Shown here: positions 1-64,000 of the stretch, one piece after another
How positions within the stretch are numbered: position 1 is the first letter of the stretch
How the letters are laid out: each line of letters starts with the position of its first letter
Notes under the pieces: generated by a model
What the model was told of the DNA's origin: nothing
Seen by the model: the letters and a program-made list of their open reading frames with translations, nothing else
Databases searched by the model: none
Made by a program: the position numbers and the translations under genes
Source of the DNA: Natronomonas gomsonensis
Lineage (GTDB): Archaea > Halobacteriota > Halobacteria > Halobacteriales > Haloarculaceae
DNA: 64,000 nucleotides
Assembly (NCBI RefSeq): GCF_013391635.1
Contig: NZ_JACAWU010000002.1
Span: 372,001 to 436,000, forward strand
Direction of reading: 5' to 3'

Positions 1-207
1 TTGACGTACTCCTTCGGCGCGCTCGCGGCCTTCGCTGCGGCGACGGCGCTTCCAGAACACCCGGGGACGACCGTCGCCCTGCTCGCAATCGACAGCCCGA
101 CGCTCGTGACTTACGTCCACGTTGCGGGATATGCTGTCCTCGCGGCCGTTGCGGCCGTCGCTCTCCGCGTTGGTATCGGCCGAATCGACTCCGAAACGCT
201 CGGGTAG
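1..207 (+). CDS. C-terminal end of a membrane protein (partial)
   Basis: The reading frame is open from the first base and ends at a TAG at 205-207, so only the last 68 codons are visible and the true start lies upstream. The segment is rich in Ala, Val and Leu and has a clear transmembrane stretch at about residues 38-58, followed by a short tail containing Arg and Asp. This suggests the last helix of an integral membrane protein. I do not recognise the family. The TTG at position 1 should not be taken as a start. Confidence 0.5.
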   Translation: MTYSFGALAAFAAATALPEHPGTTVALLAIDSPTLVTYVHVAGYAVLAAVAAVALRVGIGRIDSETLG

Positions 208-237
208 CTTTTTGCTCGGGGCGAGCGTCGACCCGCT

Positions 238-1212
238 ATGGAGTACACCACACTGGGTTCGACCGGTATCGAAGTGTCACGCCTCTGTCTCGGTTGTATG
301 AGTTTCGGCGACTCCGACTGGCGGGAGTGGGTCAAAGGCGAGGAGTTCGGCCACGAACTCGTCGAACGGGCGCGGGACCTCGGCATCAACTTCTTCGACA
401 CCGCCAACATGTACTCTCGCGGCGAGAGCGAGCGCATCCTCGGGGACGCCCTCGAAGGCCACCGCGAGGAGAGCGTCGTCGCGACGAAGTGTTTCTTCCG
501 AATGCGCGACGACGACCCGAACTCCGGTGGGCTCTCCCGGAAGGCCATCGAGCAGGAACTCGACGCTTCACTGGACCGCCTCGGGATGGATACCATCGAC
601 CTCTATCAGATTCACCGCTGGGACTACGACACGCCAATCGAGCAGACGCTCCGGGCGATGACCGACGCCGTCCGCCGCGGAAAGGTCCGTCACATCGGTG
701 CCTCCTCGATGTGGGCCCACCAACTCGCCGAGTCGCTACATACGAGCGACAGGGAGGGGTTAGAGCGGTTCGCGACGATGCAGAACCACTACAACCTCGT
801 CTACCGGGAGGAGGAACGCGAGACCCTCCCGCTGTGTGAGAAGGAGGGCCTCGGCGTCGTCCCCTGGAGCCCGATGGCTCGGGGGTACCTCACTCGCCCC
901 CACGAGGAGTACATGTCGACGAAGCGCGCCGAAACAGACGACTACGCCCAAGAGCACCCCTACGCCAACAACGGAGGGAAGGAAATCAACGAACGCGTCC
1001 AGGAGTTGGCCGCTGATAAGGGCATCTCGATGGCGCAGCTGTCGCTGTCGTGGCTGCTACACAAGGATTGGGTCGACGCTCCCATCATCGGCGCCTCGAA
1101 GATTCAGCACCTCGAAGACGCCGTCGAGGCGCTGGAAATCGACCTCTCGGCCAGCGACATCGCGTACCTCGAAGAGCCGTACGAACCCGTCCCCATCTCG
1201 GGTCACGAATAA
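238..1212 (+). CDS. Aldo/keto reductase
   Basis: A 324-residue cytoplasmic NAD(P)H-dependent oxidoreductase of the aldo/keto reductase superfamily, normal length for the YajO/Tas-like branch. The catalytic tetrad is visible: Asp54 and Tyr59 in FFDTANMYSRGESERILG, Lys84 in VVATKCF and His126 in YQIHRWDY. Near the C-terminus IIGASKIQHLEDAV matches the usual cofactor-binding segment. The physiological substrate cannot be read from the sequence; such enzymes reduce aldehydes and sugars. The start is the ATG at 238, 31 nt after the preceding gene. The next gene converges from the other strand 8 nt beyond the stop. Confidence 0.93.
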   Translation: MEYTTLGSTGIEVSRLCLGCMSFGDSDWREWVKGEEFGHELVERARDLGINFFDTANMYSRGESERILGDALEGHREESVVATKCFFRMRDDDPNSGGLSRKAIEQELDASLDRLGMDTIDLYQIHRWDYDTPIEQTLRAMTDAVRRGKVRHIGASSMWAHQLAESLHTSDREGLERFATMQNHYNLVYREEERETLPLCEKEGLGVVPWSPMARGYLTRPHEEYMSTKRAETDDYAQEHPYANNGGKEINERVQELAADKGISMAQLSLSWLLHKDWVDAPIIGASKIQHLEDAVEALEIDLSASDIAYLEEPYEPVPISGHE

Positions 1213-1220
1213 ATCGGCAC

Positions 1221-2186
1221 TCAGCGCCGACGAGCGAGCAACGCCGCACCGACCAACGCCACGACGGCGACGCCGCCGCCGAAGCCCGCGCCGTCGCCGG
1301 CCGTCGGTGACTGGACGACTTCACGTTCCCACTGTGCCTCAGTCGGCGTGGGCGTCGGTTGCGGCCGCGCCGTCGGCTCCGGTGTCGCGGTCGGTTCGGG
1401 CGTCGACTGCGGCGTCGTCTCGGCTGGAGTGTCGTCGGGGGTCGGTGTCGATTCGGATTCGGTCGTCGAGGTGTCCTCGCTCGTCGTGTCGTCTTCAGGC
1501 GTGCTCTCTTCGGAGGACTCGGGCGTCGGTTCCGGCGTCGGCGTCTGCTCCGGTTCCGACGGCGGCGGTCCGAGTTGCTCTCTGGCCTCGGCTTCGTTCT
1601 CACAGTCACAAATCCAGAAGTAGTGGGATTCGGCCTCGATGGTCTTCCGCTCGCCGCTTGCGGTCACGCCCGTCGTACTCCCGGTGACCTGATACCAACC
1701 GGGCTCGTCGGGGTTCGTGTAACACGTGGCGACCGATACGATTTCGTCGCCGTCGTCAAGGTGTGTCGTCGAGCCGCCGAAATCGTCCTCGCCGTAGAAG
1801 TCGACTTCGAAGCGGTCCTCGCCGGCGGAGAAGCTCTTGACGTTGCTCTCGAGGCTCTCGTCGACCTTCTGGCCGTCGTAGGTGCTCCCGCGGTCGATAC
1901 CGAACGTTTCCGAGTTGGAGGGTCCACAGCCCTCGAAACTCCCCTCCTCGTAGACGGCCAACAGCGTTTCGAGCGTCTCGAAGTCCGTTCCGGCTTCCCC
2001 GACGACGAACTGGCCGTACTTCACGTCGGTCGCGCCGGGCGAGCGGTCGCCCATCGGCTCAACGGTGAACTCCGCGCTTTCGGGTTCGTGGCTCGCGGCC
2101 GCGACGCCGGCACTGCTGGGTACGGCGCCGACAATAAGCGCAAGCGTCAGGACGGTCACGAATCCGACGGTTACTCCCCGGTTCAT
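1221..2186 (-). CDS. Exported surface protein with PGF-CTERM-like C-terminal anchor
   Basis: A 321-residue predicted secreted protein. After the chosen ATG at 2186 comes MNRG plus a hydrophobic signal peptide to about residue 30; in-frame codons further upstream would place 17 non-signal residues before it. The globular part has Cys in EGCGPS, ATCYTN and ICDCEN, possibly disulfide-bonded or metal-binding. A linker of about 85 residues made of Pro, Thr, Glu and Ser follows, then GAGFGGG, a single transmembrane segment and RRR. That C-terminus has the layout of the PGF-CTERM signal processed by archaeosortase A in haloarchaea, although the canonical PGF tripeptide is altered to AGF. The ligand or function is unknown. 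Confidence 0.75.
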   Translation of the reverse strand: MNRGVTVGFVTVLTLALIVGAVPSSAGVAAASHEPESAEFTVEPMGDRSPGATDVKYGQFVVGEAGTDFETLETLLAVYEEGSFEGCGPSNSETFGIDRGSTYDGQKVDESLESNVKSFSAGEDRFEVDFYGEDDFGGSTTHLDDGDEIVSVATCYTNPDEPGWYQVTGSTTGVTASGERKTIEAESHYFWICDCENEAEAREQLGPPPSEPEQTPTPEPTPESSEESTPEDDTTSEDTSTTESESTPTPDDTPAETTPQSTPEPTATPEPTARPQPTPTPTEAQWEREVVQSPTAGDGAGFGGGVAVVALVGAALLARRR

Positions 2187-2273
2187 CGTCTCTATCGGGG
2201 TAGAGGAGTCCAATCCGGTTACGGCTACTGCCGGCAATGACCGGTTCCACGCGATTCGACCCGAGCGAGGAAG

Positions 2274-2280
2274 ATATATA
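2274..2280 (+). promoter_or_regulatory. TATA box of the HTH regulator
   Basis: The sequence ATATATA is centred 27 nt before the ATG at 2304. This is the spacing expected for a haloarchaeal leaderless transcript and decides between the TTG and ATG starts. Confidence 0.6.
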
Positions 2281-2303
2281 GCCCGCCTGCCAACGACGGG
2301 TTG

Positions 2304-2951
2304 ATGCGGTACGTCAAAGTCTCTCTCATGCCCACGGACGGCGATATCGACCCCGTGGGAGAGGAAATCGAGGCCGACCCGTCGCTGACGCGGGAGTCCA
2401 TCCTACACTTCAACCGCCTCAACGACGGCACGGCGGTGCTTTTGACCCAACTTCGGGGGAGCCGCGAACGACTCGAAGCGATATTCGAGGACTGCGAGGA
2501 AATCCTCTCGTACAACGTCTCGTCGGTTCGAGACGGCCTGCAGGCGTACGTACACACGGAGCCAACGGAGGCCGGCGCCGCCCTCTTCGACCTCACCGAG
2601 GAACACGAGTTCGTCGTCGACACCCCCATCGAGTACGGCGGCGACGGCTTCCGTGTCGCCATCATCGGCAAGGAGGAGACCGTCCGCCGTGCAATCGACG
2701 ACGTTCCCGACAGCATCCGGCTGGAACTCGAACAACTCTCGGATTACGACCCCGAACTCCGGGAACTCTCCTCGCTGCTCACCGACCGCCAACAGGAGAT
2801 ACTCAACACGGCCTCCGACCTCGGGTACTACGAGGTACCCCGCCGAGCGACCCACCAGGACATCGCCGACGAACTCGACGTGTCGACGACGACCGTCGGG
2901 GAACACCTCCGGAAAATCGAGGCGCGGATGCTCTCCGAAATCGCCCACTGA
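2304..2951 (+). CDS. Bacterio-opsin-activator-type HTH regulator
   Basis: A 215-residue transcription regulator. Residues 159-210 (from SLLTDRQQEILNTASDLG to EARML) form the helix-turn-helix shared with the haloarchaeal bacterio-opsin activator family (HTH_10), with TTTVGEHLRKIE as recognition region. The N-terminal 150 residues are a haloarchaeal sensing domain of unknown ligand. I chose ATG 2304 rather than TTG 2301 because a TATA box at 2274-2280 sits 27 nt upstream, implying a leaderless message starting there. The gene is divergent from the exported protein at 1221-2186, whose expression it might control. The target is unknown. Confidence 0.8.
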   Translation: MRYVKVSLMPTDGDIDPVGEEIEADPSLTRESILHFNRLNDGTAVLLTQLRGSRERLEAIFEDCEEILSYNVSSVRDGLQAYVHTEPTEAGAALFDLTEEHEFVVDTPIEYGGDGFRVAIIGKEETVRRAIDDVPDSIRLELEQLSDYDPELRELSSLLTDRQQEILNTASDLGYYEVPRRATHQDIADELDVSTTTVGEHLRKIEARMLSEIAH

Positions 2952-2964
2952 GAACGCTACCGAA

Positions 2965-3534
2965 CTACTGGATGGACTCGTCGTCTCCGGTCTCGGTCGA
3001 CCGGTCCGGCGCCGGAACGGCCGCCACTTTCTCGCCGTCGCTCACCCGACTCGTGATGTATGCACTCACCAAGCCGACCAGTCCGACCGGGAGACTCACC
3101 TGAACGGTCAGCGTGAGGAGGCCCGCCGGGTCGAGCGGGCCGCCTCCACCGCCTCCGCTCCCGCCGCCTCCACCCAAAGCGCCGTACTCGGCGAGGACGG
3201 AGAACGTGAAGAACAGCGACAGCGCGACGAATAGGTAGTATCCGAGGAACGAACTGATGCCGACGACGACCGCCGCGGCACCTTCCCTGTCGGGGAGCAC
3301 CTGTCCGATGACGACGCCGGCGACGACCGAGGCTATCGGGCCGGTCGCATACACGATGACGATGACGACGAGGAACATGAGGCCGACCTGGGTCACGTCG
3401 AGGGGGTTGGTTCCGGGGTCGACGAACTGCTCGATGAAGAAACTGAGCGTGAAGTTCCCGGCCAGGCCCAACCCGACGCCGAGGACTCCGAATGTGCCCA
3501 CCACGGCCAGCGCGTACGTGAACAGCCGCCTCAT
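2965..3534 (-). CDS. Polytopic membrane protein, unknown function
   Basis: A 189-residue integral membrane protein with about four hydrophobic helices: an N-terminal one after MRRLF, a pair around the middle, and one near residue 145. A glycine-rich loop (GGGGGSGGGGGG) lies at about residues 121-133. The C-terminal tail is hydrophilic and acidic. I do not recognise a family. The start at 3534 places the first helix at the N-terminus; the in-frame upstream extension is hydrophilic and unlikely. It ends 13 nt from the convergent HTH regulator. Confidence 0.6.
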   Translation of the reverse strand: MRRLFTYALAVVGTFGVLGVGLGLAGNFTLSFFIEQFVDPGTNPLDVTQVGLMFLVVIVIVYATGPIASVVAGVVIGQVLPDREGAAAVVVGISSFLGYYLFVALSLFFTFSVLAEYGALGGGGGSGGGGGGPLDPAGLLTLTVQVSLPVGLVGLVSAYITSRVSDGEKVAAVPAPDRSTETGDDESIQ

Positions 3535-3605
3535 GTTTTCTACCCAACGCTCCGGACGGGTGTGCGTGTTGCCGCGATACAACGGTTCGTTAAATACGCC
3601 GGCGG

Positions 3606-4118
3606 TCACTCCGAGGCTCGGACCGCCCCGGCGACGGTTCGAACGGTTTCGAACTCCTCGTCGCTGTAGGCGATGAACCGCACGTCCGACAGCGACTCGG
3701 GGTCGTAGGCATCGATGGTTTCGGCGATGATACGGGCACCTTCTTCGAGGTCGAATCCGGCGACGCCACAGCCGAGGGCGGGAATCACGAGCGACTCACA
3801 GCCGCGTCGGTCTGCGGCGGCGAGCGCGTTGTGGGTCGCATCTCGAATGCTCTCGGCGGTCGCTTGACCGTCGCCGTAGTGCGGCATCGCGGCCGCGTGA
3901 ATCACGTAGTCGGCGTCGAGGTCGAAGGCGTCGGTGACGGCCGCCGCTCCGAGGTCGACCGGTCCTTCCGCGACGGCGGCCTCGTTGAGGCCACGACCGG
4001 CCGATCGTCTGAGCGCGCCTGCGACGCCCGACCCCATCTGGAGGCTTGTCCCGGCGGCGTTGACGAGTGCGTCCGCCGACTGTGCAGCGATATCGCCCTG
4101 TACGACGCGGAATTCCAT
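3606..4118 (-). CDS. Macrodomain protein (ADP-ribose binding or deacylating)
   Basis: A 170-residue stand-alone macrodomain. The ADP-ribose-binding elements are visible: GDIAAQSADALVNAAG at the N-terminus, the glycine-rich QMGSGVAGAL loop, and IPALGCGVAGF, the second phosphate-binding loop. The family binds ADP-ribose and, in several members, hydrolyses O-acetyl-ADP-ribose or mono-ADP-ribosylated protein. The start at 4118 (MEFRVVQGDI) is typical for the family and drops nine non-conserved residues. The gene is divergent from the one at 4223. Confidence 0.9.
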   Translation of the reverse strand: MEFRVVQGDIAAQSADALVNAAGTSLQMGSGVAGALRRSAGRGLNEAAVAEGPVDLGAAAVTDAFDLDADYVIHAAAMPHYGDGQATAESIRDATHNALAAADRRGCESLVIPALGCGVAGFDLEEGARIIAETIDAYDPESLSDVRFIAYSDEEFETVRTVAGAVRASE

Positions 4119-4191
4119 ACGTGACTGTTCGGTCGGCCGAGACAAAAACGCTCGCCGAATCGGGCGTTTCCAGTCTCGATTCAGCCAACGC

Positions 4192-4200
4192 TTTTTTATC
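4192..4200 (+). promoter_or_regulatory. TATA box upstream of the gene at 4223
   Basis: TTTTTTATC is centred 26 nt before the ATG at 4223, fitting a leaderless mRNA. Confidence 0.5.
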
Positions 4201-4222
4201 GTGACAACAGTTCACAACACGT

Positions 4223-4627
4223 ATGGCATCGACCGACGCCTCCGGACCGGACGGCGAGGTGACGGACGCCGTCGAGCTGATTCGTAACCGGGCCGAGGAA
4301 ACAGTGTTCAGCGTCGTTCGGTTCGACCCCGACCGGTTCGAACCGCTGTACGTCGCCCCCGAGACGCGGGCGATGTACCCCGACGAGGAGGCGATGGAGC
4401 AACACTTCTCGGAACTCCACGACTACGTCAACGTCGACTTCGCCGAAATTGCGCTGTTCTCGGAGGAACTCCTCCCCGATGCGGGGTCGGTGAACTACGT
4501 GACGACCGCGATGGACGGCGTGAAGATACTCCGCGTTTACGCCGGCCACAGCGGCGTCTTTCTCGCGCTTCACCCCGACGAACCGGTGGTTCCACTCGTC
4601 GACATCGTCGACGCCCACCTCCTGTAA
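4223..4627 (+). CDS. Conserved haloarchaeal protein, unknown function
   Basis: A 134-residue acidic soluble protein with no signal peptide, membrane segment or cysteine. The fold looks alpha/beta, with VFSVVRFDPDRFEPLYVA near the start and a C-terminal GVFLALHPDEP strand region. It resembles a small protein family common in haloarchaea, but I cannot name a function. The start is supported by a TATA box 26 nt upstream. Forty-seven nt separate its stop from the next gene on the same strand. Confidence 0.6.
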   Translation: MASTDASGPDGEVTDAVELIRNRAEETVFSVVRFDPDRFEPLYVAPETRAMYPDEEAMEQHFSELHDYVNVDFAEIALFSEELLPDAGSVNYVTTAMDGVKILRVYAGHSGVFLALHPDEPVVPLVDIVDAHLL

Positions 4628-4674
4628 CCTCCGGGACCGACACGCCGAAACCGACGGCGGCCGTACGTTCAGGT

Positions 4675-5370
4675 ATGCGGGTACTGCTCTCGATGACGTG
4701 GCGGGACCTGCTGTTCGCTCACTGGCTGATAGACGCCGAACCCGTCGCTCGACGCCTCCCCGACGGCGTCTCAGTCGACACCTACGACGGTGATGCCTAC
4801 CTCGGCGTCGTCCCGTTCGTGATGGCAGACATCCGTCCCCGAGGCGTTCCCGTCGGCCTCCAGTTCGGCGAACTCAACCTCCGGACGTACGTCAGCGTCA
4901 ACGGCCGGCCGGGCGTGTACTTCTTCAATCTCGATGCCGACGACCGCGTCGGCGTCGGCCTCGCACGAGCGCTGTTCCAGTTACCGTACTACCGCGCCGA
5001 GATGGATATCCAGACGCGCGGGGAGGGCACCGACCGCGAGGTCACCTTCAGGAGCCACCGCCGGGATACCGGCGCCGCGCCGGCGGCGTTCGATGCGACC
5101 TACGGCCCGGAGGGTGCCTTCGAGACGCCCGCTCCCGGCTCGCTCGACGCGTTCCTCACCGAACGCTATCGGTTCTACACGACCGACGATGGCGGCCGAC
5201 TGTACTACGGCGACATCGACCACGAACCGTGGTCGCTGGCACCGGCCACCGCCGACATCCGGACGAACACGCTGTTTTCGGCCAACGGCTTCGAGCGCCC
5301 CGATGGCGACCCACGACTGCGGTTTGCCGCCCCGATAGACGTGACTGCCGGCCGCATCCACCGCGAGTGA
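4675..5370 (+). CDS. YqjF / DUF2071 family protein
   Basis: A 231-residue protein of the DUF2071 (YqjF, COG3361) family. Recognisable features are the N-terminal TWRDLLFAHWLIDAEPV, the central PFVMADIRPRG with LNLRTYV, and YRFYTTDDGG toward the end. The family resembles acetoacetate-decarboxylase-like folds, but no activity is established. It follows the 4223 gene by 47 nt and may be cotranscribed with it. Confidence 0.8.
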   Translation: MRVLLSMTWRDLLFAHWLIDAEPVARRLPDGVSVDTYDGDAYLGVVPFVMADIRPRGVPVGLQFGELNLRTYVSVNGRPGVYFFNLDADDRVGVGLARALFQLPYYRAEMDIQTRGEGTDREVTFRSHRRDTGAAPAAFDATYGPEGAFETPAPGSLDAFLTERYRFYTTDDGGRLYYGDIDHEPWSLAPATADIRTNTLFSANGFERPDGDPRLRFAAPIDVTAGRIHRE

Positions 5371-5391
5371 GACGGCGACCGGACACGGCCT

Positions 5392-5400
5392 ACTATATAC
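5392..5400 (+). promoter_or_regulatory. TATA box of the PH-domain operon
   Basis: ACTATATAC is centred 27 nt before the ATG at 5423, the spacing expected for a leaderless transcript carrying both PH-domain genes. Confidence 0.6.
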
Positions 5401-5422
5401 GACCCGCTCACAACGAAACCCA

Positions 5423-6028
5423 ATGGACGATTCGGACCCAGCAGGCGACGGCCCCCTCGGCGACGAGTTAGCGCCGGCTGTTCGGCGGGTAGCGGACGAC
5501 ACCGACGCCGACACCGAGGGGTCACCCGAGGAACCCGTTCCCGACATCGAATCCCTCATCGGACCCCAGCAGACGCTCGAACCGGAGATTCAGGCAGTCT
5601 GGATACTGCAGAGCGGCATCTCGGCGGCGGTTCTCGGTGTCATCTCTGCTGTCGCGTTCGCGTTTTTCTCTCCCGGCGACCCGTGGCTCGGCGGCGTCGT
5701 CTTCACCGTCGTGTTCCTTCTGGGCGCGACGCTGGCGGTACTCCGGTATCGGTCGTGGGCCTACGAGGTCCGGGAGGACTCGCTGTATCTCGAACGCGGC
5801 GTCGTGACCCGGGTGAAGACCGTCGTCCCCTACGTCCGCATCCAACACGTCGACGCCAGCCGCGGCCCCATAGAGCGGACGTTCGGGCTGGCGACGACCG
5901 TCGTCTACACCGCCGGCTCTCGCGGCGCCGACGTGTCGATACCCGGACTGACTCCGGAGCGGGCCGATGACCTCCAGGACCGGCTGAAACAGTTGGCCAT
6001 CGCCGCCGAAGGCGAGGACGCAGTGTAA
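5423..6028 (+). CDS. PH domain-containing membrane protein (YdbS-like)
   Basis: A 201-residue protein: an acidic N-terminal region, two transmembrane helices at about residues 57-105, then a bacterial PH-like domain (bPH2, formerly DUF304), seen in YEVREDSLYLERGVVTRVKT, VVPYVRIQHVD and FGLATTVVYTAGS. It is the single-domain partner of the next gene. The TAA stop and the following ATG share one base (TAATG), so translation is probably coupled. In Bacillus the homologous pair is linked to resistance to a membrane-active lantibiotic; the archaeal role is unknown. Confidence 0.85.
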   Translation: MDDSDPAGDGPLGDELAPAVRRVADDTDADTEGSPEEPVPDIESLIGPQQTLEPEIQAVWILQSGISAAVLGVISAVAFAFFSPGDPWLGGVVFTVVFLLGATLAVLRYRSWAYEVREDSLYLERGVVTRVKTVVPYVRIQHVDASRGPIERTFGLATTVVYTAGSRGADVSIPGLTPERADDLQDRLKQLAIAAEGEDAV

Positions 6029-7500
6029 TGAATCTCGACCCGCTGTCGATTCCGTACCGCGCCGGCGAGTCGGTCCTCAGGTTGGCGTGGGTGCTCATCT
6101 TCCTCGTCTTCGGCAACCAGACGTTCGGCGGGTTCACGGGGGTCGGACTGGTCGTCGTCGCGTGGTTCCTCGTCACGCTCGCGTACCAATTCGTCTACTA
6201 CCAGCGTTTCGAGTACGAACTCACCGAGGACACCCTCGACATCGCTTCGGGCGTCGTCTCCCGGCGGAACCGAGAAATCCCGATTCGTCGGGTCCAGAAC
6301 GTCGACATCTCGCGCAACGTCGTCCACCGACTGCTCGGCATCGCCCAAATCGACCTCGAAACCGCCGGTGGTTCCTCGACGGAAGCCTCCCTGAAGTACG
6401 TCAGTTTCGAGGAGGCAAAGCGACTCCAGTCGGAAATCGGCCGGCTCAAACGAGGCGAGGCCTCGACCGACGAGACGACCGCCGCCGCGCCGACCGAACG
6501 TGAACTGTTCGCCATCACGTCGAAGGAACTCGCGTTGCTCGGCGTCATCGGCATCGACCTCCGGCTCCTGTCGTTCGTGACGGTGCTGTTGCCGGTCGTC
6601 GCGCCGTCGCTCACCGGGCAGTTCGGCGACCCACTGGTGGGGCTCGCCGTGACGGCACCGCTTGCGGCCGTCGCAATCGTCGCCGTGACCGCTGCGATAA
6701 GCGGCGCGTTGGCCGTGACGAACTACTACGGGTTCCGGCTGTCGCGGGTGTCCGAGGAACTCCACTACGAGCGAGGACTCCTCCAGCGGTTCAGCGGCAC
6801 CATCCCACTGGAGAAGGTCCAGACGCTCTCGATTTCGGAGAACGTCATCGCCCGACACCTCGGGTACGCCTCCCTGGCCGTCGAGACGGCTGGCTACTCC
6901 CCGAACGATGCTGGTTCACAGTCGGCGGTGCCGCTCGCCGACCGCCGGCGGGTGTTCGACCTCGCCCAGTCCGTCGAGTCCTTCGAGGACGTGGCATTCG
7001 AGCGTCCGCCGAAACGCGCCCGCCAGCGGTACGTCGTCCGCTACGGCATCGTCGCTGCCGTCGTCGTCGCCGCCGCCTTCGCCGTCGACCGGTTCACGGG
7101 ATTCACGTTCGCGTGGTACGCGACGGCCGTGTTGGTCGTCGCAGCGCCGGTGGCCGCACACCTGAAGTGGCGCAACCTCGGCTACGACCTCCAGTCGGAG
7201 TACGTCGTCCTCCGGGAGGGCTTTTGGACGCGAACGATTTCGGTCGTTCCCTACTACCGGGTCCAGACCGTCGTCGATTCCCAGACGATTTTCCAGCGCC
7301 GCCGTCGACTGGCGACGCTCGTCGTCGACACCGCCGGGTCCAGCGGTCTGACGAGCGGGGCCACCCGAGCACTCGACATCGACGAGGCGAGGGCGAGCGA
7401 ACTCCGCGAAATCGTCGCCGACCGCCTCCAAGAGGAGCTAGTCGAGCGACGCGAACAGCGGCGACGAGAGCGACTGGACTCCATCGAAGCGGCGGCGTGA
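6028..7500 (+). CDS. PH domain-containing membrane protein with three bPH2 repeats (YdbT-like)
   Basis: A 490-residue integral membrane protein. Three copies of the transmembrane-pair plus bPH2 module are visible by their repeated core: RRNREIPIRRVQNVD with LGIAQIDLETAG, then FSGTIPLEKVQTLS with LGYASLAVETAG, then TISVVPYYRVQTVV with LATLVVDTAG. This is the usual YdbT layout. The start overlaps the stop of the YdbS-like gene by one base. Its stop at 7498-7500 abuts, with no gap, the stop of the convergent VOC gene. Confidence 0.88.
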   Translation: MNLDPLSIPYRAGESVLRLAWVLIFLVFGNQTFGGFTGVGLVVVAWFLVTLAYQFVYYQRFEYELTEDTLDIASGVVSRRNREIPIRRVQNVDISRNVVHRLLGIAQIDLETAGGSSTEASLKYVSFEEAKRLQSEIGRLKRGEASTDETTAAAPTERELFAITSKELALLGVIGIDLRLLSFVTVLLPVVAPSLTGQFGDPLVGLAVTAPLAAVAIVAVTAAISGALAVTNYYGFRLSRVSEELHYERGLLQRFSGTIPLEKVQTLSISENVIARHLGYASLAVETAGYSPNDAGSQSAVPLADRRRVFDLAQSVESFEDVAFERPPKRARQRYVVRYGIVAAVVVAAAFAVDRFTGFTFAWYATAVLVVAAPVAAHLKWRNLGYDLQSEYVVLREGFWTRTISVVPYYRVQTVVDSQTIFQRRRRLATLVVDTAGSSGLTSGATRALDIDEARASELREIVADRLQEELVERREQRRRERLDSIEAAA

Positions 7501-7833
7501 CTACTCGAAGACCTGTATCTCGACGGTTCGGCCCTCCGGGTCCGTGAGGAAACACTGGTAAATCCCGTAGCGTTCGTTGTAGGTCGGTGGGGACTCCCCG
7601 ACGGACTCCAGTTCGGCGTAGAGTTGGTCGACCGCCGCTCTGGAATCGACGACGAAGGTGAGGATGCCGTCGGTTTCAGCGGTCTCGCGCTCACAGAACC
7701 CGAACCGGAACCCACCGACTTCGAGGATGGTGCAGTCGGGCTGTTCGCGCCACACGTCGGCGCCGAGACGTTCGGTGTAGAAGTCGACGACCTCGTCGAG
7801 TCGCTGCGTTCGAAAGAAGACGATACCGTCCAT
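7501..7833 (-). CDS. VOC / glyoxalase-fold protein
   Basis: A 110-residue single-module protein of the vicinal oxygen chelate superfamily. VFFRTQRLDEVVDFYTERLG at the start and FLTDPEGRTVEIQVFE at the end are the classic VOC signatures, with the terminal Glu as a likely metal ligand. The substrate is unknown. I start at ATG 7833 (MDGIVFF); the upstream extension reads through the promoter of the divergent lipoprotein gene. Its stop directly abuts that of the convergent YdbT-like gene. Confidence 0.85.
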   Translation of the reverse strand: MDGIVFFRTQRLDEVVDFYTERLGADVWREQPDCTILEVGGFRFGFCERETAETDGILTFVVDSRAAVDQLYAELESVGESPPTYNERYGIYQCFLTDPEGRTVEIQVFE

Positions 7834-7854
7834 ATTCGCGCTATGGCCACTACC

Positions 7855-7878
7855 CTTATACGTGGTACGCAACCACGT
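7855..7878 (+). promoter_or_regulatory. TATA box and 7-bp palindrome at the lipoprotein promoter
   Basis: CTTATAC (7855-7861) is centred 26 nt before the ATG at 7884. Between it and the start is a perfect inverted repeat: ACGTGGT at 7860-7866 and ACCACGT at 7872-7878 with a 5-nt spacer. A repressor bound there would block initiation. The palindrome also lies upstream of the divergent VOC gene. The operator role is inference. Confidence 0.4.
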
Positions 7879-7883
7879 CGGAT

Positions 7884-8678
7884 ATGGTATCCCGTTCGAC
7901 ACTAACCGTCTCGGTCGTGGTCGTCGTGTTACTCGCCGGGTGTTCCGGACTCGTCGGTGACAGCGGCGGCGACGGAACGCCCGAACCCGAGGGCACGCCG
8001 GCCCCCGAAGACCCCTCGGAGTTCGAGTATGCCGACGGGTTCGGCTCCGACGGCATCACTGACGGCCAACAGGCCGTCGAGAGCTACGACGCGGCCGTCC
8101 AATCGCAGGGCAGTTACACCGGCGACTACCAGTACACCATCGACACCCAAGACGGGGAAACCCTCGTCGAGGGAGACTACCGCGTCGACTTCGAGAACGA
8201 ACAGGCGCTGCGAACCGTTGCGGTCGAAACCGACAGCGCCAACGGGACGAGTGAGACCTACTACGGCGACGGCGAGCAGTACAACCGGAGTTCCTACAAC
8301 GGTCAGTACGGCGACGTGGCCTCCTCGAACGAGACGTTCCCGGCCTCGGAATTGACGGCGTCGGAGGCCGTCGAGCCGTTCCTGCTCAACGCCTCCCAGT
8401 ACGACGCGAGCGTCGAACAGCGAGACGGCGAAACCGTCGTCGTCTACGAGTCCAGCGACATCGAGGGCGCGGGGAGCTTCCTCGGCGTCGACAGTGCTGA
8501 GAACGTCTCGACGTTCGACGCCAGTTTCGTCGTCGACAGCGAGGGTCTCATCCACACCGCGGAGTACGAAATCACCTACACCGTCGACGGCACTGAGCGG
8601 ACCGTCGACATGTCCTTCGAGTTGTCGTCGCTCGGAGAGACGACTGTCGAGCGACCCTCCTGGGTCGACAGTAGTTGA
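7884..8678 (+). CDS. Lipoprotein, haloarchaeal family, paralog of the next gene
   Basis: A 264-residue predicted lipoprotein. The signal peptide ends in the lipobox LAGC with Cys19. A Pro/Glu-rich linker of about 20 residues follows, then FADGFGSDG-like motifs and a beta-rich domain containing YQYTIDTQDGET, TYYGDGEQYNR and a final block ending VERPSWVD. The same architecture occurs in the next gene (YPDGYGPGGVTD start, VDRPDWFE end), so the two are tandem paralogs. The family is widespread in haloarchaea. The fold recalls LolA/LppX-like carriers, but that is only an impression. Confidence 0.75.
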   Translation: MVSRSTLTVSVVVVVLLAGCSGLVGDSGGDGTPEPEGTPAPEDPSEFEYADGFGSDGITDGQQAVESYDAAVQSQGSYTGDYQYTIDTQDGETLVEGDYRVDFENEQALRTVAVETDSANGTSETYYGDGEQYNRSSYNGQYGDVASSNETFPASELTASEAVEPFLLNASQYDASVEQRDGETVVVYESSDIEGAGSFLGVDSAENVSTFDASFVVDSEGLIHTAEYEITYTVDGTERTVDMSFELSSLGETTVERPSWVDSS

Positions 8679-8690
8679 ACCGAACACAGC

Positions 8691-8699
8691 GTTTTTACA
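8691..8699 (+). promoter_or_regulatory. TATA box of the second lipoprotein gene
   Basis: GTTTTTACA is centred 26 nt before the ATG at 8721. It indicates that the second paralog has its own promoter and that translation starts at 8721, not at the in-frame codon at 8706. Confidence 0.5.
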
Positions 8700-8720
8700 T
8701 TCTCGGTGACAGGAATCGGC

Positions 8721-9578
8721 ATGAACCGCCGACTCGGAGTTCTCGCCGCCCTCGTGTTGTTCGTGTCGCTCGCCGGCTGTTCCGCGCTTCCAGTGTGGGA
8801 CGAAGGCGGCACCGACACGACGCCCGAGGCGGACGGTGCGACGCCGACGCCCACAGCAACGCCGACGCCGACAAGCGAATCAAGCGACAGCGTCCCGTCG
8901 GCGGACCCCGAGGCCGAACCCGGTGAGGGACCGACCGACGCGGCGTATCCCGACGGCTACGGCCCCGGCGGCGTCACAGACGCAGGAACGGCCGCTACGA
9001 CGCATCTCGACGCACTCACCGGCTACGACGGCTACATCTTCAGCTACGACAGCCTCATCCAGGAGGGGGAGGCGAACACGACGTTCACCTACCAGCAAAT
9101 CGTCGACCGCAATGACGAACGCGCTTACGTCATTCAGGACACTGGGGAGGCATCACAAGTGTCCTACTTCGAGGACGACCGCGTCTACATCCGGGTCGAA
9201 TCCGGTAACGAGGTCCGGTACAACGACTCCGACCGGGCGTACAACATGTCCGAGTTCAGTGGCATCCAGTTCGTCGGACCACTGTTGGCCAACGTCGAGT
9301 ACGGCGACGCGACGGTCCACGAAACCGACCGGGGGACGTTCTACAGTTACGCCAGCGAGAACGTCACCGACCCGGGCGCCATCCTCCGAAGCGATGCCGA
9401 CGAGAGCGACATCGACAGCTTCGAGACGAGCATCGTCGTTGACGAGCGGGGAACCATCCGGCGAGCGGCGTTCGTCGTCGAGTCCGACCGGACGGTCTCC
9501 GTCCAGATGGGCTTCGGCGAAATCAACGACACGAGCGTCGACCGCCCCGACTGGTTCGAGCAGGCCAACGATTCCTGA
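8721..9578 (+). CDS. Lipoprotein, paralog of the preceding gene
   Basis: A 285-residue predicted lipoprotein. From ATG 8721 the signal peptide MNRRLG... runs to the lipobox LAGC. A linker rich in Thr, Pro and Glu follows, then the beta-rich domain shared with the gene at 7884 (ADPEAEP, YPDGYGPGG, VYIRVES, DSFETSIVVDERGTI, and a closing VDRPDWFE). It is probably anchored on the outer face of the cytoplasmic membrane. Function unknown. Confidence 0.75.
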   Translation: MNRRLGVLAALVLFVSLAGCSALPVWDEGGTDTTPEADGATPTPTATPTPTSESSDSVPSADPEAEPGEGPTDAAYPDGYGPGGVTDAGTAATTHLDALTGYDGYIFSYDSLIQEGEANTTFTYQQIVDRNDERAYVIQDTGEASQVSYFEDDRVYIRVESGNEVRYNDSDRAYNMSEFSGIQFVGPLLANVEYGDATVHETDRGTFYSYASENVTDPGAILRSDADESDIDSFETSIVVDERGTIRRAAFVVESDRTVSVQMGFGEINDTSVDRPDWFEQANDS

Positions 9579-9622
9579 ACCCGCCGCGTCACCCTTTTTC
9601 CCGCTCGCGTCGGAGTCGCGGT

Positions 9623-9853
9623 ATGGCACGCGAAGTCCGCCACGAGGCGACTACTCCGGCAGTGTTCGACGAGTCCGACCTCGCTGAGGACGGCAAACTG
9701 TTCCTCTGTCAGTGTGGACTCTCCTCGGAACGACCGCTGTGTGACGGCTCCCATCGGGCGACCGAAGACGAGGATGAGGATGTCGTCTACCGGTACGACG
9801 CCGACGGAGAGGGTCGTCGCATCGTCGAAGCACTCGAACTCTCAGAGGAGTAA
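9623..9853 (+). CDS. CDGSH iron-sulfur domain protein
   Basis: A 76-residue protein with one complete CDGSH-type [2Fe-2S] site: Cys29, Cys31, Cys40 and His44 in CQCGLSSERPLCDGSH. This three-Cys/one-His ligation is characteristic of the mitoNEET-like family, which acts in electron or cluster transfer. The C-terminal half is strongly acidic. It sits 44 nt after the lipoprotein stop and 40 nt before the acylase gene. Confidence 0.92.
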   Translation: MAREVRHEATTPAVFDESDLAEDGKLFLCQCGLSSERPLCDGSHRATEDEDEDVVYRYDADGEGRRIVEALELSEE

Positions 9854-9893
9854 CGCGACGTAGATTTTTGACCCTCGGCCGTGTCCGGTGGGT

Positions 9894-12320
9894 ATGCGCC
9901 CGACTCGACAGCGGCTTCTCGCAGTCCTCCTCGCGGCGGTCCTCGTCGGCAGTCTCGTCGTCGCAAGCGGCCCAATCGGCCTCGTTGCGCCGTTCAGCGG
10001 CGACGCGTGGGCGCTGACCGACGAAGCGAACCCCGATTCGACCGGCAGCCAACTCTCCCGGGCGGCGAACGGGCCGACGACCGTCGACAGCCCGTATGGG
10101 GAGGCGACGGTCCGGTACGACGAGCGCGGCGTCCCACACGTCGAGGCCGAAAACGACCGAGCGCTGGCCTACGCCGTCGGCTACGTGCAGGCTCGGGACC
10201 GCCTGTTCCAACTCGACCTGCAGCGCCGACTGATGCGGGGGCAACTCGCCGAGGCGTTCGGCCCCGGACAGGTCGAATCCGACCGTTTCCACCGCCAGAT
10301 GGACTTCGCGGCCGCCGCCAACGCCTCGTGGGAAGCCATTGAAGACGAGGAGACCCGCGCCGGCGTCGAGGCCTACGCCGACGGTGTCAACCGCTACATG
10401 GACGACCGACCGCTGCCCGTGGAGTTCCAGGTCGCGGGCTACGAACCCGACCGGTGGACGCCACAGGACACGCTTCTCGTCGGCAAACTCGTCTCGTGGG
10501 GGTTGACTGGCTCCTTCGCCGACATCGAGGAGACGACGGTTCGAGAGCGCGTCGACGGTTCGGGCGAGCTGTACCCCGACCGACTCGACCACGACACGCC
10601 CATCGTCCGCAACGGGACGGCCGGCACCGCCGACTCCCAAGCCTCCGTCGCCCGCCCTGCCCCTGAAAAAGCCGACTTCGGTGCGATACACGACGCCGTC
10701 GCGTCGTACGAACCCGAACGGGGAATCGGCTCGAACAGCTGGGTCGTCTCCGGCAATATGACCGAAGACGGCACGCCGGTCGTCGCCAACGATCCCCACC
10801 TCCAGCTCACGGTGCCGCCGACGTGGTACGAGATGCACCTCCAATCGCCCGAGACGAGCGTTCGCGGCGTCTCCTTCCCCGGCCTTCCCGTGGTCGTCAT
10901 CGGCGCGACCGACGAGGTGGCGTGGGGCTTCACCAACGTCGGCGCTGACGTACTCGACACCTACGCCTACGAGTGGGTCGACGAGGAGACCTACCGTTAC
11001 GAGGGCGAGACGCGAACCGTCGAGTCGCGAACGGAGACCATCGCAGTCTCCGGCGGCGAAAACCGAACCGTCGAGGTACAGAAGACCGTCCACGGGCCGC
11101 TGCTCGAACGCGAGGGCCAACGCGTCGCGGTGGCGTGGCTCGGCCTCACGGGGACGCGGGAAGCCGAGGCCGTCTACGACCTCAACCACGCCGACAGCGT
11201 CGACGACGTTCGTGAGACCCTCCGACGATTCGACCTGCCGACACAGAACATCGTCGCCGCCGACCGTGACGGCGAGACGCTGTTCCGCATCACCGGCCAG
11301 TACCCGATTCGAACCGTCGACAACGAGACGGTCGCCGGCGACCGGGTCTTCGACGGGTCGGCCGGCGACGGCGAGTGGGCCGGCTTCGAGCCCTACGGCG
11401 TCAGCGACTTCGACGGCCCCGGGTTCGTCGACTTCGAGCGGTACCCCGAGATACGCAACGCGCCGTACGTTGCGACGGCCAATCAGCGGACGACCGACGA
11501 CCCACCGTTCTACATCGCCCGAAGCACGCGCTATGCCGACGGCTACCGCGGTGAGCGCATCTACGAGCGACTCGACGAACGGGCCGCCTCGGGCGAACCC
11601 ATGAACCGGTCGTTCCACACCGACCTGCAGAGCGACACCTACTCGAAGGCGGCCGAAGCGTTCCTGCCGCACCTGACCGGCGCTCGCGAGGAGATGACGC
11701 CGGAGCAGCGCGCCGTGGTCGACGACCTCGAAGCGTGGGACCGCCGGATGGAGGCCGACTCGGAGGCGGCGCTGGTGTTCCGGTTGTGGCTCGACGCCTA
11801 CCGCAATGCGACGTGGGGGCCGCAGTTCCGCGCCAACGGCCTCGACGAGTCGTACTTCCCGGCCGACCGGACGCTGGAGACGCTGCCGGCCGACAGCAGG
11901 TGGTTCGACGACCCACGGACCCGCGAAACTGAGACCCGCGCCGACATTGCCGCGCGGGCGCTGAACCGGACGCTCGAGAGAATCGACAGCGCGGGCTACG
12001 ACACCTACGGCGACTACAACCAACTGGATTTGAACCACCCGTTCCCGCTTTCCTTCCTCGACTACGAGGAACGCGCGATGGACGGGTCGCCCGATACCGT
12101 GTTCAACTTCCGCTCGGACCGCTCGACGCAGGTCGGCGCCTCCTTCCGGATGGTCGTCGACGGCGACGGCGGCGTCGGGTCGCTGCCCGGTGGGCAGTCC
12201 GGTAATCCCTACTCGCCACACTACGACGACCGACTCGGCACATGGGCGGCCGGCGACACCGACCCGCTCCCCTTCGAACAGCGTGGTCCGGTCGTCATCC
12301 GATTCGAGGGGGAATCATGA
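9894..12320 (+). CDS. Penicillin acylase family protein (Ntn hydrolase), membrane-anchored
   Basis: An 808-residue member of the penicillin amidase (S45) family, which cleaves amide bonds of acylated substrates such as beta-lactams or acyl-homoserine lactones. The N-terminus carries an uncleaved or Sec-type hydrophobic segment. The alpha chain begins TVRYDERGVPHVEAEN and YVQARDRLFQLDLQRR. The beta-chain nucleophile is the Ser in GIGSNSWVVSG, followed by ANDPHL, all as in active members. The length fits the unprocessed precursor. ATG 9894 is preferred over GTG 9888. Its TGA overlaps the ATG of the next gene. The substrate is unknown. Confidence 0.9.
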   Translation: MRPTRQRLLAVLLAAVLVGSLVVASGPIGLVAPFSGDAWALTDEANPDSTGSQLSRAANGPTTVDSPYGEATVRYDERGVPHVEAENDRALAYAVGYVQARDRLFQLDLQRRLMRGQLAEAFGPGQVESDRFHRQMDFAAAANASWEAIEDEETRAGVEAYADGVNRYMDDRPLPVEFQVAGYEPDRWTPQDTLLVGKLVSWGLTGSFADIEETTVRERVDGSGELYPDRLDHDTPIVRNGTAGTADSQASVARPAPEKADFGAIHDAVASYEPERGIGSNSWVVSGNMTEDGTPVVANDPHLQLTVPPTWYEMHLQSPETSVRGVSFPGLPVVVIGATDEVAWGFTNVGADVLDTYAYEWVDEETYRYEGETRTVESRTETIAVSGGENRTVEVQKTVHGPLLEREGQRVAVAWLGLTGTREAEAVYDLNHADSVDDVRETLRRFDLPTQNIVAADRDGETLFRITGQYPIRTVDNETVAGDRVFDGSAGDGEWAGFEPYGVSDFDGPGFVDFERYPEIRNAPYVATANQRTTDDPPFYIARSTRYADGYRGERIYERLDERAASGEPMNRSFHTDLQSDTYSKAAEAFLPHLTGAREEMTPEQRAVVDDLEAWDRRMEADSEAALVFRLWLDAYRNATWGPQFRANGLDESYFPADRTLETLPADSRWFDDPRTRETETRADIAARALNRTLERIDSAGYDTYGDYNQLDLNHPFPLSFLDYEERAMDGSPDTVFNFRSDRSTQVGASFRMVVDGDGGVGSLPGGQSGNPYSPHYDDRLGTWAAGDTDPLPFEQRGPVVIRFEGES

Positions 12321-12673
12321 GCGCCGCCGAACGCCTGCGCGGCGTCCGCGAGGGGCCCCGCACCGAGGCGGCCATCCTCGCCGTCTTCGTCGTCGGCGTC
12401 ATCGCGAGCGCTGTCCACTGGGCTGGATTAGTCGTCGCCGGTGCGCTGTTGGGGCTCGTTGCCGTCTCGACCGGCCGGGCGTTCGTCCTCGGGGTGTACT
12501 TCGGGGCGTTCGTCCTCGGGACCTACGGCGTCGTGTTGGCCTGGCACGGGACGCTCGGCTCCGTCGCGACGGCGTTCCCGTTGTCGCTCGGTATACTCGC
12601 CGTCTCGGTCGTCCTCCCGACGGCCGCGGCGACGATAGTTCGGTTCGGAACTCGCCTCGACACCGAGGGTTAA
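12317..12673 (+). CDS. Small membrane protein, unknown function
   Basis: A 118-residue protein with four predicted helices covering almost the whole length after an 18-residue cytoplasmic start (MSAAERLRGVREGPRTEA). The start codon overlaps the stop of the acylase gene (ATGA), so the two are translationally coupled and may act together at the membrane. I do not recognise the family. Confidence 0.7.
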   Translation: MSAAERLRGVREGPRTEAAILAVFVVGVIASAVHWAGLVVAGALLGLVAVSTGRAFVLGVYFGAFVLGTYGVVLAWHGTLGSVATAFPLSLGILAVSVVLPTAAATIVRFGTRLDTEG

Positions 12674-12697
12674 CACCGACCGACGCCTACCCCGGGT

Positions 12698-13480
12698 ATG
12701 GCATACGAGGGCGCGGTACTGGACCTCGACGGGACGGTGTACCGCGGCGACGAACTGATTCCCGGCGCGGCGGCGGCCATCGACCGCCTCCGCGCGGACG
12801 GAACGCGGACGCTGTTCTTCTCGAACAACCCGACGAAGTCACGGGCAGCCTACGCCGACCGCCTGTGCGACCTCGGCATCAGTGTCGACCCCGAGTGGAT
12901 ACTGTCCGCCGGCACCGTCACGACGCGGTTTCTCGCCACGAAACACGACGACGATTCGGTGTTTCTCGTCGGCTCGGAGGGACTCCGCGAACAGTTCGAG
13001 GCCGCCGGTATCGACCTCGCTCCCGACGCCACCCAAACCGACGTGTTGGTCGCCTCCTACGACCGGGAGTTCGGCTACGGTGACATGCTCGCGGGCTACC
13101 GCGCGCTAGACGCCGGCGCGACGTTCTACGGGACAGACCCCGATTTGCTCGTCCCACACCACGACGGGATGATTCCGGGGTCGGGCGCGGTCATCAACGC
13201 CATCGGTGGTATCATCGAACGCGACCCCGAACGAATCCTCGGCAAACCGTCCGCGGAGGCTCGACGCGCTGCGCTCGATGTCCTCGACGCCTCCCCGGAG
13301 CGGTGTCTCGTCGTCGGCGACCGACTGAACACCGACATCGCTCTGGGGGAACGAGCGGGAATGACGACGGTACTGGTTCGGTCCGGCGTCTCGACGGACG
13401 ACGACATCGAAAAAAGCGACCTTCGGCCGGATTACGTCATCGACTCGCTGGCCGAGTTGGATACCGTACTGGACGGCTGA
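12698..13480 (+). CDS. HAD-IIA family phosphatase (NagD-like)
   Basis: A 260-residue cytoplasmic hydrolase. Motif I is DLDGTVYRG (Asp9, Asp11), motif II FFSNNPTKS, motif III the Lys in ILGKPSAEA, and motif IV VGDRLNTDIALGERAGM. This arrangement with a C2 cap is typical of NagD/p-nitrophenyl phosphatase-type enzymes acting on sugar or nucleotide phosphates or 2-phosphoglycolate. RuBisCO lies 3.3 kb away, so 2-phosphoglycolate removal is an attractive but unproven role. It ends 3 nt before the convergent second acylase gene. Confidence 0.88.
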   Translation: MAYEGAVLDLDGTVYRGDELIPGAAAAIDRLRADGTRTLFFSNNPTKSRAAYADRLCDLGISVDPEWILSAGTVTTRFLATKHDDDSVFLVGSEGLREQFEAAGIDLAPDATQTDVLVASYDREFGYGDMLAGYRALDAGATFYGTDPDLLVPHHDGMIPGSGAVINAIGGIIERDPERILGKPSAEARRAALDVLDASPERCLVVGDRLNTDIALGERAGMTTVLVRSGVSTDDDIEKSDLRPDYVIDSLAELDTVLDG

Positions 13481-13483
13481 GGC

Positions 13484-16321
13484 TCACTCCAACAGGTCGC
13501 CGAGTCCGCTGGAAAGGTCACCGGTCGGCGCTTCGGGCGTCTCGGGCACCTCGGTGTCGCCCGCTGAGGCTTCGGCGGGCGCCTCGGTTGCGCGGTCGAG
13601 GATGCCGTTGATGCTCCGTTGTAGTTGCACGGGGACGTTCCGGACGGCACGAATGCCGCCGCCGGGGACCGACAGGAGGTGGACCGCGAGGTCAGTCACC
13701 GGGCGTCCCACATCGACGGTGTCGTAGCTGCCGGTCCGGACGGTCTTCTGTTCGACCGCTCGGGACTCGACCTGCTCGCGGGTGATTGGGTGGGGCTTGT
13801 AGTCGAAATTCACGTAGAGGTCGAGTTGGTTGGTCAGTCGGTCGGGTTCGTCGCCGGCCAACGTCAACGGCAGTTCGTCGATGCTCTGGTGGCCGGAGTT
13901 ACTCGGCGGCAGCACCGACTTCGAGTCGTCGAGTCCCTTGCCGATGACGATGGATTGCTGGAAACTCGAGCGGTTCGACATCGGGATACGACTGGGATTG
14001 GCGGCGCCGAGCGGCGAGAACTCGCTTTGGCGGTTCTCCAACAGCCAGTCGGCGGGGTCGTCGCTGCCGTAGCGATCCGACAGCGTGTCGGCGGCCCGCT
14101 GCATCGCCTTCCGGATGACTGCGCTTCGCTGTTGAACTCGGGAGGATTTGTTCTCGCCGTCGATGTCGTCGAACCACCGGTGGTCGGTATCGCCGTCGAT
14201 GGCGGCGACGAGCGTTACGTCCTCGTTGACCGTCGCGCCGTGGTCTGCGGCGTGGGGGTCGCCGCCGCCCTGGCCGTCGACAGCGGTCGGGTCGTAGTTC
14301 AGCGTTGGCGTCCGTTCGCCCAACTCGTCTTCGAACACCAACTCTTGGAGCTCTTTGCGGACCTCTTCCCAGATTGCCATGCCGCCGTTGTCGTAGGTAC
14401 CGTTCGAGCCGGGGCGGAACGAGTAGTCCTCGCTTTTCCACGTCTCCAGTTCTTCGGCCATCGCCTTCAACTGGGAGTCGACGAAGCCCGGCCGAGTGGC
14501 ATCTATCATCGCGGGCACCGACCGCGGGGCGAAGGGGTGTTCGACCCCGCAGTCCTCGACGATGTCCGCGACGTCCTGTCTGGTGAGATTGCCGTCGGTG
14601 CGCTCGATGGCCTCGCCGATGAGTCGCTCCATCACGTCGACGCGGTGGACGGTGCCCCACTGCTGTTCGGAGTCGCCGGAGCGCCACCCCGGTGCCGGGG
14701 CGTTGTTCCAGTTGACGACGTAGCCGCGGTCGGGGTTGCGGACGCTGGCGCCGATGTTCGTCCCCACGTCGACGCCGCCCCAGTCGTGTTCGGAGACGGG
14801 TTTCGGCATCCGGGGGTCGCCGTCGCCGCGGCGGTCGGGAAGCTTGCCCGTGCGGAAGAACGCGATTTCCTCGTCGGAGACGACGTGGAAGTTGAAGCCG
14901 AACGGGAACTCCGAGAGGTACGACTCGAACTCGTCGATGCTGTTGGCGCGGCCGACTTCGGCCCACTGGAAGGCGCCGTCGAGTTCGTCCATGCGTGTCG
15001 TCACGCGCTGACAGTAGGCGATGTTCTCCTCGGGATTCCACGCGACGACCGGCATCGAGGTCCCTTCCTGCTCGACGCGGGCGACTTCCTGTTGGACCAC
15101 GTCGTAGCTCTCGGGGTCAGTCTGTCCCTGCGTGGCGCCGCCGACCGGACTGGTGTAGTGGGTCACCTGCTCGGTGGCCATCTCGTGCCACTCGCCGTCC
15201 CACTTGTAGCGGTGTTTGTCGTCGGGGGCGAGTTCGACGGCGATGGTGTCGACCATGTCGTCGCCGGAGGTGGTGACCGTCCAGGCGATTTCGGGGGTCC
15301 GGCCGATGACCAGCGCCGGCGCGCCGACGACGCCCATCCCGACTACGTCGAAGCCGTCGCCGTGGAGGCCAACCTCGTAGGGTATCGGCGGCTTGAACAG
15401 CCCCATCTGGGGACCGGCACCGAGAATCGGTTTGTCGACGGCGCTGAGTTCGCTACCGACGATAATGGCGTTGGAGCCGAACTTGAACCCCTCCATCATC
15501 CCGCGAGACTGTCGGAGCCCCTCGGTGACGCCGTCGGGGATCTCGAGAGCGCTGCTCACACCCCACGGTTCGACATCTTTGGCGGCCCGAATCGCCTCGA
15601 GTTGCTCCTCGGAGAGGTCGTCGTATGCGAGGGCCTCCTCGTCTGTTTTCTCGATTTCGTCCTCGCCGACGGAGCCGTAGTGCTCGTCGGGGACGACGAC
15701 GTGGTTGTAGTCGCCGTAGGCCTCCCACGCCTCACGTTCGCTGTCGAAGTTCTCGAACATCTCCGCGAGTGTTTTCGCGTTCGACAGTTCGCTGCCGCCG
15801 CCGACGCCGAAGAAGCCGATGGCGTAGTTGATGAACGCGATGGAGTCCTCGGGCTTCCACGGTTCAGGGGTCCGCCCCAGCGCCGCGAACTCCCCGGGGA
15901 GGTTCCCCTTCGCTGCCAGTTCGCTAATTTGCCGGTTGACGCCGTCGGCGTACCCGCGGAGGGCCTCTCGGGTCGTTTCGCTCGCCTGTTCCCACTGTTG
16001 GTTTATCTCCTCGCGACTGTAGAGATCGCGGCGAACCTCGATGTCGGAAGGTAGCTGTGCGGGGCCGAGCCACTCGGCGCTCTCGCCGCGGCCGAGCAGT
16101 CGGACGGCGTCCATCTGGAACAGGCGGTCCCGCGCTTGGACGTAGCCGTTGCCGAAACTCAACGAGTACACGTCGTCGGCATAGACGTGGCTGACGCCAT
16201 AGGAGTCGGTCAGTATCTCGACGTCTTCTATCGGAGTCTCTACCTGTGCGGTGGCCGTTCCGGCTCCCAGTAGCCCGGCGGCAGTCGCCCCCGTCGCCCC
16301 GAGAAACGTGCGTCGCTTCAT
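13484..16321 (-). CDS. Penicillin acylase family protein, Tat-exported
   Basis: A 945-residue S45-family Ntn hydrolase. The N-terminus MKRRTFLGATG carries the twin-arginine motif, followed by a hydrophobic core and an ATAQ cleavage region, so it is exported folded. The conserved YVQARDRLFQMDAVRLL is present, and the beta chain is expected to begin at Ser in FKFGSNAIIVGS. The C-terminal 80 residues are an extra acidic Pro/Glu/Ala tail. The mRNA has a leader with GAGGT (16328-16332) 6 nt before the ATG. It is the second acylase in this region, on the opposite strand and differently exported. Confidence 0.9.
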   Translation of the reverse strand: MKRRTFLGATGATAAGLLGAGTATAQVETPIEDVEILTDSYGVSHVYADDVYSLSFGNGYVQARDRLFQMDAVRLLGRGESAEWLGPAQLPSDIEVRRDLYSREEINQQWEQASETTREALRGYADGVNRQISELAAKGNLPGEFAALGRTPEPWKPEDSIAFINYAIGFFGVGGGSELSNAKTLAEMFENFDSEREAWEAYGDYNHVVVPDEHYGSVGEDEIEKTDEEALAYDDLSEEQLEAIRAAKDVEPWGVSSALEIPDGVTEGLRQSRGMMEGFKFGSNAIIVGSELSAVDKPILGAGPQMGLFKPPIPYEVGLHGDGFDVVGMGVVGAPALVIGRTPEIAWTVTTSGDDMVDTIAVELAPDDKHRYKWDGEWHEMATEQVTHYTSPVGGATQGQTDPESYDVVQQEVARVEQEGTSMPVVAWNPEENIAYCQRVTTRMDELDGAFQWAEVGRANSIDEFESYLSEFPFGFNFHVVSDEEIAFFRTGKLPDRRGDGDPRMPKPVSEHDWGGVDVGTNIGASVRNPDRGYVVNWNNAPAPGWRSGDSEQQWGTVHRVDVMERLIGEAIERTDGNLTRQDVADIVEDCGVEHPFAPRSVPAMIDATRPGFVDSQLKAMAEELETWKSEDYSFRPGSNGTYDNGGMAIWEEVRKELQELVFEDELGERTPTLNYDPTAVDGQGGGDPHAADHGATVNEDVTLVAAIDGDTDHRWFDDIDGENKSSRVQQRSAVIRKAMQRAADTLSDRYGSDDPADWLLENRQSEFSPLGAANPSRIPMSNRSSFQQSIVIGKGLDDSKSVLPPSNSGHQSIDELPLTLAGDEPDRLTNQLDLYVNFDYKPHPITREQVESRAVEQKTVRTGSYDTVDVGRPVTDLAVHLLSVPGGGIRAVRNVPVQLQRSINGILDRATEAPAEASAGDTEVPETPEAPTGDLSSGLGDLLE

Positions 16322-16381
16322 GAACGTACCTCGCGTTTCGTGTTTCCAATGTTAGGTTCGTCGCCGTCGATAGTGGGTTAC

Positions 16382-16388
16382 TTATATC
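16382..16388 (-). promoter_or_regulatory. Promoter of the Tat-exported acylase
   Basis: On the minus strand GATATAAG lies about 64 nt before the start, predicting a leader of roughly 37 nt. The GAGGT at 16328-16332 then serves as ribosome binding site. This is one of the few leadered mRNAs in the window. Confidence 0.4.
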
Positions 16389-16450
16389 GATTCCATTCCG
16401 GGGAGCCCCGACAACGCCGGCTCGATTCGAGTGGTAACGTCTGACAAGGA

Positions 16451-16458
16451 TTTATATG
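16451..16458 (+). promoter_or_regulatory. TATA box of the 51-codon gene
   Basis: TTTATATG is centred 26 nt before the ATG at 16481, giving a leaderless transcript. It is the main support for calling the short ORF a gene. Confidence 0.5.
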
Positions 16459-16480
16459 CGATGGGTGCCGACACACTGGT

Positions 16481-16636
16481 ATGGTTAAACACCACACACC
16501 ATACGAGTACGGCGACGCTGAGACGGAAGCGCTGGGCGAGGACCCGCCGCACGAACGCCAACACGGCGTCGACACGGTCATCGTCGACGGGTCGGTGATG
16601 AGCTACAGGAGCTACACCAGCGAAGAGCCGGACTGA
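16481..16636 (+). CDS. Small hypothetical protein (51 aa)
   Basis: A short ORF beginning MVKHHTPYEYGDAE and ending SYTSEEPD. It is acidic, has no cysteine or membrane segment, and uses mostly G/C-ending codons like the neighbouring genes. A TATA box 26 nt upstream predicts a leaderless mRNA. It lies between the divergent acylase and RuBisCO promoters. I do not recognise it. Codon use and promoter position together make it more likely real than chance. Confidence 0.5.
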   Translation: MVKHHTPYEYGDAETEALGEDPPHERQHGVDTVIVDGSVMSYRSYTSEEPD

Positions 16637-16771
16637 TATCGGGCCGAGCGACTCGGCCACCGACCGGTCGCTGCCGACGGCCGGTCCGGTACGGCGAAAC
16701 ACTGTTCTCGACTGACTTCGACGCTCTCGTGAGCGCTGCTCTTCTGCTCGGAATCGCACCGGCCGGCAACC

Positions 16772-16780
16772 CGTATTAAG
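16772..16780 (+). promoter_or_regulatory. TATA box of the RuBisCO gene
   Basis: CGTATTAAG is centred about 29 nt before ATG 16806, consistent with a leaderless or nearly leaderless transcript. Confidence 0.5.
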
Positions 16781-16805
16781 TCACCGGGGGACGAAGGTTC
16801 TCGGT

Positions 16806-18059
16806 ATGGAGTACGCCGACTTCCTCGACGAGAGCTACGACCCCCAACCCGACGACCTCGTCTGTACGTTCCGGCTCGTGCCGGGAGAAGGACTGTCGGT
16901 CGAAGCGGCAGCCGCTCGGGTCGCATCCGAGAGTTCCAACGGCACGTGGGCGGCGCTCTCGCCGGAATCCGACGTGCGGCAGTACTCGGCTCTGGCCTGC
17001 GACATCGGCGACGTTGGCGAACACGGAACCGAGGTGACCGTCGCCTACCCCGAGGCGCTGTTCGAGGACGGCAGCATGGCACAGGTGCTGTCCTGTATCG
17101 CCGGCAACATCATGGGGATGAAAGCCGTCGACACCATCCGACTGCTCGACTGTGAGTGGCCCGAGAGGCTGGCCACCTCGTTCCCCGGACCGCAGTACGG
17201 CTCGGCGGTCCGGACCGAAATCCTCGACGCTGGGGACCGACCGCCGCTTGCGACCGTCCCCAAGCCGAAAGTCGGGCTGTCGACAGAAGAGCACGTCCAG
17301 GTCGGCTACGACGCGTGGGTCGGCGGCGTCGACCTCCTGAAGGACGACGAGAACCTCACCGACCAGGACTTCAACCCCTTCGAGACGCGCGTTGCCGATT
17401 CCCTGGAAGCGCGGGACCGCGCCGAGGAGGAAACTAGCGAGCGAAAGGACTACCTCGTCAACATCACCGCCGAAACCGACGAGATGGTCCGCCGCGCCGA
17501 CTACGTCGCCGACCAGGGTGGGTCGTTCGTGATGGTCGACATCATCACGGCGGGCTGGAGCGGCCTCCAGACTGTCCGCCGCCGGACCGATGACCTCGAT
17601 TTGGCGATTCACGCTCACCGCGCGATGCACGCGGCTTTCGACCGCCTGCCCCAACACGGCGTCTCGATGCGCTGTCTCGCACAGTTCGCTCGACTGGCCG
17701 GCGTCGACCACATCCACACCGGTACCGCCGGACTCGGCAAACTGGAAAACGAAGACACTGCCGGCATCAACGAGTGGCTCCGCTCGGACCTCCACGGTCA
17801 CAACGACGTGCTGCCGGTCGCAAGCGGCGGCCTCCATCCGGGCATCGTCGACCAACTGCTCGATGCGCTGGGAACGAACGTCATGGTGCAGGCCGGCGGC
17901 GGCATTCACGGCCACCCCGATGGCACCGAAGCGGGCGCTCGCGCACTCCGGGCGGCCGTCGACGCCTCCGTCGAGGGCGAGTCACTCCAGTCGCGCGCCG
18001 AGTCCGTTCCGGACCTCGCCACGGCGCTGGAGAAGTGGGGCACCGAGACACCACGATAA
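16806..18059 (+). CDS. rbcL: Type III ribulose-1,5-bisphosphate carboxylase (RuBisCO)
   Basis: A 417-residue large subunit of archaeal form III. Every active-site residue I can align is kept: Glu42, Thr47 and Trp48 (ESSNGTW), Asn101, Lys153 and Lys155 (VPKPKVG), the carbamylated Lys179 with Asp181 and Glu182 (LLKDDEN), His271 and Arg272 (HRAMH), His304 (HIHTGT), loop-6 Lys312 (GLGKLEN) and Ser340 (ASGGLHPG). In Archaea form III works in pentose-bisphosphate (nucleoside) salvage, giving two 3-phosphoglycerates, rather than a Calvin cycle. The usual AMP phosphorylase and ribose-1,5-bisphosphate isomerase genes are not in this window. Confidence 0.95.
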   Translation: MEYADFLDESYDPQPDDLVCTFRLVPGEGLSVEAAAARVASESSNGTWAALSPESDVRQYSALACDIGDVGEHGTEVTVAYPEALFEDGSMAQVLSCIAGNIMGMKAVDTIRLLDCEWPERLATSFPGPQYGSAVRTEILDAGDRPPLATVPKPKVGLSTEEHVQVGYDAWVGGVDLLKDDENLTDQDFNPFETRVADSLEARDRAEEETSERKDYLVNITAETDEMVRRADYVADQGGSFVMVDIITAGWSGLQTVRRRTDDLDLAIHAHRAMHAAFDRLPQHGVSMRCLAQFARLAGVDHIHTGTAGLGKLENEDTAGINEWLRSDLHGHNDVLPVASGGLHPGIVDQLLDALGTNVMVQAGGGIHGHPDGTEAGARALRAAVDASVEGESLQSRAESVPDLATALEKWGTETPR

Positions 18060-18088
18060 CACGCCAGCAGTCGCCACGTCTCACGAAC

Positions 18089-18095
18089 ATTTATT
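18089..18095 (+). promoter_or_regulatory. TATA box defining a GTG start at 18119
   Basis: ATTTATT is centred about 27 nt before the GTG at 18119. No ATG lies in the correct frame before the first membrane helix, so this supports a leaderless GTG start. Confidence 0.4.
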
Positions 18096-18118
18096 CGGTC
18101 AGGTGTCCATCAGGTGGT

Positions 18119-18637
18119 GTGATTCTCACCACTCTTGGCGCCGTGGTGCCGCTGGCAGTAGAGGTCGATATCGGCTCGCAGGTCGATGTCAATCCACTCG
18201 TCAGTTTGCTTGGTAGCGCCGTCGGCGCCTCCCTGACGACGCTCGTCGTCGGCGCCATCATGATAGCTCTCGCTCCCGAATACACCGAGATTCTGATGGC
18301 GGACGTACTCGATAACCCCCTCGGCTCGTTCCTCTATGGACTCGTCTGTCTGGTGTTCGTCGTCCTCGTCACGTTCGTCCTCGCCATCACGATTATCGGG
18401 CTCGTCGTGGCGATTCCGTTCGCGCTGATTTCGTATCTCGTCTGGGCCGTCGGCGCGGCCATCGCCTTCCTCGCTATCGGCGACCGACTCGTCGGCCACG
18501 ACGACGGCTGGCCGAAACCGCTTCTCGTCGGGGCGGCAATCAACGGTGCGCTGACGCTCACCGGTATCGGGAGCATCGTCACGTTCGGTATCGGCGCCGC
18601 TGGGTTCGGCGCCGTTCTGCGGGCGTATCTCGAATAA
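18119..18637 (+). CDS. Membrane protein, unknown function
   Basis: A 172-residue hydrophobic protein starting at GTG (MILTTLGAVVPLAV). About four helices are visible, including LVCLVFVVLVTFVLAI and the pair spanning residues 90-125, followed by a glycine-rich C-terminal helix. The pattern recalls small polymer-forming-cytoskeletal-associated or bactofilin-linked membrane proteins, but I cannot assign it. The frame stays open upstream into RuBisCO; the GTG is chosen from the promoter position. Confidence 0.6.
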   Translation: MILTTLGAVVPLAVEVDIGSQVDVNPLVSLLGSAVGASLTTLVVGAIMIALAPEYTEILMADVLDNPLGSFLYGLVCLVFVVLVTFVLAITIIGLVVAIPFALISYLVWAVGAAIAFLAIGDRLVGHDDGWPKPLLVGAAINGALTLTGIGSIVTFGIGAAGFGAVLRAYLE

Positions 18638-18641
18638 ATCG

Positions 18642-19193
18642 CTACTGGAAGCCCCGGCCCACGTCGCTCTCCTCGATGAGGTCGTCGAGTTCCTTCGTCA
18701 GCAGTTCCTCGGCCTCCTCGAACGTCTCCGAGAGGTCGTCGAGACCCTCGGGGCGGTCGTACATGTCGTAGGCCATCGGGCCGTGTGCGGGGCTGTCGAG
18801 GGCGTCCATCACGTCTTCGAACAGCGCATCGCCGGTCGTCGGCGCCTCCGCGTGGGTCTCGATGACTGTTTCGAGTTCCTTCGCGCGCTCTTTGGCCTCG
18901 TCTTCGTCCTCGATACCCTGATTGACGCCGAACCGACCACCGCTGTCCTGTCCGGGAAACAGCGGGTCGAGTTCGTCGTCGATTTTACGGGCGACGCGGG
19001 AGCCGACCCCCTGTACCTCGAAGGGGTTCTTCGCGTAGGTCTTCAGCTGATAGACGCCGACGGAGGGGTGGCCGAGGAACATGTCCTCGCCGACGCCGCC
19101 GCGACGGTCGCCGGCCACCGCTCGCCAGTCGCCCGGGTCCGCTCCCGAGTCGACCACGTCTTCGAGGATGTCCTGCCAGTCACGGACGCGCAT
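18642..19193 (-). CDS. Conserved haloarchaeal protein, unknown function
   Basis: A 183-residue acidic soluble protein. It begins MRVRDWQDILEDVV and contains GVGEDMFLGHPSVGVYQLKTYAKNP, a Lys/Tyr-bearing segment that looks conserved. The C-terminal half is predicted helical and strongly acidic (KERAKELETVIE, FEEAEELLTKELDDL). No cysteines or membrane segments. It is divergent from the Dna2-like gene (starts 84 nt apart) and ends 4 nt from the convergent membrane protein gene. Function not recognised. Confidence 0.6.
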   Translation of the reverse strand: MRVRDWQDILEDVVDSGADPGDWRAVAGDRRGGVGEDMFLGHPSVGVYQLKTYAKNPFEVQGVGSRVARKIDDELDPLFPGQDSGGRFGVNQGIEDEDEAKERAKELETVIETHAEAPTTGDALFEDVMDALDSPAHGPMAYDMYDRPEGLDDLSETFEEAEELLTKELDDLIEESDVGRGFQ

Positions 19194-19277
19194 ACCGCGT
19201 TCTCGGTGCGGCAACGGAAAGAAGGTGTCGGCTTCGACGACCGATAGCGTTTTTCCGCCGAGGACGCAGGGGAGTAT

Positions 19278-21932
19278 GTGAACATCAGAGGCCCCATCGT
19301 CGAGGCACGCGACCCCCGAACCGTCGAGACGAGTCGCGGGACCTCCGAACTCGCCGAAGTACTCGTTCGGCCCGACCGAGGGGCCGCCGAGGCGGTGCAG
19401 GTGACCCTGTGGGGAAAGTGGACCGAAACCGCCGAACTGCTGGATGAGGGAATGGACTTGCTCGTCACCGACGCCGAAGAGCGGGAGTTCCGCGGGGAGA
19501 CGCAGTACTCGACGACCGGCGACTCGCTCGTAGTTGTCGAACCCGACTTCCTCGTCGACGTGACCGACATCCGCGGGTGGGTGCAGTGTCCCCGCGTCTA
19601 CTATCTCAACAAACTGAGCGGGATTCCGCTGAAATACCCGGTCGTGAAAGGGACCGTCGTTCACGAGGTGTTCGGCGACCTTCTCAGGGGCCGAGACCTC
19701 GACGACAGCATCGACGAGCGGGTCGCCGAGGCCGCACTAGATTTGGGATTGCTCGGGGAGACGGCCGACTCGGTCGCCGACGACGTACGGCAGAACGCCG
19801 CCGCGATTCAGGGGTGGCTCCAGCAGGGCACCCTCTCTGATGAGGATTCCTGGCGCTCCGAGCAGACGCTCATCTCCGAACGCTTCGGCATCAAGGGGCG
19901 GGCCGACGCCGTCAGACGCGGGATGCCCGTCGAATTGAAGACCGGCAAGAACACGACGCGGGACCCCCGATTTCAGGACAAGGTGCAGGCGGCCTGCTAT
20001 GCGCTGCTTTTGGCCGACAGCGTCGCCGACGCGCCGGACACCGGGACGCTCTTGTACACGAAGAACACGGCGCTGGACCGAAACGAGGAATCGGGGGACC
20101 TCTCGCCGGCCAAGGAGTTCGCCATCGGCCCCGGATTCCTGAAGTTCGTCCTCCGGCAGCGAAACGAAATCGCCGCCGCCGAGTACGACCTGACGGTGCC
20201 GACGGGCTACGAGGCCGACGCGAAATGCGAGTACTGCTTCGAACAGGACACCTGCATGGTCGTCGCCGGCCGTCTCGACCAGGAGTCGAAAGCCGGCCAA
20301 ATCGGCCACCCCCTCCCCGAGGAGGAACGGGCGTACTTCGAGCGTTTCTACCGTGCCATCGAGGAGGAACGCCGGGAGGTCCACCGCGAGTACCGCAAAC
20401 TGTGGGAGCAATCCGCCGAGGAACGCGCCGACGACGACCGCGCACTGCTGGACCTCGAACCGCTCGGTCGGGAACCGGTGTCGGGCGGTCGCTGGCGACT
20501 GCGGGCCCGACGAACCTCCGAGGCGGTGTCGAAGATACGCGAGGGCGACCGGGTGCTGGCCAGCGACGGCCATCCAACACGCGGGACGGCGGAGTTGGCG
20601 ACCGTGGAGGAGTTGGGTGACGAAATCGTCGTGACTGCCGACGAACCGCTCGAACTTCGTCGACTCGACGTGTACCCCTCCGAAATCGGCGTCGACAGGC
20701 AGTTGACGGCGCTCCACGACGCCATCCTCCGTGGCGACCCCGACCGTAAGGACGTGCTGTTCGGCCGTCGCGACCCCGATTTCGCCGATGGGAACCGAAC
20801 CTACATCGACAACAACGACGCCCAGAACGAGGCGGTGAACCTCGCGGTCACCGCCGAGGACTTCACGCTCGTTCACGGCCCGCCAGGGACCGGCAAAACC
20901 TACACGCTTGCGCGAACGATTCGCGCCCTCGTCGACCGCGGCGAGCGCGTGTTGCTGTCGGCGTTTACGAACCGCGCCGTCGACAACGCTATCGAGGCCC
21001 TCGAGGAGCAGGGCTTCACCGACATCGTCCGCTGGGGGTCGGAGACGGGCGTTCGGAAGGACATGCAGGCGTACCGACTCGAACGGTCCGGAGACCCCCG
21101 AGAGCGTGCCGCGACGCTTCGAGACGCCAGCGTCGTCGCGGCGACGACGGCCGCCTGCGGGTCGCGCGTCCTGAAGGAACAACAGTTCGACGCCGCCGTC
21201 GTCGACGAGGCCGGACAGTTGACCGAACCGGGGACGTTCCTCGCGGCGAACCTCGCAGACCGGTTCGTGTTGGTCGGCGACCACCAGCAGTTGCCGCCCG
21301 TCGTTCGGGCCGAAAACGACCTCCAGGAGTCGCTGTTCCAGCGGCTCATCGAGGCGTATCCGGACGCCGGCGTGATGCTCGACAAGCAGTACCGGATGAG
21401 CCAGCGCGTGCAGTACTTCTCGAGTCGGGAGTTCTACGACGGGGCGCTTCGGCCGGCGACCGGCGCGGTCGCGGCCCAGCGACTCGACGATTTGCCGGGC
21501 GTCTCGACGGACGCGCTACCGCCCGAACTCCGGGACCCTGTCTCCTTTGTCGACCCCGACGGCGTCGCGGACGGGAACACGAACTCCATCGAGGCCGACC
21601 GCGTCGCCGAAGTCGTCGCGTCGTTCCGCGAGGCTGGCGTCGACCCCGATGATATCGGCGTCATCGCGCCGTTTCGGGCACAAGTCGCCGAGATTTCGCG
21701 CCGGCTGCCGGACGTGGCTGTCGACACCGTCGACCGGTTCCAGGGCTCCGCCAAGGAGGTCATCGTCATCTCCTTCGTCACCACCGAGGACCTCACGAGT
21801 CCAATCTTCGAGGATCACCGTCGGGTGAACGTCGCGCTGACGCGGGCGAAGAAGGCGCTCGTGTTGGTCGGCGACCGTGGGGCGCTCTCGACGGACCCCT
21901 TCTACGCGCGGATGCTGGAGTGGGCTGCGTGA
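19278..21932 (+). CDS. Dna2-like nuclease-helicase (Cas4/RecB-type nuclease fused to SF1 helicase)
   Basis: An 884-residue DNA-processing enzyme. Residues 1-95 look like an OB-type domain. A Cas4-like nuclease follows, with Asp210, Glu219 and Lys221 (GRAD, ELKTGK) and four cysteines for an Fe-S cluster: Cys104 (QCPR), Cys317, Cys320 and Cys326. The C-terminal half is a Upf1/Dna2-type SF1 helicase with Walker A GPPGTGKT, Walker B DEAGQ, GDHQQLPP and the late motif VDRFQGSAKEV. This order matches eukaryotic Dna2, which trims flaps and DNA ends. The start is GTG 19278; the nearby ATG is out of frame. Confidence 0.9.
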   Translation: MNIRGPIVEARDPRTVETSRGTSELAEVLVRPDRGAAEAVQVTLWGKWTETAELLDEGMDLLVTDAEEREFRGETQYSTTGDSLVVVEPDFLVDVTDIRGWVQCPRVYYLNKLSGIPLKYPVVKGTVVHEVFGDLLRGRDLDDSIDERVAEAALDLGLLGETADSVADDVRQNAAAIQGWLQQGTLSDEDSWRSEQTLISERFGIKGRADAVRRGMPVELKTGKNTTRDPRFQDKVQAACYALLLADSVADAPDTGTLLYTKNTALDRNEESGDLSPAKEFAIGPGFLKFVLRQRNEIAAAEYDLTVPTGYEADAKCEYCFEQDTCMVVAGRLDQESKAGQIGHPLPEEERAYFERFYRAIEEERREVHREYRKLWEQSAEERADDDRALLDLEPLGREPVSGGRWRLRARRTSEAVSKIREGDRVLASDGHPTRGTAELATVEELGDEIVVTADEPLELRRLDVYPSEIGVDRQLTALHDAILRGDPDRKDVLFGRRDPDFADGNRTYIDNNDAQNEAVNLAVTAEDFTLVHGPPGTGKTYTLARTIRALVDRGERVLLSAFTNRAVDNAIEALEEQGFTDIVRWGSETGVRKDMQAYRLERSGDPRERAATLRDASVVAATTAACGSRVLKEQQFDAAVVDEAGQLTEPGTFLAANLADRFVLVGDHQQLPPVVRAENDLQESLFQRLIEAYPDAGVMLDKQYRMSQRVQYFSSREFYDGALRPATGAVAAQRLDDLPGVSTDALPPELRDPVSFVDPDGVADGNTNSIEADRVAEVVASFREAGVDPDDIGVIAPFRAQVAEISRRLPDVAVDTVDRFQGSAKEVIVISFVTTEDLTSPIFEDHRRVNVALTRAKKALVLVGDRGALSTDPFYARMLEWAA

Positions 21933-21972
21933 GCCGAGCGATAGGGAGGTCCGCTGGGAGTGAACCCTTTGG

Positions 21973-23571
21973 TCACTCGTAAGTGAACGTCTCGACACGA
22001 CGGATTGCGTAGCGATAGCATACGAATCCGACGACTGCGAGGAACGCCGAAACAACCCCGACCGGCAGGACTCGGATGGCGACCGAGGGCGTATCGAGGA
22101 GGTGCGGGACGGCGATTGCGAGAAAGCCGACGAGTGCAGCGATACCGACGCCGAAGAGGTGGCCGAAGACGGCCCACGGCGTCGGCTGAACTGCCTCGAC
22201 GCCGAAGACGCGCTGGGAGTCGAAGTTCGGGACGAGCGTCCCGAGGCCGACGGCGAGTGCGGCGCTGTACCCAGTCAGGACGACGCCGAAGGCGACGACG
22301 AGTGCGGCGGTCGTGAGCGTCATCGGACCGACGACGCCCGCGACGACGGCGAGTATCAACGCCGGTGGCAACAACGGCGCGATACCGGCCGCCAGACGAG
22401 CACGGACCAGCGTCCGGCCGGCCGCCCCCGCGAGAACGACGGTCGGCAGCGCAGCCCCCTCGTCGCCGAGGGGATTCAGCCCGAAGGTCGCACCGGCGAA
22501 CAACGCACCGACGCCGAGGGTGACGGGCGGAAGCCACAACAGCGGCGTTTCGGCGCCCGCGAGCGACCCCAGCGCAGGGAACGTCGCGAAGACGACGTAC
22601 AGCAAGTGGACGAACCCGGTGGGTGCGCGAACGCCGCGGAGCCACAGCCAGAACACCGCCCGGCCGAGAGGTCGTCCCGACAGGACTGCCGGTACGTCGA
22701 CGGTTCCCTCGTCGTCAGCCGTGTCGGTTCGGTGCGTGGCGTCGCCGAACCACAGTCTGGTCGACAGCGGTATCGACGCCGCGAGGCCGACGACGGTGAG
22801 CGAACACATCATCGCGATGCCGAGGGCCGTCTCGATGCCGACTGGCGGAGCAGTCGGTACCCCGAGGACGAACAGGTCGGCGTACGGCGCCAGCGGGATG
22901 GCAGCGAGCACCGACGGCGGCGACCGGAGGAAGGCGAGTGCCTCCGGCGTGAGGGCGAACGTCCCGCCGACCAGCACGACCGCGCCGAGGATGCCGAGCA
23001 GTTGGCCACGCCGTCGGGTTACTCGGAACCGCCGACCAGCCAGGCGAACGAGTAGACCGAGGGTGTACCCGACGGCGAGCGTTGCGGCCAGTGCAGGGAC
23101 AGCGGCGAGAACGGCGACGACCCCCATCGCTGGCGCACCGAGACCGAGAAGGAAGGGTCCGTAGACCACGAGGAAGACGGGACCGAGGACGCCGAGGGTG
23201 CGGAGGAACTCGGCGCCCATGAGGCCGACGGTGAGCGCACGCGGGGAGATGGCCGTTAGGAGGTAGTCGGCGTGGTCGACCGTCGAGGCGCGTTCGAGCG
23301 CCCGGATGACGCCCAACCCGACGAGGCCGGCGAAGGTGGTGACGAACTGTCCACGGACGACCGTCGTCGACAGCGTCACCTCGCCGCTGGCGACCGCGTT
23401 TCCGGTCAGATACAGCGACGGCACGGCGCCGACGAGGACGGGTGACATAGCGAGGAAGGCGACCCCGAGTGCAGCGAGTTGCCGTCGATCCGACAAGAGG
23501 GCCCGGAGACTGCGTCGCGTCTCGGTCCGGGCAATCGTCCACGCGACGACGGCGTCGGCTCTCAGTCCCAT
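21973..23571 (-). CDS. ABC-2-type transporter permease
   Basis: A 532-residue polytopic membrane protein with about 12 hydrophobic segments and no ATPase motifs. The N-terminus (DAVVAWTIARTETRRSLRALL) resembles large haloarchaeal ABC-2 permeases. Its first codons overlap the end of the ATP-binding gene by 10 nt, so the pair is an operon with the ATPase first. It is probably an exporter; the substrate is unknown. Confidence 0.82.
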   Translation of the reverse strand: MGLRADAVVAWTIARTETRRSLRALLSDRRQLAALGVAFLAMSPVLVGAVPSLYLTGNAVASGEVTLSTTVVRGQFVTTFAGLVGLGVIRALERASTVDHADYLLTAISPRALTVGLMGAEFLRTLGVLGPVFLVVYGPFLLGLGAPAMGVVAVLAAVPALAATLAVGYTLGLLVRLAGRRFRVTRRRGQLLGILGAVVLVGGTFALTPEALAFLRSPPSVLAAIPLAPYADLFVLGVPTAPPVGIETALGIAMMCSLTVVGLAASIPLSTRLWFGDATHRTDTADDEGTVDVPAVLSGRPLGRAVFWLWLRGVRAPTGFVHLLYVVFATFPALGSLAGAETPLLWLPPVTLGVGALFAGATFGLNPLGDEGAALPTVVLAGAAGRTLVRARLAAGIAPLLPPALILAVVAGVVGPMTLTTAALVVAFGVVLTGYSAALAVGLGTLVPNFDSQRVFGVEAVQPTPWAVFGHLFGVGIAALVGFLAIAVPHLLDTPSVAIRVLPVGVVSAFLAVVGFVCYRYAIRRVETFTYE

Positions 23572-24296
23572 CCGTCGGTGATGTCGAGGAAGGCATCTTC
23601 GAGACTCCCTTCGTCACCCTCGACGCGCTGTCGGAGCGTCTCGGGGGACCCCTCCGCCAGGAGGTGGCCCTCCGAAAGGACGCCGACGGTGTCGGCGAGT
23701 TCCTCGACGACCGGGAGGATGTGCGTCGAGAGGAACACCGTCACGTCCTCGGCAGCGAGGTCGGCGATGAGGTCACGGACGGTCCGGGCCGCCCGGGGGT
23801 CGAGACCGCTGGTCGGCTCGTCGAGGAAGACCACGTCCGGGTCGTGTAACACCGTCGCGATGAGCGCGGTCTTTTGTCGCATTCCCTTCGAGTACGTGCC
23901 GATACGTCGGTCGGCGTCGTCGGCGAGACCGAAGCGGTCGAGGTAGGCATCGATGCGCTCTTCGATGTCGCCCAGTCGCCGGAGGTCAGCGACGTAGCGC
24001 AACCCCTCTCTGGCGGTGAGTTCGTCGTAGACGGGCGGTACCTCCGGGAGGTAGCCGACGTGTTCGATGACGGCTCCGCGGTCGGTCACGGGGTCGCCAC
24101 AGACGGACGCGGTCCCCTCGGTCGGCCGCGTCAGCGTCGTCAGTAGTCGCATCGTGGTCGTCTTGCCGGCGCCGTTCGGGCCGAGGAAGCCGTAGACGCT
24201 GCCGCGCGGAATCGAGAGGTCGAGGCCGTCGACCGCCGCGGTCGAGCCGTAGCGTTTCGTCAGACCGTCGGCGGCGATGGCAGGGCTGGAGGACAC
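23562..24296 (-). CDS. ABC transporter ATP-binding protein
   Basis: A 244-residue ATPase subunit. Walker A is GPNGAGKT at residues 39-46, the signature region YSKGMRQK takes the place of LSGGQ as in ABC-2 drug/polysaccharide-type exporters, and Walker B is VVFLDEPTSGLDP, followed by the switch His in STHILP. It powers the permease encoded immediately downstream with a 10-nt overlap. Confidence 0.93.
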   Translation of the reverse strand: MSSSPAIAADGLTKRYGSTAAVDGLDLSIPRGSVYGFLGPNGAGKTTTMRLLTTLTRPTEGTASVCGDPVTDRGAVIEHVGYLPEVPPVYDELTAREGLRYVADLRRLGDIEERIDAYLDRFGLADDADRRIGTYSKGMRQKTALIATVLHDPDVVFLDEPTSGLDPRAARTVRDLIADLAAEDVTVFLSTHILPVVEELADTVGVLSEGHLLAEGSPETLRQRVEGDEGSLEDAFLDITDGWD

Positions 24297-24345
24297 GTCT
24301 CGGGACTGAGGCCCACGGTAGCAAAATACCGTCGAAAGCGGGGGC

Positions 24346-25236
24346 TCAGAAGTGGTCGGCGTCGATTTCCATGATGTCGGCGGCCTCTTCGGGCGTGGCG
24401 GGTTCCCGGCCGACGTTGCGGGTCATCTCGGCGGCTTTCGCGACGAGTTCGGGGTTCGTCGACATCTCGCCGTTCGGGAGATAGAAGTTGTCTTCGAGGC
24501 CGACGCGGACGTTGCCGCCCATCGCGAGGGCGGCGGCGACGAGTTGCCACTGCTCTCGGGAGATGCCGATGACCTGCCAGTTGGCGCTGTCGGGGAGCTG
24601 TCGGACCTGGTGGGCGAGGTTCTCGACGGTCGGTGGGATGCCGCCGAGGACGCCCATCACGAGCGAGAAGTTGATGGGATGTTCGAGTTCGCCTGATTCG
24701 ACGAACGGCCGGATGTTGCCGATGTGGCCGGTGTCGAAACACTCCAGTTCGGGTTTGACTCCCGAACCGTTCATGGCCTGCAGGAACTCCCGTATCTCGT
24801 TGAACGGGTTCTCGAACACCATGTCGAAGACGAAGTCGTCCCTCGATTCGGAGTACTTCGCGTAGTTCATCGACCCCATGTTCAAAGCCGCGATGTCGGG
24901 CTGGACGCCCTCGACGTACTGGACGCGGGTGTCGACGGGTTCGTGGAGCGCGCCCGTCGAGAAGTTGATGAGGATATCGGTGCGGGCGCGAACCTCGTCG
25001 TATATCTCCTGATACGTCTCCTCGTCGAAGGTCGGCGAACCGTTGTCGGTGCGGGCGTGGATGTGTGCGATGGCCGCGCCGTTCTCGCGGGCCGCAGCGG
25101 CGTCTTCGGCGATTTCCTCGGGCGTGTAGGGAATCGCTTCACACTGGTCGCGGGTGGTGAGCGCGCCCGTGAGGGACGCACTGATTACTGCTTTGTCGGG
25201 GTCGTTGCCTTTGATTGAGTCTTGTTCGATTGTCAT
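24346..25236 (-). CDS. Beta-keto acid cleavage enzyme (BKACE family)
   Basis: A 296-residue zinc enzyme of the BKACE (DUF849) family. Members condense a beta-keto acid with acetyl-CoA to give acetoacetate plus a new CoA thioester. The zinc ligands His58 and His60 are in IAHIHART, and the catalytic-loop Glu is in RVGLEDNFYLPNG. The reference member cleaves 3-keto-5-aminohexanoate (lysine fermentation), but the family has many substrates, including dehydrocarnitine. It is followed upstream on the same strand by an enoyl-CoA hydratase gene, suggesting one catabolic unit. Confidence 0.9.
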   Translation of the reverse strand: MTIEQDSIKGNDPDKAVISASLTGALTTRDQCEAIPYTPEEIAEDAAAARENGAAIAHIHARTDNGSPTFDEETYQEIYDEVRARTDILINFSTGALHEPVDTRVQYVEGVQPDIAALNMGSMNYAKYSESRDDFVFDMVFENPFNEIREFLQAMNGSGVKPELECFDTGHIGNIRPFVESGELEHPINFSLVMGVLGGIPPTVENLAHQVRQLPDSANWQVIGISREQWQLVAAALAMGGNVRVGLEDNFYLPNGEMSTNPELVAKAAEMTRNVGREPATPEEAADIMEIDADHF

Positions 25237-25272
25237 GGTTGTGTCGTGGTGTGGTTTCGGTCGGTTAGCGGG

Positions 25273-26091
25273 TTATTCCTCGTCGGAGCGGCCCTTCCAG
25301 TCTGGTTCGCCGTCGGTGAGAAAGGAGTTGAATCCCTCTTCGGCGTCGTCGCTCATCGCGAGCATCGTCACCATCTCGCGCATGTAGTCCAGCGCCTCGT
25401 CGAAGTTCATCTCGCGTTGGTTGTAGAACGACTCCTTGCCGATTTCTATCATGAACTCCGAGGGCGTCACGAGGTCGTCGACGAGTTCGTTCAGTTCCTC
25501 GTCGAACGCCGCCTCGGGGACGAGGTCGGTGACGAAGCCGATGTCCTGAGCTTTCTCGGCGTCGAAGTGTTCTCCGGTGAAGAGGTACTTGAACGCCTGT
25601 TTCTCGTTGACCGTCCGCATGATAGGGACGAGCGCCTGTGCGGGGAAGATGCCGATGTCGACCTCGGGGGTTCCGAAGGTGGCCTCCTCGCTTGCGACGA
25701 TAACGTCGCAGGCGGCGGCAAGGCCCATCCCGCCGGCCAGGCAGTAGCCTTCGACGGCGGCGACGGTGAGGGCGGCGGTGTCGACGGCCTTCTCGATGAG
25801 TTGTTTCATGCCTGCGAAGCCCTCGCGGTAGGCCTTCGACCCCTGTCCGACGGCGCTGGCCATCGACTTGATGTCGCCGCCGGCACAGAAGGTGCCCCCC
25901 GCGCCTCGGATGACGACCACGCGTGCGGGCCCGTCGTCGGCGAAATCGAGGACGGCCGAGAGGCCGTCGATGACGTTGCCGTTTAATGCGTTGCGCTGGT
26001 CGGGGCGGTCGATGGTCGCCCGGACGACGAGGTCGTCGTCGTCGACCGTCACGTCCAAATCCTCGTTCGAGAGTTCGTCGCTCGTGGCCAT
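25273..26091 (-). CDS. Enoyl-CoA hydratase/isomerase family protein
   Basis: A 272-residue crotonase-fold enzyme. The oxyanion-hole segments are GGTFCAGGDIKSM and GYCLAGGMGLAAACDVIVASE, and TFGTPEVDIGIFP holds the expected catalytic region. ATG 26091 (MATSDELSNED) is chosen; the upstream extension would run into the promoter of the divergent dehydrogenase. The BKACE gene begins 37 nt downstream on the same strand. Together they point to degradation of a CoA-linked acid. Confidence 0.9.
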   Translation of the reverse strand: MATSDELSNEDLDVTVDDDDLVVRATIDRPDQRNALNGNVIDGLSAVLDFADDGPARVVVIRGAGGTFCAGGDIKSMASAVGQGSKAYREGFAGMKQLIEKAVDTAALTVAAVEGYCLAGGMGLAAACDVIVASEEATFGTPEVDIGIFPAQALVPIMRTVNEKQAFKYLFTGEHFDAEKAQDIGFVTDLVPEAAFDEELNELVDDLVTPSEFMIEIGKESFYNQREMNFDEALDYMREMVTMLAMSDDAEEGFNSFLTDGEPDWKGRSDEE

Positions 26092-26200
26092 CCTGTCGAA
26101 GGCATGCGGTGGCGTCGGTATGACGATTTCGGACAGGTGTAAACGAACAATTAGTTTAACCGTGAAATACGGAATCGAGGTTTTCCGGCCGTCCGGCGTG

Positions 26201-26209
26201 GGTTTATAC
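26201..26209 (+). promoter_or_regulatory. TATA box of the AidB-type dehydrogenase
   Basis: GGTTTATAC is centred 27 nt before ATG 26233, a leaderless arrangement. The remaining AT-rich intergenic DNA (26125-26200, with TTAGTTTAACCG) probably serves the divergent enoyl-CoA hydratase gene. Confidence 0.55.
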
Positions 26210-26232
26210 TTCGGGACTCGAAACGATTCGGT

Positions 26233-28008
26233 ATGGCGACCGACCCGATACAGTACGGCGACTACGACGAAGGCCGGTACTGCAACTACTGGGAGTTGGA
26301 CCCGACGCTGCAGTTCGAGGCCCGTCGCATCTACCCCGAGGACGAGTACGAGTGGGCCGAAGACGTGTTGTCGGGCTACGGTGAGGTTCTCGGCGAGCGA
26401 ATGGCTGACACCGCCGACCGCATCGACGAGGAAGGCCACGAACTGCAACCGTTCGACAAGTTCGGTAACCGGCTCAACGAGGTGGAGTACCACCCACTCA
26501 TCGAAGAACAGGAGCAACTCACCTACGAGGAGTTCGGCGTCACCCACGACGCATTCCACGCGCCGCCGGGCCGCGACGAGCCAGTCGGGTTGAGCCACAC
26601 CCTGATGATGCAGGCACTACTCTCCTACGTCGACGGCGGGTTCTGCTGTCCGGTGTCGATGACGACCGGCGCGGCTATCGTCCTCGACAAGTTCGACGAC
26701 GGCGAACTGGAGGAGTACTTCCAGGGGCTCACCAGCCGCGACCTCGAAGACCACATCGAGGGTGCGATGTTCCTCACCGAAGAGCAGGGCGGCTCCGACG
26801 TCGGGGCAAACGAGGTTCGCGCCGAGCCACAGGGCGACGGCACCTACCGGCTGTACGGCGAGAAGTGGTTCTGCTCGAACATCGACGCCGAGGGCGCACT
26901 CGCGTTGGCGCGGACGCCCGACGCTCCCGAGGGAACCGAGGGGCTGTCGCTGTTCCTCGTTCCGCGGACGAAACCCGACGGCGAGGTCAACGAGTCACAC
27001 TTCCGCCGACTGAAGGACAAACTCGGCACCATCTCGGTGCCGACCGGCGAAATCGAGTTCGAAGGCGCAGAGGCGTACCTCGTCGGCGAGGAGGGTAAGG
27101 GCTTCAAGTACATGGCCGAGATGATGAATTTCGAGCGCCTGACGAACGCGACGGGTGCAATCGGTATCATGGGCCGGGCGCTGCTGGAGGCGAAGGTTCG
27201 CGCTGCGGACCGCGAGGCCTTCGGCAACCCCATCGACGAGTACCCCCTGATGCGCCGGGACCTCGTGGACATGTCCGTCGACTACGAGGCCGGCACCGTC
27301 TTCTCCTTCGAGGGTGCGCGCCTGCTGGACGAACGGGAACGGCAGGGCGACGACTCCGAGGCGTACCAACTGATGCGGCTGTTCATTCCCATCGCGAAGT
27401 ACAAGACGGCGCGGATGTCCGTCGACACGGCGTCGTACGCGATGGAGATTCTCGGCGGGAACGGCTACGTGCGGGAACACACAACCGAGCGCCTGCTGCG
27501 GGACGCACAGGTACTGCCCATCTGGGAGGGTCCCTCGAACATCCTCGCGTTGGACGTGCTGCGCGCCCTCAACCGCGAGAACGCCCACGAGGCGCTGCTC
27601 CCGTACGTCCAAGAGAAACTCGGCAGCGTCGAACACCCGCTGTTGGAGGAGTTGGCCGACGAAGTCGAAGCCGAGTTCCTCGACCTCCAGAACGCCCTGG
27701 CGACGATGGCGACCGAAGACGGCGACTACGCGCAGTATCACGCGAAGCGGCTGGCGGATTTCATCTTCGATGTTGTCAGCGCGGCACTCCTGCTAGAAGA
27801 GGCCCAGTGGCAAATCGACGAGGAAGACAACGGCCGGAAGGCGCTCGTCGCCCAGCGGTTCGTCGAGACGCGCTTCGGCGACGACGAAGCCTACGGTGTC
27901 GCCTCCGGGGACCGCTTCGCGATGGACGAGGAGAACTTCGACGCCGTTGCCCACTACGCCGGCGTCGAACCGGAGTCGCTGGTCGAGGCGACGCCGGCCG
28001 ACGACTGA
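26233..28008 (+). CDS. Acyl-CoA dehydrogenase, AidB-like long form
   Basis: A 591-residue flavoprotein, longer than the usual 380 because of an N-terminal extension and a C-terminal helical domain as in AidB. Core motifs are MFLTEEQGGSDVGAN, YGEKWFCSN, FERLTNATGAIGIMGRAL and IWEGPSNILALDVLRA. The active-site base is not obvious. It is divergent from the enoyl-CoA hydratase/BKACE unit with 141 nt between starts, so all three likely serve the same acyl-CoA catabolism. Confidence 0.9.
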   Translation: MATDPIQYGDYDEGRYCNYWELDPTLQFEARRIYPEDEYEWAEDVLSGYGEVLGERMADTADRIDEEGHELQPFDKFGNRLNEVEYHPLIEEQEQLTYEEFGVTHDAFHAPPGRDEPVGLSHTLMMQALLSYVDGGFCCPVSMTTGAAIVLDKFDDGELEEYFQGLTSRDLEDHIEGAMFLTEEQGGSDVGANEVRAEPQGDGTYRLYGEKWFCSNIDAEGALALARTPDAPEGTEGLSLFLVPRTKPDGEVNESHFRRLKDKLGTISVPTGEIEFEGAEAYLVGEEGKGFKYMAEMMNFERLTNATGAIGIMGRALLEAKVRAADREAFGNPIDEYPLMRRDLVDMSVDYEAGTVFSFEGARLLDERERQGDDSEAYQLMRLFIPIAKYKTARMSVDTASYAMEILGGNGYVREHTTERLLRDAQVLPIWEGPSNILALDVLRALNRENAHEALLPYVQEKLGSVEHPLLEELADEVEAEFLDLQNALATMATEDGDYAQYHAKRLADFIFDVVSAALLLEEAQWQIDEEDNGRKALVAQRFVETRFGDDEAYGVASGDRFAMDEENFDAVAHYAGVEPESLVEATPADD

Positions 28009-28077
28009 AACAGCGAGTCGCTTCGAACGAAGCCGTCGCTTTGCGGCGTGAAAACGGTAGAATACTGGACTGACTGC

Positions 28078-28203
28078 TTACAGGCGGTGGCTGAATACCG
28101 TCTCTTCGAGGGTCTCCGTTTCGAGGGTCGAGGGGGTGGACTCGTCGGTCTTAATCGGGACCATCGGCGCGCCGGTGTTGGTTTCGTCGGTGTAGCGGGT
28201 CAT
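28078..28203 (-). CDS. Possible small protein (41 aa)
   Basis: A minus-strand ORF from ATG 28203 to TAA 28078, beginning MTRYTDETNTGAP and ending TVFSHRL; Thr- and Glu-rich, G/C-ending codons. A TATA-like TTTATTA at 28252-28258 predicts transcription starting near 28229 and a 25-nt leader. A shorter frame (ATG 28235) ends with its TGA overlapping this ATG but would begin before the predicted transcript start. Weak support; no family recognised. Confidence 0.3.
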   Translation of the reverse strand: MTRYTDETNTGAPMVPIKTDESTPSTLETETLEETVFSHRL

Positions 28204-28398
28204 GTGTCGTCGGGCGCTTTCGCGCTGTACTCCATGAACAACAGTGAGGGATAATAAAGTTAATGAACGATAATGTTAATACACCTCTATGAATTTAAGG
28301 TAGTTTTCATACCGAAGGTTTTTGAGACAATATGGGTGAAATTTTCTATGATATTCAACTAATACGCGCTCAAAAATTAATGTTTTGGTCAGATAGCA
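28204..28398. other. AT-rich intergenic region
   Basis: Between the possible small gene and the M48 peptidase stop lies markedly AT-rich DNA with several TATA-like stretches (for example TTAATACACC and ATTTAAGG). Apart from the likely promoter for the 41-codon ORF I see no gene. An ORF on the plus strand from 28332 runs antisense into the peptidase gene and is not credible. Confidence 0.4.
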
Positions 28399-30288
28399 TC
28401 ACCACTGTTCGTTACGGAGGCGGCGAATCCGGTTCTCGTTTGAAGGATGGGTTGTCGGTCGCCACGTCAACAGTTCGTTCACTCGTTCGAGGAACCGACT
28501 CGTCGGTGTGTCGTCCTGTTCGAACTGTTTGGGGAACCATTTGCGGGCTTTCGACTCGACGGACTCGGCGTCGGTAGTTCCCTCGATGGGCCGAGAAACG
28601 ATGCCGAGCGTGGCGCTTGCTGCAAGGCGGGCGTCGGTTGTCGGACGGTGTTCGGGTCCAAGGGTTTCGAGAGCCGATGCGAGGGCTCCGGGTTGGCCAA
28701 CCAATCGCACAGCGGTCCGGTCGGCTGCGTACTCACGGGCGCGGGCGTGAAAACGCATACAGACTCCGTTGACCGCAAGCAGTCCCCGTGTGGCAGTACT
28801 CACAGCGATGTATACCGGGATGGCAAGCAGTGCCGGCGCCAAGAGGACCAGTAACACAGGTGAGGCGAACAATAGCGGAAATAGCCGGAACCAGTCGGCG
28901 AACCGCCGTTCACGGCGCCTGAGTGCCCTCGATAGCTCCGATATCGCCGCCGCGACCGTGGCGACGGTCGTGTCCCGGTTGGCAATGTGTGCGATTTCGT
29001 GGGCTAGAACCGCCTGTAGTTCCTCGCCGTCGAGTTCGTCGAGCAACCCCGTCGTAACGGCAATCGTGGGTTCACGTCCGTCGGCCGTCGAGAGGCTGTT
29101 CGGTTCCGGGCTGTCGATTATCACGACGTCTGGCGGCGGCACCTCGACCGAATGGGCCAGACGACGAACCCGAGCCTCGACGTCCGCTAACCGTTCGTCC
29201 GCGACTTCTTCCGCTTCGAGCGCTCGTCGCTTTCCAACCCCGGCCTCCACGAGCAGTAGCCCGACAGCCGCGACCGGTAACAACACGGCCAGCACCCCCA
29301 CCGGGACCGCGAGGCCGAGTGCTGCCGCCACATGATAGACGATGCCCCCAAGTCCCACGAAGAGGGAAAGATTCAGGAGGACGACGACGAGCAGCGTCGC
29401 CAGCAGTCGAACCCGCAGCGAGGGGTCGGGCAGCCGAGCCAGCACCTGCGAGGGGAACGCTGACTCCGATTTCGGGAGGTTGGCATCCGCGAGGTCGGGT
29501 TCGGCTTCCGTGGGGTAGGTTCCGCGACGAACGCGCACGGCGTCGTCGGCGAGCAAGAGACAATAGGTCGAAACTCCTCCGACGACCGGAAACAGTAGGT
29601 GCGGCCAGAGGGGAAGGAACGTCGCCGTCGATAGCAGTATCCAGATGAAATACAGCGGCCACAGCGCGACTGCGAGGAGCGCACCGCCCAGACTGAACGC
29701 GACGTGTTCGGCAACGGGCCTGACTGGCGTCGTCCCGGAGACACGAAGGCCGAGGGAGATGCCGATGCCAAGCGACAGGACGACGGCACCCGGACGGAAC
29801 GTCTCGGGTGCCGCGATGAGCAGACCGGCGACGACTGGATATCCGACACCCAGTACAGTCAGAATCCGTATCCTTGTTTTCCCTGGCGGGTCGGCCGACC
29901 AGCGTTCGGCAGCCTCGGTGTCGAAGGTGTCCCCTTGACGGATGCTTTTTCGAACCCGATGAAACGGCCTGGCGGCGTCGTGGGGAATCTCGGACCTATC
30001 CTGACAGTTGTTGAAATATTCCGTCGTGCTGTACAACAATGCGGAGCAAACTGCAACGGCGAGCACCGTCAGAACCACCAATGGAGCCAGTTCATGCTCC
30101 ATGAGGTCCGTTCCCATCTCCTGCTTGGCGACTTCGAGCATCCCCACCACGAACAGCATGGCGAACACGCCAACGACCGCCCCGAACCTCACGAACCGGT
30201 CGAAAAGAAATGCAGTACTCGCTATCACGGGCCCGACGACGAGCCCGTAGATTCTGGCCCACTCCTCGGAGGCACTTATCAGCAGCAT
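28399..30288 (-). CDS. M48 family membrane metalloprotease (HtpX/Ste24-like)
   Basis: A 629-residue membrane zinc peptidase. The catalytic HEIAH is at residues 430-434 and the third ligand Glu near 519 in AREYAADRTAV, as in the M48 family. The N-terminal 330 residues carry about eight hydrophobic helices, much more than in standard HtpX, and hydrophobic segments flank the active site. Start ATG 30288 (GTG 30300 is possible) is fixed by the divergent gene beginning at 30409, which the longer open frame would overlap completely. Likely role: membrane-protein quality control. Confidence 0.85.
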   Translation of the reverse strand: MLLISASEEWARIYGLVVGPVIASTAFLFDRFVRFGAVVGVFAMLFVVGMLEVAKQEMGTDLMEHELAPLVVLTVLAVAVCSALLYSTTEYFNNCQDRSEIPHDAARPFHRVRKSIRQGDTFDTEAAERWSADPPGKTRIRILTVLGVGYPVVAGLLIAAPETFRPGAVVLSLGIGISLGLRVSGTTPVRPVAEHVAFSLGGALLAVALWPLYFIWILLSTATFLPLWPHLLFPVVGGVSTYCLLLADDAVRVRRGTYPTEAEPDLADANLPKSESAFPSQVLARLPDPSLRVRLLATLLVVVLLNLSLFVGLGGIVYHVAAALGLAVPVGVLAVLLPVAAVGLLLVEAGVGKRRALEAEEVADERLADVEARVRRLAHSVEVPPPDVVIIDSPEPNSLSTADGREPTIAVTTGLLDELDGEELQAVLAHEIAHIANRDTTVATVAAAISELSRALRRRERRFADWFRLFPLLFASPVLLVLLAPALLAIPVYIAVSTATRGLLAVNGVCMRFHARAREYAADRTAVRLVGQPGALASALETLGPEHRPTTDARLAASATLGIVSRPIEGTTDAESVESKARKWFPKQFEQDDTPTSRFLERVNELLTWRPTTHPSNENRIRRLRNEQW

Positions 30289-30408
30289 TGATAGTCTCAC
30301 CAACAGTTCGATTTGAGTCCGGCGCGCGAATTGTATTAGAACTTCGGTCCGAACGGTGCCCTCTGCGACAATCAGTAGGAGTAAGTCCCCACCAATCGAA
30401 GCGCGGGC

Positions 30409-30804
30409 ATGGACGCCGAGTCGACGGTTCGGGCGTACTACGATTCGCTCCGGTCGGGCGAGCCGCTGTATCCGTTCTTCGCCCGCGAGGAGTCGACCGT
30501 CAAGTTCGGCATCGGCGAGCGACTGACGGGGTACGAGGAGGTCGAAGCCGGCCTCCGAAAGCAAACCGAGTCGACCGATGGCTGGGTCGTCGACAGCGAC
30601 CGACTGGTCGTCACCGAACGCGACGACCATGCGTGGTTCTCCGACGACGTGTTCATGGCCTGGAACAGCCTCGAACGCGGCATTCGATACGAGTTCGAAA
30701 CCCGCTGGAGCGGCACGCTCGAACGGCGCGGCGACGACGCGGATCTCGGCACCGACTGGCGGTTCGTCGGGATGCACGTTTCGACCGAGGGGGGAACGAA
30801 CTGA
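30409..30804 (+). CDS. SnoaL/NTF2-like fold protein
   Basis: A 131-residue protein with the profile of the SnoaL-like (DUF4440/DUF3225) NTF2 fold: AESTVRAYYDSLRSGEPLYPFFARE at the start, a middle LTGYEEVEAGLRK and a Trp-rich end (DWRFVGMHVS). These domains bind small molecules or act as accessory domains; the activity is unknown. Its TGA shares bases with the next ATG (TGATG), indicating coupled translation. Confidence 0.75.
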   Translation: MDAESTVRAYYDSLRSGEPLYPFFAREESTVKFGIGERLTGYEEVEAGLRKQTESTDGWVVDSDRLVVTERDDHAWFSDDVFMAWNSLERGIRYEFETRWSGTLERRGDDADLGTDWRFVGMHVSTEGGTN

Positions 30805-31043
30805 TGGTCGGACCCATCTCCGACGAGGACCGCGAGCGGACGATGCGCAAGCTAAAAATCGGGTCCGTCCTGCTCGTCGGCGCGTCGGCGGGCCTCATAA
30901 CGCTACAGGGCGATGCCTCCATCGAAGTCGTCGCGGGGGCGATTGCAATCGGCCTGCTCGTCGGGATGGCACTCGTGTGGTATCTGTTCCCCGATACGGA
31001 GGCGCTGTCGCCGGCGTCGAACCGGGAGTACCGCCGAAAGTAA
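30804..31043 (+). CDS. Small two-helix membrane protein
   Basis: A 79-residue protein with a basic N-terminus (DEDRERTMRKLK) and two transmembrane helices at about residues 19-37 and 41-60. The start overlaps the SnoaL-like gene by one base, so the two form an operon. Family not recognised. Confidence 0.65.
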   Translation: MVGPISDEDRERTMRKLKIGSVLLVGASAGLITLQGDASIEVVAGAIAIGLLVGMALVWYLFPDTEALSPASNREYRRK

Positions 31044-31062
31044 GGGTTTCAGTTCCGCATCC

Positions 31063-31070
31063 GTTATAAG
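31063..31070 (+). promoter_or_regulatory. TATA box of the thiolase-DUF35 operon
   Basis: GTTATAAG is centred 27 nt before ATG 31093 and indicates a leaderless transcript. Confidence 0.55.
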
Positions 31071-31092
31071 TCACACTCCCCCACGGTGTGGT

Positions 31093-32259
31093 ATGGCACG
31101 CGCAGCAGTCGTCGGCGCCGGCATGACGAAGTTCGGCGTTCACGACAAACCACTCCAGGAGCTGTTCGGCGAGGCGGCGCTCCCCGCACTCGACGATGCG
31201 GGCGTCGAACCGTCCGAAATAGACGCCTTCTACTTCGGCAACGCCATGAGCGGACAGGCCGAAAACGACACCCACCTCGGCCCGAAACTCGCCTCCCACG
31301 TCGGGATGGCCGGCGTTCCGGTCCAGCGCTTCGAGGACGCCTGTGCGACCTCTTCGAACGCCTTCAAAAACGCCGTCGAGGCGGTCGATGCCGGCATCCA
31401 CGACGTTGTCTTGGTGGGCGGGGTCGAGCGCTGTACCCCCGAAACCGGGAAGGACACCGCGGCGATGACGCGCATCTTCGCCTCCGCGTCCCACCGGCAG
31501 TACGAACAGCCCACGGGGCTGACCTTCCCCGGCGTCTTCGCGCTGTTCACCAAACGCCACATGCACGAGTATGGGACGACCGAGGAGCAACTCGCGGAAG
31601 TCGCCGTCAAGAACCACGGCAACGGGGCGTTGAACCCCAACGCCCACTTCGGCAAGGAGACGACCGTCGAGGAGGCACTCGACGGCCCCATCGTCGCCGA
31701 CCCGTTCCGACTGATGGACTGCTGTCCGTTCTCCGACGGCGCCAGCGCCGTCGTCGTCGTCAGCGACGAGATGGCCGATTCCTACGACGCTCCCGTCGAC
31801 GTGTCGGGCGTCGGCCACGCGACGGACGTGGTCCCCATCGGCGACAAGGACACCCCGCACGTCACCCAAGCCGCACGCGACGCGGCCGCCCAAGCCTACG
31901 AGCAGGCCGACAGCTCGGCGGCGGAGATGGATTTCGCCGAAGTGCACGACTGTTTCACCGGCGCGGAAATACTCGCCAGCGAGGCGCTGGGCCTCGTCGA
32001 GGACGGCCAGGGCGGACCAGCGGCCGAGGCGGGCCGGACGGCACGGGACGGCGACGTACCGATCAACCCCTCCGGCGGTCTGAAGGCGAAGGGCCACCCC
32101 ATCGGCGCGACGGGCACCGCCCAACTCGTCGAGTTGACCGAGCAACTCCGCGGAACGGCGGGGGAGCGACAGATAGACGGCGCCGACCGCGCCGTCGCGC
32201 ACAACCTCGGCGGGGACGCTGCCACCACCGTCGTCACGGTCATGGAGGCCCGCCGATGA
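31093..32259 (+). CDS. Thiolase family protein (acetyl-CoA acetyltransferase type)
   Basis: A 388-residue thiolase of the archaeal/SCP-x branch. The acyl-accepting Cys84 is in EDACATSS, the catalytic His in KGHPIGATG, and NLGGDAATTVV closes the protein. The second Cys usual in biosynthetic thiolases is replaced in this C-terminal motif, typical for this branch. Its stop overlaps the start of the DUF35 protein (ATGA). In Archaea such pairs form complexes in which DUF35 shapes the CoA tunnel. The degradative or mevalonate role cannot be decided here. Confidence 0.9.
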   Translation: MARAAVVGAGMTKFGVHDKPLQELFGEAALPALDDAGVEPSEIDAFYFGNAMSGQAENDTHLGPKLASHVGMAGVPVQRFEDACATSSNAFKNAVEAVDAGIHDVVLVGGVERCTPETGKDTAAMTRIFASASHRQYEQPTGLTFPGVFALFTKRHMHEYGTTEEQLAEVAVKNHGNGALNPNAHFGKETTVEEALDGPIVADPFRLMDCCPFSDGASAVVVVSDEMADSYDAPVDVSGVGHATDVVPIGDKDTPHVTQAARDAAAQAYEQADSSAAEMDFAEVHDCFTGAEILASEALGLVEDGQGGPAAEAGRTARDGDVPINPSGGLKAKGHPIGATGTAQLVELTEQLRGTAGERQIDGADRAVAHNLGGDAATTVVTVMEARR

Positions 32260-32624
32260 GCGACCGACTCACACACGGCGAGTGGAGCGACGCGGTCGAG
32301 TCCGGCGACCTCCTCGGACAGACGTGTTCGGACTGCGGGAAGACCCAGGGCACGCCGAAGGCGGCCTGTCCGCACTGTGGCTCTCGGGACCTCGAAACGG
32401 TGGAACTCCCGACCGAGGGCGTCGTCTACACCGAGACCACCATCAACGTCCCGCCGGTCGGCGTCGAGGAACGCGGCTATCAGGTCGCCGTCGTCGACCT
32501 CGGCGAGGCGCGCGTGATGGGGCGACTCTCCGATGGCGAGGTCGGAATCGGTGACACCGTCGAAGTTTCGGGGTTCACCGAGGACGACGACGGCTACGTC
32601 GCTCCGGCGTTCGAACCGCGATAG
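32256..32624 (+). CDS. DUF35 OB-fold/zinc-ribbon protein, thiolase partner
   Basis: A 122-residue protein with the DUF35 layout: an N-terminal zinc ribbon (CSDCGKTQGTPKAACPHCGS) and an OB-fold containing VVYTETTINVPP and VMGRLSDGEVGIGD. In archaeal thiolase/HMG-CoA synthase complexes this protein holds the two enzymes together and binds CoA. Translation is coupled to the thiolase through a 4-nt overlap. Confidence 0.92.
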   Translation: MSDRLTHGEWSDAVESGDLLGQTCSDCGKTQGTPKAACPHCGSRDLETVELPTEGVVYTETTINVPPVGVEERGYQVAVVDLGEARVMGRLSDGEVGIGDTVEVSGFTEDDDGYVAPAFEPR

Positions 32625-32631
32625 GTTCCGC

Positions 32632-32931
32632 TCAGCTCCCCAGGCGTTCGGTCGGTCCGTCGCCGCTCGCGGTCGTTTTTCCGGCCGAGAGGTCACTGAT
32701 ACAGCGTCGACAGAAGCGATAGGTGGGGTCGTTCGGGGCGCCGCAGGTCGGACACACCGTCCTATCGGGGCCTTCCGCGCGTGGCTCACGCTCGTGGTTG
32801 GTGGCGGGGTCGGCGGTCTGGCTCTGGCCGCTGGAGTCGGTCACCGTCTCCCGATACAGGTACAGGAGTAGGCTCATGTGGACGGCAATGAGCGCCGCGA
32901 CGCCGAGCAGGAGCCACACGAGTGTGTTCAT
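32632..32931 (-). CDS. Membrane-anchored zinc-ribbon protein
   Basis: A 99-residue protein: one N-terminal transmembrane helix (TLVWLLLGVAALIAVHMSL), a polar linker, and a zinc ribbon with Cys pairs CPTCG and CRRC. ATG 32931 is preferred to the GTG nine bases upstream. It is convergent with the DUF35 gene. Function unknown. Confidence 0.7.
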   Translation of the reverse strand: MNTLVWLLLGVAALIAVHMSLLLYLYRETVTDSSGQSQTADPATNHEREPRAEGPDRTVCPTCGAPNDPTYRFCRRCISDLSAGKTTASGDGPTERLGS

Positions 32932-32997
32932 CCCTAGCACGAACTACGCTGTCGGAGTACTTATTCGTTCGGCGGGGCCGACGGTCGCCGTCGTCCG

Positions 32998-33942
32998 TCA
33001 GGCGACGCGTGCGAGCCACGCGTCGGGGTCGTCCAACTCTGCGTCTGTCGGGAGGTTCGCGGGGTCCTCCCAGACGACGGCGGCGCCGGCGACGCCACGC
33101 GCGTCGGCGATGGCATCGAAGAATTCCTTCCCGCGTTCGTACTGCTCGCGTTTCATTCCGAAGCCGAGGAGGCGGCGAATCAGCGCCGAAACGGGGCCGA
33201 CGTTCCGTCGACGGTCGTCGAGTTTCCGCCTGAGGTCCTCGTACTCGCGGTCGAAGGCGCGGTCCATGATGAGTTCGGCGTACCCCTCGACGGCGGTCAT
33301 GGTGACGTTGAGTTCGCCCAACGCCTCGCGGTCGAACTCGCCGGTGGCGAGTTTCGAGACGGTTTCTTCCATCGCGTTTTCGAGATGTGGCCCGAGCCAC
33401 GGGGCAGCCCCGAACTCCGCGGCGTGGGCGACCTCGTGGAAGGCGATCCATCGACGGAACCGGTCGCGGTCGACGTCCAGCACCGTCGCGACCGACTCGA
33501 TGTTCGGGTGGACGAAGTAGAGTTCGTGGTCGCCGTCGCCGAGCAACAGCGGGTCGTACTGTCCGAGGACGTTGTTCGCGAGGAAGCCGAGCGTCAGCGC
33601 CATCGACCCGGTGTTCGCAGAGCGTGCCAACGACGGCGCGAGCGAGGCCTGTTCCTCGAGCGGGCCGAGCAGTCGCTCGAAGGTGGCGAGATTGGCGTCT
33701 ATCCAGTGGTGGCGATTCTGGACCTGTACGCTGTAGGGGAGGTCGAAGTCGACGCCGGCGGCCTCTCGAATGCTGTCGCGGGCGTCCGCCACGTCGTCGG
33801 CGTACCCCTGATGTTCGGCCTCGGAGAGGGTCAAATCGCCCGGTTCGGTCGCTGCGCGGGCGGCGTTCCCGACGGCACTCCAGTCCACCGGTCCTTCGCC
33901 CTCGGCATCGGCGACCGCACGGACGGCGCGAAAGAGACTCAC
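32998..33942 (-). CDS. Zinc-dependent metalloprotease family (DUF2342-like)
   Basis: A 314-residue soluble protein with HEVAHAAEF at residues 169-173 plus downstream WLGPHLENAM, fitting the COG5282/DUF2342 family often annotated as coenzyme-F420 biosynthesis-associated or zinc-dependent metalloprotease. The C-terminal part contains LRRLLGFGMKREQYERGKEFFD, typical of the family. No ATG is available near the conserved N-terminus; I use GTG 33942 (SLFRAVRAV follows), since the extension to GTG 33987 looks non-conserved. The substrate is unknown. Confidence 0.8.
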   Translation of the reverse strand: MSLFRAVRAVADAEGEGPVDWSAVGNAARAATEPGDLTLSEAEHQGYADDVADARDSIREAAGVDFDLPYSVQVQNRHHWIDANLATFERLLGPLEEQASLAPSLARSANTGSMALTLGFLANNVLGQYDPLLLGDGDHELYFVHPNIESVATVLDVDRDRFRRWIAFHEVAHAAEFGAAPWLGPHLENAMEETVSKLATGEFDREALGELNVTMTAVEGYAELIMDRAFDREYEDLRRKLDDRRRNVGPVSALIRRLLGFGMKREQYERGKEFFDAIADARGVAGAAVVWEDPANLPTDAELDDPDAWLARVA

Positions 33943-34113
33943 AGGACTGCTAGCCGACGACACGGCAAAGAGTTTCCGGGTCGGCACACTCGACGACGCC
34001 CGGGGAATACTCGATACCAGACCCCCACTGGTAACACCGCCGTCACCTGATTGCGTCGGCGTGCGCGAACCGATTTAACCCCACAACTCGTAACCAGGTA
34101 ACACGAGTAAACT

Positions 34114-35043
34114 ATGCCCGCACCCATCTCCGGACTACACCACGTGACGGCCATCGCCAGCGACCCCGAGGAGAACGTCGACTTCTACACCGACGTACTC
34201 GGGCTCCGGCTGGTGAAGAAAACCGTCAACTTCGACGACGTGACGACGTATCACCTCTACTACGGCGACGAAGTCGGCTCCCCGGGAACGATTCTGACGT
34301 TCTTCCCGTTCGGCGTCGGCCAACGCGGGTCGGTCGGCCGAGGACAGACCTCGGCGACGGCGTTCGTCGTCCCCGAGGGGAGTCTCGACTACTGGCAGGA
34401 GCGCTTCGACGACTACGGGGCCGAGTACGATGCCGTCGAGGAACGCTTCGAGGAGCGCGTCCTCCCGTTCTACGACCACGACGGCCAGCCACTGGAGTTG
34501 GTCACCGGTGCCGCCGACATCGAACCCTGGGACGGAAGCGACGTACCGGCCGAACACGCCATCCGCGGATTCCACGGCGTCACGCTGCTGTCGGCCAATG
34601 CCGAGGCAACCGTGGACGTACTGGAGACGATGGGGTACGAACGCTTCGAGGCGACCGGCCATCGAACCCGATTCGCGGCTGCGGGCGACCGCGCGGCGTT
34701 CGTCGACGTACTCGACGACCCGGAGGCGTCGAGCGGGATGCAGGGCGCGGGCACCGTCCACCACGTGGCCTTCCGGGTCCCCGACGACGACGCCCAGATG
34801 GCGTGGCGAGAGGAACTCGCCGAGACGGGACTGCGCGTGACGCCACAGAAAGACCGGCGGTACTTCCGGTCGATTTACTTCCGGGAACCCGGTGGCGTGC
34901 TGTTCGAGTTCGCGACGGACGGGCCCGGATTCGATGCCGACGAACCACTCGCGGAGTTGGGGTCGGAGTTGAAGCTCCCGCCGTGGCTCGAAGCGGACCG
35001 CGAAACCATCGAGCGCAGTCTTCCGCCGCTGTCGGCGGACTGA
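34114..35043 (+). CDS. Two-module VOC protein, ring-cleaving dioxygenase-like
   Basis: A 309-residue protein made of two tandem VOC modules: ISGLHHVTAIASDPEENVDFY at the start and IRGFHGVTLLSANAEATVD from about residue 150. The likely metal ligands are His9 and a His in TVHHVAF, with Glu in GVLFEFAT. This fits the extradiol-dioxygenase-like YkcA/LinE group, often annotated as ring-cleaving dioxygenase, although the true substrate is unproven. The upstream GATTTAACC (34073-34081) may be the TATA region. Confidence 0.85.
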   Translation: MPAPISGLHHVTAIASDPEENVDFYTDVLGLRLVKKTVNFDDVTTYHLYYGDEVGSPGTILTFFPFGVGQRGSVGRGQTSATAFVVPEGSLDYWQERFDDYGAEYDAVEERFEERVLPFYDHDGQPLELVTGAADIEPWDGSDVPAEHAIRGFHGVTLLSANAEATVDVLETMGYERFEATGHRTRFAAAGDRAAFVDVLDDPEASSGMQGAGTVHHVAFRVPDDDAQMAWREELAETGLRVTPQKDRRYFRSIYFREPGGVLFEFATDGPGFDADEPLAELGSELKLPPWLEADRETIERSLPPLSAD

Positions 35044-35068
35044 TACGGACTACAACTGTCCGACGAGT

Positions 35069-35341
35069 TCAGGCGTCGATATCGTCGATTTCTTCCACGT
35101 CATCCTCGAACTCGAACGTCGACTCCTCGTCGTCGAGAACCTTCGTCTTGACCACGTAGGCGACGGCGACGAGGAAGACGAGCCCGACGATGGCGGCGAT
35201 GGCGCCCCCTTTCTTCGACCCGGAGGACTCTTCGAGTGGCTCGTCGGCGGCCGAGACCTCCTTTTGGCCGCTGTCGTACCCTTTCGTCGCGCTCAACTCG
35301 GAGTCCGTGAAGTGAACCTCGAGAAACGTGAATTTGGCCAT
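35069..35341 (-). CDS. Single-helix membrane protein
   Basis: A 90-residue protein with one transmembrane helix (about residues 47-65) followed by a strongly acidic tail (DDEESTFEFEDDVEEIDDIDA). The N-terminal half is a small soluble segment. It resembles a small haloarchaeal family without known function. It is divergent from the M42 peptidase gene, with only 81 nt between starts. Confidence 0.65.
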   Translation of the reverse strand: MAKFTFLEVHFTDSELSATKGYDSGQKEVSAADEPLEESSGSKKGGAIAAIVGLVFLVAVAYVVKTKVLDDEESTFEFEDDVEEIDDIDA

Positions 35342-35422
35342 ACTACACCTTCGCCGGAGAGGAACTTATAGGTTGATACGGCCGGTCGAGACGTTCTTGT
35401 GTCTGCCCGTCGGTTCGTGGAT

Positions 35423-36487
35423 ATGGACGACGAACGGCGAGCGTTCCTCGAGGCGTTGCTGTCGACTGCGACCCCCTCGGGGTTCGAGACGGCCGGACAG
35501 CGACGGTGGCTCGACTACGTCGAACCCTTCGCCGACGAAACGCGCGTCGACGCCTACGGGAACGCGGTCGCCGTTTCCGAGGGCACCGGCGACGGGCCGT
35601 CGATTGCGATCGCCGGCCACGGCGACGAAATCGGGTTGATGGTCCGGGACATCACCGACGATGGGTTCCTGAAACTCTCCAGTATCGGCGGCTCTGACAA
35701 GACGGTCACCCGCGGCCAGCACGTCCGGGTTCATACCGCCGAGGGGACGCTCAACGGCGTCATCGGGCAGGTGGCGATTCACCTCCGGGACACAGCGAGC
35801 GACGAGTACGACGAAATCAACGAACAGCACGTCGACATCGGCGTCGAGGACGGCGACGCCGCGCGGGAGTTGGTCGATATCGGCGACCCCGTGACCTTCG
35901 ACACGAACATCGCCGAACTTGAGGGTGACCGACTCGCGGCCCGCGGGATGGACAACCGCGTCGGTATCTGGGCTGCGGCCGAGGCGTTCCGTCGGGTGGC
36001 CGAGACGGACCACGAATCGACGGTGTACGCCGTCTCGACCGTCCAGGAGGAAATCGGCCTCAAGGGTGCCAAAATGGTCGGGTTCGACCTCGAACCGGAC
36101 GCCGTCGTGGCGACGGACGTGACCCACGCCACCGACCAGCCGGAATCGCCCGGCGACCGCTCGACGGGCATCGAGTTGGGGGCGGGACCAGTCGTCGCTC
36201 GCGGTAGCGCCAACCACCCCAAACTCGTCGAGGCGACTCGAACAGTTGCGGAAGACGAGGGCATCGACGTACAACTGCAGGCCTCGGGCAGTTTCAGCGG
36301 CACCGACGCGGACGCCTTCTACACCACTCGGGGTGGCATCCCCTCGCTGAACGTCGGCCTGCCGAACCGCTACATGCACACCCCAGTCGAGATGGTCGAC
36401 CTCGCTGACCTCGAAGCCGCCGCCGAGTTGCTCGCGGTGGTCGCCGTCCGTGCCGAGTCGTTCGCGCCGTTCACCGCCGACGTGTGA
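35423..36487 (+). CDS. M42 family aminopeptidase/endoglucanase-like metalloprotease
   Basis: A 354-residue cytoplasmic peptidase of the M42 family, which builds tetrahedral 12-subunit particles. Metal-site elements are GHGDEIGLMV, RGMDNRVG, the catalytic Glu pair in QEEIGLKG, the Asp in VATDVTHATD and a final His in RYMHTPVEM. It trims peptides produced by the proteasome. The start is ATG 35423 (MDDERRAFLE). Confidence 0.92.
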   Translation: MDDERRAFLEALLSTATPSGFETAGQRRWLDYVEPFADETRVDAYGNAVAVSEGTGDGPSIAIAGHGDEIGLMVRDITDDGFLKLSSIGGSDKTVTRGQHVRVHTAEGTLNGVIGQVAIHLRDTASDEYDEINEQHVDIGVEDGDAARELVDIGDPVTFDTNIAELEGDRLAARGMDNRVGIWAAAEAFRRVAETDHESTVYAVSTVQEEIGLKGAKMVGFDLEPDAVVATDVTHATDQPESPGDRSTGIELGAGPVVARGSANHPKLVEATRTVAEDEGIDVQLQASGSFSGTDADAFYTTRGGIPSLNVGLPNRYMHTPVEMVDLADLEAAAELLAVVAVRAESFAPFTADV

Positions 36488-36545
36488 ACGAGGGGGATGT
36501 GGACACGACCCAAACCACGATACGCCGGGCGCCGCTGGATTGGGT

Positions 36546-37025
36546 ATGAGCTCAGATTTGGGGAACATGCTCCGGATACTACAGGTGCTCCGAGACGAGG
36601 GGTTCGTCGACGCGCTGACCGACGTCGAGCGTCTGGTCGCCGACGTCGACGAGCGACTGGAACACGTCGAACAGGTGGAGAACGATGCCGAACGGGCGGT
36701 CCGGGATGCGGAGGCAGCTCTCGATGCCGTCGACGACCGACTCGAGCAGTTCGACGAGATGATATCGCTGCTCGAGGCGAAAATCGAGGCGGCCTTCTCG
36801 ATCGGATTCTTCTTTTTTGCTATCGACCGGTGGACGGCCGACGACCCGTTCCTGGCGCTCGGATTGTTGTTCATGGGCTTGCTCGGTGCGTCCTCGCTTG
36901 CGGTGACGGTTAGACGGCTGCCGCAGGTGCGTCGGCTTCGGAGCGTCGGTCGGTACGCGACGAACCGTCTCGAAAGCACCGACGACCGGATGGACGACGA
37001 GGAAGACGAAGGGAAAAGCAAGTGA
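36546..37025 (+). CDS. Coiled-coil membrane protein
   Basis: A 159-residue protein: a long helical, heptad-like region at about residues 20-80 (ERLVADVDERLEHVEQVE and AALDAVDDRLEQFDEM), two transmembrane helices at about 85-123, then a charged tail ending EDEGKSK. Function not recognised. It follows the M42 gene by 58 nt. Confidence 0.65.
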   Translation: MSSDLGNMLRILQVLRDEGFVDALTDVERLVADVDERLEHVEQVENDAERAVRDAEAALDAVDDRLEQFDEMISLLEAKIEAAFSIGFFFFAIDRWTADDPFLALGLLFMGLLGASSLAVTVRRLPQVRRLRSVGRYATNRLESTDDRMDDEEDEGKSK

Positions 37026-37055
37026 GTACGGCCCGAACGTGACCGTACCCGGTGC

Positions 37056-37063
37056 GTTTATAC
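37056..37063 (+). promoter_or_regulatory. TATA box of the Sm/L37e operon
   Basis: GTTTATAC is centred 27 nt before ATG 37087, so the two-gene mRNA is leaderless. Confidence 0.6.
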
Positions 37064-37086
37064 TGTCGGGGCGTGCTCCGTCCAGT

Positions 37087-37272
37087 ATGACCGACCGACC
37101 CCTCGACGTGCTCGAAGAGACCCTTGGTTCGGAAGTGAGTGTGACGCTGAAAGGCGGCGAGGTGTACGACGGCATCCTCGCCGGCTACGACCAGCACATG
37201 AACCTCGTCTTGGAGGAAGGCGACAACGTAACCATTATCCGCGGGGATAACCTCGTCTCGATACAACCATGA
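37087..37272 (+). CDS. Sm-like (Lsm) RNA-binding protein
   Basis: A 61-residue archaeal Lsm protein. Sm1 is seen in [25 protein letters not shown] and Sm2 in [14 protein letters not shown]. It forms a heptameric ring that binds U-rich RNA. It is short because the N-terminal helix is minimal, as in haloarchaea. Its TGA overlaps the ATG of L37e (ATGA), a gene order conserved in many archaea. Confidence 0.95.
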
Positions 37273-37442
37273 CTGGAGCCGGGACCCCGAGTCAGGGGAA
37301 GAAGAACAAGACGACACACGTGAAGTGCCGACGCTGCGGCGAGAAGTCCTACCACTCGCGGAAGAAGGTCTGTGCCTCCTGTGGATTCGGCAAGACCGCA
37401 AAGCGTCGAAGCTACGCGTGGCAGTCCAAGCAGAACGAGTAA
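37269..37442 (+). CDS. rpl37e: 50S ribosomal protein L37e
   Basis: A 57-residue ribosomal protein, the full family length. It begins [20 protein letters not shown] and has a zinc finger with Cys20, Cys23, Cys35 and Cys38, followed by the basic [13 protein letters not shown] end. It is coupled to the Lsm gene by a 4-nt overlap. Confidence 0.96.
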
Positions 37443-37594
37443 CGAACGACCGACGCTTTTCGCTTTCATTTCCCGAGTAGCCGCAGCTCCGGTCTCCTCA
37501 CGTCCTCCTGAGACAGCACCGGCCGTCGAACTTCCGCTAGCCTCTCGACTGTGGGTGTGTCGAGGGACCCACGGCGCGGCGCTGTTGTTCACAA

Positions 37595-37632
37595 ACGTGT
37601 ATATGCACGTCCGTGACTACCCGCATATCACG
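37595..37632 (+). promoter_or_regulatory. Two inverted repeats upstream of the purF promoter
   Basis: ACGTG-TATATG-CACGT (37595-37610) is a perfect palindrome, and CGTGA / TCACG (37612-37616 and 37628-37632) is a second inverted pair with an 11-nt gap. Both lie just before the purF TATA box, in DNA without a gene. They could be regulator sites for purine synthesis; this is inference. Confidence 0.3.
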
Positions 37633-37645
37633 CACGATGGAGTGG

Positions 37646-37654
37646 GTTTTTACG
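37646..37654 (+). promoter_or_regulatory. TATA box of purF
   Basis: GTTTTTACG is centred 27 nt before ATG 37677, fixing the start and predicting a leaderless mRNA. Confidence 0.5.
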
Positions 37655-37676
37655 CGTGGCCGTCAGAGAATCGTCC

Positions 37677-39155
37677 ATGCCAGACGGGCGGCACACGGAG
37701 GGGCCGACGGAGAAATGCGGCGTGGTCGGCGTCTCGCTTGACGGGCGAGACGCGGCGCGACCGCTGTACTACGCACTGTACGCGCTCCAACACCGGGGCC
37801 AGGAGTCGGCGGGTATCGTCACCCACGACGGCTTCCAACAGCACAGCCACGTCGAGATGGGGCTGGTCGGCGACGCCTTCGAAGAGGGCGACCTCGAAAC
37901 GCTCAACGGGTCGACGGGCATCGGCCACGTCCGCTACCCGACGGCCGGCAGCGTCGACTCCAGTTGCGCACAGCCGTTCTCGGTGTCGTTCAAATCCGGG
38001 TCGCTCGGCTTGAGCCACAACGGGAACCTCGTCAACGCCGAGGAGGTCCGGACGGAACTCGCCGAAAGCGGCCACGCCTTCACCAGCGACGGCGACACCG
38101 AGGTCATCGCCCACGACCTCGCCCGGAACTTATTGGAAGCGGACCTCGTTCGCGCCGTCAAGCGGACGATGAGCCGCATCCACGGCTCCTACGCGCTGAC
38201 GATTACCCACGACGACACCGTGTTGGGCCTACGTGACCCTCAGGGCAACCGACCCCTCTGTATCGGAAAGCTCGACGACGGCTACATCATCACCTCCGAA
38301 TCGGCCGCCATCGACGTTCTCGACGGCGAGTTGGTCCGGGACGTCCGACCGGGCGAACTCGTCGTGTTGGGTCCCGACGGCGACGGCTTCGACTCCTATC
38401 AACTCGTCGAACAGGAGAACACGGCTCACTGCTTCTTCGAACACGTCTACTTCGCGCGCCCGGACTCCCGCATCGACGGCAACCTCGTCTACGACGTTCG
38501 GCGCGAACTCGGCCGCAAACTCTGGGAGGAAAGCGGTGTCGAAACCGACGTGGTGCTCCCGGTGCCGGACTCCGGGCGGGCCTTCGCCTCCGGGTACGCC
38601 GAAGCGGCCCAAGAGGACGACGCCGACGTGGAGTTCGCCGAGGGACTGATGAAGAACCGCTACGTCGGCCGGACGTTCATCATGCCGACACAGGACGCCC
38701 GCGAACGGGCGGTCCGTCTCAAACTCAACCCCATCCGCGACGTGGTCGAGGGGAAAACCGTCACCGTCATCGACGACTCCATCGTCCGCGGGACCACCTC
38801 GACGCAGCTAGTCGAGTTGCTCAACGACGTGGGCGCCGAGGCGGTCCACATGCGCATCGGCGCACCGGCTATCGTCGCCCCGTGTTACATGGGCATCGAC
38901 ATGGCCTCCCGTGAGGAACTCATCGCCTCGGGGAAGGACACCGACGACATCCGCGAGGAAATCGATGCGGCCTCGCTGTCGTATCTCTCCATCGACGCCA
39001 TCGCCGAGGCGCTCGACGAGTCCCGCGCGGACCTCTGTCTCGGCTGTGTGACGGGCGAGTACCCCTACGACATCGACGGAGAGTCGACCGACCGCGACGT
39101 AGTTCGTCCCACCATCGACGGCGCCCAGGCCGGCGTCGCCAGCGACGACGACTGA
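37677..39155 (+). CDS. purF: Amidophosphoribosyltransferase
   Basis: A 492-residue enzyme for the first step of purine synthesis (glutamine plus PRPP to phosphoribosylamine). A 13-residue propeptide precedes the Ntn nucleophile Cys14 (EKCGVVGVS). The PRPP loop is VTVIDDSIVRGTTS. Cysteines in TAHCFFEH, VAPCYMG and LCLGCVTG match the four ligands of the Bacillus-type [4Fe-4S] cluster. It is a stand-alone gene; no other pur genes are nearby. Confidence 0.96.
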   Translation: MPDGRHTEGPTEKCGVVGVSLDGRDAARPLYYALYALQHRGQESAGIVTHDGFQQHSHVEMGLVGDAFEEGDLETLNGSTGIGHVRYPTAGSVDSSCAQPFSVSFKSGSLGLSHNGNLVNAEEVRTELAESGHAFTSDGDTEVIAHDLARNLLEADLVRAVKRTMSRIHGSYALTITHDDTVLGLRDPQGNRPLCIGKLDDGYIITSESAAIDVLDGELVRDVRPGELVVLGPDGDGFDSYQLVEQENTAHCFFEHVYFARPDSRIDGNLVYDVRRELGRKLWEESGVETDVVLPVPDSGRAFASGYAEAAQEDDADVEFAEGLMKNRYVGRTFIMPTQDARERAVRLKLNPIRDVVEGKTVTVIDDSIVRGTTSTQLVELLNDVGAEAVHMRIGAPAIVAPCYMGIDMASREELIASGKDTDDIREEIDAASLSYLSIDAIAEALDESRADLCLGCVTGEYPYDIDGESTDRDVVRPTIDGAQAGVASDDD

Positions 39156-39164
39156 CGCCGTCCG

Positions 39165-39728
39165 TCAGTACACGTGATACAGCAGCGCGTAAATCACGAT
39201 CCCCATGCTGAAGGAGATGAGCCACAGGCTCGCGGCGATGCGGCCGGCCTTGCGGTGGGCGGTTTCGTAGATATCGGCGACTGGGCGGGTGCCGGCGACG
39301 AGTAGCGCATAGAAGACGAACGGGACACAGACGATAGCCAGCGCGATGTGGACGAAGAGTATCGGCAGATACGCGTAGGTGTAGACGACTTCCGGCCCGG
39401 CGAACTCGCTGGGGCCGAGGAGCGCGACCCGGTAGAGATACAGCGCGAGAAACAGTGCGAACAGTCCGAAACTGCCCACCATGAGTCGTCGGTGTCGCTC
39501 AACGTTCTCCCGCCGAATCGCACGGACGCCGAGGGTGATGGTGCCGATGGCGAGGAGGCTAATCACCGCGTTGACGTGTGGAATGGCCGCAAGAAGCGCT
39601 TCGGGTTGCGGGAGCGACTCGACAGGTAACACTTGAAGGACGGCGCCGAACACGAGCGCCAGCGACACCGCCGTCAACAGGGCCGTTAGGGCGGGGACGT
39701 GTTCCCTGGCCCACGTCTGGGTTTGCAT
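39165..39728 (-). CDS. DUF420 family membrane protein (CtaM-like)
   Basis: A 187-residue protein with five transmembrane helices and conserved histidines in IPHVNAVISL, VERHRRLMVGS and ILFVHIALAIV, the pattern of DUF420 proteins, which assist heme-copper oxidase assembly (CtaM). ATG 39728 (MQTQTWAREH) is chosen over upstream frames. It ends 9 nt after the convergent purF. Confidence 0.85.
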   Translation of the reverse strand: MQTQTWAREHVPALTALLTAVSLALVFGAVLQVLPVESLPQPEALLAAIPHVNAVISLLAIGTITLGVRAIRRENVERHRRLMVGSFGLFALFLALYLYRVALLGPSEFAGPEVVYTYAYLPILFVHIALAIVCVPFVFYALLVAGTRPVADIYETAHRKAGRIAASLWLISFSMGIVIYALLYHVY

Positions 39729-39794
39729 ACGTCTAATTACGTCGGTCGTGTGGATAGATGTTGGTGGTTTTCTACGTGGTATGATAACGTTTAA

Positions 39795-39801
39795 CATATA
39801 A
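39795..39801 (+). promoter_or_regulatory. TATA box of the small zinc protein gene
   Basis: The stretch CATATAA is centred about 25 nt before ATG 39823. The surrounding TTTAACATATAACGGG may also serve the divergent DUF420 gene. Confidence 0.45.
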
Positions 39802-39822
39802 CGGGGTTAATGAGCCACCGGT

Positions 39823-39957
39823 ATGCGAGGGGCACAACCGGACGAGGACACGCTGTACGAGTGTATCGACTGCGGTGACCGCCAGACGGACCCGGAGGGG
39901 CGGCTCTGTTCGTGCGGCGGCTACCTCAAGAACATCGGCGTCAGCCGCGGCCTCTAA
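39823..39957 (+). CDS. Small rubrerythrin-like zinc-binding protein (44 aa)
   Basis: A 44-residue protein with two CxxC/CxC pairs: Cys14 and Cys17 (ECIDCGDR), Cys29 and Cys31 (LCSCGGYL). This layout matches the small haloarchaeal proteins annotated as rubrerythrin-like domain or DUF7129. It probably binds zinc or iron. Promoter spacing and G/C-rich wobble positions support it. Confidence 0.8.
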   Translation: MRGAQPDEDTLYECIDCGDRQTDPEGRLCSCGGYLKNIGVSRGL

Positions 39958-39972
39958 CCGTTTCTCGCTAGC

Positions 39973-39999
39973 ACCGACGCTGGTGGGTGTAGCGTCGGT
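39973..39999 (+). terminator. Perfect 9-bp hairpin, possible terminator
   Basis: ACCGACGCT (39973-39981) and AGCGTCGGT (39991-39999) form a perfect stem with a 9-nt loop, 15 nt after the stop of the small zinc protein. No T-run follows, so termination is uncertain. On the other strand it lies beyond the tRNA-derived repeat. Confidence 0.4.
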
Positions 40000-40006
40000 C
40001 GGATGA

Positions 40007-40085
40007 TGCGTGGGCTGTCTTCGAGCACCCGCACTGTGTACGGCGACGGTGAGTCGCCAGCAGTGCGTGGGACCGGATTTTGAAC
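40007..40085 (-). repeat. Degenerate copy of the tRNA-Leu 3' end and trailer
   Basis: On the minus strand this segment reads GTTCAAAATCCGGTCCCACG plus CACTG, the T-arm and 3' acceptor strand of the tRNA-Leu with one inserted A, followed by the same trailer found after the intact tRNA: GTGCGGGTGCTCGAAGACAG. An extra 6-bp hairpin (GGCGAC / GTCGCC) sits inside. Only the 3' part of the tRNA is present, as expected of an att-type duplication or partial tandem duplication. Confidence 0.7.
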
Positions 40086-40175
40086 TACGCCGGAGAACCT
40101 GCTCGCTCCGCCCCCAGAACCTCCGTCTACTTCAAATCCGGAGCCATCGCTGTTTATTTTGTTTTGTGAGAAGTT

Positions 40176-40237
40176 TGCGTGGGTGCTGTCTTCGAGCACC
40201 CGCACTGTTGTGACAGTGCGTGGGACCGGATTTGAAC
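40176..40237 (-). repeat. tRNA-Leu 3' end and trailer, intact copy of the direct repeat
   Basis: The 3' part of the functional tRNA-Leu plus about 40 nt of trailer, repeated at 40007-40085. The trailer forms a 7-bp hairpin (GGGTGCT 40181-40187 with AGCACCC 40195-40201) and a 5-bp one (CACTG/CAGTG) next to the tRNA end; the latter pairing is also kept in the other copy. Confidence 0.7.
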
Positions 40238-40301
40238 CGGCGGACCTCTACAGGACAGCGCCCTCAACGCTGCGCCGTTGGCCTAGCTTGGCTACCCACG
40301 C
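40217..40301 (-). tRNA. tRNA-Leu (anticodon GAG)
   Basis: Read on the minus strand: acceptor stem GCGTGGG/CCCACGC with discriminator A, D-loop with GCCAAGCTAGGCCAACGGC, and anticodon stem CAGCG/CGCTG around the loop TTGAGGG, giving anticodon GAG (reads CUC and CUU). A long variable arm typical of tRNA-Leu follows, then a T-arm with loop TTCAAAT. Length 85 nt; no intron; CCA is not encoded. A trailer hairpin follows the 3' end. Confidence 0.95.
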
Positions 40302-40425
40302 ACGGCGTGTCTTGCTGCAATTCCTCGTAAACCGGGGTACGATAAAAGGGCTTTCCTTTGGACTGCGTGCGGGCGACCACGCCGCGGAGCGTCGGGTTCA
40401 AGTACGTTCCAGCAGCACATAGGAC

Positions 40426-40926
40426 ATGGCGAAATACTCGACCGGCGGAGTCGGGGGGGACTCCAGCGGCGCCTGCGAACTCTGCGGGGCCGAGGACCGC
40501 GACCTCCAGACGGCGACCGTCGCCGGCGCGCGACTCGAAGTTTGCAGCGAGTGCGCCCACCACGGCGAGGAGCCCGACCGAAAGAAATCGGGCAAGCGAG
40601 ACGACCAACGCGGCGAAAGCCGCAAAAAGAAAGCCGCACAGAACGTCGCCAAGCTCAGCGACGCACAGAAAGTCGACCACGACTGGGAGGAGGGAACCGA
40701 CTACGAGGACGACCCGCTCCCGTATCTCGTCCGAGGCTACGGTGACGTGCTGGAAGACGCCCGACAGGACGCCGGCCTGCAAACCGACGAACTCGCCGCG
40801 GAGTTGGAAATAGAAGAGGACGACATCGTCGCTGTCGAACAGGGCCGGGCCGCCCGCGCCAACGTCGGCGGGTCGGTCATCGAGGCGCTCGAAGAACGAC
40901 TCGGCATCGAACTCGCAGAGGAGTAA
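40426..40926 (+). CDS. Archaeal multiprotein-bridging factor 1 (MBF1)
   Basis: A 166-residue protein: an N-terminal zinc ribbon with Cys17, Cys20, Cys40 and Cys43, a basic linker (KSGKRDDQRGESRKKKAAQN), and a Cro/CI-type helix-turn-helix from about residue 105 (YGDVLEDARQDAGLQTDELA). This is the standard archaeal MBF1 architecture; the protein associates with ribosomes and possibly with the transcription machinery. It lies between the tRNA and the editing-protein gene. Confidence 0.92.
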   Translation: MAKYSTGGVGGDSSGACELCGAEDRDLQTATVAGARLEVCSECAHHGEEPDRKKSGKRDDQRGESRKKKAAQNVAKLSDAQKVDHDWEEGTDYEDDPLPYLVRGYGDVLEDARQDAGLQTDELAAELEIEEDDIVAVEQGRAARANVGGSVIEALEERLGIELAEE

Positions 40927-40972
40927 CTCGGCTTCCGACCGGCTTTTGTCTCCGAGCGTTCTGTCGGTAGCT

Positions 40973-42145
40973 ATGGCACCCGTTACCGCGGCCGAGGACC
41001 CGGAAACGCTCGCCTTCGAGACGACCGTTCGGGACGGCGGGAACGAGGTCGTTCTCGAAGAGACGTACTTCTACCCCGAGGGCGGTGGCCAACCGGCCGA
41101 CCGTGGGACGCTCGGCGGACTGACGGTCCTCGACGTACAGCAGCGCGGCGACGATGTCGTCCACGTCGTCGACGGAACGTTGGAGGCGGGAGAAACCGTT
41201 CATGGTGCTATCGACCCCGATTTCCGGCGGTACTGCATGCGCGCCCACACCGCGAGTCACGTGTTGTACGGTGCCGGCCGTCGCCTCTTCGACGAGTTGG
41301 GCTACGGCGGGTTCGGCATCACACCGGAGAAAGTCCGGGTGGACTTCAGTACACCGACCGACATCGACGACGAGACGCTCGTCGAACTCGAACGGCTGGT
41401 CAACCGCTGTGTCTGGGACTCCCGGGACGTGACGTGGAGCCGACAGCCGCAAGCGGAGGCACTCGACCGCGATGACGTAGCGTTCAACACCAAAACCGAA
41501 GAGGGACTCACCGACGAGACGGTCCGTATCGTCGAAATCGACGGGTGGGACGCCGCCGCCTGCGGCGGGACGCACGTCTCGAACACGCAGGAAATCGGGC
41601 CCGTGACCGTGCTCGGCCGGTCCAACCCCGGCGAGGGGTTGACCCGGGTAGAGTTCGCCGTCGGTCCCGAGGGAATCGACCGCCGGGCGGCGGAAAAAGC
41701 GGCTGCACTCGACGCCGCGGAAACGCTGGGGACGGCGCCGACCGACCTTCCCGAGGCAGTCGGCCGACTCCGAGAGGAACGCGAGGCGGTTGCCGCCGAG
41801 CGCGACGCGCTTCGAGAGCGCATCCTCGACGCCAGCGTCGCCGACATCGCCGCCGAGCGCTTCGAACGCGACGGTCGGACGTGGGCGGCGGGCGTCGTCG
41901 ACGCCGATGCGAACGCCCTCGCCGAGCGGGTCCGGGACCGCCCCGAGGGCATCGAGGTACTCGTCTTGGCGACGCCCTCCGGACAGCTCGCGGTCGGGAC
42001 GGGCGAGGGATGTGATGCGGGCGATGTCGTCGCGACACTCACCGACCGCTTCGGTGGCGGTGGGGGCGGCTCCTCGGAGGTGGCACAGGCCGGTGGCCTC
42101 GACGCCGACGGCTCGACGGTCGTCGATTCGCTTCGGGACGACTGA
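40973..42145 (+). CDS. Alanyl-tRNA editing protein (AlaX-type) with DHHA1 domain
   Basis: A 390-residue trans-editing enzyme that hydrolyses mischarged Ser-tRNA(Ala). The zinc motifs of the AlaRS editing domain are HTASH (His92, His96) and CGGTH. The N-terminal beta-barrel TYFYPEGGGQPADRGTL is intact. A coiled-coil region (LREEREAVAAERDALRERI) and a DHHA1 domain ending GGGGGGSSEVAQAGG follow, making it the long AlaX-L form. ATG 40973 is chosen (MAPVTAAEDP). Confidence 0.92.
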   Translation: MAPVTAAEDPETLAFETTVRDGGNEVVLEETYFYPEGGGQPADRGTLGGLTVLDVQQRGDDVVHVVDGTLEAGETVHGAIDPDFRRYCMRAHTASHVLYGAGRRLFDELGYGGFGITPEKVRVDFSTPTDIDDETLVELERLVNRCVWDSRDVTWSRQPQAEALDRDDVAFNTKTEEGLTDETVRIVEIDGWDAAACGGTHVSNTQEIGPVTVLGRSNPGEGLTRVEFAVGPEGIDRRAAEKAAALDAAETLGTAPTDLPEAVGRLREEREAVAAERDALRERILDASVADIAAERFERDGRTWAAGVVDADANALAERVRDRPEGIEVLVLATPSGQLAVGTGEGCDAGDVVATLTDRFGGGGGGSSEVAQAGGLDADGSTVVDSLRDD

Positions 42146-42185
42146 CGGGCGGACTACTTTTGGCACTCGCGTCCAACGTGGTGGC

Positions 42186-43313
42186 ATGGAACTCTCGCCC
42201 GAACAGCAAGCCATCCGGGACACCGTCCGCGAGTTCGCGGTCGAGGAGATACGACCGACGGCCCGCGAAGCCGACGAAACGGAGACGTTCCCCGAGGAGG
42301 TCTGGGACGGCCTCGCCGAGATGGAACTCACCGCGATGACGATACCCGAGGAGTACGGCGGTCTCGACGTCGACGGCCTCACGTACGCCATCGTCAACGA
42401 GGAAGTCGCCTACGGCCAACTGGCCGTCGCGACGGCGCTGTCGGTACAGACCCTCGTGACCTCCTGTATCGCCGAGTTCGGCGACGAAGACCAGAAGGAG
42501 CGGTGGCTCCCCGATATGGTCGAGGGCCGACCCGTCGGCGCGTTCGCGCTCTCGGAGCCACATGCCGGGTCGAACCCCGCCGAGATGTCGACGGCGGCAC
42601 GACGCGAGGGCGACGAGTACGTCATCAACGGGACGAAACAGTGGATAACCAACGGCGTGCGGAGCGACGTGGTCGTGCTCTTCGCGAAGACCGACCCCGA
42701 GGACCCTCGGACCGTCACGCAGTTCATCGTCCCGAAGGACGCCAACGGTCTCGAAGTCGGCAAGAAAGAGGAGAAACTCGGGTTGCGGGGCAGCGACACG
42801 ACGACACTCGTCTTCGAAGACGTTCGCATTCCCGTCGAGAACCGCCTCACGCCGGAGGGCCGGGGCCTGTCGGCGGCGCTGTCGATTCTCACCGGTGGCC
42901 GCGTCGGCATCGCGGCCCAGTCGGTCGGCCTCGCCCAATCCGCACTCGACCTCGCAATCGATTACGCTCACGACCGCGAGCAGTTCGACGGCCCCATCTC
43001 GGACATCCAATCGATTCGGCACAAACTCGCGGAGATGCACGCGAAGACACAGGCAGGCAGACTGTTGACCTACGAGGCTGCCCGAAAACTCGACGACGAT
43101 GCACCGCCGTCGATGGCCGCAAGCACCGCGAAGTACGTCGCAAGCGAGAACGCGATGGACGTGACCAACGAAGCCGTCCAGATTCACGGCGGCTACGGCT
43201 ACACGACCGACTTCCCGGTCGAGCGACTGTACCGCGACGCCAAGATTACGACCATCTACGAGGGGACGACCCAGGTTCAGAAGAAGGTCATCGCCCGCGA
43301 ACTGCTGGAATGA
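42186..43313 (+). CDS. Acyl-CoA dehydrogenase
   Basis: A 375-residue flavoprotein of normal length. Motifs: FALSEPHAGSNPAEM (FAD contact), KQWITNGVRSD, EEKLGLRGSDT, and the C-terminal QIHGGYGYTTDFPVERLYRDAKI with Glu in IYEGTTQVQ, the position of the catalytic base in short-chain members. It oxidises an acyl-CoA to enoyl-CoA, passing electrons to ETF. Its stop overlaps the start of the HAD gene (ATGA). Confidence 0.93.
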   Translation: MELSPEQQAIRDTVREFAVEEIRPTAREADETETFPEEVWDGLAEMELTAMTIPEEYGGLDVDGLTYAIVNEEVAYGQLAVATALSVQTLVTSCIAEFGDEDQKERWLPDMVEGRPVGAFALSEPHAGSNPAEMSTAARREGDEYVINGTKQWITNGVRSDVVVLFAKTDPEDPRTVTQFIVPKDANGLEVGKKEEKLGLRGSDTTTLVFEDVRIPVENRLTPEGRGLSAALSILTGGRVGIAAQSVGLAQSALDLAIDYAHDREQFDGPISDIQSIRHKLAEMHAKTQAGRLLTYEAARKLDDDAPPSMAASTAKYVASENAMDVTNEAVQIHGGYGYTTDFPVERLYRDAKITTIYEGTTQVQKKVIARELLE

Positions 43314-43837
43314 ACACCGGCCACGAGACGGTCATCTTCGACCTCGACGGAACGCTGGTCCGCCTCGTCGTCGATTGGGAGGCCGTCGCCAGCGACGTAG
43401 CCGAGACGCTCCGAGAGCGCAACGTCGCCCCGCCCGAGAGCCTCTGGGGGATGTTGGAAACGGCGAACGAGACGGGGCACAGGCCGGCGGTCGAAGCGGT
43501 CATCGCAGGGTACGAACGCGACGGCGCCCGGGCCTCAGAGCGATTGCCGGCGGCCGACGCCGTCCCGGAGGAACCGGTCGGCGTCTGTTCGCTCAACTGC
43601 GAAGACGCCTGCCACATCGCTCTGGAGGAACACGGAATCGACGGCGTCGGCGCCGTCGTCGGCCGAGATACGGTCGCCACCGAGAAACCCGACCCGGAAC
43701 CGCTGTTGGAGACGGTTCGTCGACTCGACGGCTCGCCCGAATCGACGCTGTTCGTCGGCGATACGGTTCGTGACGAGCGAACCGCCCAGCGGGCTGGCTG
43801 TTCGTTCAGTTACGTCTCCGAGTGGCTCCGGGCGTAG
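43310..43837 (+). CDS. HAD family hydrolase (phosphoglycolate-phosphatase-like)
   Basis: A 175-residue HAD hydrolase with motif I FDLDGTLVR (Asp11, Asp13), the Lys region VATEKPDPEPLLETV and motif IV FVGDTVRDERTAQRAG. Motif II is weak (VCSLNCEDACH, with Ser in place). The cap is small. It is translationally coupled to the acyl-CoA dehydrogenase. The last 28 nt overlap the convergent DUF5822-like gene. Substrate unknown. Confidence 0.85.
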   Translation: MNTGHETVIFDLDGTLVRLVVDWEAVASDVAETLRERNVAPPESLWGMLETANETGHRPAVEAVIAGYERDGARASERLPAADAVPEEPVGVCSLNCEDACHIALEEHGIDGVGAVVGRDTVATEKPDPEPLLETVRRLDGSPESTLFVGDTVRDERTAQRAGCSFSYVSEWLRA

Positions 43838-44046
43838 AGGAAGACGGGAATCCCGATACAGAGCCACACGACCGCGCCGACGCGGATGGCGAAGTTCGCC
43901 CGCTGAGTCCACGTGTCCAACCCCACGAACACCGACAGCGCGGCGACGACCGGTGCGCCGACGACGATGGTGAGCACGAAGGTCACCTGCATCACCCAGC
44001 CGTAGTCGACGCCCTCGGGGTCCGTCGTCTCCACCTGGGTCGGCAT
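43810..44046 (-). CDS. DUF5822-like two-helix membrane protein
   Basis: A 78-residue protein. TTDPEGVDYGWVMQVTFVLTIVVG at the N-terminal side leads into the first helix; a second helix spans about residues 56-72. I recall this as a haloarchaeal family annotated DUF5822, but without certainty. The 3' end overlaps the HAD gene by 28 nt in antisense. Confidence 0.7.
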   Translation of the reverse strand: MPTQVETTDPEGVDYGWVMQVTFVLTIVVGAPVVAALSVFVGLDTWTQRANFAIRVGAVVWLCIGIPVFLYARSHSET

Positions 44047-44138
44047 AGAACCGAGTCGGTGTCTCGGCGGGTAAGCCGTTACGGTTCCGGCCTCGTTCGA
44101 TGGGAGCGTTTAACCGCCGCCGCGATGGATTCGGAGGT

Positions 44139-44945
44139 ATGCGAGCGAAGGACATCCGAGCGAAGGCCGGCGAGGAGCCTATTACGATGCTGACGGCCTA
44201 CGACGCGCCGACCGCCCGACTGGTCGACGAGGCGGGCATCGATATGACGCTGGTCGGCGATTCGGTCGGCAACACTCGGCTCGGATACGACTCGACCCTT
44301 CCGGTCACCGTCGACGAGATGGCCAGCCTCACCGCATCTGTCGCCCGGGCGACGGACGAGGCCCTCGTCATCGCCGACATGCCGTTTCTCTCCTACGGCG
44401 CCGACGAGGCCGACGCCATCGAGAACTGCGGGCGGATGCTGAAAGAGGCCGACGCCGACGCCGTCAAACTCGAATCCGGTCCGCACACGGTCGATTTGAC
44501 CCGCCGGCTCACCCGCCTTGGTATTCCGGTGCAGGCGCATCTCGGGTTGACGCCACAGCGCGAAAACGAGACGGGACTGTTCCGACAGGGGACGAGCGAG
44601 GAGTCGGCCCGCCGGATTCTCGATTTGGCCCGCGAACACGAGGCAGCAGGTGCGTTCTCGCTCGTCTTGGAGCACGTCCCGGCGAACCTCGCCGAGGCGG
44701 TCACCGATGCCATCTCGATTCCGACCATCGGCATCGGTGCCGGCCCGCACTGCGACGGACAGGTGCTCGTCGTCGACGAGGTCATCGGGCTCTCCGAGCG
44801 GACGGCGCCGTTCTCGAAGGCCTTCGGCGACGTACGTAGTGAGATGCAGAGCGCGATTTCGGAGTACGCCGAGGCCGTCGAAAGTGGTTCGTTCCCGGCC
44901 GAGGAACACAGCCACTACGAGGACGAAATCGAGGACGTGTACTGA
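44139..44945 (+). CDS. panB: 3-methyl-2-oxobutanoate hydroxymethyltransferase
   Basis: A 268-residue TIM-barrel enzyme making ketopantoate from alpha-ketoisovalerate and methylene-tetrahydropterin, the first step toward pantothenate and CoA. Metal and substrate motifs: TLVGDSVGNTRLGYDST, ADMPFLSYG, VKLESG, QAHLGLTPQ, and IGIGAGPHCDGQVLV. ATG 44139 (MRAKDIRAKAG) is preferred to the upstream in-frame ATG at 44100; TTTAACC about 30 nt before it may be the promoter. Confidence 0.95.
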   Translation: MRAKDIRAKAGEEPITMLTAYDAPTARLVDEAGIDMTLVGDSVGNTRLGYDSTLPVTVDEMASLTASVARATDEALVIADMPFLSYGADEADAIENCGRMLKEADADAVKLESGPHTVDLTRRLTRLGIPVQAHLGLTPQRENETGLFRQGTSEESARRILDLAREHEAAGAFSLVLEHVPANLAEAVTDAISIPTIGIGAGPHCDGQVLVVDEVIGLSERTAPFSKAFGDVRSEMQSAISEYAEAVESGSFPAEEHSHYEDEIEDVY

Positions 44946-45144
44946 TAAGTTGATTTGTTACAGCCCCGTCGTTGGTTAGACGGTTTTCACTTGGTGTACG
45001 AAAATCACTCCTCAGATTCGGTTAATGCAGTGGATTACATATCGTTCACCGAAATTAGCCACGTGTGAGAGACAGTCAGCAGTAGTTAATCGTCTCTCGT
45101 CGTAATTCGATGGATGGCTAGGTACACCACCATAGAGACACACA

Positions 45145-45151
45145 ATTAATA
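45145..45151 (+). promoter_or_regulatory. TATA box of the island operon
   Basis: ATTAATA is centred 28 nt before ATG 45176, so despite the foreign composition the promoter spacing is that of a haloarchaeal leaderless gene. Confidence 0.5.
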
Positions 45152-45175
45152 CCATCCCCTATTAACGAATTTCAC

Positions 45176-46003
45176 ATGGACGATGTCCTGATGACTGGAG
45201 CATTCGGCCGTGTCGGGACTGCAGTTATTGAATATTTATCAGACGAGTATTCTTTTGATTATCTTGACCGAAATGAGAACAACGATTATCCGTCAGTTAC
45301 AGCCGATATTGCGGACTTGAAAGACATCCAGCCAGCGTTCACAGGACAGGACGCAATTGTTCACCTTGCGGCGGACCCATCTACCGAGGCAAGTTGGGAC
45401 TCGGTTCTTCGAAACAACATCGTTGGTACTTACAATTGTCTCGAAGCCGCTAGGCGTGCAGAAGTCAACAGTTTCATTTTTGCTTCTTCTAATCATGTCG
45501 TGGGCCAATACGAAAACAATCTCTCTCCCGAGTTATATGACCAAGGGCACGGCATTGTTTTGGACCACACGACCCCTCCACGTCCTGATTCGTTCTACGG
45601 TACATCAAAACTATTTGGTGAGTATTTAGGACGACAGTATGTGGATTCTTTCGATTACCCAAAGCGTTTCTACGCTTTGAGGATTGCTAGTGTACGAAGT
45701 CCGGAGTACGACCATCCGTATGGTGATGCTGAGCGTGGAGTTGACTCTGGTGAATTTGATCGCGGGAGTGAAGATTATAAGAGAGCAGTAAAACGAATGA
45801 AAGCGACCTGGAACTCTCGAAGAGATATAGCTCAGCTCGTCGAATGTTGCCTATCTGACCAATCAGTAAACTTTGATATATTTTATGGAGTTAGTAATAA
45901 TTTAAATCGCTGGTTTGACTTAGAACATGCCCGTGCTATCTTAGGATATTGGCCAGAGGACAGCGCTAACGACTGGATTGAGCCTCCTGAAAATAAATCA
46001 TGA
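45176..46003 (+). CDS. Azf-like NAD-dependent sugar(-phosphate) dehydrogenase/epimerase, extended SDR
   Basis: A 275-residue extended SDR. The Rossmann motif is GAFGRVG (residues 8-14), the catalytic triad is Ser104/105 (FIFASSNH), Tyr141 and Lys145 (YGTSK). From memory it shares blocks with the haloarchaeal NAD-dependent glucose-6-phosphate dehydrogenase Azf: HLAADPSTEASWDSVLRNN, FASSNHVVGQYE, a double-Cys VECCL and YGVSNN. Uronate dehydrogenases are similar too, so the substrate is open. AT-rich codon usage suggests transfer. It is coupled to the next gene by ATGA. Confidence 0.75.
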   Translation: MDDVLMTGAFGRVGTAVIEYLSDEYSFDYLDRNENNDYPSVTADIADLKDIQPAFTGQDAIVHLAADPSTEASWDSVLRNNIVGTYNCLEAARRAEVNSFIFASSNHVVGQYENNLSPELYDQGHGIVLDHTTPPRPDSFYGTSKLFGEYLGRQYVDSFDYPKRFYALRIASVRSPEYDHPYGDAERGVDSGEFDRGSEDYKRAVKRMKATWNSRRDIAQLVECCLSDQSVNFDIFYGVSNNLNRWFDLEHARAILGYWPEDSANDWIEPPENKS

Positions 46004-46572
46004 CGTCGCCACCTGATCTCTCGTCAGATGACAACCGTGACCCACTACAAGATGTCTATGAGCAATACTGGTGGCATGCCCGACACGTTGAAAATCAAGT
46101 GTGGTCATACACACGCGTATGGGCCCTCGTCCTTACAGCGATTTTTACCATCACTGGCACCAACCTTCCGGATGATGCAAAAGCAACTGCGGCCCTATTT
46201 GGAGGGTTACTCTCCCTGCTTGGATTTTTTATTGTGTATTCGTTGCGAGTCCCGTTCTTAGCTTTCGCACTAAAATCCGAACTAATCGCAATCAATGAAT
46301 TCGGGCTTGAGCCAGGATACCGACGATTCTTCGAGAACGGGCTAGATTTTCGAGAAGACAAGAGCATAGACATACCAGAGATATTAATGCTGATATACGG
46401 CCTTGTTAGTGTGGGTCTGGTTTTTATCTCAGTATATATCTGGGTCGGCTACGTTGCGGGTTTCAGTATTAGTGGAATTCTTGCAACTACACTCGTGATA
46501 GCCTATTTGAAGCTAATCCGACCGAAATTCACCGAGGAGAAACGGAAAGTATACACTCAGTTTGACGACTAA
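46000..46572 (+). CDS. Four-helix membrane protein, unknown function
   Basis: A 190-residue protein: a soluble N-terminus with YEQYWWHARHVENQVWSYTRV, two helices at about 40-85, a cytoplasmic loop with the polar motif YRRFFENGLDFRED, two more helices at about 125-170, and a basic tail. The pattern resembles small SLATT-type or other stress membrane proteins, but no family is recognised. It overlaps the Azf-like gene by 4 nt and shares its low GC. Confidence 0.6.
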   Translation: MTSPPDLSSDDNRDPLQDVYEQYWWHARHVENQVWSYTRVWALVLTAIFTITGTNLPDDAKATAALFGGLLSLLGFFIVYSLRVPFLAFALKSELIAINEFGLEPGYRRFFENGLDFREDKSIDIPEILMLIYGLVSVGLVFISVYIWVGYVAGFSISGILATTLVIAYLKLIRPKFTEEKRKVYTQFDD

Positions 46573-46802
46573 AATCGGGTTCATTTGTAAGGAGGTGTGT
46601 TAGATGACTACACTAGTGGCTAGTGTTGCATAGTAGACTGCCCAACTCTTGACTACTCCCCTTACGAAATGTATGTTCTGTACTCAACACAGCTCTCTGA
46701 GAATCTACACTGATGAGCGGTTCTCTGGTGGTTAATAAGCACCCGTACTGACCGCGAGTTTCAGATATATCCCAAATAAAGAAACCGCACTACCGTCTAC
46801 GA

Positions 46803-47948
46803 TTACTCCTGAAGCTCCCGTGCGATGATGTTCTTCTGGATTTCCGTCGTTCCTTCGTAGATTTGGGTGATTTTGGCGTCCCGATAGAACCGCTCGGCGT
46901 CGAAGTCGTCGACGTACCCCGACCCACCGTGAATCTGGACGCACTCGTTTGCGTTCTTGACGGCGACCCGGGAGGCGAACTCCTTGGCCATCGACGCCAG
47001 CGTGGTGAGCTGTTCGTCCTTGTGGTCGACCGACCATGCCGACTTGTAGGTCAACTGCCGTGCGGCCTCGCACTCGGTGTGCATATCGGCGAGTTTGTGT
47101 TGAATGGCCTGGAAGTCGCCGATGGGGCGGCCGAACTGCTCGCGTTCCTGGGCGTACTCCAGAGCGCGCTCCGCGGCGCCCTTCGCGATGCCGACGCCCT
47201 GAGCGGCCACCTGCGTCCGCGTTTCGTCGAAGAACTGCATCTGCTGGAGGAAGCCGGCGCCACGGGTCCCGACGAGGTTCTCCTCGGGGACGCGGACGTC
47301 GTCGAGGACGAGTTCGGCCGTGTCGGAGGCGCGAATCCCCATCTTGCCCGTAATCTTGTCGGACTCGAATCCGTCGCGGTCGGACTCGACGACGATTTGT
47401 GAGAAGCCATTGTAGCGGCCGTCGGCGTCGGGGTCGGTCTTACACAACACGACGAAGAAATCGCCGATTGACCCGTTGGTGATCCACATCTTGTTGCCGT
47501 TGATGACCCACTCGTCGCCGTCCTTTTCGGCACGCGTGCTCACGCTCGACACGTCAGAGCCGGTATCGGGTTCGGAGATGGCCGACCCACAGATGGCGTC
47601 GCCGGAGGCGAGGTCAGGCAGCCACCGTTCCTTCTGGTCTTCGGTGCCGAAGGCGATGATGGCCTCGCTCCCGAAGGCGGTGCCGAGGATGCTGCCACCG
47701 ATGCCGGGGTCGGCGGCGTACAACTCCTCGACGATGAGCGCCACGTCGAGCATCTCGTAGCCGGCGCCGCCGTACTCGATGGGAATCTGTGCGCCACACA
47801 GTCCCATCTCTGCACCTTTCTCGATGAGGTCGAACGGCGCCTTCTCCTCGCGGTCGTACTCCGTTGCGACGGGACGAATCTCGTTGTCGGCGAAGCGGCG
47901 GACCTCCTCGCGAATCTGTTGCTGCTCGTCGGATAGCTCGAAGTCCAT
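46803..47948 (-). CDS. Acyl-CoA dehydrogenase
   Basis: A 381-residue member of the family, the third in the window. Motifs: AISEPDTGSDVSS, NKMWITNGSIGD, KITGKMGIRASDTAELV, and QIHGGSGYVDDFDAERFYRDAKI with Glu in IYEGTTEIQ. On the minus strand GTTTTATC at 47972-47980 lies 28 nt before the start and indicates a leaderless mRNA. The acyl chain preference cannot be read. Confidence 0.93.
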   Translation of the reverse strand: MDFELSDEQQQIREEVRRFADNEIRPVATEYDREEKAPFDLIEKGAEMGLCGAQIPIEYGGAGYEMLDVALIVEELYAADPGIGGSILGTAFGSEAIIAFGTEDQKERWLPDLASGDAICGSAISEPDTGSDVSSVSTRAEKDGDEWVINGNKMWITNGSIGDFFVVLCKTDPDADGRYNGFSQIVVESDRDGFESDKITGKMGIRASDTAELVLDDVRVPEENLVGTRGAGFLQQMQFFDETRTQVAAQGVGIAKGAAERALEYAQEREQFGRPIGDFQAIQHKLADMHTECEAARQLTYKSAWSVDHKDEQLTTLASMAKEFASRVAVKNANECVQIHGGSGYVDDFDAERFYRDAKITQIYEGTTEIQKNIIARELQE

Positions 47949-48005
47949 ACTCTACACTGTGACCGATGTATGATAAAACTCCGTACTAGGTTTACAGTGT
48001 TAGCG

Positions 48006-48440
48006 CTATTCCCATTCGCCGTCGACGAAGTCGGTTTCGGCCTGTCGAGCCATCTTCAGCTGATAGCTCGGGAGGTACAGCGCGAGGTCGGTCGTCGTGA
48101 TGATGCCGATGGCCTTGCCCCCCTCGACGACGGGGAGTTTCTTGACGCCGTTGTGGCCCATCCGCTCGGCGGCGACTTGCAGGGTCTCCGTGGGTCGTGC
48201 GGTGACGACGGGGTCGGACATCAACTCCGAGACAGGCGTCGAGGGGTCGAGTTCAGCTCCGACGGCCGCGACGATATCCCGCTCGGTGACGATGCCTTCG
48301 AGTCGGTCTTCGCCGACGATGAGCGACCCGATTCCCTTCTCGTCGAGGATGCGGGCCGCCTCGGCGATAATCGCATCGGGTGACACCGTCTCCACGGGTG
48401 AGGTCATCAACTCCTCCACGTTCGTGTCTTGCTCGGCCAT
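48006..48440 (-). CDS. Tandem CBS-domain protein
   Basis: A 144-residue protein made of two CBS domains: MTSPVETVSPDAIIAEAARI with GSLIVGEDRLEGIVTERDI, and MSDPVVTARPTETLQVAAER with KLPVVEGGKAIGIITTTDL. Such pairs bind AMP, ATP or SAM and regulate partners. No enzymatic domain is attached. Confidence 0.93.
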   Translation of the reverse strand: MAEQDTNVEELMTSPVETVSPDAIIAEAARILDEKGIGSLIVGEDRLEGIVTERDIVAAVGAELDPSTPVSELMSDPVVTARPTETLQVAAERMGHNGVKKLPVVEGGKAIGIITTTDLALYLPSYQLKMARQAETDFVDGEWE

Positions 48441-48511
48441 GTTTTCTACTCCGAGCGGACGGCCATAAGCCTACGGCCTACCGAAAACCAGAGCACCCAG
48501 CAGTCCTCGAT

Positions 48512-48694
48512 TCAGGTGGACCACGCTTCCCGACAGTCGTCGTCACAGAAATGAGCGGTGTGGACGCGGTCGTCCTCGACCCACGTGATGACGCGGTGGG
48601 TCGGTTCGCTCACTATCGGTTCGTCGCACACCTCACATCTCGGCGCATCGTCCTCGGTGACGTCCTCACCGAGGTCCGAAGTCGGGTCTACCAT
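48512..48694 (-). CDS. Small treble-clef zinc-finger protein (60 aa)
   Basis: A 60-residue protein with Cys20, Cys23 (RCEVCDEPI), Cys50 and Cys54 (HFCDDDC). Small zinc-finger proteins of this type are common in haloarchaea and are often important for stress or biofilm behaviour, but this one is uncharacterised. Upstream on the minus strand, TTCATATGG about 28 nt before the start is a likely TATA element. Confidence 0.75.
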   Translation of the reverse strand: MVDPTSDLGEDVTEDDAPRCEVCDEPIVSEPTHRVITWVEDDRVHTAHFCDDDCREAWST

Positions 48695-48722
48695 CTTGTC
48701 GTACGGTTAGTAGGCACCCATA

Positions 48723-48738
48723 TGAACGATTATGTTCA
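48723..48738 (-). promoter_or_regulatory. Palindrome upstream of the zinc-finger gene
   Basis: TGAAC-GATTAT-GTTCA is a perfect inverted repeat directly upstream of the predicted TATA element, at the position of a BRE or activator/repressor site. Function is inferred only from location. Confidence 0.3.
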
Positions 48739-48762
48739 CGCAGGCGGTGCCAGGACCTCCCG

Positions 48763-49626
48763 TCACTCCGGGCGTTCGTAGCTCGGGTCGAACATCTGGG
48801 CCGACATCGGTGCCGGGTCCCCTTCGGTGAGGTTGTACTTCGAGAAGTCCTCGACGCCGACCTCTCGGAGCAGGTCCTCGTCGTAGACGGCGTTGCCCGT
48901 ATACGAGGCGGGGTCGCGGCTGAGTATCTCCAGAACGGTGTCGGAGACGATTTCGGGCGTCCGCCAGTCGTCTTCGGTGCCCATTCCGAAGTACCGCGTC
49001 GCCCGCGTGTCGATGGCGGTGACCGGCCAAAAGGAGTTACAGCCCACCTCGTGTCCGCTGAGTTCCGTCGACAGCGACAGCGTGAGGAACGACATCCCCA
49101 TCTTCGACCACGCGTACGGTGCCTCTCCCGGCGCGCGGTCGACGGTGACCGGCGGCGCGTTCGTCAACAGCCACGCGTTGTCGACCTCTTTGAGGTGGTC
49201 GAGGAAGGCACGGGAGGTGAGATACGTCCCGCGGACGTTCACGTCGGTCAGCAGGTCGAAGCGGTTCGCCGGCAGGTCCTCGACGTTCGCGATTTGGATG
49301 GCGCTGGCGTTGTTGATGACGATGTTGACCTCGCCGAACTCCTCGATGGCCTCCTCGGCGGCGGCCTCGACGGCCTCCTCTTCGCGGACGTTCAACTGGA
49401 TAGGGTGGGCCTCGACGCCCTTCTCGCGGCACTCACGGGCGGTCTGTTCGATGGTCCCTTCGAGGTCCTTCTCCTCGCCGTAGTCGTCGTTCTCGCTGGT
49501 CTTGCCCGTCGAGACGATGTTACAGCCCTGTTCGGCCAAGGCGAGGGCGATGGCTTTGCCGATTCCGCGGGTCGTTCCGGTGATGAATGCGGTCTGTCCC
49601 GAGAGGTCGGGCTTTTCGAGCGTCAT
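48763..49626 (-). CDS. SDR family oxidoreductase
   Basis: A 287-residue classical-type SDR. Cofactor loop TGTTRGIG at residues 17-24, NNAS, and the catalytic Tyr-Lys in APYAWSKMGMSF; the serine position is unusual (LLTNAPPVT). The C-terminal part is longer than in minimal SDRs and resembles the HSDL2-like group (SDR family C). On the minus strand GTTTTAAG at 49651-49659 is the probable TATA box about 28 nt before the start. Confidence 0.88.
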   Translation of the reverse strand: MTLEKPDLSGQTAFITGTTRGIGKAIALALAEQGCNIVSTGKTSENDDYGEEKDLEGTIEQTARECREKGVEAHPIQLNVREEEAVEAAAEEAIEEFGEVNIVINNASAIQIANVEDLPANRFDLLTDVNVRGTYLTSRAFLDHLKEVDNAWLLTNAPPVTVDRAPGEAPYAWSKMGMSFLTLSLSTELSGHEVGCNSFWPVTAIDTRATRYFGMGTEDDWRTPEIVSDTVLEILSRDPASYTGNAVYDEDLLREVGVEDFSKYNLTEGDPAPMSAQMFDPSYERPE

Positions 49627-49703
49627 ACCCCGCACGTTCGCGGCAGTGAACTTAAAACCCGATTAGTCCGGCAACGATTCGGGCGCCACGCAGTCTCGGC
49701 ACC

Positions 49704-50885
49704 TCACCGGTCCCGAGTGACCGACTCCCCGGGTTCGGTTCGGGCGTTCGCCGACAGCACGACGCCGGGTGAGAGGCTTGTGTTGATGGCGGTCTTCACG
49801 TTCGGCCCGGCGACGACGCCGTACTTCCGGCGGCCCGTCGAGACGCGGTCGCCTTTCACCGTCTGTTTCACGTCCGACCCGTCGTGTCTGAGATTGGCGA
49901 CCTGCGTTCCGGCACCGAAGTTCACGCCCGGTGCGAGCAGGCTGTCGCCGACGTAGGAGAGATGCGGCACGTTCGAGTCGGCCATCACGACGGAGTTCTT
50001 CAGTTCGACGCCGTGGCCGACGTGACAGCCCTTGCCGACCAGCGTCGCCCCGCGGATGTAGGCGTTCGGCCCAACGTCGGCTTCCGACCGGACGAGCGCC
50101 GGCCCTTCGATGACCACGCCCGGTTCTATCGTCGCACCTTCCTCGACGACCACGTCTCCGCGGAGTTCGGCGTCGCCGCGTACGTCGCCGTCGACGCGGC
50201 CGTCGAGTTCGCCGAGTTTCCACTCGTTGGCTTCGAGCAACTCCCAGGGCCGGCCCACGTCGAGCCACCGCGACAGCGTCACCGCCGTCACGTCCGCGGT
50301 GTCGATGACTCGCGCCACGACGTCGGTTATCTCGTACTCGCCGCGGTCGCTCTGCGGCACGTCGAGATGTGACAGTGCCGCCTCCGGGAACGCGTAGGCG
50401 CCGGCGTTGGCGAGGTTCGTCGGCGGCGCTTCGGGTTTTTCGACGATGTCGGTCACTCGGTCGCCGTCGACCGAGAGGACGCCGTAGTTTCGTGGGTCCT
50501 CGACTTCGATGGCGGCGATGGCGGGAGCAGCGTCGAACAGTTCCTCGACACTCTCTGGGTCGTAGAGGTTGTCGCCGTTCAGCACCGCGAAGGCGCCGTC
50601 GAGGTGTTTCCGTGCCGCTCGGACCGCGTCGGCGGTCCCGCGCTGTTGCTCTTGGACGGCGAAGGAAACGTCGACACCGCGGTATTCGTCGCCGAAGTAC
50701 TCCCGGACGGCGTCGGCTTCGTAGCCGACGACGAAGATCAGGTCCTCGGCGCCCGCCTCGACCGCCGCGTCGGCGGTGTGGGCACACAGCGGCCGGTCGG
50801 CCACCGGCAACATCGGTTTTGGAACCGTCTCGGTCAGCGGGCGCATTCGGGTCCCCTCGCCGGCAGCGAGGATGACTGTCTGCAT
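49704..50885 (-). CDS. Bifunctional sugar-1-phosphate nucleotidylyltransferase/acetyltransferase (GlmU-like)
   Basis: A 393-residue two-domain enzyme. The N-terminal nucleotidyltransferase has LAAGEGTRMRPLTETVPKPML and ALNGDNLYD-type metal-binding residues. From about residue 240 a left-handed beta-helix of hexapeptide repeats follows (VVEEGATIEPGVVIEGP, YIRGATLVGKGCHVGHGVEL). In archaea such proteins make UDP-GlcNAc or dTDP/UDP-glucose precursors for glycosylation. The start is ATG 50885. Confidence 0.9.
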   Translation of the reverse strand: MQTVILAAGEGTRMRPLTETVPKPMLPVADRPLCAHTADAAVEAGAEDLIFVVGYEADAVREYFGDEYRGVDVSFAVQEQQRGTADAVRAARKHLDGAFAVLNGDNLYDPESVEELFDAAPAIAAIEVEDPRNYGVLSVDGDRVTDIVEKPEAPPTNLANAGAYAFPEAALSHLDVPQSDRGEYEITDVVARVIDTADVTAVTLSRWLDVGRPWELLEANEWKLGELDGRVDGDVRGDAELRGDVVVEEGATIEPGVVIEGPALVRSEADVGPNAYIRGATLVGKGCHVGHGVELKNSVVMADSNVPHLSYVGDSLLAPGVNFGAGTQVANLRHDGSDVKQTVKGDRVSTGRRKYGVVAGPNVKTAINTSLSPGVVLSANARTEPGESVTRDR

Positions 50886-50955
50886 AGCAAAGGCGTCGGC
50901 GGCAAGGGGGAAAAACCGGACGGTTGGGCCGCGGGTTGCTGTCAGTCGTGGCGCC

Positions 50956-52302
50956 TTACTCCTCTAGGATGTCGTCGGCGGCCGGTTCCGGTTCGTCGTC
51001 GTCCGCGCGGCGCATGACGTCGACGTGGTAGTGCTGGAGGATGTCCCGGCCGAGCAACAGCGGGTAGTCCATGTGGCTTCGGTCCTCGACGCTGGCAGTG
51101 ACGGTGTGTTGGGTGCCGCCGATGCCGACCACGAGGTCGACGACGGGGCGGGACCGACCGCTCTTGACGCTGCCCGATTTGATTTTGACGATGTCCTTGA
51201 TCGGGCCGGTACCGATTTCGGCGGCGAGGTGGGCGTCGATGCTCGTCCGAGTCGCGCCGGTGTCGGACTTCGCGAGCACCGACTTCGTGCCGCTGGTCCC
51301 CATCACGACGACGTCCTCGACGTAGCCGATGACGACCGTTTTCGTCGGCCCGGGGGCTTGCTTTCGCGGCATACACGCCGGTCTGGAGTCGTCGAGGTTC
51401 GCCGACAGTTCGTACACCCGCTCCTCGTCGACCTCGCCGCCGGCACGCTCGATGGCGAGGCGGGCGATGTGCGGTGCCGGCGAGCGCCCCGTCGCCTCGA
51501 ACAGACCCTTGAACCCGGCGGTCGGGTTGACCTCGAGGACGTAGTAGCCGTCATCGCCCTCGACGATGTCGACGCCGGCGTAGTCGAGTCCGACCACGTC
51601 GGTCGCCCGTTCGGCAATCGTGACGACTTCCTCGGGGAGGTCTTCGGTCGCGTCTTCGACCGATCCACCCAGGGCGACGTTCGTCCGCCACTCGCCTTCC
51701 GGTGCGTAGCGGTTCATCGCGCCGACGACGCGGCCGCCGACCGTGTACACTCGCAGGTCGTGGTGTTGCTGTTCGTCGTGTTCGATGAGTTCCTGGAGGA
51801 ACGCCTGTCGGGACCCGACCATCGAGTTGACGGGGTCGTCGGTGTCGAGTTTCCACGTCCCGCCGCCGTGGGTCCCGATTGCGGTTTTGTAAACGACTTC
51901 CTCGCCGAACTTCTCACGGCGACTGTTGAGCGTCTCTCCCGACAGCGCCAACAGCGCGTCGGGAACCTGAATGTCGGCTTCGGCCAACGCCGTCCCCGTC
52001 GCGAACTTGTGAATCGCGGTCATCGTCGACGTTGGGGTGTTCAACATCGGCCGCATCCGGTCGAGCATCGTCGCCAGTCCGAGTGCCTCCGCCGGCTGTT
52101 CTTCCTTCGAGAGCAACAGTCGATTGACCACGATATCGACCTCGGGTTCCAGCGTCACTTCGCCGTCCTCGATTTCGACGACGGTGTTCTCTTCGCGGAG
52201 CCACTCGGTATCGTATCCGAGTTGCTCGACCGCGTTGAGTATCGCTTTCGACTCCTTCGAACTGTGAAGGCTGAGAACGCCGACAGTGAGGTCAGAAGAC
52301 AT
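50956..52302 (-). CDS. RimK-type ATP-grasp ligase fused to a retropepsin-like (RimB/COG4067) domain
   Basis: A 448-residue fusion. Residues 1-290 are a RimK-like ATP-grasp ligase, with VYKTAIGTHGGGTW and the metal ligands in VLEVNPTAGFKG; such ligases join amino acids, often glutamate, to a carboxyl acceptor. Residues 320-430 are a retropepsin-type domain with the Asp347-Thr-Gly-Ala active-site motif and the closing LLLGRDIL, the family named ATP-dependent zinc protease or COG4067. An acidic tail follows. It faces an aspartoacylase-family hydrolase gene, starts 90 nt apart. Ligase and hydrolase functions in one protein suggest a reversible tag. Confidence 0.88.
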   Translation of the reverse strand: MSSDLTVGVLSLHSSKESKAILNAVEQLGYDTEWLREENTVVEIEDGEVTLEPEVDIVVNRLLLSKEEQPAEALGLATMLDRMRPMLNTPTSTMTAIHKFATGTALAEADIQVPDALLALSGETLNSRREKFGEEVVYKTAIGTHGGGTWKLDTDDPVNSMVGSRQAFLQELIEHDEQQHHDLRVYTVGGRVVGAMNRYAPEGEWRTNVALGGSVEDATEDLPEEVVTIAERATDVVGLDYAGVDIVEGDDGYYVLEVNPTAGFKGLFEATGRSPAPHIARLAIERAGGEVDEERVYELSANLDDSRPACMPRKQAPGPTKTVVIGYVEDVVVMGTSGTKSVLAKSDTGATRTSIDAHLAAEIGTGPIKDIVKIKSGSVKSGRSRPVVDLVVGIGGTQHTVTASVEDRSHMDYPLLLGRDILQHYHVDVMRRADDDEPEPAADDILEE

Positions 52303-52363
52303 ACTCCTACTCCAGTCGGTTTCGGCAAAACGCTAACGGTCGACGCTCCGCGAGTGCGGGGCC

Positions 52364-52370
52364 TTTTATA
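52364..52370 (+). promoter_or_regulatory. TATA box of the aspartoacylase-family gene
   Basis: TTTTATA is centred about 25 nt before ATG 52392 in the short intergenic space shared with the divergent RimK-retropepsin gene, so the two promoters are adjacent and may be coregulated. Confidence 0.55.
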
Positions 52371-52391
52371 TCCCTATCGCCTGGGTGGGGT

Positions 52392-53402
52392 ATGTCGGAA
52401 CCGTTCACGTACGACGGTGGGTCGGTCGCCCCCGGGGAGATAGCAAACGTCCGCTACACCGTCAGCGAAACGTACCTCGGCGACCCGGTCCGCGTTCCCG
52501 TCACCATCGTCAACGGCGAGCAAGACGGGCCGACTCTGTTCCTCTCGGCGGCCGCCCACGGCGACGAACTCAACGGCATCGAAATCGTTCGCGAGGTCGC
52601 CCACGAGTGGGACCACTCCGACCTCCACGGCACGCTCGTCTGTCTGCCCGTCCTCAACGTCCCGGCGTTTATCGCCCAACAGCGGTATCTCCCCATCTAC
52701 GACCGCGACCTCAACCGATCGTTTCCGGGCGACGATGCCTCGACGAGCGCGAAACGCATCGCCGCACGCATCTTCCGAAACTTCATCGAGCCCTGCGATC
52801 TCGGACTGGATTTCCACACCTCGACGCGTGGCCGAACCAACATGCTCCACGCCCGTGCGGATATGGAACACGGCGCGGTCGCACGCCTCGCCAACGCCTT
52901 CGCATCGAACGTCATCATCTCGACGCAAGGTCCGGAGGGAACGCTCCGCCGGGAAGCCGCCGACGCGGGGACGCCAACCGTCACCGTCGAGTTGGGCGAG
53001 GCTCACCGCTTCCAGCGCCCCCTCATCGACGAGGCCCTCGAGGGCGTCCTGTCGGTGATGGCCGAGTACGGAATGCGTGACACCGAGACGGTGAAGTGGC
53101 CCGGCTGGCGGACCGTCATCGACGGCTCCGACGAGAAGACGTGGCTCCGGGCCGACGCCGGCGGACTCGTCGAGATGCACCACGACCGTGGCTCGCTCGT
53201 CGAGGAAGGCGACCGGGTCTGTACCATCACGAACCCGTTCAAGACCGACTCGACGGTCATCCAGGCCCCGTTCACCGGCTTGCTCGTCGGCGTTCTGGAG
53301 AACCCGCTGGTGTACCCCGGCAACCCCCTGTGTCACCTGGTCAAACTCGACGAGGTGACCCTTCGGGCGATTCGCGGACGAAAACTCGCCGACCGGGCCT
53401 GA
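52392..53402 (+). CDS. Succinylglutamate desuccinylase/aspartoacylase family hydrolase
   Basis: A 336-residue zinc amidohydrolase (M14-like fold). Zinc site AAAHGDELNGIE, then RDLNRSFPG, DLGLDFHTSTRGRTN (third ligand His) and the catalytic Glu in TPTVTVELGEA. A C-terminal beta-rich domain with HHDRGSLVEEGDRV and NPFKTD is typical of AstE/ASPA-like proteins. The family cleaves N-acyl amino acids. The arrangement with the divergent RimK fusion recurs in other genomes as far as I recall. Confidence 0.9.
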   Translation: MSEPFTYDGGSVAPGEIANVRYTVSETYLGDPVRVPVTIVNGEQDGPTLFLSAAAHGDELNGIEIVREVAHEWDHSDLHGTLVCLPVLNVPAFIAQQRYLPIYDRDLNRSFPGDDASTSAKRIAARIFRNFIEPCDLGLDFHTSTRGRTNMLHARADMEHGAVARLANAFASNVIISTQGPEGTLRREAADAGTPTVTVELGEAHRFQRPLIDEALEGVLSVMAEYGMRDTETVKWPGWRTVIDGSDEKTWLRADAGGLVEMHHDRGSLVEEGDRVCTITNPFKTDSTVIQAPFTGLLVGVLENPLVYPGNPLCHLVKLDEVTLRAIRGRKLADRA

Positions 53403-53458
53403 GTGGTGTCGGTGAGTTGCCCGGTTCAGTACGGTGGTAGACGTTCGCAGAAGGTAAC

Positions 53459-53466
53459 TACTATAC
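53459..53466 (+). promoter_or_regulatory. TATA box of the sdh operon
   Basis: TACTATAC is centred about 29 nt before ATG 53492 and is the only TATA-like sequence before sdhC. Confidence 0.5.
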
Positions 53467-53491
53467 CACCGCGGACCCGACCCTACCGTGC

Positions 53492-53884
53492 ATGAGTCAA
53501 TCGTACGACCGAGGTCTGATAGAGGACTTCGGGCGGTGGCAGGAGTTCTCCGCCGGCATGTGGGCTTGGATTTTCCACAAGTTCACCGGCTGGGTGCTCA
53601 TCGGCTACCTGTTTACGCACATAGCCGTGTTGAGCACCTCGACGGTGGATGGGGCCACCTACACGATGACACTCCAGAGTCTGGAGAGTCTTCTGGTGGT
53701 CCGAATCCTCGAGGTCGGCCTGCTCGCAGTCGCCGTGTTCCACATCCTCAACGGCGTCCGCCTGTTGTTCGTCGACCTCGGTGTCGGCCTGGAATCGCAG
53801 GACAAGGCGTTCTACGCCGCACTGATAGTTTCCGCGGCCATCACGGTCGCGAGTATTCCGACGTTCCTCGTGGGGGCATTCTGA
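53492..53884 (+). CDS. sdhC: Succinate dehydrogenase cytochrome b subunit
   Basis: A 130-residue membrane anchor with three helices. The heme-b ligand is likely His in [19 protein letters not shown] or in [11 protein letters not shown]. It is the first gene of sdhCDBA; one base separates it from sdhD. It passes electrons from the Fe-S subunit to menaquinone. Confidence 0.93.
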
Positions 53885-53885
53885 G

Positions 53886-54251
53886 ATGGCTGACTACTAC
53901 TCCTCGTTCGAACCGAAGGGGACGCGGTGGCTGCTCCAGCGGCTCACCGCAGCGTTCCTCGTCGTCGTCTTGGCGTATCACTTCATGCTGCTGCACTTCG
54001 TCAACCACGCAGCGGAAGTGACCATCGCCGGGACGACCGCCCGGATGAGTCAGGTCGGCTACTTCATCACGATGGTGTCGTTCCTCGTCGCCGGGACGTT
54101 CCACGGCGTCAACGGCGTGTACAACGCCCTCGTCAATCAGGGCCTCGAGGGAACCCCGAAGACGGCCGTCAAGTGGCTGCTCGCCGTCGCCGGTGTCATG
54201 CTCGTCGTGCAGGGCATCCGCGTCGCAATCGCCATGACGAACCTCATCTGA
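53886..54251 (+). CDS. sdhD: Succinate dehydrogenase membrane subunit D
   Basis: A 121-residue second anchor with three helices, including LLQRLTAAFLVVVLAYHFMLLHF and a conserved GTFHGVNGVYN near the quinone/heme site. It starts 1 nt after sdhC ends and ends 1 nt before sdhB begins, a tightly packed operon. Confidence 0.93.
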   Translation: MADYYSSFEPKGTRWLLQRLTAAFLVVVLAYHFMLLHFVNHAAEVTIAGTTARMSQVGYFITMVSFLVAGTFHGVNGVYNALVNQGLEGTPKTAVKWLLAVAGVMLVVQGIRVAIAMTNLI

Positions 54252-54252
54252 T

Positions 54253-55116
54253 ATGAGCACGCAAGTAACCGAACAAGAAACCGAGACCGAACCGCAGGAA
54301 AAAGAGGAGTCCACTCACCAGGAGCGGCGACTCACCGAGAAACACGACCGCGCCGACATGCGCGAGCGTGCCGAGGCGAACCTGAAGGACGCCGAGGAGA
54401 CGGTGAAGCTGAAGGTGTTCCGGTACGACCCCGAAGTCGAGGGCAAGAAGGACCCGCGATTCGACACGTTCCGCGTGCCGTTCAAGAAGGGGATGACGGT
54501 GCTGGACGCGCTCATCTTCGCCCGGGACCACTTCGACTCGAGTCTCACCTTCCGTCACTCCTGTCGGCAGGCTATCTGTGGCTCCGACGCGCTGTTCGTC
54601 AACGGACGCCAGCGTCTCGGCTGTAAGACCCAGATGTCGGATCTGGATTGGCCGGTTCGCATCGAACCGCTCCCGCACTCCGAGGTCGTCAAGGACCTCG
54701 TCGTCGACATGGAGCACTTCTACGACCAGATGGAGGCCGTCGAGCCGTACTTCCAGACCGACGAACTCCCGTCCGGCGAAGAACAGAAACAGACCCGCGA
54801 GAACCGCGAGAAGGTGAAGATGTCCACGCGCTGTATCTGGTGTAGCGCGTGTATGTCCTCCTGTAACATCGCCGCCGGGGACAACGAGTATCTCGGCCCC
54901 GCGGCCATCAACAAGGCTTACCGCTTTGCGATGGACGAACGCGAAGGCGAGGCGATGAAGGAACACCGACTCAACATCATCGAGCAGGAACACGGTGTCT
55001 GGCGGTGTCAGACGCAGTTCTCCTGTACCGAGGTGTGTCCGAAGGACATCCCGCTGACCGAACACATCCAGGAACTGAAACGGGAAGCCGTCAAGAGCAA
55101 CCTGAAATTCTGGTAA
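54253..55116 (+). CDS. sdhB: Succinate dehydrogenase iron-sulfur subunit
   Basis: A 287-residue protein with a long acidic N-terminal extension (about 50 residues). [2Fe-2S]: Cys104, Cys109, Asp112 and Cys124, the Asp replacement known from the Escherichia enzyme. The [4Fe-4S] and [3Fe-4S] clusters use Cys194, Cys197, Cys200, Cys204 and Cys252, Cys258, Cys262. The C-terminal CTEVCPKDIPLTEHIQ is typical. It relays electrons from FAD to the membrane subunits. Confidence 0.96.
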   Translation: MSTQVTEQETETEPQEKEESTHQERRLTEKHDRADMRERAEANLKDAEETVKLKVFRYDPEVEGKKDPRFDTFRVPFKKGMTVLDALIFARDHFDSSLTFRHSCRQAICGSDALFVNGRQRLGCKTQMSDLDWPVRIEPLPHSEVVKDLVVDMEHFYDQMEAVEPYFQTDELPSGEEQKQTRENREKVKMSTRCIWCSACMSSCNIAAGDNEYLGPAAINKAYRFAMDEREGEAMKEHRLNIIEQEHGVWRCQTQFSCTEVCPKDIPLTEHIQELKREAVKSNLKFW

Positions 55117-55153
55117 CCGCAGGCTGAAGTCCACCGAATCCTAACTACAGACA

Positions 55154-56989
55154 ATGACACTACACGAACACGACGTTATCGTGGTCGGGGCCGGCGGCGC
55201 CGGACTCCGTGCGGCCATCGCGGCCCACGAGGAGGGCGCCGACGTGGCCATGGTCACGAAACTCCATCCGGTTCGCTCCCACACGGGCGCCGCGGAGGGT
55301 GGCATCAACGCCGCCTTGCGCGACGGCGACGACTGGGAACTGCACGCCTACGACACGATGAAGGGGTCGGACTACCTCGGCGACGCCCCCGCCATCGAGA
55401 CGCTGGCACAGGACGCCCCCGAAGAGGTCATCCAACTCGAACACTGGGGGATGCCGTTCTCGCGAGAGGACGACGGCCGCGTCTCCCAGCGACCCTTCGG
55501 CGGCCTCTCGTTCCCACGGACGACCTACGCCGGCGCCGAGACCGGCCACCACCTCCTGCACACGATGTACGAGCAGGTCGTCAAACGAGGCATCCAGGTG
55601 TACGACGAGTTCTACGTCTCCGAACTCGCCGTCACCGACCACGACGACCCCGAGGACCGCGAGTGCCACGGTGTCGTCGCCTACGACATCAAATCCGGCG
55701 AGGTCGTCGGCTTCCGAGCCACCGACGGCGTCGTTCTTGCCACCGGTGGCGACGGACAGGTGTTCGACCACACGACGAACGCCGTCGCCAACACCGGCGA
55801 CGGCCCGGCGATGGCCTACCGCGCCGGCGTCCCCGTCGAGGACATGGAGTTCGTCCAGTTCCACCCGACGACGCTGCCGTCGACCGGCGTCCTCATCTCC
55901 GAGGGTGTCCGTGGCGAAGGTGGTATCCTCTACAACGACGAGGGCGAGCGGTTCATGTTCGAGTACGGCTACGCGAGCAACGCCGGCGAACTCGCCTCCC
56001 GCGACGTGGTCGCCCGCGCCGAGTTGACCGAAGTCAACAACGGCCGCGGCATCAACGACGAGTACGTCCACCTCGACATGCGACACCTCGGCGACGAGCG
56101 CATCTACGACCGCCTCGAGAACATCATCCACCTCGCGGAGGACTTCGAGGGCGTCAACCCTGTCGAAGAACCGATGCCGGTCAAGCCCGGCCAGCACTAC
56201 CACATGGGCGGCATCGAGACAAACGAGAACGGCCAGACGTGCATCGACGGCCTCTACGCCGCCGGCGAGTGTGCGTGTGCGTCGGTCCACGGTTCGAACC
56301 GACTGGGCGGCAACGCCCTCCCCGAACTCATCGTTCTGGGTGCCCGCGCCGGCCACCACGCCGCCGGCAAGGACATGGAGACCGCACAGGTGCCGACCGG
56401 TCCCTCCGCGAAGAGCGAGGACGAAACGTCGCTGGAAACGCCGGTGTCACCGGGAGAAGTCGGTGTCGACGACGACGTCGTCGCCGACGGCGGTGCAATC
56501 GCCGACCCGAAGGCCGTCGTCGAGAACGCCGTCGAGCGCGAACGCCAGCGGATCGAGGAACTGCTGGAGCGCGACGGCACCAACCACGCCGAAATCCGCG
56601 AGGACCTCCAGAAGGCGATGACCGAGAACGTCAACGTCTTCCGCAACGAGGAGGGTCTCAAGAAGGCACTGGAGGTCATCCGTGAGTGCCGCGAGCGGTA
56701 CCAGGACGTCGCCGTCGCCGACCCATCGCGGACGTTCAACACCGACCTCATCCACACTATCGAGACGCGCAACCTCATCGACATCGCCGAGACCATCACC
56801 CTCGGCGCGCTCGCCCGAGAGGAGTTCCGCGGTGCCCACTGGCGGCAGGAACACCAGGAGCGAAAGGACGACGAGTGGCTGAAACACACGATGATTTCCT
56901 GGAACGGCGGCTCGCCGGACCTCTACTACAAGCCGGTCATCCTCGAAGGCGAGAACAAGGAGTACGAGCCGAAGGTTCGCTCGTACTGA
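55154..56989 (+). CDS. sdhA: Succinate dehydrogenase flavoprotein subunit
   Basis: A 611-residue catalytic subunit. FAD-binding GAGGAG at residues 12-17; covalent FAD probably at His43 (RSHTGAAEGG); the succinate site includes HYHMGGI; EFRGAHWRQEHQERKDDEWLKHT closes the protein. An acidic insert around residues 415-455 is haloarchaeal. The gene order sdhCDBA is usual for haloarchaea. Confidence 0.97.
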   Translation: MTLHEHDVIVVGAGGAGLRAAIAAHEEGADVAMVTKLHPVRSHTGAAEGGINAALRDGDDWELHAYDTMKGSDYLGDAPAIETLAQDAPEEVIQLEHWGMPFSREDDGRVSQRPFGGLSFPRTTYAGAETGHHLLHTMYEQVVKRGIQVYDEFYVSELAVTDHDDPEDRECHGVVAYDIKSGEVVGFRATDGVVLATGGDGQVFDHTTNAVANTGDGPAMAYRAGVPVEDMEFVQFHPTTLPSTGVLISEGVRGEGGILYNDEGERFMFEYGYASNAGELASRDVVARAELTEVNNGRGINDEYVHLDMRHLGDERIYDRLENIIHLAEDFEGVNPVEEPMPVKPGQHYHMGGIETNENGQTCIDGLYAAGECACASVHGSNRLGGNALPELIVLGARAGHHAAGKDMETAQVPTGPSAKSEDETSLETPVSPGEVGVDDDVVADGGAIADPKAVVENAVERERQRIEELLERDGTNHAEIREDLQKAMTENVNVFRNEEGLKKALEVIRECRERYQDVAVADPSRTFNTDLIHTIETRNLIDIAETITLGALAREEFRGAHWRQEHQERKDDEWLKHTMISWNGGSPDLYYKPVILEGENKEYEPKVRSY

Positions 56990-57018
56990 GCTCCGCTTTT
57001 CCGTCGCTTCCTTCGACG

Positions 57019-57222
57019 TTACAGGCCCAACGTCCCCAGCAGGTCGTATCCCCAGCCGACGTATTCGACGAGTTTGAAGCCCAGATAGATGCCGACGATG
57101 CCGAGCACACCGGCGACGTTCGGTGGCGCGGGAATCGGCACGCCGACGAACGCGAACGCTGCACCGGCGAGGAATCCAGTGAACAGTGCCAACACCGCGA
57201 TGACGAGACTCGCGTCGACCAT
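57019..57222 (-). CDS. XapX domain-containing small membrane protein
   Basis: A 67-residue protein of two helices. The second half contains FVGVPIPAPPNVAGVLGIVG, the signature of the XapX family (a domain linked by name to xanthosine transport, but unproven). It converges on sdhA, ending 30 nt away. Confidence 0.85.
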   Translation of the reverse strand: MVDASLVIAVLALFTGFLAGAAFAFVGVPIPAPPNVAGVLGIVGIYLGFKLVEYVGWGYDLLGTLGL

Positions 57223-57290
57223 ACCGAGGAGGGAACCGGACGCGGCAAAGCCGTTTGGTTCACAGCACCGCGACCCAAACGTCGAGCAAA

Positions 57291-57300
57291 GGTATTAATC
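57291..57300 (+). promoter_or_regulatory. TATA box that places the downstream start at ATG 57325
   Basis: GGTATTAATC is centred about 29 nt before ATG 57325 and only about 17 nt before the in-frame ATG at 57313, which would fall upstream of the expected transcription start. I therefore use 57325. Confidence 0.5.
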
Positions 57301-57324
57301 TAGGCGGGGTCGATGCCCCATCTG

Positions 57325-58953
57325 ATGGGGGGACGATTTCGCTGGAGCGGTACGGTCGCGAGACGCGTCAGTGCGGGCAGTGCGCTCACGCTGGCAGGGG
57401 TTCGGAGCGTCCTCCCGGAAACGGGCGTCGCCGCCGTCGAAGAGCTCGTTCCGGTCGTCCTCTCGGCGGTGATAAACACCGGTTCGTTCGGGCCGGCGCT
57501 GGCGTTTCTGCTGAACGCCGCGTTCTTTTTTGCGGTGTTCACGACGCTCGTTCCGGAGTTGTACCCGGACTCGATGGGGTCGGCTCGGGAGACGGTCGTG
57601 TTCCGCCTGTCGGTCGGTGCGGTTGGGGCGATTACCGCGGTACCGCTGTACTACGCGCTCTCGGATGTGACACCACCGCTGGAGTGGCCGCCGGCACTCG
57701 GTCTCGGCGTTGCCGCCGGCCTGTCGGTGGTCGTCTTTTGGGACTGGAGCCGTCGGAACGTCGGTATCGATTCGCCGTCGGACCTCTTCGCTCGAATCCT
57801 CGTCGCCGAATCAGCGGAATCCCCCGACGATGCGCTTCCGCCGTGGCTCGAGGGAGTTAACGAACGCGTCGAACTCATCGCCGGCGTCTTGATAGTCGGT
57901 GCACCTGCGTATCTGGCAGGCATGCTCGGCGGGGTTCTGGGAACGTTCTTCCCCGCGCTCGAACTCCTCTTGGTGGTCGGTCTCGTCTCGGCGCGATTCG
58001 ACTCCGTACTGCCGACACCGCTGCGCCGTCGCCTCGATAAAGGCCGGTCGGTCGAGACACGTGCCTACGATAGCCTCTCGTCGAGCATCAGACACGGCCG
58101 CGGCATCGCGGGATACGCGTCCTGTTTGTTCGGTTTCATACTTGGTGCACTCCCGCTTGCCGTCGGCTTGGGTGGATACGGGCAGTTCGCGAACAACGCT
58201 GCCCACGAGTGGGAAGTCGCCGTCGGCGTCGGTGTGAACGCGCTGTCGGGGGGTGTCTCGCCCGTCGTACTTCCACGGTTCCTCGTCGATGCGGTCGCAG
58301 CGACCGTTTTCCTCGTCTCCCTCCCCTTGCTTACGGCCTATTACTCGTGGTACTGGTATCGACAGCTGCGGCGGATGCCGACGGCGCTCCGATACGCCGA
58401 TGCGGTGTCGCTGACCGACCGAACCCTTCCGCCGGTCGGCCGACCACCGTTCGCGTTGGTTCCGGCGACAGTTCTGTTCGTCCTCACGATGGTGTACGAC
58501 CGCTGGTACGCGTTCGGCATCGACCAGTGGGTCGGTGAGACGGTGCTCGCGGTCGTTGGACCGGTCTTGCTCGTGACGTTGGCAGTCGGCGTTCGGCGGT
58601 CGCTCCGGACGCCGCGGCTGTATCCATCCCGGGATGGCATCGTGACGATGACTGCACTCTCGGTGAGTTGCGCCGGCTTCTACGTCGTGTGGTTTGCCTT
58701 CGACTCCTCGCAGAGTGGTCTCGTCGTCTTCATCCCCGTCGTCGCCATTCTCACTTACTACTTCAAGAACATCGTCGAGTTCGCCGCCACCCTGTCGCCC
58801 GAATCGAATACGATCTTGGTGTTCGCTCCGCTTGCTCCGCTCTCGCTGTTCTGGCTCCCGGCCGTCCCGTTCGACTGGCGCGTGGCAGCGTTCTTCGTGA
58901 CGCTCGTTCCGTTGTTCGGTTACGCAAGCCTCGCCAAACGGTACGAGGACTAG
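57325..58953 (+). CDS. Large polytopic membrane protein, unknown function
   Basis: A 542-residue protein with about 12 hydrophobic helices and a basic N-terminus (MGGRFRWSGTVARRVS). A hydrophilic loop at about residues 155-180 (RNVGIDSPSDLFARILVAES) precedes the second half. No transporter motifs are recognised. It ends 3 nt from the convergent glycosylase gene. Confidence 0.7.
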   Translation: MGGRFRWSGTVARRVSAGSALTLAGVRSVLPETGVAAVEELVPVVLSAVINTGSFGPALAFLLNAAFFFAVFTTLVPELYPDSMGSARETVVFRLSVGAVGAITAVPLYYALSDVTPPLEWPPALGLGVAAGLSVVVFWDWSRRNVGIDSPSDLFARILVAESAESPDDALPPWLEGVNERVELIAGVLIVGAPAYLAGMLGGVLGTFFPALELLLVVGLVSARFDSVLPTPLRRRLDKGRSVETRAYDSLSSSIRHGRGIAGYASCLFGFILGALPLAVGLGGYGQFANNAAHEWEVAVGVGVNALSGGVSPVVLPRFLVDAVAATVFLVSLPLLTAYYSWYWYRQLRRMPTALRYADAVSLTDRTLPPVGRPPFALVPATVLFVLTMVYDRWYAFGIDQWVGETVLAVVGPVLLVTLAVGVRRSLRTPRLYPSRDGIVTMTALSVSCAGFYVVWFAFDSSQSGLVVFIPVVAILTYYFKNIVEFAATLSPESNTILVFAPLAPLSLFWLPAVPFDWRVAAFFVTLVPLFGYASLAKRYED

Positions 58954-58956
58954 CCG

Positions 58957-59559
58957 TTACTCCTCGATTACTTCCGCGACCGATTCCGAGATGTCCTCCT
59001 CGATGCGCCACAGATACAGGGTGGCGTAGCTCCGATACGGCGCCCAGCGTTCGGCTTCGGTGACCATCTCCTCGCGGGTCATCTCGCCGAAGAGGGTCTC
59101 CATCCCCTTCCGAACGCCGAGGTCACCGACCGGGAACACGTCGGGACGGCCGAGCGAGAACAGCAGTTGCATGTTCGCGGTCCACTCGCCGACGCCGGTA
59201 ATCGACGTGAGTTCGGAGACGACCGCATCGTCGTCGAGTGTTTCGAAGTAGGCCTTGCTGAACTCGCCCCGGAACGTCTCCGCGACGTTGCGGACGTACC
59301 GAGTCTTCTGTCGGGAGAGACCGGCGTCCCGAAGCGTCTCGGGGTCGGCAGCGAGGATGCCCTCCGGCGTCACTTCGACCGACTCGAACAGCCGCTTTCG
59401 GGTCGCCGCGGCCGACGCCATCGACACCTGCTGGCGGAGGATGGAGACGACCAGTCGCTCGAACATGTCGTCGGCGGTGTCGAGTTCGAGGACGCCGTGT
59501 TCTTCGATGAGCGGTCCGACGTAGGCGTCTTCGCGGAGGGACTCGTGTGGCGACTGCAC
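58957..59559 (-). CDS. HhH-GPD DNA glycosylase (AlkA-type)
   Basis: A 200-residue base-excision repair enzyme. The helix-hairpin-helix is ITGVGEWTANMQLLFSLGRPD (residues 120-140), followed by the catalytic Asp146 in VFPVGDLGVRKGM. The absence of a C-terminal FeS Cys cluster fits the 3-methyladenine glycosylase (AlkA) branch rather than Nth/MutY. The length is that of the catalytic core only. Confidence 0.92.
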   Translation of the reverse strand: MQSPHESLREDAYVGPLIEEHGVLELDTADDMFERLVVSILRQQVSMASAAATRKRLFESVEVTPEGILAADPETLRDAGLSRQKTRYVRNVAETFRGEFSKAYFETLDDDAVVSELTSITGVGEWTANMQLLFSLGRPDVFPVGDLGVRKGMETLFGEMTREEMVTEAERWAPYRSYATLYLWRIEEDISESVAEVIEE

Positions 59560-59589
59560 GGACGCCCATCGGCGCGGCGAGGATAAAAC

Positions 59590-60144
59590 TCACTCGGGCG
59601 AACAGTCCTCGGTGACCCGGTCGGAACCGGTTCCGGAGACCGGTTTCGCGGGCGACCCCGCGACCGTCGTCCCTGCGGGCACGTCGTCGACGACGACGCT
59701 TCCGGCGCCGACGGAGGCGTTCTCGCCGACGGTGATGGCGCCGAGCAGCGTGGCGTTGGCGCCGACGCTGACGCCGTCTTCCAGCGTCGGGTGGCGCTTC
59801 TCGCGGCGCATCGAGTCGCCGCCCAATGTGACGCCGTGATACATCAACACGTCGTCGCCGATGTCGGCGGTTTCACCGACGACGACGGCCGCCCCGTGGT
59901 CGATGAACAGTCGCCGACCGATGTCGGCGGCGGGGTGGATTTCGACGCCGGTGAGTAGCCGGACGAACTGCGAGAGCGCACGTGCAGCGAAGGTGTTGTT
60001 GCGGTTCCACAGCCAGTGGGCGATTCGGTAGCCCCATACGGCGTGGAGGCCGGGATACAGGAGCGCGACGGAGATGGCGCTGGTGGCGGCGGGGTCCTTT
60101 GCGAGTGCGGTGTGAACGTCCTCTCTGAGTCGGTCGAGTAGCAT
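59590..60144 (-). CDS. cysE: Serine O-acetyltransferase
   Basis: A 184-residue enzyme making O-acetylserine, the precursor of cysteine. An N-terminal helical segment (LREDVHTALAKDPAA) precedes the left-handed beta-helix with His83 (FIDHGAAVVVGETADIG) and the catalytic His103 (YHGVTLGG), then VGANATLLG and VVVDDVPAGTTVAGSPAKPV. The start at ATG 60144 is fixed by conservation; upstream in-frame codons to 60288 encode unrelated residues. The message appears to carry a leader of about 160 nt with a Cys-rich ORF, suggesting regulation by cysteine. Confidence 0.93.
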   Translation of the reverse strand: MLLDRLREDVHTALAKDPAATSAISVALLYPGLHAVWGYRIAHWLWNRNNTFAARALSQFVRLLTGVEIHPAADIGRRLFIDHGAAVVVGETADIGDDVLMYHGVTLGGDSMRREKRHPTLEDGVSVGANATLLGAITVGENASVGAGSVVVDDVPAGTTVAGSPAKPVSGTGSDRVTEDCSPE

Positions 60145-60152
60145 ATCTGATT

Positions 60153-60243
60153 CGTGTCGGGTGGGAAGCGGGCGAGACGGGAGCGAAGCGGCCGTCACTG
60201 GGAGCGACGGACGGAAAAGAGGCTCAATAGCAACACCGACACG
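60153..60243 (-). promoter_or_regulatory. Candidate attenuator pairing between the Cys codons and the cysE initiation region
   Basis: On the mRNA, CGUGUCGG (60243-60236, inside codons 20-22 of the leader ORF) is perfectly complementary to CCGACACG (60160-60153), which ends 8 nt before the cysE AUG. Between them CCGUC (60214-60206, two overlapping copies) and CCGUC (60180-60176) can each pair with GACGG (60196-60192), making exclusive hairpins possible. Ribosome stalling at the Cys codons would open the cysE start. The pairings are seen; the mechanism is inferred. Confidence 0.5.
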
Positions 60244-60301
60244 CAAGCGTTGTGTCCGGGAGTCCTGCTGGGCAACCCGGTTCGGCATGACTGCGTGCCA
60301 T
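60224..60301 (-). CDS. Cys-rich leader ORF upstream of cysE (25 aa)
   Basis: A 25-codon ORF, MARSHAEPGCPAGLP to TLACRCCY, with four cysteines of which three lie in the last five residues (codons 21, 23 and 24), then TGA. Its ATG falls about 30 nt after the centre of the TATA box, at or within a few nt of the predicted transcription start, so translation would be leaderless. The stop is 79 nt before cysE. Its codons are not strongly G/C-ending, unlike real genes nearby, as expected for a sensor peptide rather than a protein. Confidence 0.55.
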   Translation of the reverse strand: MARSHAEPGCPAGLPDTTLACRCCY

Positions 60302-60326
60302 TCTGTCTACCAATCCAGCGACGACG

Positions 60327-60337
60327 ATATAAAAACT
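60327..60337 (-). promoter_or_regulatory. TATA box of the cysE leader transcript
   Basis: On the minus strand TTTTTATATCG. It is the only TATA-like element upstream of cysE and lies about 187 nt before the cysE start, so transcription should begin near 60301-60306. No TATA is visible in the 40 nt immediately before cysE. Confidence 0.6.
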
Positions 60338-60371
60338 GTCGGTCGGAACGATGCCGCGTCGGGGTTCGGTG

Positions 60372-62327
60372 TTATTCGTCGTAGTCTTCGCCGTAGATAT
60401 CCCGAACCTGCTCGTCGAACTCTCCGAGGACGTTACGGCGCTTGATTTTCATCGACGGCGTCAGCAGGTCGTTGTCGGCGGTCCACTCGACGGAGACCAG
60501 CCGGAACTCCTTGATTTTCTCCGACTTCGAGAGGTCTTCGTTGACGGCTTCGACTTCCGCTTCGATGAACTCGTGGACGCGGTCGTCTTCACAGATGGCT
60601 TTCTGGTCGTCGGGGAGGTCGATACCCTCGTTTTCGGCCCAGCGGCGGACGGCCTCGAAGTTCGGCACGAACAGCGCCGCGATGAACTTCTGGTTGTCAC
60701 CGATGACCATCGCCTGGTCGATGCGGTCGGAGGTGGCGAACTCGTCTTCGATGGGCTGGGGTGCGATGTTCTTGCCCGTGTCCAACACGATGAGTTGCTT
60801 GAGTCGGTCGTGGTAGATGAGGTAGCCGTCGTCGCCCTGCTCGATGATGTCGCCGGTTCGGAACCAGCCGTCCTCGGTGAACGCCTCCTCGGTCGACCCG
60901 GGGCGGTTCCAGTAGCCCTGCGTGACGTTCGGCCCTTTCACGTGGAGTTCGCCGATGTCGCCGTCGACGTCCGCACGTCGGTCGTCGCCGACGACGGATT
61001 CGTCGAGTCGCACCTCGACGTTGGAAAGCGGTGGGCCGAGCGTGCCCGCCCGTGAGTCTTCCGGCGGGTTCACGGAGACGACCGGTGAGGTCTCGGTCAG
61101 GCCGTACCCCTCGTAGATGGGCAGGCCCATCCCCTCGAACAACTGTGAGAGTCGCTTCGAGAGGCTGCCGCCGCCGCTGATGAACGCCTCGATGTTGCCG
61201 CCCATCTGCTCGCGGACGTTGGAGTAGACGAGTTTGTCGAAGAAGGCGTGTTTCATCCGCAGGACGACCCCGGGGTTGTCCGTGGTCGCCCACTCGCGGG
61301 CGACGGAGACGGCTCGGCCGAAGACGGCATCGGGAGCTTCCTCGCGGATGTTGTCGTAGATACGCTCGTAGACGCGGGGGACCGAGGAAGCGCCCGTCGG
61401 TCCGACCATCTTGATGTCGTCGGCGACGGTGTCGGTCGATTCGGCGTAGGCGACGGTCGCTCCGGAGCCGAACTGCAGGAAGTGTCCGGAGACGCGCTCG
61501 AAGACGTGGGCCAGCGGCAGGAACGAAAGCATCCGGTCGTTCTCGTCGAAGACGGGGATGTCAGGGTCCTTGTCGGGACGCGGTCCGACTCGCTTCCGGA
61601 TGCCGTTGACGTTCGCCCGGAAGTTGCCGTGGGTCAACTGGACACCTTTCGGCTTGCCGGTCGTCCCCGAGGTGTAGATGAGACTGGCGAGGTCGTCGAG
61701 GTCACGCTCGGCGAGCCACTCCTCGTAGGCGTCGCCGTCGAAGTGCTCGGCGCCGAGTTCGTATACGTCTGCCAAAGAGAGGATGTCGTCGCGGTCGTCG
61801 TAGCCGTCGAACTCGTCGATGACGGCGATAAAGGAGAGGTCGAGTTCGTCTTCGACCTCGAGGACGCGTTCGAGCAACTCGCCGTTCTCGACGACGACGC
61901 CCTCGGCGCCGGGGTCGTCGAGGAGATACTGCACCTGTGCGGGCGCGGATTCGGTGTACACCGTGGTGACGACGCCACCGGCGGCCAACAGCGCGAAGTC
62001 GGATTGGGCCCACTCCATGCGGGTGTTGGCGAAGATGCCGACGCGGGTACCACCCTCGACGCCGAGTTCGCGGAACCCGGCGGTGAGGTTGTGGACGATG
62101 TTCTGCATCTCGGCGTACGTGAGCGCCGCGTACTGGCCTGTCGGGGCGGTCGGGACGATGTCCGGCGCCAGCGAGCGGTCGTAGACGCCGCCTTTGTACC
62201 ACTGTGCGTCGCGGCTGGCGTGACGCGCCGCGGCCTCTTCGAACATTCGAGGGAGGGTAGTGTCTCCTATCACCTCGTCTTCGTATTCCGCCTCCGCCTG
62301 CATCCAAACGGGAGTGTTGCTAGACAT
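60372..62327 (-). CDS. Long-chain acyl-CoA synthetase (AMP-forming)
   Basis: A 651-residue member of the adenylate-forming superfamily. The P-loop is LIYTSGTTGKPKGVQL; YEGYGLTETSPVVS and GWFRTGDI are the other core motifs, with the catalytic Lys in the C-terminal SMKIKRRNVLGEF. The length and N-terminal domain match the long-chain/bubblegum type. It activates fatty acids for beta-oxidation, in line with the three acyl-CoA dehydrogenases in the window. A TATA element ATTAATATG lies about 33 nt upstream on the minus strand. Confidence 0.93.
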   Translation of the reverse strand: MSSNTPVWMQAEAEYEDEVIGDTTLPRMFEEAAARHASRDAQWYKGGVYDRSLAPDIVPTAPTGQYAALTYAEMQNIVHNLTAGFRELGVEGGTRVGIFANTRMEWAQSDFALLAAGGVVTTVYTESAPAQVQYLLDDPGAEGVVVENGELLERVLEVEDELDLSFIAVIDEFDGYDDRDDILSLADVYELGAEHFDGDAYEEWLAERDLDDLASLIYTSGTTGKPKGVQLTHGNFRANVNGIRKRVGPRPDKDPDIPVFDENDRMLSFLPLAHVFERVSGHFLQFGSGATVAYAESTDTVADDIKMVGPTGASSVPRVYERIYDNIREEAPDAVFGRAVSVAREWATTDNPGVVLRMKHAFFDKLVYSNVREQMGGNIEAFISGGGSLSKRLSQLFEGMGLPIYEGYGLTETSPVVSVNPPEDSRAGTLGPPLSNVEVRLDESVVGDDRRADVDGDIGELHVKGPNVTQGYWNRPGSTEEAFTEDGWFRTGDIIEQGDDGYLIYHDRLKQLIVLDTGKNIAPQPIEDEFATSDRIDQAMVIGDNQKFIAALFVPNFEAVRRWAENEGIDLPDDQKAICEDDRVHEFIEAEVEAVNEDLSKSEKIKEFRLVSVEWTADNDLLTPSMKIKRRNVLGEFDEQVRDIYGEDYDE

Positions 62328-62501
62328 CTTAGGTGATTGTTGGGTAACGAGCCAATCATATTAATAGGGGTGCTTCGCTTCGAGTGTCTATTGTCGAACA
62401 GATTCGCACAGTCACTGAGCGGAGATCTCACAGAAAGCGGGGGTGAAACGGAAGAGAACGGAAGTGCAGTTTTTGGGTTATCGTATCGGATGCTGGAGAG
62501 G

Positions 62502-62897
62502 TCAGTCGATGTCGATGCGGTGGCCGCTCTCCGACTCGACATCGGATTCGGTGGGCAGGTGAACTTCGAGGACGCCGTTGTGGTAGTGGGCCTCGATGTC
62601 CTCGACGATGAGTTCACCGGGGATGCGGACCGTCTCGTGGACGCGGCGGCTACTCGTTTCGTAGTCGTCGCTCACCTCGTGGACGGCGCGGATGGTGAGC
62701 CGTTCGTCGTCGTATCGGAGGTCGATTTCCTCCTTCTCGAACCCCGGCAGGTCCGCGTGGAGGACGTACCCCTCGGAGTCGGTGTCCAGGCGCACGTTGA
62801 TGTCGCGGCCGAAGTCGTACCAACTGCCTTCGCCCATCATCGAGCGTCGCATTCCTTCCAGCAAGCGGTCCATTTCGTCGAACGGTGTTAATCGCAT
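62502..62897 (-). CDS. Small heat-shock protein (Hsp20/alpha-crystallin)
   Basis: A 131-residue chaperone. The alpha-crystallin domain runs from about residue 35 (INVRLDTDSEGYVLHADLPGF) to 115, with the conserved GVLEVHLP near the end and an N-terminal segment with EGMRRSMMGEGSWYDFGRD. ATG 62897 (MRLTPFDEM) is preferred to the GTG four codons upstream. It is divergent from the phosphatidylserine decarboxylase gene. The upstream AT-rich stretch (ATAATACAGG on the minus strand) is the likely promoter. Confidence 0.93.
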   Translation of the reverse strand: MRLTPFDEMDRLLEGMRRSMMGEGSWYDFGRDINVRLDTDSEGYVLHADLPGFEKEEIDLRYDDERLTIRAVHEVSDDYETSSRRVHETVRIPGELIVEDIEAHYHNGVLEVHLPTESDVESESGHRIDID

Positions 62898-63026
62898 GTT
62901 GAATTTCACCTCTATTCGACCTGTATTATGGCTCTCCGAGGAGATAAATACGTAGTAATACGTGATAGCACGGCTTCGAATCGGGTAGCAAAACGGCCAA
63001 GACCCCTCGCGCGTACCGTTTCATCT

Positions 63027-63626
63027 GTGTTTCCCTCGTTTCCCGACATCGCCCCCGGCGGGTGGCGCTACGCTGCCGTCCCGCTGGTACTCTCGGTTCC
63101 CCTGTCGATACTCGCCTTTCCCGTCGGTGTCGTTTGTCTGTTCGCCGGCCTCGGCGCACTGTGGTTCCACCGGGACCCCGAGCGGTCGCCGCCGCCGTCG
63201 GGAGTCGTCGCGCCCGCCGACGGCCGCGTCTCCGTCGTCCGCGAGGAGGGCGACCGCGTCCGGGTCGCTGTGTTCATGAACGTCACGGACGTCCACGTCA
63301 ACCGCGCCCCTGCACCCGGAACCGTCGAGTCGGTCACGCACACTCCCGGCAAGCACCTGCCGGCGTTTTCGAAGGAATCCGACCGCAACGAGCGCGTCGA
63401 CATCGTCTGTGCGGAGTACGAACTGTCGCTCATCGCGGGCGCCGTCGCCCGGCGCATCCACCCCTACGTCGACGGCGGCGAGCGCCTCGAACGCGGCGAG
63501 AAGGTCGGTCACATCTCCTTCGGGTCGCGAGCAGACGTGTTGCTGTCGTCGGCGTACGACCTCGAAGACGTCCGCGTCTCGAAGGGCCAACGGGTCCGCG
63601 CCGGCGAGACCGTCATCGCCGCATAG
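63027..63626 (+). CDS. Phosphatidylserine decarboxylase
   Basis: A 199-residue archaetidyl/phosphatidylserine decarboxylase proenzyme. WFHRDPERSPPPSGVVAPADGRVS, VFMNVTDVHVNRAP, FSKESDRNER and HISFGSRADVLL are conserved; self-cleavage at Gly-Ser (Ser167) yields the pyruvoyl group. A hydrophobic N-terminal segment anchors it. GTG 63027 is preferred because the family starts just before the APG-RYA region and an ATG at 62928 would leave only 30 nt to the divergent Hsp20 gene; ATG 62928 (232 aa) remains possible. Confidence 0.9.
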   Translation: MFPSFPDIAPGGWRYAAVPLVLSVPLSILAFPVGVVCLFAGLGALWFHRDPERSPPPSGVVAPADGRVSVVREEGDRVRVAVFMNVTDVHVNRAPAPGTVESVTHTPGKHLPAFSKESDRNERVDIVCAEYELSLIAGAVARRIHPYVDGGERLERGEKVGHISFGSRADVLLSSAYDLEDVRVSKGQRVRAGETVIAA

Positions 63627-63666
63627 TGGCGCGAGTTTTTAGCCACCGGAGTCCGTAGAGGTACCC

Positions 63667-64000
63667 GTGTCACAGCGGGAAGCGACGGTGCAGGGAGAAG
63701 TCCACGCCGCCGAGAGCGACAAGCGTGCCCTCTTGGAGCGCGGCCTCGAGGAGTACGACGCGGTGTTAGTCGAGGGGCGTTCACCGACGCTCGTCGTACG
63801 GAAGTTGACTATCGGCTACGCTGCCTTCCTGATGGGGTACGTGACGCTGATGTGGGTACAGGCGGTCGTCGCACGACTCCGGGCGAAAGTCGCCGGCGGA
63901 ACGTCGCTGCGGGCGGCCGTCGAGGCGGCGGGCGTCGACTACCACGACCGCATCGACGCCGACACCGCAGCCGTCTACGAAATGGTCCCCCGCTGGGGGA
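63667..64000 (+). CDS. Unknown protein, possibly TraB-like (partial)
   Basis: Starts at GTG 63667 (MSQREATVQGEVHAAESDK) and is cut by the window end after 111 codons. The first part, GEVHAAESDKRALLERGLE with EYDAVLVEGR, recalls the N-terminus of TraB/GumN-type proteins (His in a beta-strand, a repeated Glu-Gly). A hydrophobic segment (IGYAAFLMGYVTLMWVQAVV) follows. The identification is tentative. Confidence 0.5.
   Translation, partial: MSQREATVQGEVHAAESDKRALLERGLEEYDAVLVEGRSPTLVVRKLTIGYAAFLMGYVTLMWVQAVVARLRAKVAGGTSLRAAVEAAGVDYHDRIDADTAAVYEMVPRWG

Follow-up and report, generated by a model that had tools for sequence, protein, structure and literature searches.

The locus described here raises the question of what a RimK-type ATP-grasp ligase, a retropepsin-like protease and a zinc hydrolase do side by side in a haloarchaeon, and on which acceptor they would act. 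The window, by which we mean the whole stretch of 64,000 nucleotides from Natronomonas gomsonensis that was analysed, carries ligase and protease in a single 448-aa ORF, as the earlier note had read it, with PF08443 and PF05618 both matched and DTGA intact. The opposite-facing AstE/AspA-family hydrolase that the note had placed about 90 nt away is there as well, at 89 nt and with a PF24827 match. Both ORFs are complete and divergent, and the features are laid out as follows.

50956 to 52302, minus strand: RimK-type ligase/retropepsin fusion, 448 aa (ORF and profile matches).
51445 to 52290, minus strand: ATP-grasp (RimK/LysX-like) ligase domain, approximately aa 5 to 286 (profiles, AlphaFold model and Foldseek).
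51013 to 51330, minus strand: RimB/RloA-like retropepsin domain, approximately aa 325 to 430, assigned from sequence alone.
51253 to 51267, minus strand: Ser-Asp-Thr-Gly-Ala catalytic motif, aa 346 to 350 (homologue alignment).
50959 to 51015, minus strand: variable acidic tail, aa 430 to 448, last residues Leu-Glu-Glu (homologue C-termini).
50959 to 50964, minus strand: C-terminal Glu-Glu, the proposed acceptor (final-residue conservation).
52303 to 52391, no strand: divergent intergenic region of 89 nt (ORF ends).
52392 to 53402, plus strand: AstE/AspA-family zinc hydrolase, 336 aa, predicted exo-acting eraser (profiles and alignment).
53492 to 56989, plus strand: sdhCDBA operon, a conserved neighbour 3' of the hydrolase; context, outside the system (gene neighbourhood).

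The ligase domain belongs to the RimK-like ATP-grasp superfamily and lies outside RimK in the strict sense. It matches the Pfam RimK family PF08443 (E 5.8e-26, aa 99 to 272) and exceeds the NCBIfam rimK_fam cut-off (152 bits versus 143), so that PF08443/TIGR00768 scores over the curated cut-offs go with an ATP-grasp fold. Profile scores of 120 bits for MptN, 117 for LysX and 62 for the S6-ligase model PRK10446 (cut-off 331) are all under the models' own cut-offs. Most of the ligase part was placed with fair confidence in the AlphaFold model, whose top Foldseek matches were RimK, ArgX and LysX structures, ArgX-LysW among them. Both PF08443 and PF05618 were matched in all 33 aligned fusion homologues, and the ATP-grasp motif L-E-V-N-P-T-A-G-F is conserved in the first 62 unique ones; proteins of identical sequence were counted once, which left 62 in the motif set and 127 for the analysis of C-termini. 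At 51664 to 51690 (aa 205 to 213) the fusion reads WRTNVALGG, with Leu where LysX has Arg before GG, and most orthologues likewise have VALGG where LysX has ARGG.

The C-terminal domain falls within the RimB/RloA family PF05618 (E 7.9e-11, above the cut-off, aa 367 to 432), with both D-T-G-A and the R-x-x-M-x-x-x-L-L-G-R motif present; RloA equivalog cut-offs are not reached. Its retropepsin fold is assigned from sequence, with a match of aa 338 to 429 to a solved retropepsin-like peptidase (PDB chain 9g59_A, E 1.1e-6), and this part is of low confidence in both AlphaFold runs, alone and within the fusion. K-S-D-T-G-A occupies aa 345 to 350; S-D-T-G-A shows no variation across the 62 unique homologues that made up the first set, in which the E-D-R-x-H-M ... 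L-L-G-R-D motifs are also conserved. Checking the ATP-grasp and DTGA residues across homologues, as the earlier note had proposed, thus showed active sites intact in nearly all of them, and the widespread degeneration that would have refuted the note's reading did not appear. The exceptions are plasmid-borne or second-copy haloarchaeal paralogues (L239/L255, L241, L251 and L254), which keep the ligase motifs, one stretch being missing in L251. In L239 (4980-6287), L241 (4986-6311), L251 and L254, DTGA is replaced by ANP, ADP, AEP or DTGR, and these paralogues read ARGG in the ligase motif. None of the four fetched stretches around them contained a hydrolase match, and from their sequences they are possibly regulatory pseudo-proteases.

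The hydrolase matches PF24827 (AstE_AspA_cat, E 3.1e-49, over the cut-off) and has the H-x-x-E plus H, N-R and E residues of the AstE/AspA family, of which we take H-x-x-E and H to be the zinc ligands and E the catalytic residue. Its nearest characterised relatives are DoeB-type deacetylases, with which it shares H56, E59, H142, R109 and E200, but it stays below the equivalog cut-offs for DoeB (101 versus 403 bits), AstE (25 versus 306) and aspartoacylase (40 versus 180). Seven arginines (67, 105, 148, 155, 186, 206 and 253) are shared with the hydrolases of the three-gene operons described below and are absent from DoeB; going by the alignment, they would suit an acidic substrate. In enzymes of the AstE/AspA family, a conserved Asn-Arg pair is what holds an amino acid by its free carboxylate, and removal of a C-terminal residue would therefore come naturally to their chemistry. 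A paralogue 56% identical to the hydrolase lies elsewhere in the same genome (G000:C1:938720-939697, L232), and a relative on a Haloarcula plasmid (L244) adjoins methyltransferase genes.

The pair is a feature of Halobacteria at large rather than of this genome, and the other outcome by which the earlier note would have been refuted, a pair found together only here, did not occur. Among 391 Halobacteria genomes, called present at best E < 1e-60 and sorted by hand, 347 have both genes, 37 neither, 6 the hydrolase only and 1, which is 88% complete, the fusion only (fusion matches in 348, hydrolase matches in 353). Some positives may be paralogues or partial genes: four of the fusion matches lie between 1e-88 and 1e-123, and a single hydrolase match stands at 2e-85. 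The hydrolase paralogue in the window's own genome, at 1.9e-121, shows that a paralogue of this kind would pass the 1e-60 threshold, but the remaining hydrolase-positive genomes all have matches better than 1e-140. The 37 double lackers are spread over 18 genera. Clear sdhA is retained in 36 of them (G317 has only a 45% flavoprotein, and in G340 the gene is split over contigs), and we therefore reject mere deletion of the sdh region as the cause of the joint loss. Of 40 loci fetched, for the most part one from each genus, 39 bear the fusion, and 35 of these show divergent pairing. So do 72 of 80 named genomes, with a further 3 ending at a contig edge; the fusion stands without an adjacent hydrolase, despite room for one, in 4 of the 39 and 5 of the 80. 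This recurrence excludes chance adjacency. The hydrolase is linked to sdhCDBA in 31 of the 35 pair loci of the genus set. In one hydrolase-only genome (L258) the truncated end of a fusion gene still lies beside the hydrolase, and the pair is also found on plasmids, in Halolamina and, as a second copy 48% identical, in Halorarius. On a Salinirubellus plasmid (L240, 6855-7441), pieces of a hydrolase gene in several frames lie beside a fusion paralogue, a pair in decay.

The same three activities recur as separate genes elsewhere. Outside Halobacteria, the 294 genomes of the same phylum contain two types of PF05618 protein. In all 15 genomes with a full-length classical rimB, each a methanogen by mcrA, rimB, rimK and an AspA-type hydrolase gene are adjacent and co-directional; the triad surrounds 15 of the 16 classical rimB copies, the second copy of one genome having no hydrolase, and one further genome has a rimB remnant only. 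The second type, of approximately 172 to 199 aa, was seen at 20 loci (L195 to L214), with neither RimK nor hydrolase nearby in any of them. A methanogen RimB query matched 25 bacterial plasmid records, of which we inspected 17 regions, the other 8 being from the same genera. Seven of the 17 are triads (Photobacterium, Salinivibrio twice, Acaryochloris, two Vibrio and Phaeobacter), 4 encode RimBK hybrids and 2 rimK-rimB, both kinds without the hydrolase, 1 has a partial rimK match only and 3 a RimB-like protein only. Gene linkage of RimK-like ligases with these hydrolases in several prokaryotes, which the earlier note had listed as known, is seen in methanogens and marine bacteria. Nearly all bacterial carriers belong to marine or saline genera; a glutamate-cysteine ligase gene is found close to one plasmid copy. 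In 4 of 6 annotated triads, all on Vibrionaceae plasmids (L222, L228, L216 and L219), an MscS-type channel gene lies within 3 kb, and three of these four also have Mg transporter genes nearby, a hint that the role may be osmotic.

The single methanogen RimK that was scanned and the bacterial triad RimKs score above the S6-ligase cut-off, and methanogen RimK is 69 to 79% identical to the full-length RimKs of marine bacterial triads, which indicates that the operon probably moved between bacteria and methanogens. In trees of chosen locus subsets (40, 31 and 46 rows, built by a quick method with SH-aLRT support only), the ligase domain of the haloarchaeal fusion clusters with own-genome paralogues, apart from the triad RimKs of bacteria and methanogens; its protease domain forms a clade of its own; and the hydrolase adjoins the triad hydrolases with modest support. 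A recent bacterial origin of the fusion is thus unsupported by the trees, unlike that of the methanogen operon. The haloarchaeal form is either an old branch or the result of the three parts having been assembled more than once, and either reading strengthens the functional link between the three activities.

On which acceptor would these enzymes act? A search for ribosomal protein bS6 in 21 archaeal carriers found it in none of them, whereas the bacterial controls were positive (n=10), so the textbook RimK target is out and the acceptor must differ from the bacterial one. The fusion itself offers a candidate. Of 127 unique homologues, 125 have Glu as the final residue and 101 end in Glu-Glu, although the acidic tail after the last conserved motif varies freely from 8 to 29 residues; approximately one-sixth of the tails end in Leu-Glu, with no penultimate acid. 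On the core tree, the last residue requires at least 2 changes, position -2 at least 18, -3 at least 47, -4 at least 57 and tail length at least 48, and a mostly one-per-genus set, the window included, has terminal Glu in 39 of 40. The two fusions with other ends (L056 and L152) both carry runs of Glu a few residues before the stop. That haloarchaeal tails are acidic does not explain the terminal Glu, and we rejected this reading: a final Glu occurs in only 32 of 339 background haloarchaeal proteins and in 4 of 21 with tails as rich in Glu, and among neighbours the figure is 8 of 113 for the hydrolase and 0 for sdhA, sdhB and a GlmU-like protein. A DNA-level constraint was likewise rejected, because the stop codon varies (TAG 58, TAA 47 and TGA 22; n=127) and the bases downstream are not conserved. 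The constraint on the terminal Glu acts at the protein level. Fusion paralogues with an intact protease motif end in Glu-Glu in 8 of 8 cases, while among the four protease-degenerate ones two keep it (L239 and L241) and two have relaxed it (GE in L251 and GK in L254). The bacterial and methanogen triads show no conserved terminal Glu on either RimK or RimB, which would confine self-acceptance to the haloarchaea.

What is known of bacterial RimK makes such self-acceptance conceivable. In the excerpts of the source papers, the Pseudomonas fluorescens acceptor RpsF ends in Asp-Glu and RimB requires 5 to 6 contiguous Glu residues (PMC11957791), and RpsF-D139K escapes modification (PMC4741518). RimK is described, also in excerpt, as a tetramer whose glutamate sites face the core (PMC10092738), an arrangement that could bring a site within reach of the fusion's tail, in cis or in trans. 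Since the known acceptor of RimK is a C-terminal Glu and the fusion ends in a near-invariant one, the fusion's own tail is plausibly an acceptor of glutamate tagging. The acceptor that the earlier note left blank can thus be narrowed, with bS6 excluded and the tail as a candidate.

In our preferred reading, the pair is the haloarchaeal form of a module of three enzymes that together extend a protein C-terminus by an oligo-alpha-glutamate tail and take that tail off again. The best acceptor candidate is the fusion's own tail, and we put the chances of this reading at about even. The ATP-grasp domain would ligate glutamate onto a C-terminal Glu at the expense of ATP, and the retropepsin domain, like RimB, would cut long glutamate runs (above about five). 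RimB-type endoproteases need five to six contiguous glutamates, so a short stub would lie beyond them and be left to the zinc hydrolase, which would take it off one residue at a time. With the fusion's flexible tail as acceptor, in cis or in trans within an oligomer, the enzyme would be self-priming. That the three activities are functionally linked is strongly supported by joint loss, plasmid-borne pairs and the separate-gene triad operon, and to that extent the earlier idea of adding, trimming and removing an amino-acid tag gains ground; its chemistry, namely that glutamate is what is added, that removal is divided between an endo- and an exo-acting enzyme and that the fusion modifies itself, we infer as the best reading. 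Several observations count against it: the ligase profile is closer to MptN and LysX than to S6 ligase, and the domain groups away from triad RimK; the Arg that LysX has in its R-G-G motif is missing from most orthologues; and the sdhCDBA linkage of the hydrolase could point to a metabolic role. The tails that end in Leu-Glu, the unconserved ends of the triad enzymes and the fusion loci with no adjacent hydrolase weigh on the same side.

These observations leave room for rivals, and the prospect that one or another of them holds is, taking them all together, evenly balanced. LysX and ArgX use the C-terminal Glu of the carrier LysW, from which LysK releases the product in lysine and arginine biosynthesis. 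By analogy, an amino acid could be ligated to the gamma-carboxyl of the fusion's end Glu, with the tail bearing an intermediate and the hydrolase freeing the product as LysK does. The higher LysX than S6-ligase scores, the ArgX-LysW and LysX/ArgX structures among the top Foldseek matches and the near-invariant Glu all fit, but such a carrier would leave the retropepsin without a job, no conserved biosynthetic neighbours were seen at the pair loci save sdh, and triads elsewhere contain an S6-type RimK above the cut-off; we regard it as improbable. The same conservation of the end Glu would arise if it acted on the ligase or the protease as an inbuilt inhibitory pseudosubstrate or docking element, the true acceptor being another Glu-ended haloarchaeal protein. 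The relaxation of Glu-Glu in two of the four protease-degenerate paralogues, with retention in the other two, suggests that it may matter to the protease too. A non-extendable inhibitor need not occupy the extreme C-terminus, however, and Glu is nearly always last despite many changes in tail length, which makes this reading a distinctly unlikely one.

Unlikely, in our judgement, is a small-molecule pathway. The product of the ligase would be a solute or cofactor of N-acyl or dipeptide type, broken down by the hydrolase, with the retropepsin as a regulator of the ligase. Parallels would be RIMKLA, N-acetylaspartylglutamate and aspartoacylase, or the osmolyte NAGGN. The DoeB/AspA family of the hydrolase, the marine and saline bacterial carriers with MscS-type channel genes near Vibrionaceae triads, the sdh neighbours and the glutamate-cysteine ligase gene near one plasmid copy speak for such a pathway. 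It predicts neither an invariant end Glu on the enzyme nor a catalytically intact protease motif, and RimB is described in excerpts of PMC11957791 as polyglutamate recognising.

The oligo-glutamate module that we favour has several partial precedents. RimK-RimB, RimABK and the bacterial RimBK hybrid likewise join a RimK-type ligase and a retropepsin-like protease whose catalytic Asp motif is intact, according to the available parts of PMC11957791 and PMC10092738. The hybrid has its protease N-terminal, whereas here it is C-terminal, so the fusion falls outside RimBK as defined in the former paper's excerpts. The earlier note had named RimK-like ligases, but RimB and the RimBK hybrid (described in those excerpts of PMC11957791), which are the nearest precedent, went unnamed. 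In the RloABC operon of P. aeruginosa, a PF05618 aspartic peptidase likewise accompanies an ATP-grasp protein, but RloA is a secreted protein and RloB an inactive transglutaminase of the inner membrane, of which no counterpart was seen here; the portion of PMC12239564 that describes the operon names no AspA-type hydrolase. Compared with known RimK/RimB systems, the locus adds a zinc hydrolase, lacks bS6, has a ligase far from S6-type RimK and carries a conserved Glu-ended tail; what is new is the reversed domain order and the third enzyme. LysX and ArgX with LysW share the ATP-grasp superfamily with the fusion, but here biosynthetic genes do not adjoin and a protease is present. DoeB, an N-acetyl-diaminobutyrate deacetylase, has the AstE/AspA catalytic domain in common with the hydrolase, which differs in falling under the DoeB cut-off, in its own Arg signature and in having no ectoine genes adjoining. 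If the tail is a primer, self-priming polymerases of the glycogenin type are an analogy, although enzyme and polymer are unrelated. The amidoligase survey of Iyer and colleagues (2009) reportedly discusses RimK gene neighbourhoods with peptidases, and the triad may already have been reported; our search, limited to CC-licensed PMC papers, found no literature on haloarchaeal RimK.

Work on RimK and RimB has so far centred on bacterial ribosomal protein S6. The near-universal haloarchaeal pair and the methanogen operon, in S6-free hosts, indicate another target for the module. The near-invariant end Glu gives one directly testable acceptor candidate, the enzyme itself, and the zinc hydrolase is a plausible full eraser that complements the known endoprotease. 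We further speculate, while holding it to be possible but on balance doubtful, that the fusion both makes and edits poly-alpha-glutamate and primes the synthesis itself: the Glu at its end would serve as primer, the RimK domain would extend it, the retropepsin would release or shorten the chain, and the AspA-type enzyme would return the oligomer to glutamate. The product would then serve salt-in archaea as a reversible glutamate store or charge reservoir, through an S6-independent RimK/RimB chemistry shared with bacteria of salty habitats.
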